Shown one piece after another: positions 1 through 40,404 of a stretch of 40,404 nt of DNA. Source of the DNA: Firmicutes bacterium UBA4049 (GTDB lineage: Bacteria > Bacillota > Desulfotomaculia > Desulfotomaculales > Nap2-2B); NCBI GenBank assembly GCA_002382755.1, contig DFZT01000040.1:1-40404 (forward strand). Direction: 5' to 3'. Each line of letters begins with the position of its first letter. The first letter of the stretch is position 1. Under the pieces are notes generated by a model. The model saw only the letters and a program-made list of their open reading frames with translations. It was not told where the DNA came from and did not search any database. Position numbers and translations under genes: made by a program.

Positions 1-37
1 CCAGTTCAATCGCTCTGAGCTTCGTATGGTCACGCAT
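1..37 (-). CDS. Start of a four-helix-bundle (23S rRNA-intervening-sequence-type) protein, partial
   Basis: Only the first 12 codons lie in the window; the gene continues past its left edge. They read MRDHTKLRAIEL. This opening resembles the N-terminus common in the small four-helix-bundle family (TIGR02436, first described as proteins encoded in 23S rRNA intervening sequences), whose function is unclear. A strong ribosome binding site, AGGAGG on the minus strand at 43-48, lies 5 bases before the ATG at 35-37. The site emerges directly from a 7-bp tandem repeat that also forms the end of the activase gene upstream. The start and ribosome site are seen; the family call rests on 12 residues and is tentative. 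Confidence 0.5.
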   Translation of the reverse strand, partial: MRDHTKLRAIEL

Positions 38-45
38 AATTTCCT

Positions 46-73
46 CCTACAGCCTACAGCCTACAGCCTACAG
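46..73. repeat. Four perfect tandem copies of a 7-bp unit (CCTACAG / CTGTAGG)
   Basis: Four exact head-to-tail copies of CCTACAG occupy this stretch, followed by a partial copy (CCT) at 74-76. On the minus strand the repeats encode the last residues of the activase (AVGCRL) and its TAG stop at 54-56, then run into the ribosome binding site of the next gene. Seven is not a multiple of three, so gain or loss of a unit would change the activase C-terminus and its distance to the next gene. Confidence 0.9.
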
Positions 74-3000
74 CCTGAATAGCTACGCTGTTTTTCTTAA
101 AATAGTTGAGCAGGCTCCCAACGGTGAGAGCCAACGGCAGGCATTCCTTGCAGCTGGAATTGGCCCTGCCCAGCCGAAGCTCTTCCTCCGCCGGCGGGTT
201 TAAAGCAACGGCGTCAATGCCGATGTGTCTGAAAGATGCCGCAAAGCATCTGGTTGCCGAATACCCCATTGACGGAATCAGGATCTTGATCCTGGGGTCT
301 CTGAGGGAAATATGTTCACCGGAAATACTCCTGATCTTTTTTCTCCTTTCATCAAATACAGCCGCGACTCCCGTTATACCATCAATAACAGTACTTTTTT
401 TAGGCACATAATTTCTGATCACATCTATGAAAGCATCTATTCGGGTGTCAATGCCTGCGTCAGCGGTATGGCTGTCCAACTCCAGAGTCAACGATGGCTT
501 GCTTCCCATAATGTCCCTAAAGTAACTCATAATGAACGAGTCGGGTCCGCAGCTGAAATTAGTGACGAATACGCCAAAGAGCTGCGGGCGCCTGCTGACC
601 AATTTTGCAGCCTTCAGGATCATCTGTCCCATTGACCAGTACATTTTCTGCTGCGGCGCTTCCTCTTCATGCGGCAGGAAATCGTACGGGATCACCTTAT
701 ACCCTCTGGAAGCCAGTTTTTCGGGTATGCCCATGTTTCCATCTTTAACAAGGGCGTTATAAGGCCTTCCAAATAAAACGATCGCCTTTTCTCCGGTCTT
801 CTCCAATTCCTCAAGAAACTTCTCTCCTATTCCCCTGCACTTTTCCACGAATGCTTTCTGTATTTCTGCCGCATATTCATAAGCCGCCAGTGAACGCCGT
901 TGATCAAAACCCATTCTTTTTCCTGTTTCTATAAAAGCTTCAGGAATTTTGTCGTATCCATCTGCAAAATCTAAAACCGGCGCAATGATCTTCTCCGGCT
1001 CAACGAAATCAAAAGCCGTTCTCAAATAATAGCTTTCTCCCTGCACAAGCGGGCAGGTCAGGCTGATCGATATGCTGTTGGCCACAGGCATTCCTTTAAC
1101 ATGTGGCAGAAACAGATAGTCCGGGTCGATCCTCGTTAATTCCTCGAAATATTCATAAGCCAGGTTGACAGGATAACAGAAATTTCTTTTAGCGGTAACT
1201 TTACCTTTTAAATCCAGTTTGTCCGGTTGGACCACTTCCAGGCCGAGTTTATTGAAAAAGTTATAGTATAGAGGGAACAGGGTGTTTACAAGCAGGGATC
1301 TGTTTATCCCTATTTTCTTCCCGCTATGATTAGGATTGAGATCATAGCTGAACACCCCATAAACCATCTCTTCCCTCAGTTTTACTAAATTGTTGCTGTG
1401 TGAGTTCCCGTCGTATGACTTGATGCCGCTGTACTTGCCGCAGATGCCCCCGAAAGGGTATTTGACTCCTTCTATTTTGATCGGTGAAATTGTGCACTTG
1501 CGATCGCATTTTATATTGCCGCCAGCACAGGTAAATGGTTTCTCATAGTCAACCTCCCTTTTTATCAGCTTGTCGAGATCGAAATCCTTCCCTGGTACGC
1601 CGCCGTTCATAATTTTTTCCTTGGCCAATAAAGCGACTCCGAAGGCGCCCATGAGACCGGGTTCCGAAGGCACGATGACATTTTTATCTAGGAGAGCGGC
1701 CATAGCGATAGGGACTGCCCTGTTGTAACATACTCCTCCCTGCATGAAGATTTTTTGGCCTATAAACCTGCTTCCTTTAACCCGGTTCAAATAATTTTTG
1801 CAGATCGAATAAACCAGGCCTGCTACAATATCCTTTATTCCGATATTCTCCTGCATCGCCGTCTTAATATCGCTGCCTATAAAGGCGGCGCACTGATCGC
1901 TGAAGTCCGGGGGCGAACTGCCTTCCAGGGCAACTTTTTCGATCTGGTGAATATCGATGTTTAGATATTCTGCGGCGCTCTCTTCCAGAAAAGAACCGGT
2001 GCCCGCGGAACAAGCTTCATTCATGGCGTAGTCACAGGGGACAGAGTTGATGATGAGAGTATATTTAGCATCCTGACCGCCAATTTCAAAGATAGTATCG
2101 ACTAAAGGGTCAAAATATACGGCTGCTGCCGCATGGGCGCTAATTTCATTGTAAACATTCTCAGTCAGGGCATGAAGACCGGCAATCTGCCTACCCGAAC
2201 CGGTAACACCAAGCCCGATTATCTTAACAGGGCAGTCAAGCTGTTCCTTTAACGAGGCATAGCAAATTCTGGCGGCTTTTACGGGGTCTCCCAAGGTCCT
2301 TAAATAAACTGAAGCCAGTATCGCGTTATCATGCTCCCTGATTAAAACTGCCTTGGTGGTGGTTGAACCCACGTCCAAGCCCAGTATGCATCCGTCAGCT
2401 TTACTTGCTCTTGTTCTCTTCATCTCTTTGAATACTACCCTGGAAGCTGCCGAAGATAATGCCGGCAGAGTGGCAAAAGACTTTTCTTCCGTAAGAAATA
2501 TTTCTTTGAAGCTGCCCGGCCGGGTGATATCATTGTTTAAAGCCCACAATGCGCAACCAAGCACTTCAAAGTATCCTGCTTCTTCCGGAATTATTAAATC
2601 AGCAGCATGTTTTTTCAAACACTCCACCATTACCTTGTTTTTGCTGCATCCCCCGGCGAGCCAGATTCGTTTCGAAACATTTTCGCCCAGGTGTTCAATA
2701 ATCCGGAAGGCCATCATCTCGCACAATCCTGTTATGATGTTCTCCTTTTTCTGACCCTTGTTTAAGGCATGGGTACAGTCGCTCTTGCAAAATACTGAAC
2801 ATCTTCCGGAGACCTTATAAGGCTGGTCGATGCTTTGTATCGCTACAGCCTCCTCTAAGCTGATGTCCATCCTCTTGATCTGCTGGAGAAAAAACTCCCT
2901 GGTTCCGGAAGCGCACTTATTCCCGGTAAAGATGTTGATTATTTTATTGCCGGAATCTATCTTGTATGTGGTGAAGGTTTCTCCGCCGGCGCAGGATATG

Positions 3001-3290
3001 TAATCCGCATCCCCGTATTTTTTCTTGAGGAATACATAAGCATTTTCAATCGCTTCGGGTTCGGAAACGAAAGGCAGATTAATTGAGTTTTTAAACTTTC
3101 TTCCCGTTAACGCGATCTTCATTCCTAATTTTGAATCATCTATAACAAGAAGACTTTCTAAGGCTTTTTTAATGTTGCCCTCATGGGTTTTAGAAAAAAC
3201 ATTTAGAATTATAGTCCGGCCGGATAGTTCTTGCTCTATATCAACTTTTGTTAACGTTGAAGCCCCGATGCAAATTCCGGTTGCATGCAT
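54..3290 (-). CDS. Large acyl-CoA dehydratase activase-type protein (two BadF/HgdC ATPase domains, DUF2229, HgdD-like tail)
   Basis: The protein has 1078 residues. Members of this family hydrolyse ATP to drive one-electron transfer from a [4Fe-4S] cluster to 2-hydroxyacyl-CoA dehydratases or benzoyl-CoA reductases; the partner here is unknown. Two ASKHA-fold ATPase units are visible. The first, about residues 1-265, is degenerate (GICIGAST at 5-12). The second, about 300-560, is canonical: GLDVGSTTTK at 304-313, GGQDAKY at 404-410, and Cys427 and Cys467, which match the spacing of the cluster ligands of HgdC. A DUF2229-like region follows, with FCYP near 710, and then a tail with dehydratase-D-like motifs (LFGRPYN, SSCKEC). 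The start ATG at 3288-3290 has only a weak GGGG upstream. Such large stand-alone fusions are common in Clostridia and lack an assigned substrate. The short tandem repeat at the gene's end forms its last codons. Confidence 0.9.
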   Translation of the reverse strand: MHATGICIGASTLTKVDIEQELSGRTIILNVFSKTHEGNIKKALESLLVIDDSKLGMKIALTGRKFKNSINLPFVSEPEAIENAYVFLKKKYGDADYISCAGGETFTTYKIDSGNKIINIFTGNKCASGTREFFLQQIKRMDISLEEAVAIQSIDQPYKVSGRCSVFCKSDCTHALNKGQKKENIITGLCEMMAFRIIEHLGENVSKRIWLAGGCSKNKVMVECLKKHAADLIIPEEAGYFEVLGCALWALNNDITRPGSFKEIFLTEEKSFATLPALSSAASRVVFKEMKRTRASKADGCILGLDVGSTTTKAVLIREHDNAILASVYLRTLGDPVKAARICYASLKEQLDCPVKIIGLGVTGSGRQIAGLHALTENVYNEISAHAAAAVYFDPLVDTIFEIGGQDAKYTLIINSVPCDYAMNEACSAGTGSFLEESAAEYLNIDIHQIEKVALEGSSPPDFSDQCAAFIGSDIKTAMQENIGIKDIVAGLVYSICKNYLNRVKGSRFIGQKIFMQGGVCYNRAVPIAMAALLDKNVIVPSEPGLMGAFGVALLAKEKIMNGGVPGKDFDLDKLIKREVDYEKPFTCAGGNIKCDRKCTISPIKIEGVKYPFGGICGKYSGIKSYDGNSHSNNLVKLREEMVYGVFSYDLNPNHSGKKIGINRSLLVNTLFPLYYNFFNKLGLEVVQPDKLDLKGKVTAKRNFCYPVNLAYEYFEELTRIDPDYLFLPHVKGMPVANSISISLTCPLVQGESYYLRTAFDFVEPEKIIAPVLDFADGYDKIPEAFIETGKRMGFDQRRSLAAYEYAAEIQKAFVEKCRGIGEKFLEELEKTGEKAIVLFGRPYNALVKDGNMGIPEKLASRGYKVIPYDFLPHEEEAPQQKMYWSMGQMILKAAKLVSRRPQLFGVFVTNFSCGPDSFIMSYFRDIMGSKPSLTLELDSHTADAGIDTRIDAFIDVIRNYVPKKSTVIDGITGVAAVFDERRKKIRSISGEHISLRDPRIKILIPSMGYSATRCFAASFRHIGIDAVALNPPAEEELRLGRANSSCKECLPLALTVGSLLNYFKKNSVAIQAVGCRL

Positions 3291-3418
3291 TGCCGATTCA
3301 ACCCCTGCTTTTTAGAATATTTAATAGTTAGCCTTTTCTTTCCACGTAAAACAACCGCGAAAATCTTAAGGCGCCGGGCAAGGACCTGTGTAGTGTCTAA
3401 TTCATTTCATATCTAAAT

Positions 3419-4411
3419 TTATAGATTAGCTATTTTTTTCAAGGGGAATAGTGTCGAAGTATGTGTTTTATTCACAAGGTCATCCAATGTTTTAAATGTA
3501 TACCCCTGTGACTTGATTTCGGTTATCGACTGATCAAGTGAATTTAGATTGTCTTTGGTTACAGTATGCAAAAGTACCAAAACTCCGTTATGCAAATTAT
3601 CCATTAAAGTCTGGTGAGCCTCTTGCGAACCGCCGGGCAGAGGTATCCAGTCGGCTATTGCAAAGCTCCAAAAAATGGTATAGCAACCAAGATTCTTTGT
3701 TTCAGAAAGGGTTCTTTCACTGTATTCCCCTTTTGGAGGGCGGAAATAAACCATCTTCTTGACTCCCGTTAAAGCGGTGAAATCAGAAGCTAACTTTTTA
3801 ATCTCTTCTTTGATCTGCTCATTTGTCAAATCGGGCATAGAGGGATGGTTTACCATATGATTGCCGACGATGTGTCCTTCCCGAATCATTCTTTTAACAA
3901 GTTCCGGCTGTGTTTTAAGGTAATGCCCGTTAATAAAGAAAGCGGCTTTAACATTTTGCTTTTTAAGAATATCTAAAATTCCCGGTGTATATCCGTTTTC
4001 ATATCCAAGATCAAAAGTAAGATAAATGGCTTTTTTATCCGGACTGCCTATCCAATAGGCATTATTCCGTGCTAAAGTCTGTAAGATACTCACCGGCATC
4101 TCAGGCTGAAGGTGATCCCGATTTCTTACTACTCCCCAGCCGTATTTTTTATTAGACAGGTTGCCAACCTCGGAAGACGCAGGCATGTCTTCCCTGGTTG
4201 CCGGTTGTTCAAGCTTCTGGTTAGAATAATTATTTTGACGTGATTCGTCCTTGGGGTTAGTTTTCGGGGAAAAAATTTCCCGGCTTGTCTGCTTGATGGT
4301 TTGTTCAGTCTTTAAACTGTCTTTTACGGAAAAATATATATTCTTGCCCGCATAGCCGGTAATCAAAATAACTGCCAGTATCCCTGTAAAAATTAAAACG
4401 GTTTTTTTCAA
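3419..4411 (-). CDS. pdaA: PdaA-like polysaccharide deacetylase (spore cortex type), membrane-anchored
   Basis: This is a NodB-fold metal-dependent deacetylase. In B. subtilis, PdaA deacetylates N-acetylmuramic acid as the step before muramic delta-lactam formation in spore cortex. The PdaA-style first motif TFDLGYENGYTP is present (TFDNGYENG in B. subtilis), followed by the metal motif GNHMVNHP, the RPPKGEYSE motif and the C-terminal LLHTV motif. One N-terminal hydrophobic segment (VLIFTGILAVILITGYA) anchors it outside the membrane, followed by a polar linker of about 80 residues that makes it longer than the 263-aa B. subtilis protein. I place the start at TTG 4411-4409. GGAGGT lies 8 bases upstream of it and falls inside any longer reading from TTG 4429. 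The length is then 330 aa. No partner gene lies beside it. Confidence 0.8.
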   Translation of the reverse strand: MKKTVLIFTGILAVILITGYAGKNIYFSVKDSLKTEQTIKQTSREIFSPKTNPKDESRQNNYSNQKLEQPATREDMPASSEVGNLSNKKYGWGVVRNRDHLQPEMPVSILQTLARNNAYWIGSPDKKAIYLTFDLGYENGYTPGILDILKKQNVKAAFFINGHYLKTQPELVKRMIREGHIVGNHMVNHPSMPDLTNEQIKEEIKKLASDFTALTGVKKMVYFRPPKGEYSERTLSETKNLGCYTIFWSFAIADWIPLPGGSQEAHQTLMDNLHNGVLVLLHTVTKDNLNSLDQSITEIKSQGYTFKTLDDLVNKTHTSTLFPLKKIANL

Positions 4412-4512
4412 GTACTTAGACCTCCGCAAGAAAAATGAATTTATAATTATTCTTTCAGATTTTATCCTGCGCTATTACTGTTATGGTGTTAATGCAAGGG
4501 ATTGCAGTATTT

Positions 4513-4543
4513 AAGCCCGGTACTTGCCGGGCTTCGGTTTTTT
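4513..4543 (+). terminator. Intrinsic terminator without an obvious upstream gene on its strand
   Basis: An 8-bp perfect stem, AAGCCCGG (4513-4520) with CCGGGCTT (4527-4534), has a 6-base loop and is followed by six T at 4538-4543. It would stop plus-strand transcription. The gene to its left reads away on the minus strand, so it has no obvious client. It may shield the riboswitch-controlled unit that starts at 4564, or end an unseen short RNA. Confidence 0.6.
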
Positions 4544-4563
4544 ATAACCTGCCGATACTTTTC

Positions 4564-4592
4564 TTGACATAAATTCTATGATGGCATAAAAT
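4564..4592 (+). promoter_or_regulatory. Sigma-A promoter of the riboswitch / P-type ATPase unit
   Basis: A consensus -35 TTGACA (4564-4569), an optimal 17-base spacer and -10 TAAAAT (4587-4592) predict transcription from about 4599, immediately before the aptamer. Confidence 0.85.
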
Positions 4593-4599
4593 ATATTAA

Positions 4600-4685
4600 A
4601 TAGAGCAGGCGATACATCCTTGCCAGTGGTGTGTGGGGCTGGGCCGGTTTACCGGCAGCAGGTAAAAACAAACCTGTGGGACTAT
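4600..4685 (+). ncRNA. NiCo (czcD-type) transition-metal riboswitch aptamer
   Basis: The segment carries the conserved blocks of the NiCo riboswitch as I remember them. AGCAGGC is at 4604-4610, followed by a 7-bp hairpin (about 4612-4636). GGGC then lies within GCTGGGCCGG, next comes a GCCGG-TTTA-CCGGC hairpin, then GGCAGCAGG, and finally CTGTGGGAC at 4674-4682. The ends ATAG (4600-4603) and CTAT (4682-4685) close a P1 helix. This class binds Co2+ and Ni2+ cooperatively through a four-way junction, and Fe2+ has also been proposed as a ligand. Its 3' strand is shared with the terminator at 4670-4707, so metal binding should prevent terminator formation and switch on the cation ATPase downstream. 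The call rests on motif order and helix pairing by eye, without a covariance-model search. Confidence 0.85.
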
Positions 4686-4707
4686 TAATAGTCGCCACAG
4701 GTTTTTT
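4670..4707 (+). terminator. Riboswitch expression platform: intrinsic terminator
   Basis: AAACCTGTGG (4670-4679) pairs with CCACAGGTTT (4695-4704). The inner sequence GACTATTAATAGTC (4680-4693) is itself a palindrome that extends the stem, and a T-run follows to 4707. The 5' arm and inner arm include the aptamer's CTGTGGGACTAT, so aptamer and terminator are mutually exclusive. This predicts a genetic ON switch: ligand present, read-through into the ATPase. Confidence 0.88.
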
Positions 4708-4816
4708 ATATCTTATAACGTAGTTCAAATGACAAAATGTTTTGAGGTGATTTGTCATCGCAGAAGAAAAAGCTGAAAACCCATCTTTACAGGGCTTAAC
4801 TGATGAGCAGGCTAAA

Positions 4817-7312
4817 ATGCTACAGGAGCAGTTCGGCAAAAACGAACTGACAGACAAGAAAAAAGAAAGCTTCTTTATGAAGGCGCTTCATATTGTCTTG
4901 GAGCCCATGTTCCTGCTTTTAATTATATCAGCTATCATTTACTTTATATTGGGCGAACCCCGTGACGGCGCAATAATGCTTATTTTCGTATTTGTTATTA
5001 TCAGTATAGACGTTATACAGGAATGGAAGACGGACAAAACCTTAAATGCGCTCAAAGACTTAACGGCGCCGCGCAGTAAAGTAATACGGAATGGGAAAGA
5101 GCAAATAATTGCAAGTGCGGATTTGGTTCCGGGTGACTTAATGATCGTTGCGGAAGGCGAGAAAATTCCTGCCGACGGAGAGATCATTAGGGAAAGTGAC
5201 CTATGTATCGATGAGTCCACACTTACCGGGGAAGCTGAGGGCGTTTGGAAAACTGCCGCCGCCGGCGCAAGCTTTGACAGTTCGGAATACTGGCGCAAGG
5301 ACCACTGTTACGCGGGAACAATGGTTATCCAGGGCAGCGCCGTAATCCGGGTGAAAAAGATAGGAGCGGCAACAGAGTACGGTAAAATCGGCTCCAATAT
5401 AGCATCTGCTGTAGAAAGCCCCACTCCTTTGCAAAAACAGACAGGCCAGCTTGTTAATTTCAGTGCGGGGATTGCCGCTGTCCTGCTGGTACTGGTTGGC
5501 ATAATTACGTATTTCAATATTCCCGACCATACATTTAAAGATAGAATTATTGAAAGCATTCTCGCTGGAGTAACTCTTGCGATGGCCATGATACCGGAGG
5601 AATTCCCTGTTATTCTAACGGTATTTTTATCTTTGGGAGCATGGAGGCTGGCAAAAAAACAATCTTTAGTCCGCAAGCTTCCTTCAGTTGAAACTTTAGG
5701 GGCCGTATCCGTTCTGTGTGTTGATAAGACGGGTACAATCACAATGAATCAAATGACTGTACGTGAAACTTGGGCTGCAGACGGCAATGCCGTTGCTTTA
5801 TGTGAATACATGGGGCTTGCCTGTGAAGCAGAAACCTATGACCCAATGGAAAAGGCGATGCTGATACACTGCGAAAATCTTGGCATTGCACGCAGCCATC
5901 TTTTTGGCGGCAGATTGATTACGGAATATCCTTTTACCAGTGAACTAAAAATGATGGGGCATGTTTGGAACCACGACGGTAAGATTATCATTGCGGTCAA
6001 AGGATCCCCCGAAAGTGTTTTTAAAATCTGCAGTATGTCAGGGGCAGAATACAGGCAGTCGGAAGAGAAACTGGCTGAAATGCAGAAGCAAGGTCTGCGT
6101 GTTATTGCCGTCGGCACTATGAATTTGGACAGTGGAGATAAAATTCCTGCCGTAATTACCGGCTGCAGTTTAACATTTAATGGTCTCGTAGGACTGGCCG
6201 ACCCTCCCAGGGATTCTGTGAAAGAAGATATCAAGAAATGCAATAAAGCGGGTGTCAGAGTAGTTATGATAACCGGTGACAACGGAATCACGGCAAGCAG
6301 CATAGCAAAGCAGATAGGCATGCTGAACAGCGATAAAATTATCACCGGTAACGAACTGGACCGGATGAGCGATGAAATGTTACGAGACAGGGTATGTAAT
6401 ATTAGTATTTTTTCCAGAGTTATTCCCGAGCACAAAATGAGAATCGTCAAGGCTCTTAAGGAGAACGGCGAAATCGTAGCCATGACGGGCGATGGGGTAA
6501 ACGATGCTCCCGCCCTTAAAAACGCGGATATTGGAATTGCCATGGGTAAACGCGGATCTGAGGTGTCCAGGGAAGCCGCCGATTTGATTTTAATGGACGA
6601 TAATTTTTCGACCATTGTAGATACTATAAAAGATGGCAGAAGAATATATGATAATATCAGGAAAGCAGTGGGCTATGTTTTTACAATTCACATTCCTATA
6701 GCCTTAGGCGCCCTGATGGCGCCGTTTTTAGGCATCAACCCTGCCAACTTGCTCTTATTGCCGGTACATGTAGTGCTTTTAGAACTTGTTATTGACCCAA
6801 CCTGCTCTATCGTATTGGAACGCCAGCCTGCAGAGCATAACATCATGGAACGAAGGCCAAGAAGCCCGAAAGAAAATATTCTTCCTCCCGGAACATTTGT
6901 GAAAAGCATTTTACAGGGACTTTTTATTTTTGCCGCTTCTTTTATTACATATTTTGTGTTACTCCGGCAAAACCCCGGTAATGCTGCCCTGGCGAGAACC
7001 ATGGGGATCTCGGTGATCATCATGGCAAACTTGTTTTTAGTCCAGGTAAATAGTTCTAACTATGACTCTGTTATTTATTCGATGATCCGCCTGGCCAAAG
7101 ATAAAGTGATGTGGTTTGTATCTGCGGGTACTGTGGCAGGCCTTTTATTAATACTTTATACACCTCTTAGCGGAATCCTAAAGCTGGCGCCGCTTTCTTT
7201 GGGTCAACTATTTTCGGCGGCCGGTATTGCAGCGGTATCGGTGTTATGGTACGAAATCGTAAAGATTTTGAAGAAACAAAGGGCTTCTAGCCGGCAATTG
7301 GCAATTAATTAA
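4817..7312 (+). CDS. P-type cation-transporting ATPase (P2-like, PEEFP subgroup), probable metal exporter
   Basis: This is an integral membrane pump with all the P-type signatures, numbered from ATG 4817. They are TGEA (137-140) in the actuator domain, PEEFP (260-264) in membrane helix 4, phosphorylated Asp303 in DKTGT, KGSPE (395-399) for nucleotide binding, TGDN (487-490), and GDGVND (558-563). It resembles Ca2+-ATPase-like pumps in layout. However, it has PEEFP instead of the usual PEGLP and a membrane-helix-6 motif DPTCS with a cysteine, so calcium is not assured. The NiCo riboswitch upstream suggests export of Co2+, Ni2+ or Fe2+. The reading frame stays open upstream to 4751 and encodes a conserved-looking N-terminus (GLTDEQAK just before the ATG). 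GAGGTG at 4744-4749 is well placed only for an ATC codon at 4757-4759, so the true protein may be about 20 residues longer. Confidence 0.93.
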   Translation: MLQEQFGKNELTDKKKESFFMKALHIVLEPMFLLLIISAIIYFILGEPRDGAIMLIFVFVIISIDVIQEWKTDKTLNALKDLTAPRSKVIRNGKEQIIASADLVPGDLMIVAEGEKIPADGEIIRESDLCIDESTLTGEAEGVWKTAAAGASFDSSEYWRKDHCYAGTMVIQGSAVIRVKKIGAATEYGKIGSNIASAVESPTPLQKQTGQLVNFSAGIAAVLLVLVGIITYFNIPDHTFKDRIIESILAGVTLAMAMIPEEFPVILTVFLSLGAWRLAKKQSLVRKLPSVETLGAVSVLCVDKTGTITMNQMTVRETWAADGNAVALCEYMGLACEAETYDPMEKAMLIHCENLGIARSHLFGGRLITEYPFTSELKMMGHVWNHDGKIIIAVKGSPESVFKICSMSGAEYRQSEEKLAEMQKQGLRVIAVGTMNLDSGDKIPAVITGCSLTFNGLVGLADPPRDSVKEDIKKCNKAGVRVVMITGDNGITASSIAKQIGMLNSDKIITGNELDRMSDEMLRDRVCNISIFSRVIPEHKMRIVKALKENGEIVAMTGDGVNDAPALKNADIGIAMGKRGSEVSREAADLILMDDNFSTIVDTIKDGRRIYDNIRKAVGYVFTIHIPIALGALMAPFLGINPANLLLLPVHVVLLELVIDPTCSIVLERQPAEHNIMERRPRSPKENILPPGTFVKSILQGLFIFAASFITYFVLLRQNPGNAALARTMGISVIIMANLFLVQVNSSNYDSVIYSMIRLAKDKVMWFVSAGTVAGLLLILYTPLSGILKLAPLSLGQLFSAAGIAAVSVLWYEIVKILKKQRASSRQLAIN

Positions 7313-7373
7313 AAATTAATTAAAGCGGAATAAAAAATGTCAGTAAGGTAATTCAAGACAGGAGACACACGTA

Positions 7374-7544
7374 ATGTTTTTAAGCAAGGAAGAAGTTTTG
7401 CTTTTGGAACTCTACATACACTACCTGACCAGGTTTCTTGAAGAAGCTGATCAAATAGACGAAGACGAGGTCCCGGTCCCAAAATATGTATTTGAAGCCC
7501 TGGAAGAAATAAATAATCTTCTGCAGGGAGAACATGAGGAATAA
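7374..7544 (+). CDS. Small acidic protein of unknown function (56 aa)
   Basis: The 56-residue product starts MFLSKEEVLLLELYIHYL and ends in QGEHEE. It is strongly acidic (DEDEVPVPK in the middle) with two likely amphipathic helices and no membrane segment. Support for a real gene comes from AGGAG nine bases before the ATG, and from an 11-bp overlap of its end with the MFS transporter start at 7534, which suggests translational coupling. It begins 61 bases after the P-type ATPase with no terminator between, so it probably belongs to the riboswitch-controlled transcript. I do not recognise its family. A role as an accessory or regulator of either transporter is only a guess from position. Confidence 0.65.
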   Translation: MFLSKEEVLLLELYIHYLTRFLEEADQIDEDEVPVPKYVFEALEEINNLLQGEHEE

Positions 7545-8766
7545 AAAGAGTTTTTTGCTCAGATCATTCCGGTACCGCAACTACCGCCTTTTCTTTTTCG
7601 GCCAGGGCATTTCATTAATCGGGACATGGATGCAGAATATAGCTATGAGCTGGCTGGTATACAGCCTGACCAAATCCGCCCTGATGCTGGGCCTTGTGGG
7701 TTTCGCAGGTCAGATACCTTCTTTTCTTTTTACTCCGTTTGCCGGCGTACTGGCCGACAGGTACCACCGGAAGTCCATTTTGATTGTCACACAAACATTG
7801 TCGCTGATCCAGGCTTTCGCTTTAGCTCTGCTTGTTTTAACAGGAAAAATTTCAGTGACGCATATATTGTCTTTAAGCATCTTTTTAGGCCTGGTAAACG
7901 CTCTGGACATGCCCACAAGGCAGTCATTCGTGGTTGATATGATCGAGAAAAAGGAAGATTTGGGAAACGCAATCGCCCTGAATTCTTCCATGTTCAACAG
8001 CGCAAGGTTGCTTGGCCCGTCTATCGCCGGCATACTGATCTCCGCCGTGGGGATTGGAGCCTGTTTTCTGATTAACGGTTTTAGTTACCTGATGGTGATC
8101 GGGGCATTATTTGCCATGCGGGGGATCCCTAAAGAGGAAAGAGAAAGAAACTCCCATATATTGCACGAACTGAAAGAAGGTTTTCTTTACGCTTTTGACT
8201 CTTCACTGATCCGCTGGATTATACTTGTTCTCGGTCTAATAAGTTTAGTCGGTATGCCTTATGCGGTGCTCATGCCCATTTTTGCCAAGGAAATTCTTCA
8301 CGGAGGCCCCCATACGCTGGGTTTCCTGATGGGCTTTGCAGGTTTCGGCGCCCTGCTTGGAGCGGGTTTTTTAGCCTCAAAAGAGAATACCCGCGGTTTG
8401 TTAAGACTAATCCCTGTCGCGGCGAGTATTTTCGGTGCGGGGCTGATTGCTTTTTCCCAATCCCGTATTTTATGGCTTTCCTATTTTTTGATGCTGGTTA
8501 CAGGTTTGGGCATGGTAATGCAGATGGCCTCGTGCAATACTGTGATCCAGACTATTGTCACCGATGATAAAAGGGGAAGGGTGATGAGCTTTTACAATAT
8601 GTCTTTTATGGGAATGATGCCGCTTGGCAGTTTATTGGCGGGCAGCCTGGCAAATACCCTGGGGGCGCCAAAAACCTTACTTGCGGGCGGCATTGTATGC
8701 ATTTTGGGGGCGCTCACCTTTGCGTATAAGACCTCGCTGCTGAGCGAAGCGCACAAGAATATTTAA
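7534..8766 (+). CDS. Major facilitator superfamily exporter (MFS_3 / EntS-like)
   Basis: The 410-aa protein has about 12 hydrophobic segments and the PF05977-type opening FRYRNYRLFFFGQGISLIGT. The cytoplasmic loop-2 motif is GVLADRYHRKSI (related to the MFS G-x-x-x-D-R-x-G-R-R motif), and RGRVMSF occurs in the second half. This family exports siderophores, drugs or other small molecules by proton antiport; the substrate cannot be read from sequence. Its ATG lies inside the end of the 56-aa gene and a terminator follows closely at 8775-8805. Read-through from the NiCo-riboswitch unit upstream is plausible because no promoter or terminator was found between 7313 and 7533. That would make it metal-responsive, but this is inference. 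Confidence 0.85.
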   Translation: MRNKKSFLLRSFRYRNYRLFFFGQGISLIGTWMQNIAMSWLVYSLTKSALMLGLVGFAGQIPSFLFTPFAGVLADRYHRKSILIVTQTLSLIQAFALALLVLTGKISVTHILSLSIFLGLVNALDMPTRQSFVVDMIEKKEDLGNAIALNSSMFNSARLLGPSIAGILISAVGIGACFLINGFSYLMVIGALFAMRGIPKEERERNSHILHELKEGFLYAFDSSLIRWIILVLGLISLVGMPYAVLMPIFAKEILHGGPHTLGFLMGFAGFGALLGAGFLASKENTRGLLRLIPVAASIFGAGLIAFSQSRILWLSYFLMLVTGLGMVMQMASCNTVIQTIVTDDKRGRVMSFYNMSFMGMMPLGSLLAGSLANTLGAPKTLLAGGIVCILGALTFAYKTSLLSEAHKNI

Positions 8767-8774
8767 ATATATCA

Positions 8775-8805
8775 GGCGGGCTGAAAATTAACCCGCCCGT
8801 TTTTT
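8775..8805 (+). terminator. Intrinsic terminator after the MFS gene
   Basis: GGCGGG (8775-8780) pairs with CCCGCC (8792-8797) across an AT-rich loop and is followed by a run of six T (8800-8805). It ends the ATPase - small protein - MFS unit. Confidence 0.85.
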
Positions 8806-8832
8806 GCAGCTTTGGATTTATTGTTCTCAAAA

Positions 8833-9015
8833 TTATTTGTATCCCTGCTTATCCAAATCATCATCGTCACCCGGTTCCATTTCTACTGAAAGAATCATTA
8901 CCTGATCAGGATACAGGGATAATCCTTCCTCAAGCCTATCGCGAATAAGCGCTTGGATTTCTTTTTCGTCCTGACAGGGCAGGTTTTCCATTGTAACAGC
9001 GAAGACAACCCTCAT
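8833..9015 (-). CDS. Small hypothetical protein (60 aa)
   Basis: A 60-residue product starts MRVVFAVTMENLPCQDEKEI and ends in a very acidic tail (EPGDDDDLDKQGYK). A strong AAGGAGG ribosome site lies about 7 bases upstream of the ATG, which is the main support that it is real. It has a predicted beta-alpha-beta-like pattern and no membrane segment or signal peptide. It stands alone on the minus strand, convergent with the MFS gene. I do not recognise the family and can assign no function. Confidence 0.6.
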   Translation of the reverse strand: MRVVFAVTMENLPCQDEKEIQALIRDRLEEGLSLYPDQVMILSVEMEPGDDDDLDKQGYK

Positions 9016-9175
9016 CTTATTTCCTCCTTTCCGGGATCTGTTTTCATAGTTTAAATAGGGGAAAAACTTACCCGGCTACAGTATAGACTTTTCAACAAAA
9101 ATCCGTTTCTTCCTGCTCTTGCTCTGAAATAAATTTACGAAGCCAGCCGCATGAAATCCTAACGAATGCGTTTCA

Positions 9176-9204
9176 TTGACTTTGCCATTTTTTATCGGTA
9201 TAGT
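9176..9204 (+). promoter_or_regulatory. Sigma-A promoter of the manC-type fusion gene
   Basis: TTGACT (9176-9181), a 17-base spacer and TATAGT (9199-9204) predict a start near 9211 and a leader of about 90 bases before the ATG at 9303. The rest of the gap 9016-9302 shows no further gene or repeat. Confidence 0.75.
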
Positions 9205-9302
9205 ATTTGTGTTAAAAATCGATCTTAAACTTTTTGGGATTGGCCGTTGGTAAAGATATAAACGGCTTAATCCTGTTAATCTTTTTTGGGAGTGAGAATT
9301 TC

Positions 9303-12071
9303 ATGTACGCGGTAATCCTTGCCGGGGGAAGCGGCACCCGTCTGTGGCCGCTAAGCAGGGAGAACAATCCTAAACAAAATCTTAAACTGCTGGACGACGA
9401 AAAAAGCCTTTTTCAGGAAACTGTGGAGAGAGTGCTAAAGATAACTCCTGAGGAGCGCATTATAGTCGTCGTCCACAGGGATCAGAAAGCCGGCATTGAA
9501 AATCAGCTTAAGGGCTTGGGAATTAAGAATGCTGTTGTAATGCAGGAGCCGGCTGCCCGCAACACTGCGCCCGCAGTCGGCCTGGCAGCCTGGTATATTG
9601 AAAATATTGATGGGCAGGATGCTCTTATGGCGGTGCTGCCTGCAGATCATCTGGTTACCTCAAAAGAAGAATTTGCCGTTCTTTTTAACCGGGCCAGGCT
9701 ATCCGCCGAACGTTACGGGATGGTTGCTTTTGGAATCAGGCCCACCTATCCGGAAACAGGTTATGGATATATTAACTGTGGGGAAAAGTTGGATAAATGG
9801 ACATACAGGGTTCAGCGGTTTGTCGAAAAGCCTGATTTTGGTCAGGCCTGCGTTTATTTAGAAGATCCGCGTTTTTTATGGAACAGCGGCATGTTTGTTT
9901 TCAAAGTTGGGGACCTGACCGCGCAGTACCGCAGGTACCTCCCCTTTTTAGCGGACAGTTTAGACAACCTGGATTACAGGGAATACTCCAACCTGGAAGA
10001 AATTTACGAGTCAATCGAAAACATTTCCATAGACTATGGAATCCTAGAAAAATCCGATCATGTAACCGTAATACCGACTGATTTGGGCTGGAGTGACGTG
10101 GGAAACTGGGAAAGCCTGTATAAAATTTTCCCCAAGGATATTCACGGGAATCATATCAGAGGAAAAGTGATCAGCCTGGACACGCACAGTTCGCTTATTT
10201 ATTCCCAGACGAGGCTAATCAGTACTATAGGAGTAGAGAATCTCATTATTATTGATACAGAGGATGCTCTTTTAATATGTTCCAGAGAAAAGTCACAGGA
10301 GGTAAAAAAGATTGTGGAAGAAATAAAAAAGAACACTGAGTTGGGAAACCAGGTTAATTTCTCCGGCAACAAACCTTTTGACATTTATAAGGAATGGCTG
10401 AATTCAAAGGCAATCGATCAGGATACCCGCCAGGAACTTTTAGATATCAAAGATGATCAGGATGCAATAATTGATCGGTTCGGGGGAGAATTAAGCTTTG
10501 GCACCGGAGGAATGCGCGGAATAATCGGAGCGGGATTAAACAGGATCAACCGGTATGTGGTCAGGAAAGCTACTCAAGGCCTTGCCGATTATCTTCATAG
10601 CAAATTTGGGGAAACGGCTAAAATCAAGGTTGCCATAGCCTATGACACGAGGCGCTGTTCCAGGGAATTTGCTGAAGAAACTGCCTTAGTCCTGTCCGCC
10701 AACGATATTAAGGCGCTAGTTTTCAGTGAGGTTCATCCAACTCCTTTACTTTCTTTCGCAATCAGGGAACTTGGATGTTCAGCCGGTGTGGTGGTCACGG
10801 CCAGCCACAACCCGCCCGAATATAACGGTTACAAGGTATATGGGCCGGACGGGGCGCAGATGGTTTCTCCCATGTCCGACGAACTCACAAATGCAATTTC
10901 GCGGGTGGATATATTTGACGGAGTCCGGACAATTTCCAGGGAGGAAGCTCTTGACAGGGGCATGTTTGAATACATCAGCCATGATTTGGATGTCATTTAT
11001 CAAGCGAAAGTCCGCTCACTTTCCCTGACTGTCCCCAAAAATCATTTAAAAGTAGTTTTTACCCCTCTTCACGGCACAGGTTCCTGTTTTATTCCCGCCC
11101 TGCTGGGTGAAACGGGTTATATAGATTTATATACAGTTAAAGAGCAAATGTCCCCGGACCCGGCCTTTCCTACTGTGCGGGTCCCCAATCCCGAGGATCC
11201 AAAAACTTTTACAATAGGCCTGGAAATGGCGGGGCGTTTAAATGCGGATCTGATTCTGGCCACAGATCCCGACTGCGACAGGGTTGGCTGTGCCGCCCGG
11301 GACAAAAACGGCGGTTACCGTTTTCTCAGTGGAAACCAGATTGGCGCCCTGCTGCTGGAATATATCCTGGGAAGGCTTTCTAAAAAAAGATCTCTGCCTG
11401 TTGACGGCGTTGTAATCAAGACAATAGTTACCGGGGAACTGGGAAAAGTTATCGCGGCTTCCTACGGAATACGGACAATTGAAACATTGACGGGATTTAA
11501 GTATATAGGCGAAAAAATGAAGGAATTTGAGGAAACCGGATCCGGCCAATTCCTTTTCGGATACGAAGAAAGCTATGGTTTCCTGGCAGGAACGTTCGTA
11601 CGCGACAAGGACGCCAATATCGCAGCTTTTCTGATTGCCGAAATGGCGGCTTATTATAAGGAAAGAGGGCAGAATCTGCACGAAGTTCTGGAAGATTTAT
11701 ATAAACAGCACGGTTATTACAAAGAGGATTTGCTTTCGATTAACCTGGCGAATAAGGCGTTGGAAGCAAAACTGATGGATGCTTTTGACAAAGATCTTCC
11801 GGAAGTTGACCATATGACAACTGTGGAAAAAAGGGATTATTCCCGTAGTGTATGCTATGACCTGACTGATGGTTCGGAAGTATGTCTGGACCTGCCAAGT
11901 TCCAGGGTCCTTTATTATAAATTTAACGATGACAGCTGGTTCTGCGTTAGGCCTTCCGGTACGGAACCCAAAATAAAAATTTACCTGGCGGTTAATGGAA
12001 AAAGCGGCGAAGAAGCTGATCAAAAATTAGAGAGCCTTAAAAAAGCTATTCTGTCAAAAGCAGGCAAATAA
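9303..12071 (+). CDS. Fused mannose-1-phosphate guanylyltransferase / phosphohexomutase (922 aa)
   Basis: Two enzymes are joined. Residues 1-350 are a ManC-type nucleotidyltransferase: GGSGTRLWP at 8-16, LPADH at 112-116, FVEKP at 173-177 and WNSGMF at 193-198. It makes GDP-mannose from mannose-1-phosphate and GTP. Residues from about 360 are an alpha-D-phosphohexomutase of the PGM2/PgcA type, with GTGGMRG (400-406), catalytic Ser501 in TASHNPPEYNGYK, metal loop DPDCDR (655-660), sugar loop GYEESYG and phosphate loop RPSGTEPK. The mutase would supply the mannose-1-phosphate, so the polypeptide can plausibly carry out mannose-6-phosphate to GDP-mannose; glucose-1-phosphate activity of the mutase cannot be excluded. 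The ManC cupin (phosphomannose isomerase) domain is absent. I chose ATG 9303 because GGGAGTGAG lies just upstream; the frame is open back to 9234. It is monocistronic. Confidence 0.92.
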   Translation: MYAVILAGGSGTRLWPLSRENNPKQNLKLLDDEKSLFQETVERVLKITPEERIIVVVHRDQKAGIENQLKGLGIKNAVVMQEPAARNTAPAVGLAAWYIENIDGQDALMAVLPADHLVTSKEEFAVLFNRARLSAERYGMVAFGIRPTYPETGYGYINCGEKLDKWTYRVQRFVEKPDFGQACVYLEDPRFLWNSGMFVFKVGDLTAQYRRYLPFLADSLDNLDYREYSNLEEIYESIENISIDYGILEKSDHVTVIPTDLGWSDVGNWESLYKIFPKDIHGNHIRGKVISLDTHSSLIYSQTRLISTIGVENLIIIDTEDALLICSREKSQEVKKIVEEIKKNTELGNQVNFSGNKPFDIYKEWLNSKAIDQDTRQELLDIKDDQDAIIDRFGGELSFGTGGMRGIIGAGLNRINRYVVRKATQGLADYLHSKFGETAKIKVAIAYDTRRCSREFAEETALVLSANDIKALVFSEVHPTPLLSFAIRELGCSAGVVVTASHNPPEYNGYKVYGPDGAQMVSPMSDELTNAISRVDIFDGVRTISREEALDRGMFEYISHDLDVIYQAKVRSLSLTVPKNHLKVVFTPLHGTGSCFIPALLGETGYIDLYTVKEQMSPDPAFPTVRVPNPEDPKTFTIGLEMAGRLNADLILATDPDCDRVGCAARDKNGGYRFLSGNQIGALLLEYILGRLSKKRSLPVDGVVIKTIVTGELGKVIAASYGIRTIETLTGFKYIGEKMKEFEETGSGQFLFGYEESYGFLAGTFVRDKDANIAAFLIAEMAAYYKERGQNLHEVLEDLYKQHGYYKEDLLSINLANKALEAKLMDAFDKDLPEVDHMTTVEKRDYSRSVCYDLTDGSEVCLDLPSSRVLYYKFNDDSWFCVRPSGTEPKIKIYLAVNGKSGEEADQKLESLKKAILSKAGK

Positions 12072-12092
12072 GTCTACTTTTAAAAGAAAATT

Positions 12093-12203
12093 TTACGTCA
12101 TCGCAGTCATAATAGTTCTCGGCGCTGATCTGTAAAGCAGTTCACAGGTAAAAACGTTTTGATTATTATCAAAAAGCGGCTGTCTTGCCAAAAGGACTTC
12201 CAT
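12093..12203 (-). pseudogene. Truncated 5' remnant of an EAL/HDOD (YuxH-like) signalling protein
   Basis: The minus strand encodes 36 residues starting MEVLLARQPLFDNNQNVF and continuing to TCELLYRS, followed by ten unrelated-looking residues and a TAA at 12093-12095. VARQPIFDRNQ-x-V-x-AYELLYRS is the typical start of YuxH-type proteins with an EAL domain and an HDOD domain, which are normally about 400 aa. The ATG and a good AGAGGT ribosome site 6 bases upstream are intact, so the gene was cut after about 26 codons. The break lies some 50 bases from the stop of the fusion gene at 12071, consistent with a deletion that joined the two. Confidence 0.75.
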
Positions 12204-12254
12204 ATCAATACCTCTTTTCAAGCACAAGGTTTACTTCTTAAGCAATCATCCCGA

Positions 12255-12269
12255 CCGAAGCGAATTTTA
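12255..12269 (+). repeat. 15-bp motif shared with the right end of the window
   Basis: CCGAAGCGAATTTTA occurs here and again, identically and in the same orientation, at 40346-40360. Both copies lie in non-coding DNA. Here it is in the leader of the EAL-protein remnant. It may be part of a dispersed element; two copies are too few to define one. Confidence 0.4.
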
Positions 12270-12443
12270 AGAGAATTTCTCTTACCTGCCTGGAGGTTTT
12301 TTCAGCCGGGCAAGCACCAGCTTTATCTTGCTAAGGACAAAAATCTTAAAAAATTCTACCGGTAATTTTATTTTTAAAATAGTGCCTTATTACCGCATCG
12401 CTTCTTTTGCGAACAAACTTTAAAGCTTTTTGTCCTTTCAGCA

Positions 12444-12470
12444 GGAAAAGCCCTAAAATAGGGCTTTTCC
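12444..12470. terminator. Strong hairpin, possible bidirectional terminator
   Basis: A 12-bp perfect stem, GGAAAAGCCCTA with TAGGGCTTTTCC, has a 3-base loop. A and T runs are inside the stem rather than after it, so termination is uncertain. It lies in the 775-base stretch 12072-12846, which otherwise holds only the EAL remnant, the 15-bp repeat and the tRNA unit. Confidence 0.4.
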
Positions 12471-12584
12471 ACAGGAGTTTTGGTTAAGTTGAAAGAACAC
12501 AAAAGTTGTGTTAAAATTACTTTATAAAATTAGGTAAGTTTCATCTTTTATTGCTGATAATTTTTGTAAATTATACCTTGAAAT

Positions 12585-12617
12585 ACAAAAACCAGCCCCC
12601 GGGTGGTTCCCGGAGGC
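12585..12617 (-). terminator. Terminator of the tRNA-Gln transcript
   Basis: On the minus strand GCCTCCGGG pairs with CCCGGGGGC (12595-12617 on the plus strand, one G-U pair) around a 5-base loop. TGGTTTTTG follows directly. It begins about 12 bases after the tRNA CCA end. Confidence 0.8.
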
Positions 12618-12628
12618 CTCGCAAACTC

Positions 12629-12702
12629 TGGCTGCGGGACTAGGATTCGAACCTAGGCAGCATGATCCAGAGTCATGCGTGCTACCACTACACCATCCCG
12701 CA
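12629..12702 (-). tRNA. tRNA-Gln, anticodon CTG, CCA encoded
   Basis: The minus strand folds as a full cloverleaf. The acceptor stem TGCGGGA/TCCCGCA has discriminator G and an encoded CCA at 12629-12631. The D-loop carries GTAGTGGTAGC, the anticodon stem is CATGA/TCATG with loop CTCTGGA, and the T-arm is CCTAG-GTTCGAA-TCCTAG-like. The anticodon CTG reads CAG glutamine codons. It forms a solitary unit with its own promoter (12712-12740) and terminator, antisense to the neighbouring operons. Confidence 0.95.
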
Positions 12703-12711
12703 ATTAAAATA

Positions 12712-12740
12712 AAGATAGCATGGATTGCCTTCTTTGTCAA
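12712..12740 (-). promoter_or_regulatory. Sigma-A promoter of tRNA-Gln
   Basis: On the minus strand TTGACA (12740-12735), a 17-base spacer and TATCTT (12717-12712) place the transcription start near 12705, within a few bases of the mature tRNA 5' end at 12702. Confidence 0.85.
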
Positions 12741-12846
12741 GAATGGCTGTGTGCAAAGATTAAGTCAAACACCGATAAAAATGTCGTTTATTATGTCCGG
12801 GAATATTTTGCCTGTCATTCTGGGAAATATGGTATTGGAGGATTAG

Positions 12847-14718
12847 ATGATTCCTGGAATAAATTTTATATTAAACAGAGTACAAAAACCTGCCAGGTAC
12901 GTTGGCGGAGAATGGAATAGCGCAAGGAAAAACTGGGATTCGGTTTCTGTCAAGGTAGCCTTCGCATTTCCCGATACATATGAAGTGGGGATGTCTTATC
13001 TTGGTCTGCAGATACTTTATCATTTGGTAAACAGCAGGCGTGACTCCCTGATGGAACGTGTTTTTGCTCCCTGGATAGACATGGAAAAGGAAATGCGCGA
13101 GCGGCGGATTCCTTTATTCAGCCTTGAATCACAAAAACCGGTCGGGGACTTTGATATAATTGCTTTCACCCTGCAATACGAAATGACATTCACAAATGTT
13201 ATTAATATGCTGGATCTTGCCGGCCTTCCCCTGCATACAAGCCAGCGTACCGGCCAACACCCGCTGGTAATTGCAGGTGGGCCCTGCGCCTTCAATCCGG
13301 AGCCGCTTTCAGATTTTATTGATCTATTTGTAATTGGAGAAGGGGAAGAAGTATTCACAGAACTGTTGGATCTCTGGATTAGCCTGAAAGGTAAAGCAAG
13401 CCGGGAATGCTTCCTGGTTGAGGCGTCCAAAATCCAGGGTGTTTACATTCCTTCTCTATATGAAATAAGTTGGAAAGATGGAAAAATACGTTCGATTAAA
13501 CCCGGTCTTGATGAAATACCTGAAACAGTTACAAAAAGAGTAGCCAGAAACTTTGACAGGGTTTCTTTCCCTGACAGTCCAATCGTGCCGACAACGGAAA
13601 TTATACACGACAGGATAATGCTTGAAATAGCCAGGGGCTGCACAAGGGGCTGCCGTTTTTGCCAGGCCGGGATGATTTACCGGCCGGTGCGTGAAAAATC
13701 CCCAACGACACTTGTTGCACAGGCAAGAAAATTGTCCGCAAATACGGGCTATGGGGAAATTTCACTGACTTCCTTGAGCGCATCCGATTATTCGTGTATT
13801 ACCGAAGTTGTACACCAGCTTCTTGAAGAACTGCAGGATAAAAAAACAAGTATATCTTTGCCTTCCCTGCGTGTTGACGCTTTTTCCATTGAGCTGGCCA
13901 AGGAAATTCAGCGAACGCGCCGGGCGGGATTGACATTTGCCCCGGAGGCCGGGACACAGCGTTTAAGAAATACAATCAATAAGGGAGTTACCGAAGAAGA
14001 TTTGCTGACTGCGGTTTCCGCAGCTTTTGCCGCCGGTTGGTCCGCTTTGAAACTGTATTTTATGATCGGCCTGCCGACTGAAGAGATGGAAGACATTGAA
14101 GGTATAGTACGATTGTCCCGCCAGGTATTGGAAAAGGGGTTCAGTATGGGGGTTTCTCCGGGCAGGGCAAAGGTTACGGTCAGCGTATCCTCATTTGTTC
14201 CGAAAGCGCATACCCCTTTTCAATGGGAACCGCAGGCTCCGCAGGACTATTTGTTTAGTGTGCAGAAAACGCTTAAAAAAGCGCTTAAAGAAAAGTCGCT
14301 GATATTTCACTGGCACGATCCCAGGGTAAGTTTTATTGAGGCAGTATTTGCCCGCGGGGACAGGCGTTTAGGCGGAGCGCTTGAAAAAGCCTGGTCTTTG
14401 GGTTGCCGTTTTGACGGGTGGTCCGAGTGTTTTAATAATCTGCTCTGGCGAAAGGCATTTGAACTGACCGGGATAAACCCTGAATCATATGCCTATAAAA
14501 GGTATGCTTATGGGGATTTGCTGCCCTGGGATCATATTCACACAGGAGTAAGCAAGAAGTATTTGATCAGGGAACATAAAAGAGCCATGTCAGCAGAAGC
14601 TACTCCTGACTGCCGGGCGGGAAATTGCCCCGGCTGCGGATTGTGCGCCGAGTTGGTTGCGGAACCGGAACTGTATGGGGGTAAATGGATTGCCGAGATA
14701 CAGGATGTTGTATTGTAA
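12847..14718 (+). CDS. B12-binding-like radical SAM protein (TIGR03960 family)
   Basis: The 623-aa protein matches the TIGR03960 type. It has an N-terminal Rossmann-like, cobalamin-binding-like region up to about residue 200, then a radical SAM core with the cluster motif C265-x3-C269-x2-C272 (GCTRGCRFCQAGMIYRP). A SPGRAKVTVSVSSFVPKAHTPFQW segment (here given as its key motif, about 436-458) follows, and the C-terminal tail holds a Cys-rich CRAGNCPGCGLC. The substrate is not established. In clostridia and related phyla it is almost always followed by a DUF2344 protein and often by RNase G, as here. GGAGG sits 6 bases before the ATG. The DUF2344 gene overlaps its end, suggesting coupled translation. 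Confidence 0.88.
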   Translation: MIPGINFILNRVQKPARYVGGEWNSARKNWDSVSVKVAFAFPDTYEVGMSYLGLQILYHLVNSRRDSLMERVFAPWIDMEKEMRERRIPLFSLESQKPVGDFDIIAFTLQYEMTFTNVINMLDLAGLPLHTSQRTGQHPLVIAGGPCAFNPEPLSDFIDLFVIGEGEEVFTELLDLWISLKGKASRECFLVEASKIQGVYIPSLYEISWKDGKIRSIKPGLDEIPETVTKRVARNFDRVSFPDSPIVPTTEIIHDRIMLEIARGCTRGCRFCQAGMIYRPVREKSPTTLVAQARKLSANTGYGEISLTSLSASDYSCITEVVHQLLEELQDKKTSISLPSLRVDAFSIELAKEIQRTRRAGLTFAPEAGTQRLRNTINKGVTEEDLLTAVSAAFAAGWSALKLYFMIGLPTEEMEDIEGIVRLSRQVLEKGFSMGVSPGRAKVTVSVSSFVPKAHTPFQWEPQAPQDYLFSVQKTLKKALKEKSLIFHWHDPRVSFIEAVFARGDRRLGGALEKAWSLGCRFDGWSECFNNLLWRKAFELTGINPESYAYKRYAYGDLLPWDHIHTGVSKKYLIREHKRAMSAEATPDCRAGNCPGCGLCAELVAEPELYGGKWIAEIQDVVL

Positions 14719-15382
14719 AAATGGCCCTGCACGTTTTATATCACATCTTGATCTTGTACGGACGTTTGAACGGGTGATCAGGAGGGCGGATATCCCGGCA
14801 GCTTTTTCAATGGGTTTTAATCCCCATTCAATTTTTAGTTTTGCAGCGCCTTTACAGGTTGGTATTGGGAGTGAAAGCGAGTACCTGGATATACTGCTTA
14901 AAAATGAAGTTCCTCCTGAAGAATTGCATGCTTCCATAGGAAGTGTCCTTCCGGAAGGCCTTCATTTAAAAGAGGTCTGGCAGGTGCCTGATGATTCCCC
15001 CGCTTTGATGTCTATCGTGGAATGGGCGGAGTACGAAGTAAAATTAGAACTAAAAAAACAATTAAACGCCGGCGGTCTGGAAGAATATATTGATTCTTTT
15101 CTCAAGCAGCCCGAGATTGTTGTCAGAAGAAAGGCCAAGAAGGGGCGTGTAAAAATTGTTGATATCCGCCCGGGTATATATAGTTTAGGGGGTTTTATCA
15201 AGGATAATATATTATTATTGCGGATGAAATTAAAAACAGGCAGCAACGGAAGTGTGCGCCCCGGGGAAGCGCTGGATGCTTTTCTGGAGCATAATGCTCT
15301 GGCTGTAGAGCCTGCGGAAACTGATATAGTACGTACCGGGATATTCCCGCTGCAACATGCGGGAATGTATTTAAAGAGGTGA
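14690..15382 (+). CDS. DUF2344 protein (TIGR03936), partner of the radical SAM protein
   Basis: The family start is seen as YRMLYCKNGPARFISHLDL, followed by RTFERVIRRA and the FSMGFNPH block. In many genomes this domain is fused to or encoded next to the TIGR03960 radical SAM protein. Its biochemical function is unknown, although a link to RNA or ribosome metabolism is suggested by its recurrent RNase G and ribosomal-protein neighbours. I chose TTG 14690 as the start because GGGGGT lies 7 bases upstream and because the family begins two to three residues before YR. ATG 14705 would cut into the conserved start and ATG 14657 would add a non-conserved stretch. The length is then 230 aa. It overlaps the upstream gene by 29 bp and ends 5 bases before rng. 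Confidence 0.82.
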   Translation: MPRYRMLYCKNGPARFISHLDLVRTFERVIRRADIPAAFSMGFNPHSIFSFAAPLQVGIGSESEYLDILLKNEVPPEELHASIGSVLPEGLHLKEVWQVPDDSPALMSIVEWAEYEVKLELKKQLNAGGLEEYIDSFLKQPEIVVRRKAKKGRVKIVDIRPGIYSLGGFIKDNILLLRMKLKTGSNGSVRPGEALDAFLEHNALAVEPAETDIVRTGIFPLQHAGMYLKR

Positions 15383-15387
15383 AATAG

Positions 15388-17082
15388 ATGTTTAAAGAAA
15401 TAGTAATCAATGCCGGGGAAGAAGAAACAAGGGTGGCGGTTTTAGAAGACCGTGTATTGGTTGAGATGTATATAGAAAGATCATTTAATCAGAGGCTGGT
15501 CGGTAACATATTTAAAGGGCGGGTAGAAAATGTGCTTCCTGGAATGCAGGCCGCCTTTGTTGATATTGGCCTGGAAAAGAATGCCTTTTTGTATATAGAG
15601 GATGCCCTGCCTCCCCGTTCCAACGGGCACTCGGCCGATGCAATCTCCAATAATATTTCCTCAGTCCTGAAAAGGGGCCAGGAAGTAGTTGTTCAAATTA
15701 TTAAGGCTCCTTTGGGAAGCAAGGGGGCCAGGGTTACCACGCACATTACCCTGCCCGGCAGGTACCTGGTCCTGATGCCGACGACCGATTATATAGGGAT
15801 TTCCCGGAGGATTGACTCCGACAGGGAAAGAGACAGGCTGAAGGAGTTGGCGTCCCGCATCAAACCTGAAAATATGGGATTGATCGTGCGCACTGTGGCC
15901 GAAGGGGTTGATGAAGCTGAACTGCGCGGCGATGTAAACATGCTGCTTCAGCTCTGGCAAAAAATAAATTCCCGGATCGCGCGCAGCCCTGCTCCTGTCC
16001 TGGTTCACCGCGACTTGGAGCTGAGCCACAGGATCTTAAGGGATTTATTCAGCGAGGATGTTGACCGGCTGCTGGTGGATTCACGGTTGGAATACGAAAA
16101 AATCATGGATCTTTTGGATATTACCGGGCCGCATTTAAAACACAAGGTACTGCTTGAACTTCGCGACAACATTTTTCGTGATTATGATCTTGAACAGGAA
16201 CTTGAAAAAGCCCTCAAAAGAAAGGTCTGGCTTAAGTGCGGGGGTTACATAGTCATCGACCAGGTAGAAGCTTTAACTGTCATTGATGTCAATACAGGAA
16301 AATTCGTCGGTTCGGTTGACCTAGAGGACACCGTTCTAAAAACCAATCTTGACGCGGCTGCCGAAATTGCCCGGCACCTGCGCCTGCGCAACATAGGCGG
16401 GATCATTATCGTAGATTTCATAGACATGCAAAAAGATGAACACCGGAAAAAAGTGCTGCAGGTTCTTGAAGAAGAAATTAAAAAAGATAAAACCAAGACA
16501 AATATTCTTGGCATCACCCAGTTGGGCCTTGTGGAGATGACAAGGAAAAAAACGCGGCCAAGTCTTTCCGAGATACTGCAAAAATCCTGCCCGTACTGTG
16601 ACGGACGCGGCAAGGTGCTCTCCGAAGAAACGGTGGGAATACATTTTAAAAATCATATTTTTGAATTAGCCCGGCAAACCGGTGTAGATACAATTCTGGT
16701 GGAAGCGCATCCCCTGGTTGCAGCCCGCCTGATCGGCGCCGGGGGCGCCAACTTGCGTGAGCTTGAGCAAAAGACGGGTAAGAATATGTATATACGGGGT
16801 TCGCAAGCCCAGCATATAGAATCGGTAATCATGCGGCCGCTGCATGATCAGGCGGAAGCCAAAGCTCAGATACTGCCGGTCAGATCCGGCCAGATGCTCG
16901 AGGTAAAAGTGGAGGAAGCGCATGTTTCCAACGCGAATGACGGAATTGCCCGGGTAAACGGTTTCGTGCTTGATATTGAAGGCGCCGGTTCAATGATCGG
17001 CAAAACAGTGCCCGTAGAAGTCAGCAAGGTATACAGGACTTACGCGCGGGCTAAAGTTATCGGCAGACAGGTGGGCTCTTAA
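15388..17082 (+). CDS. rng: Ribonuclease G (RNase E/G family)
   Basis: The 564-aa endoribonuclease acts in mRNA turnover and rRNA maturation. Visible elements are an S1 RNA-binding domain (about 36-120, starting VGNIFKGRVENVLPGMQAAFVDIG) and the DNase I-like catalytic domain. The metal-binding aspartates Asp300 (VIDVNTGKF) and Asp343 (IIIVDFIDM) match Asp303 and Asp346 of E. coli RNase E. The zinc-link CPYCDGRGK lies at 401-409. A C-terminal beta-rich TRAM-like tail (about 495-560) is present, as in clostridial homologues. The long scaffold of RNase E is missing, as expected for RNase G. It is the third gene of the radical SAM operon, and its stop overlaps the panE start by one base (TAATG). 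Confidence 0.93.
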   Translation: MFKEIVINAGEEETRVAVLEDRVLVEMYIERSFNQRLVGNIFKGRVENVLPGMQAAFVDIGLEKNAFLYIEDALPPRSNGHSADAISNNISSVLKRGQEVVVQIIKAPLGSKGARVTTHITLPGRYLVLMPTTDYIGISRRIDSDRERDRLKELASRIKPENMGLIVRTVAEGVDEAELRGDVNMLLQLWQKINSRIARSPAPVLVHRDLELSHRILRDLFSEDVDRLLVDSRLEYEKIMDLLDITGPHLKHKVLLELRDNIFRDYDLEQELEKALKRKVWLKCGGYIVIDQVEALTVIDVNTGKFVGSVDLEDTVLKTNLDAAAEIARHLRLRNIGGIIIVDFIDMQKDEHRKKVLQVLEEEIKKDKTKTNILGITQLGLVEMTRKKTRPSLSEILQKSCPYCDGRGKVLSEETVGIHFKNHIFELARQTGVDTILVEAHPLVAARLIGAGGANLRELEQKTGKNMYIRGSQAQHIESVIMRPLHDQAEAKAQILPVRSGQMLEVKVEEAHVSNANDGIARVNGFVLDIEGAGSMIGKTVPVEVSKVYRTYARAKVIGRQVGS

Positions 17083-18029
17083 TGCATATTCTTATAGCCG
17101 GGGCCGGCGCGCTGGGGTCCGTTTTCGGCGGTTTTTTAAGAAAAGCCGGCCATCAGGTAACCCTTCTCGGCCGTGCCTGGCATCTTAACGCAATTGGAGT
17201 AAAAGGCCTGCGCATTGAAGGAATTTGGGGTTCCCATACGGTAGAAAATTTTACTTTGACAACCTCGCCGGATAACCTGACGGAATCGTACGACCTTATT
17301 CTGGTTACAGTAAAATCTTATGATACGGAAACAATGGCCGCGAAACTGGCCCCCTTTGTTAAAAAAGGCGCTTTAACAGTTTCACTTCAAAACGGGCTGG
17401 GGAATTCCGAAATTTTATCAGCAGTCCTGGGCGCGGACAATATTGTCTCGGGCAGGGTAATTTTCGGCGCGGAAATCACTGAACCCGGACTTGTCAACGT
17501 TACAGTTATTGCCGATGATGTTGTTCTTGGCCCTCCCGTAAAGGGGGCAAAAATTCCGGAGCCGGACAAAATAACCGCCATTGTCGGCTTGCTCTTAGAA
17601 GCTGGAATACCCTGCCGTTATGACGAAAATATACAGGATTTAATCTGGGCAAAGGCTTTTTATAACTGCGCCCTTAATCCTTTAGGAGCGCTGTTTGGAA
17701 TGAATTACGGCCAGCTTGCCGATAATCAAAATGCCCGTTTGGTTATGGAAAAGGTTGTTTTAGAAGCTTTTCAAGTGGCCCTGTCGCGTGAAGTTGTTTT
17801 GCCCTGGGAATCACCCGAACATTTTTTAGAGGTTTTTTACAAAGAAATGGTTCCGCCCACACGCAACCACCGCCCGTCGATGCTGCAGGATTTGGAAAGA
17901 GGACGCTTGACTGAAATAGACGCCTTAAACGGACGCATTTTATCCTGGGCGGAAAAAGCAGGTTTAAGCGTGCCCGTTAATGAAACAATTACCCAGTTAA
18001 TAAAGATTAAGGAAAGATATACCATTTAA
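17082..18029 (+). CDS. panE: 2-dehydropantoate 2-reductase family protein
   Basis: The 315-aa cytosolic NADPH-dependent reductase is predicted to convert 2-dehydropantoate to pantoate in pantothenate and CoA synthesis. It has the N-terminal Rossmann loop GAGALGSVFGG (7-17). The conserved lysine lies in the ApbA/PanE C-terminal motif WAKAFYNCALNPLGALFG, and the late helix RPSMLQDLERGRLTEIDALNG is typical of the family. Many genomes hold several ApbA/PanE paralogues with unclear substrates, so the pathway role is likely but not certain. It overlaps rng by one base, which gives translational coupling, and a terminator follows at 18057-18079. Its place after rng is not the common order, in which rplU often follows. 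Confidence 0.82.
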   Translation: MHILIAGAGALGSVFGGFLRKAGHQVTLLGRAWHLNAIGVKGLRIEGIWGSHTVENFTLTTSPDNLTESYDLILVTVKSYDTETMAAKLAPFVKKGALTVSLQNGLGNSEILSAVLGADNIVSGRVIFGAEITEPGLVNVTVIADDVVLGPPVKGAKIPEPDKITAIVGLLLEAGIPCRYDENIQDLIWAKAFYNCALNPLGALFGMNYGQLADNQNARLVMEKVVLEAFQVALSREVVLPWESPEHFLEVFYKEMVPPTRNHRPSMLQDLERGRLTEIDALNGRILSWAEKAGLSVPVNETITQLIKIKERYTI

Positions 18030-18056
18030 AGGATTTCAAATTAGTTATTGTCAAGG

Positions 18057-18079
18057 CCGCCTTCACAGGCGGTTTTTTT
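18057..18079 (+). terminator. Terminator of the radical SAM - rng - panE operon
   Basis: CCGCCT (18057-18062), loop TCAC, AGGCGG (18067-18072) and seven T (18073-18079) form a standard intrinsic terminator. Confidence 0.9.
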
Positions 18080-18091
18080 AACGCCCAAGAG

Positions 18092-18214
18092 TTAATTCTG
18101 CTCAAGTATAAAAACCGTTTCAACAGGTTTATTCAGCAGCCGGGCAATTTTAATTGCAAGTACGAGCGTAGGGTTATATTTGTCAAGCGAAGCTACGCTT
18201 CTGCAATTCTTATG
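18092..18214 (-). pseudogene. C-terminal remnant of an XRE-family HTH regulator
   Basis: An open minus-strand stretch of 40 codons ends at TAA (18092-18094). It contains DKYNPTLVLAIKIARLL, followed by NKPVETVFILEQN. This is the typical second half of small Cro/CI-type regulators (consensus GKYNPSL-x-LAFKIARVFGVPIEEIF). A TGA directly precedes the stretch (18215-18217) and no start codon or HTH N-terminal half is present, so it is a decayed gene. The first about ten residues are already degenerate. Confidence 0.65.
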
Positions 18215-18246
18215 TCAGATGAGAAACCATAAAACTTTTAAAAATC

Positions 18247-18275
18247 TTGTTAAAAAAGCAGGAGTTTTTTAATCA
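18247..18275 (+). promoter_or_regulatory. Candidate promoter of the dcw cluster
   Basis: TTGTTA (18247-18252), a 17-base spacer and TAATCA (18270-18275) form a modest sigma-A match. It would start transcription near 18282, just before the MraZ repeats. It is the best match I see between the panE terminator and mraZ. Confidence 0.45.
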
Positions 18276-18288
18276 ATCTAGAAAATTA

Positions 18289-18318
18289 AAGTGGTGGGAA
18301 GTGGTGGAAAGTGGGTTA
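18289..18318 (+). promoter_or_regulatory. MraZ operator: three 10-bp direct repeats
   Basis: Three consecutive decamers, AAGTGGTGGG (18289-18298), AAGTGGTGGA (18299-18308) and AAGTGGGTTA (18309-18318), lie immediately before mraZ. MraZ proteins are known to bind GTGG/TGGG direct repeats with about 10-bp periodicity upstream of their own gene and repress the cluster. The array also takes the place of a clear Shine-Dalgarno sequence, so bound MraZ could affect both transcription and initiation. Confidence 0.85.
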
Positions 18319-18325
18319 GCGGAAC

Positions 18326-18763
18326 ATGTTTATGGGTGAATATCAGCATACCATAGACGATAAGGGAAGGCTTTTTATTCCTGCCCGTTTTCGCGATAAC
18401 TTGGGTATAAAGTTCGTTTTAACCAAAGGCCTGGATAGTTGTTTATTTGCCTACCCCCCCCAGGAGTGGACAATACTTGAAGAGAAAATGCGTCTCATGC
18501 CCTTTACCAGTGCGGATGTCCGGGCCTTTGTTCGTTTTTTCTTTGGCGGCGCCTGTGAATGTTTAGTTGACAGACAGGGAAGAATATTAGTTCCGAATAA
18601 CCTCAGAAAGCATGCGGCTTTGGATAAAGAAGCCGTTATTATTGGAGTGTCCTCAAGGGTTGAAATCTGGTCAAAGGAAAAGTGGGAGAAATACAACAGC
18701 GGATCCGCTGATTTAGTTGAACAGATAGCCGAGAAAATCGGAGGTTTTGGAATTGTTTTCTGA
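18326..18763 (+). CDS. mraZ: Transcriptional regulator MraZ
   Basis: The 145-aa protein is the conserved first gene of the dcw cluster, a DNA-binding autorepressor that forms a ring-shaped oligomer. It starts [15 protein letters not shown], close to the near-universal MFMGEYxHTID-x-KGR. Two SpoVT/AbrB-like swapped-hairpin repeats are visible, each with a D-x-x-G-R core (DDKGRL at 11-16 and DRQGRI near 84). ATG 18326 is fixed by this conserved opening, although no strong ribosome site precedes it. Three MraZ boxes lie just upstream. rsmH follows after 24 bases. Confidence 0.95.
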
Positions 18764-18787
18764 CAGATGTGGTGGGCGGTAATTTAG

Positions 18788-19756
18788 ATGAATAATCCCG
18801 ATAAAGAAGGTGATCAAAAAAAGATATTTCACCCGCCGGTAATGATGGAAGAAGTCCTATCTTCATTGAAGTTAAAGCCCGGCGGTTCTTATGTAGATTG
18901 TACGATCGGCGGCGGGGGGCACAGCCGCAAAATTCTGGAACTTACCTCCCCCAACGGCCGTCTGACAGGTCTGGACAGGGACCCTATTGCGCTTGATTAT
19001 GCAAGACAATACCTTGAAGAATATCAAAGCAGGATAATCTTAATAAAGAGTAATTTCGTTTTTTTGCCTCAAGTGCTCAAACAGCTTGGAATTACTTCTG
19101 TAGACGGTATTTTGTACGATCTGGGAGTAAGTTTAGCCCAGCTTGATCATCCGGAACGCGGTTTTAGTTACCAATTTGACGGTCCTTTAGATATGCGTAT
19201 GGATCCGGAGGAACCCGTCAGCGCGAAGGACCTGGTTAATGAACTTTCAGAAACTGAGTTAGCGGAACTAATCCGGCGATATGGCGAGGAATTCTGGGCC
19301 AAAAGAATTGCGGCGTTTATAGTTCAGGAACGAAAGCGCAGGACAATACAGACAACCGGCGAACTGGTTAATATTATCAAAAAAGCAATCCCGGCACGCA
19401 GCCGCCGCCGCGGACCACACCCGGCAAAACGCACTTTTCAAGCCTTGCGTATTGCTGTCAACCAGGAACTGGATAAATTGGGCAAGTCCTTACGGGAGGC
19501 AGTTCCCTTCTTAAAGGCCGGGGGACGTATTTGTGTAATCTCCTTTCACTCCCTGGAAGATCGGATTGTCAAGGAAACGTTCAAGGAAATATCCTCAGCC
19601 TGCGCCTGCCCACCTGATTTTCCCTGCTGCGTTTGTGGAAAAAAGGCCTGTCTTCGGATTATAAGGCCTTCACCTATTTTGCCGACAAATATTGAACTTG
19701 AGCGCAACCCGCGTTCGCGCAGCGCGAAACTGCGGGTTGCGGAAAAAGTTGAGTAA
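18788..19756 (+). CDS. rsmH: 16S rRNA (cytosine1402-N4)-methyltransferase
   Basis: The 322-aa SAM-dependent enzyme (formerly MraW) methylates N4 of C1402 in the 16S rRNA decoding centre. The SAM-binding motif [10 protein letters not shown] spans 37-46. The family blocks [14 protein letters not shown] and [17 protein letters not shown] follow, as does [14 protein letters not shown]. Near the end it has the usual [11 protein letters not shown] and a Cys-rich segment ([17 protein letters not shown]). The length fits the family. It is second in the dcw cluster. A GTGGTGGG sequence at 18769-18776, resembling the MraZ boxes, overlaps its ribosome-site region. Confidence 0.95.
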
Positions 19757-19775
19757 GTTCTAAAGTAAAAGGAAG

Positions 19776-20300
19776 ATGAATAGATTGGTAGCGGTACAAG
19801 AACAATCCAAATATACCAGTTTGCCTGAAAGACTAAACGACCCGGACCGGCAAAGCCGGCATACGCCCCTGTCAAGGAGACAGAAGCTGGTTATGGCCGG
19901 ATTGGTATTATCGGTCTTTATTTCAGGAATATTTGTTGTTTTTCTATATGCTCAGATGGTGAGCACAGGCTACCAGATATATAAGCTCCGGACGCAGACA
20001 AACACTTTGGATATGCAGGTAAAAGATTTATCCGAAGAATTGGAGCGGCTTTCATCTTTAGACAGGATTGAAATGGTAGCTACAACAAAGCTGGGCATGG
20101 TCAGGCCGGACTTGAAAACAATGGTAATTGTCCAGACTGAACCGGCTGAAAAGACAACACTTGAAAACAATACGTCTCCTCCGGCGGAAGACATCTGCCT
20201 GGCCGGCGGAGCGGATAAAAAGAATAATTGGGTAATTCAGGCACTGGTAAATTTGGTGGCTAATAATCATGGTACTAATCTTGGAAGCCAGGCGTCGTAG
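19776..20300 (+). CDS. ftsL: Cell division protein FtsL-like
   Basis: The 174-aa protein has a basic cytoplasmic N-terminus of about 38 residues and a single transmembrane segment (LVMAGLVLSVFISGIFVVFL). A coiled coil at about 68-95 follows (TNTLDMQVKDLSEELERLSS), and then the FtsL-typical IEMVATTKLGMVRPD. This single-pass septal protein works with DivIC and FtsQ/DivIB to recruit and activate the septal transpeptidase. The sequence is poorly conserved, so the call leans on topology and on its fixed place between rsmH and the division PBP. AAAGGAAG just before the ATG serves as the ribosome site. The tail after about residue 120 is low in conservation. Confidence 0.85.
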   Translation: MNRLVAVQEQSKYTSLPERLNDPDRQSRHTPLSRRQKLVMAGLVLSVFISGIFVVFLYAQMVSTGYQIYKLRTQTNTLDMQVKDLSEELERLSSLDRIEMVATTKLGMVRPDLKTMVIVQTEPAEKTTLENNTSPPAEDICLAGGADKKNNWVIQALVNLVANNHGTNLGSQAS

Positions 20301-20375
20301 CCGGTTTAAGAAACCTGATTAAAGCGACGGTTTCGCATAAGAAGCGGCGCCTGACCACTAAAACCGGAGGTCCTG

Positions 20376-22577
20376 ATGGCGCCAAATACTATGCTGATCC
20401 GTAAAAGGCTGACCATTGTCCTGCTCTTGTCGGCTTTAGCCCTGTTCTGTTTAATCGGCCGTTTGGCCTGGATCCAATTTGTCTGGGGCAAAGACCTTGA
20501 GAACAAGGCCCTTGAGGTTCGCATGCGGGATATTCCTGTTGAAGCCAAACGGGGGAATATATATGATCGCAACGGCAGGGAATTGGTCGGCAGTGTAAGT
20601 GCCGATTCGGTCTATGCCATTCCCAGTTTAATCAGGGAACCCCAAAAAACTGCTGAAAAACTTTCCCCTATTCTCAAAGAAGACGTTTCATTTCTTTACC
20701 GCGTACTTACCCGTCCTTCCTGCTTTGAATGGCTTGGGCGCAAACTAGAACTGAAGACAGCGCAAAAAATAAGGAGTATGAATCTAAGCGGGGTTTTTTT
20801 GCTGGAGGAAAGTAAGCGTTTCTACCCGCTGCAAACCATTGCGCCGCATCTTTTAGGTTTTACCGGTATTGATAATCAGGGCCTGACTGGAATTGAAAAA
20901 AGCTATGACGACCAGCTAAAAGGCGTTCCCGGACGCATTATTGTCGAGCAGGATGCCATCGGCCAGGACGTTCCGGAACCTTTGCACAAATATCTGCCGC
21001 CAAAACAGGGCTCCGGCCTTGTGCTGACCATTGATGAAACAATCCAGCAGTTCGTAGAGCGCGAACTGGATAAGATTGTCCTGAAATACAGGCCTAAAAT
21101 GGCGGTAATTGTGGTTATGGATCCCGGGACGGGTGAAATTCTGGCCATCGGCAACCGGCCTACGTTTAATTCTAATAAATGGGAAAAAGCGCCTGCCTAT
21201 ATTTGGGATAGAAACCCTGCTATTTGGTACAATTATGAGCCCGGTTCAACTTTTAAGATCGTTACAATGGCGGCAGGGCTCGGCGCCGGGGTTGTTAAGC
21301 GTACCGATCCTTTCTTTTGCCCCGGCTATGTAAGAGTTGCCGACCGGACAATAAATTGCTGGCTCGACGGCGGGCACGGAAGCCAGACCTTCGAGGAAGT
21401 AGCGGCAAATTCATGTAATGTGGGGTTTGTTGAACTTGGACTGCGTCTTGGCGTTAAAAATTTCTACAAATACATAAACGAGTTTGGTTTTGGGGAGCGT
21501 ACCGGCATCAATCTGCCGGGTGAAGAAACAGGCCTGTTCATTCCTGAAAAGGACGCCACCAATTTGGATGTGGCGACTATGTCAATAGGGCAGTCAATTG
21601 CGGTTACTCCCATTCAGCTTATATCCGCCGTATCGGCCATAGCAAATGGAGGCGCTCTGCTGCGCCCGCAAGTGGTCAGGGAAATCCGGGACAGTTCCGG
21701 GAATCCCGTTAAAGGGTATAAGCCGGAAGTAATCAGGCGTGTTGTTTCGGAGGAGGAGGCCCGCCAGGTTCGTGAGCTTTTAGAGAACGTTGTTGCCAAA
21801 GGCACCGGGAAAAATGCCTTCATTGACGGTTACCGGGTTGCCGGCAAAACAGGTACGGCGCAGGTTGTTGGTGAAAACGGCGGTTATGTTTCGGGCAGGT
21901 ATGTGTCTTCTTTTGTGGGATTTGCGCCTTCTGAACAACCCCGTCTGGCCTGCCTGGTAATGGTTGCCGAACCTCAGGGAGGAATTTATTACGGCTCCCA
22001 GGTAGCTGCCCCTGTATTTCAGGCAGTGGTGCGCGATTCCCTGCATTACTTGCGTGTGCCCGAAACGCCCGATCTTAAGAAGCCGCCCGATCCCTTCGTC
22101 TATGAAGAACCGCGGATTAAGGTCAAAGTGCCGAATGTAATCAATTATCCCGTCAACGAAGGTATCAAGATGCTTTCGGGAAGCAGCCTTTCCTACCAGC
22201 TAAACGGCCGGGGGAACATTATTTACGGGCAGATGCCCGCTCCGGGAGCAGAGGTTTACAACGGCGTCAAGGTCGTCTTAAATTTAAAACCCCTTGCTGA
22301 AAGCGGCGGCGCCGGCAACGTAACCATGCCGAACTTGAAAGGACTGACTATGGGTGAAGTTGCGGAACTGCTTAAGAACCTTGATTTAAACCTGGAATTT
22401 AACGGGACTGGAATTGTTGAATCGCAGGAACAGCCGCCGGGGAAAAAAGTAAAACGAGGTTCTACGGTGAGGGTCAATTTTGCTCAACCAGGCTTAATAA
22501 CCTTTGAGGAACAGCCCCGGAAAACTCCTGCGGCATCCGGGAGCATAAGCGGCAATATATTTAATGAAAGACCATAG
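20376..22577 (+). CDS. spoVD: Division/sporulation penicillin-binding protein with two PASTA domains (SpoVD/FtsI)
   Basis: The 733-aa class B PBP is a peptidoglycan transpeptidase anchored by one N-terminal membrane segment (TIVLLLSALALFCLIGRLAW). A dimerisation region starting with the RGNIYDRNGREL motif precedes the catalytic domain. Active-site motifs are Ser291-T-F-K (EPGSTFK), Ser346-C-N and K491-T-G-T. Two C-terminal PASTA repeats (about 585-640 and 647-705) end the protein. PASTA tails of this type are found in SpoVD of B. subtilis. As the only PBP gene in the cluster, it may serve vegetative septation, spore cortex synthesis or both, so ftsI is an equally fair name. GGAGGT precedes ATG 20376. 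Confidence 0.93.
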   Translation: MAPNTMLIRKRLTIVLLLSALALFCLIGRLAWIQFVWGKDLENKALEVRMRDIPVEAKRGNIYDRNGRELVGSVSADSVYAIPSLIREPQKTAEKLSPILKEDVSFLYRVLTRPSCFEWLGRKLELKTAQKIRSMNLSGVFLLEESKRFYPLQTIAPHLLGFTGIDNQGLTGIEKSYDDQLKGVPGRIIVEQDAIGQDVPEPLHKYLPPKQGSGLVLTIDETIQQFVERELDKIVLKYRPKMAVIVVMDPGTGEILAIGNRPTFNSNKWEKAPAYIWDRNPAIWYNYEPGSTFKIVTMAAGLGAGVVKRTDPFFCPGYVRVADRTINCWLDGGHGSQTFEEVAANSCNVGFVELGLRLGVKNFYKYINEFGFGERTGINLPGEETGLFIPEKDATNLDVATMSIGQSIAVTPIQLISAVSAIANGGALLRPQVVREIRDSSGNPVKGYKPEVIRRVVSEEEARQVRELLENVVAKGTGKNAFIDGYRVAGKTGTAQVVGENGGYVSGRYVSSFVGFAPSEQPRLACLVMVAEPQGGIYYGSQVAAPVFQAVVRDSLHYLRVPETPDLKKPPDPFVYEEPRIKVKVPNVINYPVNEGIKMLSGSSLSYQLNGRGNIIYGQMPAPGAEVYNGVKVVLNLKPLAESGGAGNVTMPNLKGLTMGEVAELLKNLDLNLEFNGTGIVESQEQPPGKKVKRGSTVRVNFAQPGLITFEEQPRKTPAASGSISGNIFNERP

Positions 22578-22635
22578 GAGTATGTGATATTAATATCTTT
22601 GTTCTGGCAATAATACCAATGGCAAATAAAGGTTA

Positions 22636-22664
22636 TTGAATTGTACTTAAGCTGATGATACGAT
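22636..22664 (+). promoter_or_regulatory. Candidate internal promoter before murE
   Basis: TTGAAT (22636-22641), 17-base spacer and TACGAT (22659-22664) occur in the 116-base gap between spoVD and murE, one of the widest gaps in the cluster. It would allow the mur genes to be expressed apart from the division genes upstream. Confidence 0.4.
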
Positions 22665-22693
22665 AAATCAAGAAGAAACAGGAGATCCAGCTA

Positions 22694-24175
22694 TTGTTAT
22701 TGAGTGATTTAATAGAAGATCAGAAGATCCTGGCCATGTCAAAAGAGTTACAAGTTCCGATCCGTGGTTTGGCTTACGATTCCCGGTCGGTTGGGCAGGA
22801 TTTTCTTTTTTTTGCTATAGAAGGTTTTAAAACAGACGGGCATCTGTTTATTAAGAAAGCTATCGAAAACGGCGCCTGTGCTGTTGTAATCCAAAAGCCC
22901 GTGAACATCCCCGATAACATAACCTGGATTCAGGTTCCGGATACACGCAGCGCCCTGGCGCTGTTTTCAGCAAGATATTATGGAAACCCGACGCGCAAAC
23001 TAAAATTAATCGGGGTTACCGGGACTAACGGAAAAACCACCACCACCCACCTTTTGGCGGCCATCTACAGGTCCGCAGGTGATATAACGGGGATCATCGG
23101 CACTATTTCCAACTGGATTGGTAATTTGGAACTGCCGGTGGATAAGACTACTCCTGAGTCGCTTGAACTGCAGCAGCTCTTTTCCAGGATGGTTGATCAG
23201 GGAGTTAATACTGCGGTTATGGAAGTCAGTTCTCATGCCCTTGCCTTAAGAAGGGTTGTGGGATGCCGGTTTAAAACAGCCCTGTTTACAAATATAAGCC
23301 AGGACCACCTGGATTTTCATCAGGATATGGACGATTACCTGCGGACAAAGGCCATTTTGTTTAGAATGCTCAGCCTGGAGGATAAATGCGAACCAAGGTT
23401 TGCCATAGTGAATTGTGACGATCCGGGCGCGGGGGAAATTTTAGCCGCCAGCCAGGTTAATGTGGTAACCTATGGCCTTGGAGAAAAAGCGATGGTCAGG
23501 GCCACCGAAGTAGAGGTAACGTCAAAGGGAGTATCATTTTTAATTGTTACACCCTGGGGCGCATCAAGGGTGGCCTTAAAATTAACAGGCCTGTTTAATG
23601 TCTACAACGCCCTTGCCGCGCTTGCGGCGGGCGGAGCGGACGGACTGCCGCTGGAAGAAATGATTAAATCTCTGCAGTCTGTTTCCGGAGTCCGGGGGAG
23701 ATTTGAAAAGATTGACAGAGGTCAGGATTATACAGTTATAGTAGATTATGCGCACACACCTGACGGCCTGGAGAAAGTTCTTGAAACGGCCCGGGAAATT
23801 ACTTCCGGTAAACTTATTTCAGTATTTGGCTGCGGCGGCGATCGCGACCGGGGCAAGAGGCCGTTGATGGGCGAAATAGCCGCCCGGCTTTGTGATCTCG
23901 CGGTGGTTACTTCTGACAACCCGCGTACCGAAGATCCCTTAACCATAATCGCTGATGTCCGGAAGGGCATGAACGGGATTAGCGGAGTCAATTATGTAAC
24001 CATACCGGACCGGAGGCAGGCGATAGCATATGCGCTTGGCCGGGCGTCCGCCGGTGATGTGGTTGTTATTGCGGGGAAAGGCCACGAAGATTATCAGATC
24101 ATCGGCAGCCGGAAATTTCCCTTTGATGACCGTGAGGAGGTAACCAAGTTTCTTGAAAAAAATAAAGGCTGCTAA
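22694..24175 (+). CDS. murE: UDP-MurNAc-tripeptide ligase MurE (meso-diaminopimelate type)
   Basis: The 493-aa cytosolic ligase adds the third stem-peptide residue to UDP-MurNAc-L-Ala-D-Glu. The ATP loop GVTGTNGKTTTT lies at about 107-118. SQDHLDFHQDMDDYLRTK is typical of MurE, and Asp408-Asn-Pro-Arg (SDNPRTEDP) is the signature that selects meso-DAP over lysine. This implies a DAP-type wall. The start is TTG 22694 with AGGAG nine bases upstream; no ATG fits. murF overlaps its 3' end by 23 bp. Confidence 0.95.
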   Translation: MLLSDLIEDQKILAMSKELQVPIRGLAYDSRSVGQDFLFFAIEGFKTDGHLFIKKAIENGACAVVIQKPVNIPDNITWIQVPDTRSALALFSARYYGNPTRKLKLIGVTGTNGKTTTTHLLAAIYRSAGDITGIIGTISNWIGNLELPVDKTTPESLELQQLFSRMVDQGVNTAVMEVSSHALALRRVVGCRFKTALFTNISQDHLDFHQDMDDYLRTKAILFRMLSLEDKCEPRFAIVNCDDPGAGEILAASQVNVVTYGLGEKAMVRATEVEVTSKGVSFLIVTPWGASRVALKLTGLFNVYNALAALAAGGADGLPLEEMIKSLQSVSGVRGRFEKIDRGQDYTVIVDYAHTPDGLEKVLETAREITSGKLISVFGCGGDRDRGKRPLMGEIAARLCDLAVVTSDNPRTEDPLTIIADVRKGMNGISGVNYVTIPDRRQAIAYALGRASAGDVVVIAGKGHEDYQIIGSRKFPFDDREEVTKFLEKNKGC

Positions 24176-25535
24176 AATCAGCCGGGCCATTGGAGCCGAG
24201 TTTTTGCAGGGCAACCCCGAAAACTTGTATGAGGGGATCTCAATAGATTCCAGGCAGATCAAAAGCGGACAATTGTTTTTTGCTATGCGCGGCAAAAACT
24301 ATGATGCGCACGACTATGCCGTTCAGGCGGTTTCTTCGGGAGCGTCCGGGCTGGTTCTGGAGAGGGTGGTTCCCGATCTTCCTTCCGGGGTTGACGTTTT
24401 CCTGGTACCGGATACCCTTGCTGCCCTTCAGAGCCTTGCCCGCTATAACAGAAGCGCTTTTAACATCCCCGTAATTGCTGTTACCGGGAGCGTCGGTAAA
24501 ACGACTACCAAGGACTTAATGGCGGTGGTCCTTTCTGTAAAGTTTAATACATTAAAAACAACCGGCAACCAGAACAATGAGATAGGCTTACCGTTAACAC
24601 TGCTTAATCTTAATGAATCTCACGAGGCTCTTGTGGTTGAAATGGCTATGCGGGGGCCTGGTGAGATTGATTTTTTATGCGGCCTTGCGCTGCCAAATGC
24701 AGCAATAATTACTAATATAGGCGAAGCTCATCTCGGACTTCTGGGTTCTGTTGAAAACATTGCCCAGGCAAAAGGGGAACTGCTTGAACATATACCTGTC
24801 AGCGGATTTGCGGTCTTGAATGCGCAGAGTCCCTTTATTTTTAAGCAGGCCGCTCGCTGCCGCGGCAAAGTGATCTTTTTCGGCGCTGCTTCGAATTTGG
24901 ACATATATGCCCGGGATATTAGGATATCCGGCGAAGGCAGCGCTTTTACCGTTGAAGCGGGAGGTCGCAGTTTTAATATATTCCTGCCTTTGCCGGGCGC
25001 GCATAACGTTTTAAACGCCCTTTCAGTTATCGGCGCCGCTTTGGAGCTGGGCTTTACCGCGGGTGAGATTACCGAAGGCCTGGCCCGAATTACTTTAAGC
25101 GGCTCGCGTCTAGAAATAATCGATTTAAAAGATATCACAGTTATTAACGACACGTATAACGCCAACCCTTCGTCAGTGAAAGCGGCGCTGGAAGCACTGG
25201 CGGAAGTTGCGGAAGGTAAGCGCAAAATTGCTGTTCTTGGCGATATGCTTGAACTGGGGGAAAAGGCTGATTCATTTCATAACCAGTTAGGAGAAAGCAT
25301 AGCTTCGACAGGCGTGGATTATCTGATCACTGTTGGAGGGCTTGCCCGTCAAATGGCTCTCGGGGCGATGAACAACGGTATGGCCGGCAGCCATGTTTTT
25401 ATTTGCGATTCAAACGCCGAAGGCTTTGGAAAGCTTAAAGAACTTCTTTTAGCCGGCGATGTGGTCCTCGTAAAGGGTTCCCGGGGGATGCGGATGGAAG
25501 AAATTATACAGGCTTTAATAGCGATGAACCATTAG
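24153..25535 (+). CDS. murF: UDP-MurNAc-tripeptide:D-Ala-D-Ala ligase MurF
   Basis: The 460-aa ligase adds D-Ala-D-Ala to the UDP-MurNAc-tripeptide, completing the pentapeptide. The P-loop is GSVGKTTTKD from residue 112, the central domain has TGNQNNEIGLPLTLL and EMAMRGPGEI, and the C-terminal domain has NDTYNANPSSVKAAL and VLGDMLELG. The start is TTG 24153 inside the end of murE, preceded by GAGGAGG at a somewhat long distance of 12 bases. The overlap suggests coupling. A ddl gene to make its D-Ala-D-Ala substrate is not in this cluster. Confidence 0.95.
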   Translation: MKKIKAAKISRAIGAEFLQGNPENLYEGISIDSRQIKSGQLFFAMRGKNYDAHDYAVQAVSSGASGLVLERVVPDLPSGVDVFLVPDTLAALQSLARYNRSAFNIPVIAVTGSVGKTTTKDLMAVVLSVKFNTLKTTGNQNNEIGLPLTLLNLNESHEALVVEMAMRGPGEIDFLCGLALPNAAIITNIGEAHLGLLGSVENIAQAKGELLEHIPVSGFAVLNAQSPFIFKQAARCRGKVIFFGAASNLDIYARDIRISGEGSAFTVEAGGRSFNIFLPLPGAHNVLNALSVIGAALELGFTAGEITEGLARITLSGSRLEIIDLKDITVINDTYNANPSSVKAALEALAEVAEGKRKIAVLGDMLELGEKADSFHNQLGESIASTGVDYLITVGGLARQMALGAMNNGMAGSHVFICDSNAEGFGKLKELLLAGDVVLVKGSRGMRMEEIIQALIAMNH

Positions 25536-25561
25536 AAAATTGTCAAATCAGGGAAAAAGTT

Positions 25562-26557
25562 ATGGATTCAAGCTGGGTTATAAATTTTAAATCATGCTTA
25601 ATTTCTTTAGTTGTTGCAATCCTGCTTGGCCCGCTGGTCATCCCCCTGCTGCGCAGGTTAAAACTCGGCCAAAATGTACGCAGCGACGGCCCGGCGCGTC
25701 ACCTGCAGAAAAGCGGCACTCCCACTATGGGAGGTGTAATTTTCTTGGCGGGGGTGGCGGTTTCCGGTCTTTTGCTGGCCAGCCGGTCCGTTGAAGGCTT
25801 AATGGTCCTGGGAATTACCCTGGTCTTCGGTCTAATCGGCTTTCTGGATGATTTTATAAAAGTATATTTAAAAAGGCCGCTGGGTTTGAGGGCCAGAGAG
25901 AAACTGCTGGGACAAGTATTATTCAGTATATTATTTTGTTTTCTATGTATTTCATTGCTTGGACGAGGTACGGGCTATGTTGTGCCTTTCTCAGGCTTTT
26001 TTGTCCCCGGAGGGCTGATATGGGATCCCGGGATTGTTTTGTTCTTTATTATAAGCGTTTTTGTTATTATCAGTGCGACTAATGCGGTAAACCTTACCGA
26101 CGGCCTGGATGGCCTGGCAGCGGGTGTGACTGTGCTGGTTTCTTTGGCTTACATGTTTGTTTCGCAGGGTCTGGGCAAACCCGGAGTTGCCGCGATAATG
26201 GCGGCCGTTGCGGGAGGCTGCCTGGGCTTTTTGTTTTTTAACCGGCACCCGGCCTCGGTTTTTATGGGGGATACCGGCTCGCTTGCTTTAGGTGCTTCTC
26301 TGGGAGCGGCGGCTGTTATATCCAGGAGTGAATTGTTTTTACTTATTATAGGCGGTGTTTTTGTACTGGAAACACTATCGGTTATATTGCAGGTGATTTC
26401 TTTTCATCTGTTCGGCAGAAGGATTTTCCGGATGAGCCCCCTGCACCATCATTTTGAACTTTGCAACTGGAGTGAAAGAAAAGTTGTTCTTGTTTTCTGG
26501 CTGGCGACTCTTGTTTTTATCGCAGCCGGCCTGGTGGGTTTTTACAAGCTGAGCTGA
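25562..26557 (+). CDS. mraY: Phospho-MurNAc-pentapeptide transferase MraY
   Basis: The 331-aa polytopic membrane enzyme transfers phospho-MurNAc-pentapeptide to undecaprenyl phosphate, forming lipid I. About ten hydrophobic segments are evident. Signature motifs are the SGTPTMGG loop, the Mg-binding pair in GFLDDFIKV, NAVNLTDGLDGLAAG, the MGDTGSLALGA block and the C-terminal HHHFEL. The ATG at 25562 lies 27 bases after murF. It occupies the usual place between murF and murD. Confidence 0.96.
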   Translation: MDSSWVINFKSCLISLVVAILLGPLVIPLLRRLKLGQNVRSDGPARHLQKSGTPTMGGVIFLAGVAVSGLLLASRSVEGLMVLGITLVFGLIGFLDDFIKVYLKRPLGLRAREKLLGQVLFSILFCFLCISLLGRGTGYVVPFSGFFVPGGLIWDPGIVLFFIISVFVIISATNAVNLTDGLDGLAAGVTVLVSLAYMFVSQGLGKPGVAAIMAAVAGGCLGFLFFNRHPASVFMGDTGSLALGASLGAAAVISRSELFLLIIGGVFVLETLSVILQVISFHLFGRRIFRMSPLHHHFELCNWSERKVVLVFWLATLVFIAAGLVGFYKLS

Positions 26558-26594
26558 AATACTTAAGTATTATAAAAAGGGGAAGGTTTTTAAT

Positions 26595-27986
26595 TTGCGA
26601 TTGACCGGTCAAAAAGTACTCGTCATCGGAGCCGGCAGAAGCGGGATAGCGGCAAGCAATTTTTTATCCCAAAAAGGCGCGCAGGTTGAACTGACGGACA
26701 TAAAAAGCCGCCGGGAATTCGGAGCGGGACTGGAAACTTCTCTTAATGACGGGATTAAATTAACGCTTGGGTCTTATCCGCCTGTAGAAAAAGGGAGCTA
26801 CGGGATGGTTGTGCCAAGCCCAGGTGTCCCCCTGAAGATTTTGCCCATAACTAAGGCAAAAGAATTCGGAATACCGGTGATTGGTGAACTGGAACTGGCT
26901 TATCAATATGCCCGTTCACCGGTAATTGCAATTACAGGCACAAACGGAAAAACAACAACGACTGCACTGGCCGGGGAAATTTTAAAAGCTGCGGGATACC
27001 GCACTCTCGTTGCGGGCAATATAGGGCTGCCCCTGATTGGTGAAGTAGAGAAATATTCTACTGATGATGTTATTGTAGCCGAGGTAAGCAGTTTTCAGTT
27101 GGAGACAACAGCTTCCTTTAAACCCCATGTGGGAGTTATCTTAAATATTACGCCGGATCATATTGACCGTCATGTTGATATGGAAGGCTATACTGCGGCC
27201 AAAGCAAAAATTTTTGGCAATCAGAACGCGCAGGATTATATTGTCTTAAATTTCGATGACCCGCTGACAAAGAATCTTGCTTCTATATGTCCCGGGTCAG
27301 TAATATTTTTCAGCCGTCTTCATAAGTTAACAAGGGGGGTATTTGTCCAGGATAATTGGATCGTAATCCGGTGGGATGAAAAATCCCACATGGTTTTGCC
27401 GGCCGGTGAATTGGGAATTCCCGGACCGCATAATTTAGAGAACGCTATGGCTGCCGCCGCCTGCTGCTGGGTACGCGGGGTTGGCATTGATGTATTGGCC
27501 AGGGTTCTGCGTGAATTTAAAGGAGTAACCCACAGACTGGAGTTTGTAGCGGAAATTGACGGTATCTCCTATATTAATGATTCCAAAGGCACAAATCCCG
27601 ATGCGACTATAAAAGCGCTCCAATCCTATAGTAACCCGATTGTGCTGATTGCCGGAGGAAGAAATAAAGGCAACGACTTTAACGAATTATCCGTCTTGAT
27701 CAAGGAAAAGGCAAGGGCGGTGGTTTTAATCGGAGAAAGCGCCGGTGAAATTAAGCATGCGGTGGAAAACCAAGGTGGTCCGGAAGCATACCTGGCCGGA
27801 ACTCTTTCGGAGGCAGTAAGCGCCGCAGGCCGGATAGCCCGCCGGGGAGATGTTGTTTTACTGTCTCCAGCTTGCGCCAGTTGGGATATGTTTAAAAACT
27901 ATGAGGAACGGGGCGACTTGTTCAAGCAGGCTGTAATGGGGTTAAAGGAGGCACGCCGGAATGACGAGGACCAAAAGATCACCTGA
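26595..27986 (+). CDS. murD: UDP-MurNAc-L-alanine:D-glutamate ligase MurD
   Basis: The 463-aa cytosolic ligase adds D-glutamate to UDP-MurNAc-L-Ala. It has a Rossmann-like start (VLVIGAGRSGIAASNFL), the ATP loop ITGTNGKTTTTALAG near 113-127, NITPDHIDRH, the HRLEFV block, NDSKGTNPDAT and a C-terminal SPACASWDMFKNYEERGDLF typical of MurD. The start is TTG 26595 with AAGGGGAAGG upstream. Its 3' end overlaps ftsW by 26 bp. Confidence 0.96.
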   Translation: MRLTGQKVLVIGAGRSGIAASNFLSQKGAQVELTDIKSRREFGAGLETSLNDGIKLTLGSYPPVEKGSYGMVVPSPGVPLKILPITKAKEFGIPVIGELELAYQYARSPVIAITGTNGKTTTTALAGEILKAAGYRTLVAGNIGLPLIGEVEKYSTDDVIVAEVSSFQLETTASFKPHVGVILNITPDHIDRHVDMEGYTAAKAKIFGNQNAQDYIVLNFDDPLTKNLASICPGSVIFFSRLHKLTRGVFVQDNWIVIRWDEKSHMVLPAGELGIPGPHNLENAMAAAACCWVRGVGIDVLARVLREFKGVTHRLEFVAEIDGISYINDSKGTNPDATIKALQSYSNPIVLIAGGRNKGNDFNELSVLIKEKARAVVLIGESAGEIKHAVENQGGPEAYLAGTLSEAVSAAGRIARRGDVVLLSPACASWDMFKNYEERGDLFKQAVMGLKEARRNDEDQKIT

Positions 27987-29067
27987 TTTCATTCTTCTTT
28001 TAGTTCTGCTGATTCTGCTCAGCCTTGGCATAGTAATGGTTTTCAGCTCAAGTTTGTGGTATGCGACACTTCCTCCGTTTAACGATACTTTTTACTTCTT
28101 GCGAAAGCAGCTGACTTGGGCGGTAATCGGTATTGTGACCATGATTGCTTTTATGAATTACGACTACTGGCGTTTAAAACGCTGGGCAGGTCCGCTGCTT
28201 ATCGCCGGTCTTGGCCTTCTGGCCGTTGTGCTTATTCCGGGTGTAGGAGTGACCAAGCTTGGTGCGCAAAGGTGGTTAAATCTGGGACCGCTTAGCTTTC
28301 AGCCGGCGGAGTTTGTTAAGCTTTGTCTGGTGATCTTTATTGCATACGGTTTATCGGGGCGGCTTGAAAAAGTTAAAAGTTCGTGGCTTGGAATGCTGCC
28401 CTTTTTGTTTTTAGCAGCTTTATCCGGCGGATTGATTCTTTTGGAACCAGATTTGGGCACAGCGGTAACCGTTGTCGGAACAATTTTTATTATGCTTTTT
28501 GCAGCGGGAGCCAGAATCGGCAACCTGGCTTTGATAGGGCTTCTGGGATTAGGTGCGGTAGGAGCCGCCATCTTGGTGGAACCATACCGCCTGCATCGTT
28601 TTCTGGCTTTTATGGATCCCGAAAAAGATCCGCAGGGAGCGGGCTGGCATATTTTGAATTCACTTATGTCACTTGGTTCAGGAGGCTTTTTGGGTACCGG
28701 GTTGGGCAGGGGCCACGCCAAATATCTTTGGGTCCCCGAAAGGCATACGGATTTTATTTTCGCAATTATCGGTGAGGAGCTTGGGTTTATCGGAGCGAGT
28801 TTAGTTATCTTTCTATTCATTATTCTTATCTGGCGGGGTTTCAGGGCAGCTGTAACAGCGCCGGACTCATTCGGCGCATTGTTGGCCACGGGTATCATTT
28901 CCGGTATTGGTGTACAGGTTATTATTAACATCGGTGTTGTCACCAGTTCTTTGCCGATTACCGGTATAACCCTGCCTTTTATAAGTTTTGGAGGTAATTC
29001 ACTTGTTTTTTCACTGGCATCGATGGGGATCCTGCTGAATATATCCCGTTTTAGCGTCTACAAGTGA
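27961..29067 (+). CDS. ftsW: Septal peptidoglycan polymerase FtsW/SpoVE (SEDS family)
   Basis: The 368-aa SEDS membrane protein has about ten transmembrane segments. SEDS proteins polymerise glycan strands from lipid II together with a class B PBP, here most likely the SpoVD/FtsI protein encoded upstream. Recognisable motifs are AQRWLNLGPLSFQPAEFVKL, LEPDLGTAVT (with the essential aspartate), the HILNSLMSLGSGG region, PERHTDFIFAIIGEELGFIG and the C-terminal PFISFGGNSL. The position between murD and murG matches spoVE of B. subtilis, so a sporulation role is possible alongside division. Translation is probably coupled to murD through the 26-bp overlap. Confidence 0.93.
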   Translation: MTRTKRSPDFILLLVLLILLSLGIVMVFSSSLWYATLPPFNDTFYFLRKQLTWAVIGIVTMIAFMNYDYWRLKRWAGPLLIAGLGLLAVVLIPGVGVTKLGAQRWLNLGPLSFQPAEFVKLCLVIFIAYGLSGRLEKVKSSWLGMLPFLFLAALSGGLILLEPDLGTAVTVVGTIFIMLFAAGARIGNLALIGLLGLGAVGAAILVEPYRLHRFLAFMDPEKDPQGAGWHILNSLMSLGSGGFLGTGLGRGHAKYLWVPERHTDFIFAIIGEELGFIGASLVIFLFIILIWRGFRAAVTAPDSFGALLATGIISGIGVQVIINIGVVTSSLPITGITLPFISFGGNSLVFSLASMGILLNISRFSVYK

Positions 29068-29128
29068 CGAAACTTGCCCAATGGTTGATTAACTTTGATT
29101 GTTCACGGTAAAAAAGTAGGGATGACTG

Positions 29129-30232
29129 ATGCGTTTTGTTATAACGGGAGGCGGCACAGGGGGACATGTTTATCCCGCTTTGGCTATTGCCGGCGGCCTT
29201 AAAGAAAAATATCCCGGAGCGGAAATATTATATATGGGCAGCGCTAAAGGCCTGGAAGCGGACCTGGCCCCAAGGGCCGGATTGGGTTTTGAACCTATTC
29301 GTGTAACCGGTTTAAAGCGCCGGCTGACATTCGATAATATGCTCACTGTCTGGCGGGCGTCACTGAGCTTTGCGAAAGCCCTGCGTGTTTTAGCTGATTT
29401 TAAACCCAAGGCTGTAATCGGTACCGGAGGTTACGTTTGCGGCCCTGTTGTTCTGGCTGCGTCCGTATGCCGCATACCAACCTTAATTCATGAACAGAAC
29501 GCTTTGCCTGGAATAACCAACCGGCTCCTGGCTTATGTTGTAACAACTGTTGCAATAACCTTTCCGGAAACAGCCGGCCGCCTTCCGAAACATACAAGGG
29601 TCATTTTAACCGGCCTTCCTGTACGCGCCGAATTTGGCGATTGTGAAAAACAAAAAGCGCGCCGGCTATTGAATTTGCCTGAAAACGGCTCCCTGGTTGT
29701 GTCTTTTGGGGGCAGCCAGGGCGCGAAAAGCATCAATAAAGCAATGCCTGAAGTAATTAAATATTTCAGGAATAAGGCTGATCTGCATTTTTTGCACATC
29801 ACCGGGCCGGCCCAGTATGACGACTTCATACTTGAGTTGAAGCAGTGTTTTGTTGATCCTGATTATGGCAATAATAGCATTAAACCCTATCTTCATGAGA
29901 TGCACCTTGCGCTGGCGGCGGCCGATTTGATTGTCTGCAGGGCTGGGGCGGCAACGCTGGCGGAGATAACAGTAATTGGAAAACCGGCGGTGCTGATTCC
30001 TTACCCTTATGCCAGCGGAAACCACCAGGAATTAAACGCCATTTCTTTAAAGAAATCAGGCGCTGCGGTAGTAATCAAGGACAGCTATCTGACGGGTAAA
30101 ATATTGGCGGAGCAGGTCGGGAATTTACTTGCCGATCCCATACGGTTAAAGGAAATGTCGCTGGCCAGCAAAAAACTGGGCCACCCTGAGGCGCTGGAAA
30201 AAATACTGGAATGCCTGGATTTTATTATTTAA
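29129..30232 (+). CDS. murG: UDP-GlcNAc:lipid I N-acetylglucosaminyltransferase MurG
   Basis: The 367-aa peripheral membrane GT-B enzyme converts lipid I to lipid II on the cytoplasmic face. N-terminal GGGTGGHVYPALAI (7-20), the middle FGGSQGAKSIN loop and the donor-binding CRAGAATLAEI with the following IPYPYASGNHQELNA are all present. Its length and position after ftsW are standard. ATG 29129 is fixed by the MRFVITGGGTGGH opening. A 106-base gap with a possible hairpin separates it from murC. Confidence 0.96.
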   Translation: MRFVITGGGTGGHVYPALAIAGGLKEKYPGAEILYMGSAKGLEADLAPRAGLGFEPIRVTGLKRRLTFDNMLTVWRASLSFAKALRVLADFKPKAVIGTGGYVCGPVVLAASVCRIPTLIHEQNALPGITNRLLAYVVTTVAITFPETAGRLPKHTRVILTGLPVRAEFGDCEKQKARRLLNLPENGSLVVSFGGSQGAKSINKAMPEVIKYFRNKADLHFLHITGPAQYDDFILELKQCFVDPDYGNNSIKPYLHEMHLALAAADLIVCRAGAATLAEITVIGKPAVLIPYPYASGNHQELNAISLKKSGAAVVIKDSYLTGKILAEQVGNLLADPIRLKEMSLASKKLGHPEALEKILECLDFII

Positions 30233-30274
30233 ACCCGTCCGTTCCAATTGGACATGCCCGGGCAGATATAAAGA

Positions 30275-30309
30275 ACACCTTTTCAAAAAACGGCATAAAA
30301 TAAAGGTGT
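30275..30309 (+). other. Hairpin in the murG-murC gap
   Basis: ACACCTTT (30275-30282) and AAAGGTGT (30302-30309) can pair around a 19-base loop. No T-run follows, so it is probably not a terminator; it may mark a processing or stability element in the cluster transcript. Confidence 0.35.
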
Positions 30310-30338
30310 CTTGGTTTAGATGAAGGAGTTGATAGCCG

Positions 30339-31715
30339 TTGCAAGAAGTTTTGCCAAGACGGATACATTTCATAGGTATTGGAGGCACTGGTATGAGCGG
30401 GTTGGCCAAAATCATGCTTGAAATGGGATACCAGGTAACCGGTTCGGATCTTGCCAGTACCGCAGTTACACAAAGAATCGAAGCATTGGGTGGAACATGC
30501 TACACCGGCCACCGTAAAGAGAACATCGGAGACACCGGACTGGTTGTCATCTCTTCCGCTATTAATGAGGATAATCCGGAGCTGCTCGAAGCCGGCAAAA
30601 AAGGCTTGCCGGTAATTCACCGGGCAGACCTGCTTGCCTGGCTGATGCGCAGGCAGAAAGGTCTGGCAGTTGCCGGAGCTCACGGAAAAACCACCACGAG
30701 CTCGATGCTGGCTATGTCCCTGAAAAACAACGGCTTGGATCCGACGATAGTTGTCGGGGGAGAATTAAATGATTTGGGCGCCAACGCCAAACTGGGATCA
30801 GGCGAATACCTGGTGGCCGAGAGCGATGAAAGTGACGGTTCTTTTTTGAAACTTGACCCGCTGGCCGTTATTGTTACCAATATTGAGGACGATCACTTGA
30901 ATTACTATGGCTCCATAGACAGTATGAAGGCTGCTTTCAGCGAGTTTCTAGATAAGATACCTGAACAGGGTATCGCCATTGTATGTCTTGACGACCCGTA
31001 CATATCCGAAATAATCGGAAGCCTGAAGGCCCCCCTGGTTACCTATGGCTTTGACAGCAAGGCCGATTATACCTTAAAGAACGTTTCTTTAAATGGACAG
31101 AGTTCCTGCGCCGCAATCTACTGCCGGGGGGAATATGTGGGGCGGCTGGAACTTTCTGTGCCCGGGAAACACAACCTTTCCAACGCTCTGGCTGTCGTTG
31201 CTCTGGGCCGCTGGTTGGGTCTGGATTTTGAGAGGATTTCGGGAGCGTTGCATTCATTTGGGGGCGTAGGAAGGCGTTTTGAACTAATTGGCAAGGAAAA
31301 GGGTGTCAAAATAATAGACGATTATGCTCACCACCCGACCGAAATTGCCGCAACTTTAAAGGCCGCCCGGCAGATTCACAAGCAGCGGCTAATCGCAGTG
31401 TTCCAGCCTCACCGTTATACCCGGACCGCCCTCTTAAGTGAGCGTTTCGGGGAGGTGTTTGGGGAAGCTGATCTTGTTTTAATAAGTGAAATATACAGCG
31501 CCGGGGAAAAGAAACTTTCTGGAATTTCGGCCGGCTTAATTATCGAAGCTGTAGAAAAAAATACGGGCAAGCAGGTAGTCTACTGCCCCACCCTTGCGGA
31601 CGTTGTGAATTACCTTGTAGATGTTGTCCGGCCGGGTGACTTAGTAATGACCTTGGGAGCCGGGGACATCTACAACGCTGGAATTGAACTTGCAGGCAGG
31701 TTGAAGGAGAATTAA
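30339..31715 (+). CDS. murC: UDP-MurNAc:L-alanine ligase MurC
   Basis: The 458-aa cytosolic ligase adds the first stem residue. The N-terminal UDP-binding motif is IHFIGIGGTGMSGLA, the ATP loop is AGAHGKTTTSSML near 111-123, and ESDESDGSFLKL plus DDYAHHPTEI and FQPHRYTRT are MurC signatures. The start is TTG 30339 with AAGGAG about ten bases upstream. murB begins 5 bases after its stop. MurC within the cluster next to murB is common in Clostridia but differs from B. subtilis, where murC lies elsewhere. Confidence 0.95.
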   Translation: MQEVLPRRIHFIGIGGTGMSGLAKIMLEMGYQVTGSDLASTAVTQRIEALGGTCYTGHRKENIGDTGLVVISSAINEDNPELLEAGKKGLPVIHRADLLAWLMRRQKGLAVAGAHGKTTTSSMLAMSLKNNGLDPTIVVGGELNDLGANAKLGSGEYLVAESDESDGSFLKLDPLAVIVTNIEDDHLNYYGSIDSMKAAFSEFLDKIPEQGIAIVCLDDPYISEIIGSLKAPLVTYGFDSKADYTLKNVSLNGQSSCAAIYCRGEYVGRLELSVPGKHNLSNALAVVALGRWLGLDFERISGALHSFGGVGRRFELIGKEKGVKIIDDYAHHPTEIAATLKAARQIHKQRLIAVFQPHRYTRTALLSERFGEVFGEADLVLISEIYSAGEKKLSGISAGLIIEAVEKNTGKQVVYCPTLADVVNYLVDVVRPGDLVMTLGAGDIYNAGIELAGRLKEN

Positions 31716-31719
31716 AACA

Positions 31720-32631
31720 GTGGATGGTCAGCCAATTTACCAGTTCATCCGTGATTCGCTTCCGGGTCAGGCGCAGCTTGATGAACCGATGAAATTTCAT
31801 ACTACCTGGAGAATAGGAGGGCCTGCAGACGTTCTGGTTGAACCTGACAGTATGGAGGGTCTTCGTCTGACCATGGATCTGGTTCAAAAATATAACCTTC
31901 CTTTAACAGTAATCGGTAACGGTTCAAATATTTTGGTCTGTGACAGAGGCATTCGCGGAGTTGTTCTTAAAATTGGCGACGGGTTTTCAAAAGTTACAGT
32001 AGAAAACAATAAAATAACAGCCGGGGCCGGCGTAAAACTTGTTCGCCTTGTTAATGCGGCGTTAAGCAAAGGCATTGGCGGATTTGAGTTTTTAGCGGGT
32101 ATCCCCGGGACAGTAGGCGGCGCAGTCGTAATGAACGCGGGAGCCAACGGCGCCGCTTTCTGTGATATTCTGGAATACGTATTTCTTATGGATCCGTCCG
32201 GTAAAACAATCAGGAGAAGTTCTGAAGAACTTGGTTTTGACTACCGGATGAGCAATCTGCAGGGCGCTTCTCTGATCGTTCTTGAAGCTTACTGTCTTGG
32301 TGTAAGCAGAGAAAAGAAGGATATTCAGCAGAAAATTGACGAAATGCTGGAAAAGCGCAAAAATACTCAACCGACCTCTTCCGCGACCGCAGGCAGTGTT
32401 TTTAAAAATCCTCCGGGTACTTCGGCAGGCTTTCTTATTGATCAGGCGGGCGGAAAAGGATTGCGCGTTGGGGATGCAATGGTTTCTGCAGTGCATTCTA
32501 ATTTTATCGTTAACCTCGGTAAAGCTACCGCACGAGAGGTGCTGGATTTGATTGACCAAGTTAAGGAACTGGTTATTCAACGTTTTGGAACAGAATTAAC
32601 CCTTGAGGTAAAAGTGTTAGGTGAGGACTAG
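31720..32631 (+). CDS. murB: UDP-N-acetylenolpyruvoylglucosamine reductase MurB
   Basis: The 303-aa FAD enzyme reduces the enolpyruvyl group to form UDP-MurNAc with NADPH. It shows THTTWRIGG-like HTTWRIGGPADV, the FAD-binding VIGNGSNILVCD and FLAGIPGTVGGAVVMNAGA, and the catalytic serine region SATAGSVFKNPPG. The size fits the type II MurB of Firmicutes. GTG 31720 follows AAGGAG closely. murA, which makes its substrate, follows 17 bases downstream. Confidence 0.95.
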   Translation: MDGQPIYQFIRDSLPGQAQLDEPMKFHTTWRIGGPADVLVEPDSMEGLRLTMDLVQKYNLPLTVIGNGSNILVCDRGIRGVVLKIGDGFSKVTVENNKITAGAGVKLVRLVNAALSKGIGGFEFLAGIPGTVGGAVVMNAGANGAAFCDILEYVFLMDPSGKTIRRSSEELGFDYRMSNLQGASLIVLEAYCLGVSREKKDIQQKIDEMLEKRKNTQPTSSATAGSVFKNPPGTSAGFLIDQAGGKGLRVGDAMVSAVHSNFIVNLGKATAREVLDLIDQVKELVIQRFGTELTLEVKVLGED

Positions 32632-32648
32632 GTGGGGGGTGACATAAT

Positions 32649-33902
32649 ATGGAAAGGTTTGTAGTCTCCGGTGGAAAAAGCTTAAGAGGGTCAGTAAAGG
32701 TAAGCGGCAGTAAAAATGCAGCCCTTCCAATTTTGGCGGCAAGTCTTTTATGCAATGGTCAGTGCGTCATTAAGGATACGCCTAGTCTACAGGATGTAGC
32801 TACAATCTGCAATGTTTTAAGTTCGCTTGGGGCGGCGGTTCAAAGGAAGGGGACGACTGTAACTGTCGACGCGGCAAACGTTAAATCTATGGAAGTTGAA
32901 GAAGAATTGACAAGACGGATGCGTGCGTCTAACCTTGTCCTGGGGGCTTTAATAGGACGTTTCCAGAAAGCAAAAATTTCTCGTCCCGGTGGCTGTGATA
33001 TAGGTTCGCGTCCGATGGACCTGCACCTGAAAGGTTTGTGCGCATTAGGGGCGGAAGTAAGTGAGAAGTACGGTTTCATCACCGCCTCGGCTGACCGGTT
33101 GACCGGCGCTGAAGTACACCTTGATTATCCCAGTGTCGGCGCCACGGAGAACATTATTATGGCTGCCGTTTTGGCGCAGGGAAATACAGTCATCAGAAAT
33201 GCCGCCCGTGAGCCTGAAATTGTAGACCTTCAAAATTTTCTTAATACTCTTGGAGCAAAAGTAAAAGGCGCCGGAACAGGCACGATTAAAATTGAAGGAG
33301 TTAAGGAACTTCATTCAGGTGAATATCAAATACTTCCCGACCGCATAGAAGCGGGCACGTACATGATTGCAGCCGCCATCACCGGAGGAGATGTCGTCCT
33401 GGAGAACATCATTCCCGAGCATTTGGAAGCCTTAACCGCCAAGCTGAAAGAAGCCGGCGTGAAAGCAGAAGAAGGGGATGACAGCGTACGCGTTACCGGC
33501 AACGGCAGGTTAAAGTCGGTAGACATAAAAACGATGTCCTACCCGGGTTTCTCAACCGACCTGCAGCCCCAGATGATGGCTCTGCTTACACTGGCTGACA
33601 ATACCAGTATTGTTACGGAGACTGTTTTTGAACACAGGTATAAGCATGTCAGCGAATTAAGAAGAATGGGCGCGGATATCCGGGTGGAAGGACAAACAGC
33701 CATCGTTAAAGGGGTCCAGAAATTAAGCGGCGCGCCAGTGGAAGTTACCGATTTGCGGGCAGGGGCCGCCCTGGTTTTGGCGGCAATGGCCGCCGACAAC
33801 GGGTCAATTATAGAAGGAGTTGAACACATCGATCGCGGGTACGAACGCCTTGAGCAAAAACTGAACAGCCTGGGAGCACGGATTATACGTATTAAAAGCT
33901 AG
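32649..33902 (+). CDS. murA: UDP-GlcNAc 1-carboxyvinyltransferase MurA
   Basis: The 417-aa enzyme performs the first committed step of peptidoglycan synthesis, transferring enolpyruvate from PEP to UDP-GlcNAc. Lys22 in SGSKNAAL and the catalytic Cys116 in RPGGCDIGSRP are both present, so the fosfomycin-sensitive cysteine form is expected. The GYPTD-like loop reads PGFSTDLQPQ, and the C-terminal RGYERLEQKLNSLGA is typical. Many Firmicutes have a second copy elsewhere. GGGGTG precedes the ATG. Confidence 0.96.
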   Translation: MERFVVSGGKSLRGSVKVSGSKNAALPILAASLLCNGQCVIKDTPSLQDVATICNVLSSLGAAVQRKGTTVTVDAANVKSMEVEEELTRRMRASNLVLGALIGRFQKAKISRPGGCDIGSRPMDLHLKGLCALGAEVSEKYGFITASADRLTGAEVHLDYPSVGATENIIMAAVLAQGNTVIRNAAREPEIVDLQNFLNTLGAKVKGAGTGTIKIEGVKELHSGEYQILPDRIEAGTYMIAAAITGGDVVLENIIPEHLEALTAKLKEAGVKAEEGDDSVRVTGNGRLKSVDIKTMSYPGFSTDLQPQMMALLTLADNTSIVTETVFEHRYKHVSELRRMGADIRVEGQTAIVKGVQKLSGAPVEVTDLRAGAALVLAAMAADNGSIIEGVEHIDRGYERLEQKLNSLGARIIRIKS

Positions 33903-33978
33903 CCCATTTCCCGCCAGGGATATATAATAAATATTAGTAAGCTTATACTTATATATAAAGATATTTCTTATTATAGGT

Positions 33979-33984
33979 TATAAT
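33979..33984 (+). promoter_or_regulatory. Possible promoter -10 before ftsQ
   Basis: A perfect TATAAT lies 20 bases before the ftsQ start in an AT-rich 100-base gap (33903-34003). No convincing sigma-A -35 sits 16-18 bases upstream, so a different sigma factor or chance composition is possible. Confidence 0.3.
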
Positions 33985-34003
33985 ATATTCTAGCACCTGG
34001 GAA

Positions 34004-34744
34004 GTGGACTTTTTGGTTACTTATCGGGCGGAGGTTAAAAAGTCTGTCAAGCCCAACCTGGGCGGCAGCATTTTTTTTATTTTGCTTTTATTCTTAGCTG
34101 TTTACGTTTTGATTTGTTTTCCTTTTTTTGAGATACAAAAAGTAGAAGTGAAGGGAAATAAATTTTATACTGCCGAAAAGATAATATCCCTGGCGGATAT
34201 TGACTTGCATAAAAATATTTTTAAAATGAACCTAACTGCCGCTTCTTTAAGAATAAGAAAACTTCCTATGATACGGGAAGTCGAAATAAAGCGCGAGCTG
34301 CCATCGGGCGTGATTATCTCTATAGTAGAACGCGAACCGGTGGCTTTTTTGTTTTCCTCTCAAAATTTCATTATGATCGATGAAGAAAGAGTATATTGTA
34401 AGAAAGGTAAAGTTGGGGAGACTGAACTCCCGATAATAACAGGTTTCAGCGTGCGCATTCCTCCGGAAGGCCAGGCAATTCAAAATCAGTCTTTAGTAAT
34501 TGCCCTGGAAGTTATCAAAAGTCTCCCACAGGGGCTGAATAATACCTTATCGGAAATAAATGTGGACAAAGATAAGAAAATTACCATTTACACGCTTGCC
34601 GGAATTCAGTGCCGGATGGGTTTTTCCGATAATCTTGCCCGCAAGGGAAATGTTCTCGGACAGGTTTTGGACAAGCTTAAAGACAGGGAAATAGATTATA
34701 TAGATCTTTCATCTGCCGATTGTCCTGTTATCAAGTATAAATAA
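34004..34744 (+). CDS. ftsQ: Cell division protein FtsQ/DivIB
   Basis: The 246-aa single-pass protein has a short cytoplasmic N-terminus and a membrane segment (IFFILLLFLAVYVLICF). An extracytoplasmic POTRA domain follows (about 46-115, FEIQKVEVKGNKFYTAEKII through SGVIISIVEREPVAFL), then the beta domain. FtsQ/DivIB forms the septal complex with FtsL and DivIC that controls the SEDS-PBP pair. The start is GTG 34004 or TTG 34013; the ribosome site GGGAAGTGG fits the second slightly better. The position after murA is usual for this gene. Confidence 0.88.
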   Translation: MDFLVTYRAEVKKSVKPNLGGSIFFILLLFLAVYVLICFPFFEIQKVEVKGNKFYTAEKIISLADIDLHKNIFKMNLTAASLRIRKLPMIREVEIKRELPSGVIISIVEREPVAFLFSSQNFIMIDEERVYCKKGKVGETELPIITGFSVRIPPEGQAIQNQSLVIALEVIKSLPQGLNNTLSEINVDKDKKITIYTLAGIQCRMGFSDNLARKGNVLGQVLDKLKDREIDYIDLSSADCPVIKYK

Positions 34745-34767
34745 ATACCAAGGAAAGGTAAGCCGGA

Positions 34768-35493
34768 ATGTTTCAGCTTAAAAAATACCGGTTGGTTTTA
34801 ATTATCATAGGCTTAATTGCCGGTTTCATGTTCAGCTACCAATTGCGGCTGACCCAAAATACTAAGCAGAATTCTTCTCTTTACCAGGCACAGACTTTAG
34901 TCAGCCAGGTTGATAAATCCAGGGAGGAGCGGGATGCTTTACAAAGCCGCGCGGAGAAGCTGAGGGCCGAACTCGATAAGACGATAACCGGAACTGAACT
35001 TAGCAGCTTAAAAGATAAACTGGACAGCGCGCGTATGGAAGCCGGCTTGATCGAGGTAAAAGGACCGGGCGTGGAAGTTACCTTGAACGACAGCAATAAG
35101 ATTGTTCAGCCAGGTGAAAATCCTAATTTGTATGTGCTTCACGATGAAGATGTCCTGAAAGTTATTAACGAGCTTAAGGCCGCCGGCGCGCGCGCATTGT
35201 CGATAAACGGCCAGCGGCAGCTTGCTGCCAGTGAAATTCGCTGCGTCGGCCCGACAATTCTAACCAATAAATTTTACCGGTTGACACCGCCGTTTATTAT
35301 TTCCGCCGTGGGTGACCCTGATAATATGGCAAAATCCCTGCAGATGCGCGGGGGTATAATTGAACAACTGCAGTTCTGGAGTATACAGGTCTCGGTTAAA
35401 AAGGTATCGGAAATAACTATACCCGCTTATACCGGCAGTCTAAGGTTTGATTATGCCAAGCCAGTTTTTTACGGGGAGAATAATAACACATGA
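34768..35493 (+). CDS. DUF881 protein (YlxW/YlxX-like), first copy
   Basis: The 241-aa protein has an N-terminal membrane anchor (LVLIIIGLIAGFMFSYQL), a coiled coil (about 40-80) and the extracytoplasmic DUF881 domain: GLIEVKGPGVEVTLND, then LKVINELKAAGARALSINGQR and the closing ITIPAYTGS. In B. subtilis the relatives ylxW and ylxX lie between divIB and sbp, as here, and a role linked to division or sporulation is suggested only by position. It overlaps the second copy by 4 bp (ATGA). The two share their domain order and many motifs and evidently arose by duplication. Confidence 0.9.
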   Translation: MFQLKKYRLVLIIIGLIAGFMFSYQLRLTQNTKQNSSLYQAQTLVSQVDKSREERDALQSRAEKLRAELDKTITGTELSSLKDKLDSARMEAGLIEVKGPGVEVTLNDSNKIVQPGENPNLYVLHDEDVLKVINELKAAGARALSINGQRQLAASEIRCVGPTILTNKFYRLTPPFIISAVGDPDNMAKSLQMRGGIIEQLQFWSIQVSVKKVSEITIPAYTGSLRFDYAKPVFYGENNNT

Positions 35494-36167
35494 AAAAATA
35501 TACCTTCTTCTTTATTTTCCTTGTCGCTCTGATTATTGGTTTAATGGTGACCTTTCAGTTCCGGGCGGTAAACAAGGCAGCCCAGGGCGTTCCCGCCAGC
35601 AGGGATCAGGAACTGACAATAGAGTACCGGAGGCTTGAAACGGAAAAGGCCAACCTGCAAAGAGAGATCAATGATCTGAACAGCAAGCTGGCGCAGGCTA
35701 ACAAAGGTCAAAAGGAAGCTTTGTCAGCCTTAGAAGGAGAACTTGATAGCGCGAAAGTAGCCGCCGGTTTAGTTAAGATAACCGGCCCCGGCATTGAAAT
35801 TACGCTGAACAACCCCCAGGCATCAGCGGAAGTTGAAAGAGCGCCAACCCTCTTTACGCTCCGGGATGAAGATCTTTTAAGAGTTATCAATGAACTGCGT
35901 ATTGCAGGAGCAGAGGCGCTCTCCATTAACGGGCAGCGTATCGTGGCAACCTCGGAGATCAGATACGCGGCGCCTTTTATAAATGTTAACCTTACCAGGA
36001 TTGTACCGCCTTATTACATCCTGGCAATCGGCGATCCTGAACAATTAAGGGCAGCGATGGATATTTCAGGCGGGGTTGTTGAATACTTAAGGGAACTCGG
36101 GGCTGCTGTGGATATCCAAACCAGTGAAAATCTGACCATACCGGCATACAAGGGCAGTCAACCCTGA
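35490..36167 (+). CDS. DUF881 protein (YlxW/YlxX-like), second copy
   Basis: The 225-aa paralogue of the preceding protein has an N-terminal anchor (FFFIFLVALIIGLMVTF), a coiled coil at about 45-80 (EYRRLETEKANLQREINDL), and the DUF881 core with GLVKITGPGIEITLNN, LRVINELRIAGAEALSINGQR and LTIPAYKGS. The shared pieces between the copies, INEL-x-x-AGA-x-ALSINGQR and IPAY-x-GS, are the family hallmarks. Its ATG overlaps the previous stop. Function is unknown; the close coupling suggests the two act together. Confidence 0.9.
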   Translation: MKKYTFFFIFLVALIIGLMVTFQFRAVNKAAQGVPASRDQELTIEYRRLETEKANLQREINDLNSKLAQANKGQKEALSALEGELDSAKVAAGLVKITGPGIEITLNNPQASAEVERAPTLFTLRDEDLLRVINELRIAGAEALSINGQRIVATSEIRYAAPFINVNLTRIVPPYYILAIGDPEQLRAAMDISGGVVEYLRELGAAVDIQTSENLTIPAYKGSQP

Positions 36168-36194
36168 TCTTAGTTGAAGAAGGTGGCGTCATAA

Positions 36195-36533
36195 ATGTGG
36201 GTAGGAGTTTGGGCCCTGCTGGGCCTGCTTCTGGGAGTTATTCTGGGATTGTATGTCCCTTTGTTCTTTCCCGTGGCTTATGCCAAGTATTTGTCTGTAG
36301 CAGTGCTTGCGGCTTTGGACTCGGTTTTTGGGGGTATCCGGGCCGCCATGGAAGACACGTTTGATCTTGCAGTATTTATCAGCGGGTTTTTCAGCAACGC
36401 TTTGCTTGCCGCAGGATTGGCTTTTGTGGGCGAAAGGCTTGGTATTGATTTATACCTTGCCGCGGTTGTCGCTTTTGGTGTCCGCCTGTTTCAAAATCTT
36501 GCCATTATCAGACGGCGCCTTTTAAAGAAATAA
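36195..36533 (+). CDS. sbp: Small basic protein Sbp (DUF1290)
   Basis: The 112-aa membrane protein has three to four hydrophobic segments and a basic C-terminus (RRRLLKK). The family core YLSVAVLAALDSVFGGIRAAMED is complete. The gene is conserved beside ftsZ in Firmicutes and Actinobacteria; the function is unknown. GAAGGTGG sits eight bases before the ATG. In B. subtilis ftsA would follow; here the next gene is ftsZ. Confidence 0.9.
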   Translation: MWVGVWALLGLLLGVILGLYVPLFFPVAYAKYLSVAVLAALDSVFGGIRAAMEDTFDLAVFISGFFSNALLAAGLAFVGERLGIDLYLAAVVAFGVRLFQNLAIIRRRLLKK

Positions 36534-36622
36534 TTTCCCTGGTTCAAAGAGGATAATAATCCTTTTTGTTGAATTTTATTATTTATTCGATTGACGAAGG
36601 TTTAAAAAAAGGGGGGAAACCC

Positions 36623-37678
36623 ATGCTTGACTTAGAGCTGAATTTGGACCAATTTGCCAGCATAAAGGTGATTGGTGTTGGTGGGGGGGGGAATAATGCA
36701 ATCAACCGGATGATTGTAGCCGGCTTAAAAGGCGTGGAATTTATTGCCGTAAATACGGATGCTCAGGCACTGCAACTTGTCCAGAGCAATCATAAAATAC
36801 AGATTGGGGCTAAGCTGACCAAGGGTTTAGGTTCAGGAGGCATTCCCGAGATTGGCAGCAAGGCCGCAGAAGAAAGCAGAGATGATATTTTCCAGGCTTT
36901 AAAGGGTTCGGATATGGTTTTTGTGACAGCGGGTATGGGGGGCGGCACCGGTACCGGCGCCGCGCCGATAGTTGCGGAGATTGCCAAGGAAATCGGCGCG
37001 CTGACAGTCGGCGTGGTGACCAAACCGTTTACATTTGAAGGCCGCAGGAGAATGAACCAATCCGAAATGGGTATCCAGAACCTTCGTGAGAAGGTTGATA
37101 CACTGATTACAATTCCCAATGACCGCCTGCTTCAGGTTATTGACAAGCATACCTCAATGCAGGAAGCGTTTCGTATAGCTGACGATGTTCTGCGGCAGGG
37201 AGTCCAGGGAATATCCGATTTAATCGCTGTACCCGGCCTGATCAACCTGGATTTTGCCGACGTAAAGACGATTATGAAGGATACCGGTTCAGCCTTGATG
37301 GGCATTGGAATAGCCAGCGGTGAGAACCGGGCAACGGAAGCGGCAAAAATTGCCATTTCCAGCCCCCTGCTAGAAACTTCTATAGAAGGGGCGAGAGGGG
37401 TCCTGTTGAATATCACGGGCGGGACGAGCCTGGGCCTCTTTGAGGTCAACGAGGCTGCAGAAATTATTTCTCAGGCTGCGGATCAGGAAGCTAATATAAT
37501 CTTCGGCGCCGTCATTGATGAAATGATGGAGGAAATGGTCAGAGTTACTGTCATCGCAACAGGTTTTGATCAAAAACCGCTGATCAAAAAGGAACGTCCG
37601 AAGACTGAAGTTGGCTTGAAACCTCTAAGCGATCACGATGAACTAGATATACCCGCTTTTCTTCGCCGGAAACGCTAA
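36623..37678 (+). CDS. ftsZ: Cell division GTPase FtsZ
   Basis: The 351-aa tubulin homologue assembles the Z ring. It has the N-terminal [17 protein letters not shown], the tubulin signature [12 protein letters not shown], the T7 loop [11 protein letters not shown] and a C-terminal conserved tail [13 protein letters not shown] that binds partner proteins. I chose ATG 36623 because a GGGGGG ribosome site lies 7 bases upstream and because [18 protein letters not shown] is the usual opening; the frame is open back to 36566. With ftsA absent from the cluster, membrane tethering would need SepF or an ftsA gene elsewhere. Confidence 0.96.
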
Positions 37679-37720
37679 AACTTTTAACTGCCCGGCTTTG
37701 AATTAAGGCTAAAAAATAAT

Positions 37721-37727
37721 TGTCGAA
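37721..37727 (+). promoter_or_regulatory. Spo0A box upstream of spoIIGA-sigE
   Basis: TGTCGAA is an exact match to the Spo0A binding box. It lies about 80 bases before the predicted transcription start and 35 bases before the -35 of the spoIIG-type promoter, similar to the distal Spo0A site of B. subtilis spoIIG. A degenerate inverted box (ATTGACA, 37762-37768) overlaps the -35. Confidence 0.75.
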
Positions 37728-37762
37728 TAATTATAGAAAATAAATTACATAATAATCAATAA

Positions 37763-37796
37763 TTGACAATATTTACTAACCCTGTCATTATATAAT
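37763..37796 (+). promoter_or_regulatory. spoIIG-type promoter with 22-bp spacer
   Basis: A perfect TTGACA (37763-37768) and a perfect TATAAT (37791-37796) are separated by 22 bases. The B. subtilis spoIIG promoter is known for this spacing; it is used by sigma-A RNA polymerase only with phosphorylated Spo0A. The start would be near 37803. Confidence 0.75.
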
Positions 37797-37818
37797 TAAT
37801 GCAGGGTTTTAATTTTTT
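37778..37818 (+). terminator. ftsZ terminator overlapping the spoIIG-type promoter
   Basis: AACCCTG (37778-37784) pairs with CAGGGTT (37802-37808), and CATTA (37786-37790) with TAATG (37797-37801), leaving one bulged T. The loop is TATAAT, the promoter -10. TTTTAATTTTTT follows (37807-37818). It should end the dcw transcript. Confidence 0.8.
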
Positions 37819-37913
37819 AAGCGTCATGCTGTTTTTGCATTTTTGTCATAATGATAGCAAAGCGGCCATATCATGGTAATGGTTTATTTAAAACCTGTCT
37901 GGGGGAAATTTTA

Positions 37914-38831
37914 TTGGCGGGTTACGTGGTTTATGTTGACCAGGTTTTTATCGGCAACTTGATTATGAACTATGTAATCCTGTGGGCTGCGGGGCGGTTA
38001 GGTCAAGTTAGCCCGCGCTTCCCAAGGCTTCTTCTCGCTGCAGGCGTTGGAAGCATCTACTCTCTTCTTTCTTTCTTCTCATCGGTCGGCTGGCTTTATA
38101 ACCTGCCCGCAAAGGTGTTAATGTCACTGGCAATGGTCCTGATCGCTTTTGCCCCTTTGTCCTGGCGTGTTCTGGCAGGCTGTTTCAGTTTTTTTTACCT
38201 TGCCTCTTTCAGCCTTGGGGGCATGGTTTTTGGCTTTACTTATTTGCTGCATTCGAATCCGGTAATAGCCGGTCAAGCGGGAAGGGTTACATCTATAGCC
38301 GGCAGGTATTTTTGGGCAGTAGTCCTGCTGGCTTTGTGTTTTTTCTGGGCTGTTTACGTTACAGGCGGCTGGTTTTTTAGAAAGAAAGGTGGCCTGAACC
38401 GTTTTCAGGTGTCCCTCGGAATCAGTATTTACGGACGAAGCGTAAAAGTAAGCGCGCTGGTAGATACGGGAAACAGTTTGATGGATCCTCTCACCGGCGA
38501 ACCTGTGATCGTTGTTGAATACTCAGCTTTAAAAGCTATCCTGCCATCTGTTGTGAAAGTTTTTTTCGAGAAAAAGGATCTGGATTATACATCCTTGCTG
38601 ACTGCTTTGGAAGGAACTCCGTGGGCGGCGCGTTTTAGAGTAATTCCCTTCCATTCGCTTGGTGTGGAACATGGTCTCCTTGTCGGAATCCGTCCCGATG
38701 AAGTGGAAATAGACCAGAACGGAGAAAAAGCGCTTATTGACAGAGTGGTTATAGGAATATCCCGCAGCCGCCTGACTACAGGTTCCGCCTATCATGCCCT
38801 GCTTCATCCGGGCCTGCTGGAAGCGGCATAA
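37914..38831 (+). CDS. spoIIGA: Sporulation sigma-E processing peptidase SpoIIGA
   Basis: The membrane-embedded aspartic protease cleaves pro-sigma-E in the mother cell upon a signal from SpoIIR in the forespore. The N-terminal half has about five membrane segments. The cytoplasmic half carries the active-site motif [15 protein letters not shown] with Asp184 (Asp183 in B. subtilis). I chose TTG 37914 because GGGGGAA lies about 6 bases upstream and the family starts close to YVDxxFxxN; the frame is open back to 37851, which would add a polar stretch not typical of the family. The length is then 305 aa. It lies 20 bases before sigE, and both are controlled by the Spo0A-type promoter. Confidence 0.92.
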
Positions 38832-38851
38832 AAAATTTGGAGGGCTTAGCC

Positions 38852-39580
38852 ATGGCTTTAAAAATCTGGCGAGTGAAGCTGATTTTTCGGATTTTTTTAT
38901 TACGGATATTCAGCCGGCTCGGCTATTGTCCCAAAATTTATTACGTTGGCAGCAGCGAAGCCCTGCCGCCCCCACTTTCAGTTGACGAAGAAGGTTATTT
39001 GATCGACAAGCTGGAAGCTGGCGACTCAGCTGTACGGACTGTTCTGATTGAAAGAAATCTGCGCCTTGTAGTATATATTGCGCGCAAATTTGAAAATACG
39101 GGAGTAGGTGTTGAAGATCTGGTTTCCATAGGAACCATAGGCCTGATTAAAGCGGTAAACTCGTTTGATCCCGCCAAAAAAATTAAGCTGGCCACCTATG
39201 CCTCCCGCTGTATCGAAAACGAAATCCTCATGTACCTTCGCAGAAACAGCAAAACGCGTTCCGAGGTCTCGTTTGACGAGCCTTTGAACACTGACTGGGA
39301 CGGCAACGAACTGCTTCTTTCGGACGTGCTGGGAACAGAAAACGATATTATCTATAAATATATAGAGGAAGAAGTTGACCGTAAGCTTCTCCATCTTGCT
39401 TTGCAGAAACTGGGCAGGCGGGAGAGGATGATCATGGAACTTCGTTTCGGGCTGGCCAACGGGGTTGAAAAAACGCAGAAAGAAGTGGCTGACATGCTTG
39501 GCATATCTCAGTCGTACATTTCACGGCTGGAAAAGAGGATCATTAAAAGGTTAAAAAGAGAAATCCACCGCCTGGAATAA
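38852..39580 (+). CDS. sigE: RNA polymerase sigma factor sigma-E (pro-form)
   Basis: The 242-aa early mother-cell sigma factor is made as inactive pro-sigma-E. The amphipathic, basic pro-sequence of about 28 residues ([20 protein letters not shown] onward) ends before [14 protein letters not shown], which corresponds to the B. subtilis cleavage region before [13 protein letters not shown]. Region 2 ([18 protein letters not shown] and [19 protein letters not shown]) and region 4 with its helix-turn-helix ([22 protein letters not shown]) are almost identical to sigma-E. I chose ATG 38852; GGAGGG precedes it, while TTG 38837 overlaps that site. sigG, its usual neighbour, is not found in the remaining window. 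Confidence 0.96.
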
Positions 39581-39604
39581 AATAGACCCTTGCGGTTTGC
39601 AATT

Positions 39605-40081
39605 CTAAATAATAACTAAGAACCAGATGATCATCGTTATTTCGATTGCTATCTTCAGCGCCGAGCCGCCGATTAGTCCAATCAGGGATCCCACGCCTGT
39701 CCGCAAAGCTTGATCCGGCGACCTGCTGAACAGCAGTTCGCCTATGAAAGCGCCCAGGAAAGGACCCAGGACAATTCCCGCAGGTCCCAAAACCGGTATT
39801 GCGACAATCATCCCGATTGCGCTTCCCCAGAGCGCTGTTTTTGAACCCCCATAGCGGCGTGTTCCCCACATGCTGGCCAAATAATCAACAGCGAATGTTA
39901 AAACCGTGAATATAGCCTGCCAAATGAAAAATCCCCAGGTGAGATTAGAAAAGCCTGTAAAAAGTCCGTAAACGATCATTCCCAAAAAAATGATCGGAGC
40001 GCCGGGTAGAACGGGAAGAATTGTACCGGCCAGGCCAATGACAAAAAGAATTATCGCCAGGATTAACCCGATAACGTGCAT
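39605..40081 (-). CDS. DUF456 family membrane protein
   Basis: The 158-aa protein has four to five hydrophobic segments and the glycine-rich DUF456 blocks FVIGLAGTILPVLPGAPIIF and GPAGIVLGPFLGAFIGELL. The family is widespread and of unknown function. AAGGGGAT lies 6 bases before its ATG. It is convergent with sigE, with 24 bases between the stops and no clear terminator there. It stands where sigG often sits in related genomes. Confidence 0.88.
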   Translation of the reverse strand: MHVIGLILAIILFVIGLAGTILPVLPGAPIIFLGMIVYGLFTGFSNLTWGFFIWQAIFTVLTFAVDYLASMWGTRRYGGSKTALWGSAIGMIVAIPVLGPAGIVLGPFLGAFIGELLFSRSPDQALRTGVGSLIGLIGGSALKIAIEITMIIWFLVII

Positions 40082-40161
40082 ATTAAATCCCCTTCGTCAT
40101 TTTTTTAGTTAAGTAAATAATAGCCTATTCTTTTATAAAAATCCAGTGGGTAAAAGCGCTT

Positions 40162-40189
40162 ATCATACTGAACAGTGCTGACGCATCAA
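40162..40189 (-). promoter_or_regulatory. Candidate promoter of the DUF456 gene
   Basis: On the minus strand TTGATG (40189-40184), a 16-base spacer and TATGAT (40167-40162) form a moderate sigma-A match about 80 bases upstream of the ATG. Confidence 0.4.
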
Positions 40190-40404
40190 AAATTTTATAA
40201 ACTTCTTTGAGCCCTTTTTCGACCTCCAGTAGTATAGTCCACAGGCAAAATCATCTGTTTTATGTGAATTTGGCAACTTCCTGGATATTTATGGCACTAT
40301 CTGGACAGGATTGGCCCAAGCAGGATTAGGCGAGGTGGCCCTCGCCCGAAGCGAATTTTAGTTTAGAAGATAACTCGCGTGACTAAATCACCAGGCGAAG
40401 TTGC
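40190..40404. other. Intergenic region with hairpin and shared 15-bp motif
   Basis: The 323-base stretch 40082-40404 contains no recognisable gene. It holds a 7-bp GC-rich hairpin GGCGAGG/CCTCGCC (40329-40346), immediately followed by CCGAAGCGAATTTTA (40346-40360), the exact 15-mer also found at 12255-12269. A minus-strand open stretch of about 45 codons between roughly 40125 and 40260 has no start with a ribosome site and no recognised family. Confidence 0.4.

Follow-up and report, generated by a model that had tools for sequence, protein, structure and literature searches.

The leader at positions 4564-4707 of a stretch of 40,404 nucleotides (the window, meaning the whole of the DNA analysed) lies in front of a P-type ATPase gene and raises the question of whether it is a working metal-sensing switch, and, if so, which metal it answers to and what kind of pump it controls. 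A sequence-only reading had proposed a NiCo-type riboswitch with a promoter, the NiCo blocks, pairing P1 ends and an intrinsic terminator, and all of these parts are present at 4564-4707; the comparison suggested with the Rfam NiCo model was strongly positive. We put the probability that a NiCo-family riboswitch governs a transition-metal exporter here, via regulated transcription termination, at roughly 0.9. The features on which the argument draws are the following.

4564..4592, + strand: sigma-70-type promoter, TTGACA (4564-4569), a 17-nt spacer and TAAAAT (4587-4592), 11 of 12 consensus matches
4591..4686, + strand: NiCo riboswitch aptamer RF02683, 68.7 bits against a gathering score of 37, E 5.6e-14
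4600..4606, + strand: 5' strand of P1 (A4600-G4603 and C4606, partner 4680-4685), from the Rfam structure line and covariation
4658..4677, + strand: P4 hairpin GCAGGU...ACCUGU, whose 3' strand (4672-4677) is common to the terminator, from the Rfam match and covariation
4680..4685, + strand: 3' strand of P1 (G4680 and C4682-T4685), common to the terminator, from the Rfam structure line and covariation
4670..4704, + strand: intrinsic terminator hairpin AAACCTGTGGGACTA-TTAA-TAGTC-G-CCACAGGTTT, 15 pairs and one bulged base, from folding and covariation
4680..4693, + strand: 14-nt perfect palindrome GACTATTAATAGTC within the terminator, from a palindrome comparison of leaders
4702..4707, + strand: T6 tract of the terminator, its first three Ts paired in the computed fold, from sequence and fold
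4744..4750, + strand: Shine-Dalgarno-like GAGGTGA, from the sequence
4757..4759, + strand: ATC, a possible non-canonical start of the ATPase 6 nt past the Shine-Dalgarno-like site, from spacing and the homologue L052
4757..7312, + strand: open reading frame of a P2-like P-type ATPase with E281, H645, E676, D680 and C683, numbered from ATC 4757

The aptamer match covers the full length of the Rfam covariance model (positions 1-96), and exceeds the gathering cut-off by 31.7 bits; no other NiCo match in the source genome assembly (1.8 Mb, 101 contigs, 92.9% complete) reaches E 0.001. Like other members of RF02683, the leader unites such a full-length match with P1-P4, G-rich blocks, a terminator over the 3' strand and a transporter gene downstream; unlike the usual form, its P1 reads ATAG/CTAT in place of ACTG/CAGT. 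The four-helix P1-P4 core is seen both in the computed fold and in covariation over 69 leaders, and the window carries both G-rich blocks, GGGC and GGGAC, found in 74 and 73, respectively, of 74 leaders compared. Four Gs, presumably within these blocks, are given a metal-holding role in the accessible portion of PMC7689651. Taken alone, the leader is an ordinary further copy of a known riboswitch class, and the added value lies in comparison with its relatives.

Promoter-like sites of this score number one in 4400-4830, against 0.9 +/- 0.9 in shuffled sequence; as the promoter alone is thus within chance, the case for it is made by its position and by its counterpart in the congener L053, which has the same location and an 18-nt spacer. 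Transcription is expected to start at about 4599-4600, at the 5' end (foot) of P1, and most of 4591-4599, a segment aligned to unpaired positions of the model, would then lie outside the transcript.

The segment 4670-4710 folds at -20.7 kcal/mol (z -6.46), which none of 200 shuffles equalled; the hairpin was found by direct folding and was not listed by a consensus terminator scanner. The energy of the aptamer fold alone is unremarkable (z -1.16, with 23 of 200 shuffles equally good). The computed folds depend on the length of the RNA: up to 4690 it forms P1 and the P2-P4 hairpins, and up to 4712 the terminator, with the strand 4672-4685 common to the terminator and to the aptamer (P1 and P4). 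This overlap, together with the covariation of both folds in 69 leaders, upholds the earlier proposal that the terminator reuses the aptamer 3' strand and that the two folds are exclusive. The same reading had called the alternative fold unusually strong, which did not survive comparison, the terminator ranking 54th of 74 leaders by energy, weaker than the median of -23.45 kcal/mol. Its sole unusual trait is the palindrome: perfect palindromes of at least 14 nt occur in two of the 74 leaders, one of them the window. A NiCo terminator at L101:1506-1626 contains a 36-nt perfect palindrome.

By a stricter rule, 60 of the 74 leaders have a hairpin that overlaps the 3' strand of the aptamer and runs into a T-rich tract; by a T-tract rule relaxed after the 14 misses had been inspected, all 74 do. 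We assessed covariation in 69 leaders (alignment A2), leaving out L066 (Ns), L083, L084 and L092 (identical to L081) and the low-scoring L104. Two-sided changes affect 8 of the 15 terminator pairs, with 96.0% of cells paired, and 17 of the 26 aptamer pairs, with 91.5% of cells paired. None of 500 shuffles reached the covariation score of either fold, and controls with slid partners scored lower, a comparison that favours both folds insofar as the terminator structure was taken from L055, one of the set, and the aptamer structure from the Rfam alignment to the window. Two of the Rfam-derived aptamer pairs are poor, being non-standard in 66 of 69 leaders and in 29 of the 56 with letters there. 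Complementarity of one set of nucleotides to two alternative partners has been maintained, as a switch requires. In the window, P1 (ATAG/CTAT) and the terminator arm (TAGTC) depart together from the common ACTG/CAGT and TGTT, and likewise in L053.

The gene behind the switch had been called a P-type ATPase, and at the level of the superfamily this stands, with PF00122, PF00689 and PF00702 above cut-off and DKTGT in the translation; its placement within the superfamily needed refining. The 831-aa ORF from ATG 4817 scores best among NCBIfam models with the PMR1-type Ca2+ ATPase TIGR01522 (518.3 bits, below the cut-off of 798.3), and it also falls below the cut-offs of the P2A Ca2+ ATPase equivalog TIGR01116 (434.6 against 703.4) and of the P1B heavy-metal ATPase model TIGR01525 (245.2 against 346.25). 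We therefore describe it as P2-like; its ion-site signature is distinct. Among solved proteins its nearest relatives are the Listeria calcium-transporting ATPases lmo0841 (432.6 bits, residues 12-840 aligned), which we take to be LMCA1. Compared with these, the window protein has His for Asn in M5, Glu for the first Asn of M6 and Cys for Pro in M6, and keeps the M6 Asp; the M5 Asn and the M6 Asn..Asp are presumably the ion-site residues of Ca2+-ATPases, so that in place of the P2A Ca2+ pattern one finds His, Glu and the retained Asp. Solved structures searched at 1e-100, using a profile that spanned only 476 positions, gave no match, and a literature search combining PEEFP with ATPase found no paper. 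Among the 20 of 185 plasmid records listed, the matches to the ATPase are partial, with a best coverage of 57% at 66.2% identity.

The signature E281, H645, E676, D680 and C683 is invariant in all 80 proteins read, namely the window and 79 of 80 homologue loci (L118 is without a long open frame). We further picked 20 homologues by hand from the match list in 199 genomes. Among the eight at mid-distance (40-69% identity), all seven that could be read have E-H-E-D-C, one being cut short; the 12 distant ones (33-36% identity) all have the Ca2+-type E-N-N-D-P and none has E-H-E-D-C. These residues make the window ATPase a probable transition-metal exporter.

Out of 298 relatives of the ATPase the best 80 were kept, and 73 of these have a NiCo match at the gathering score in front of them (19, 17, 19 and 18 per 20), with 98-375 nt between the aptamer end and the ATPase match; these 80 loci are non-independent, as they include four identical leaders and some contigs that also occur in the class and phylum NiCo surveys. 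Two of the seven misses are explicable: Ns cover the aptamer of L052, leaving its 3' end readable, and L086 has a 5'-truncated NiCo remnant; the other five (L077, L078, L100, L117 and L127) showed no NiCo by eye in the 420 nt upstream. The ATPases of L077 and L100, at 71 and 67% identity, come from assemblies named Bathycorpusculum, which is presumably archaeal; they could reflect gene transfer without the switch, or a binning error. Identical leaders occur in L081, L083, L084 and L092, whose four genomes bear different genus names; recent transfer or contamination may be the cause. Among the mid-distance homologues, 6 of 8 have NiCo at the gathering score, the misses being L136, whose contig ends after 234 nt of upstream sequence, and L132, with no match in about 600 nt; before the distant homologues there was none in 12, with 393-621 nt upstream searched. 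The yybP-ykoY Mn2+ riboswitch is likewise a metal riboswitch found ahead of P2-type pumps, but none of the 80 close ATPase loci or of the 20 further ones has a match to it at the gathering score, which sets loci of the window type apart from those with that switch. As in Listeria, where NiCo is described with a PfeT-like or ZosA-like P-type ATPase in the accessible portions of PMC7689651 and PMC6985202, the NiCo leader of the window precedes a P-type ATPase; the Listeria enzyme is called P1B in the former source, whereas that of the window is below the heavy-metal cut-off (245.2 vs 346.25).

Viewed from the side of the riboswitch, NiCo occurs at E 0.001 in 19 of the 113 class genomes surveyed and in 99 of 398 genomes drawn from the phylum. 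In 51 loci, comprising all 23 class loci (the window included) and the 28 best-scoring new loci of the phylum, the gene behind NiCo is this type of ATPase in 20 (in L051 the identity is only 39%, across 214 residues), a cation diffusion facilitator in 24 (in L011 behind another small ORF) and neither in seven. Six of these seven loci (L012, L014, L017, L023, L042 and L043) have a small conserved His-rich protein of 65-72 aa downstream of NiCo, followed in five of the six by a gene that is Ser/Thr kinase-like by eye; L022 has none of these. The accessible portion of the NiCo literature holds no mention of such His-rich proteins. Since NiCo also precedes cation diffusion facilitators and His-rich proteins, the neighbouring gene does not point to one particular metal.

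The 4564-4707 leader is best read as an ON switch induced by metal, in which comparison of leaders supports the structural steps and the metal-dependent ones are inferred. In the absence of metal, the nascent RNA would complete the 4670-4704 hairpin and transcription would halt in the T tract. Fe2+, Co2+ or Ni2+ bound by the four-helix core would let P1 and P4 retain the 3' strand 4672-4685, which would block the terminator and allow the pump to be made; with His, Glu, Asp and Cys where Ca2+-type enzymes have Asn, Asn, Asp and Pro, the pump would then export the metal.

Which metal this is bears on a question disputed in print, where Ni2+/Co2+ and Fe2+ are both advanced as the NiCo ligand, as far as the accessible text of the papers goes. 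The lineage of the window presumably comprises clostridia-like anaerobes by way of life, and we lean slightly towards Fe2+ as the physiological ligand there. Within the accessible portions of the sources, PMC7689651 gives in vitro affinities for Co2+, Ni2+, Zn2+, Fe2+ and Mn2+ and argues that Fe2+ and Mn2+ alone are sufficiently available inside cells, a metalation calculation favours Fe2+ (PMC9434800) and a review lists NiCo as an Fe2+ riboswitch (PMC11477304). A real riboswitch whose physiological ligand is strictly Ni2+/Co2+ and not Fe2+, with the ATPase as a Ni/Co exporter, is a serious contender that we rate somewhat short of even: the reporter work in the accessible part of PMC7917058 found a selective Co2+/Ni2+ response, and the small proteins behind six of the 51 NiCo loci, being His-rich, could bind Ni2+ or Co2+. 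Against it stand the reported Fe2+ response and the argued scarcity of Co2+ and Ni2+ in cells (PMC7689651 and PMC9434800, as accessible), and the His/Glu/Asp/Cys signature does not discriminate between Fe2+, Co2+ and Ni2+. The ligand might be approached through the pump, as a group of ATPases with a distinct signature, most of whose best homologues stand behind NiCo, offers a route to it via their substrate.

Two further explanations would depart from a regulated transition-metal exporter altogether. A pump for Ca2+ (or Mn2+), with NiCo control reflecting a broad divalent-metal stress, would fit the calcium-transporting nature of the best solved relatives of the ATPase and its best NCBIfam model, PMR1-type though below cut-off; we hold it to be unlikely, as the changes of M5 Asn to His and M6 Asn to Glu and the added Cys are invariant in 80 of 80 proteins, and the distant homologues, which keep the Ca2+-type residues in 12 of 12, have no NiCo at the gathering score in the 393-621 nt searched. 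Still more improbable, by our estimate, is a decayed or never-regulating leader, a structural match without a working switch, to which the odd start codon of the ATPase and the lack in the window of a 5' block common to most related leaders might point. The congeners L004 and L006 share the minimal leader in front of an ATPase of 85% identity that begins with ATG, P1 and terminator have changed together, and the score lies far above the cut-off, all of which speaks against decay.

The 5' block just mentioned, TTTGCACTG or a close form, starts 13-42 nt before the Rfam start in 69 of the 74 leaders by pattern, and in 70 with a variant in L103 recognized by eye; it is absent from the window, L053, L104 and L128. 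It also precedes, by eye, four NiCo copies linked to cation diffusion facilitators (L025, L036, L044 and L047). The form ATCTCTTTGCACTGCAT, seen for example in L068 and L081, is complementary to CAGTACAAA, the conserved 5' start of the NiCo model, to which Rfam assigns no pairing. A promoter with at least 9 of 12 matches lies upstream of the block in 62 of the 69 block leaders with enough upstream sequence, a count made without a shuffled control, and for 60 of the 62 promoters the distance from the end of the -10 hexamer to the block is 10-15 nt, which probably places the block near the extreme 5' end of the transcript. In this the riboswitch of the window differs from most ATPase-linked copies: it starts at P1, and its promoter leaves no space for the block. 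As the -10 hexamer overlaps the first bases of the model in the window and L053, the block and most of the unpaired 5' positions would go untranscribed there, leaving a minimal riboswitch.

The block may form an additional helix, putative P0, in which UUUG-C-ACUG at the transcript 5' end would pair with CAGU-A-CAAA and stack on P1. We examined it in 62 of the 74 leaders (alignment A3), which excludes the four without the block (the window, L053, L104 and L128), L066 and L072 (short upstream), L083, L084, L092, and L120 (similar, not identical, to L119), and also L079 and L121, two leaders with poorly pairing blocks that are evidence against P0. The arms pair in 97.4% of cells with only two two-sided changes, and a C-A mismatch inside the helix is invariant in 62 of 62; out of 500 shuffles, 8 reach the covariation score and 29 the percentage paired. 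P0 being almost invariant, covariation supports the helix weakly. By RNAfold, 15 of 62 leaders give P0 a mean probability above 0.5 when folded at aptamer length; at full length 2 of 62 do. A further ATCTC/GAGAT helix, which would form a pseudoknot, was tabulated without controls. We rejected a DNA operator as the sole cause of the TTTGcACTG/CAGTaCAAA inverted repeat, because the block lies at a variable 13-42 nt before the aptamer and, in the long class of leaders, a covarying hairpin fills the gap; the covariation score of that inserted hairpin is reached by none of 500 shuffles, but its number of pair types by 262 of 500.

We give even odds to the joint proposal that the E-H-E-D-C pumps are a separate subfamily of transition-metal exporters, with Fe2+ the likely substrate, and that P0 forms in most ATPase-linked NiCo copies. 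Were the subfamily separate, the substrate of the pump would help to settle the ligand of the riboswitch. Were the proposal true as a whole, the lineage of the window would be a natural P0-less version and isolated aptamers without P0 might misreport affinity. If the 5' block, which the Rfam structure does not include, is transcribed, some aptamer constructs may lack part of the RNA; the naturally block-less leader of the window is a ready control.

The start of the ATPase is odd: past the stop at 4748, the first ATG, GTG or TTG in frame is ATG 4817, and the conserved N-terminus begins upstream of it. The internal ATG 4817 is disfavoured as the true start because this upstream N-terminus is conserved and the homologue L052 is without an ATG there. 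L052 keeps ATC-GCA with one base fewer between, which brings a GTG in frame as well. Over the 80 loci, 71 have ATG with a Shine-Dalgarno-like site, three have TTG, three have none and three were not read. The missing standard start in the window possibly reflects a one-base assembly difference or a non-canonical start; with none in frame with the conserved N-terminus, expression of the ATPase from this assembly is not assured. Upstream of the riboswitch, where no + strand ORF of at least 80 aa among those listed ends nearby, a terminator-like hairpin with a T run occupies 4513-4543 (+ strand), between a divergent deacetylase gene and the riboswitch promoter.
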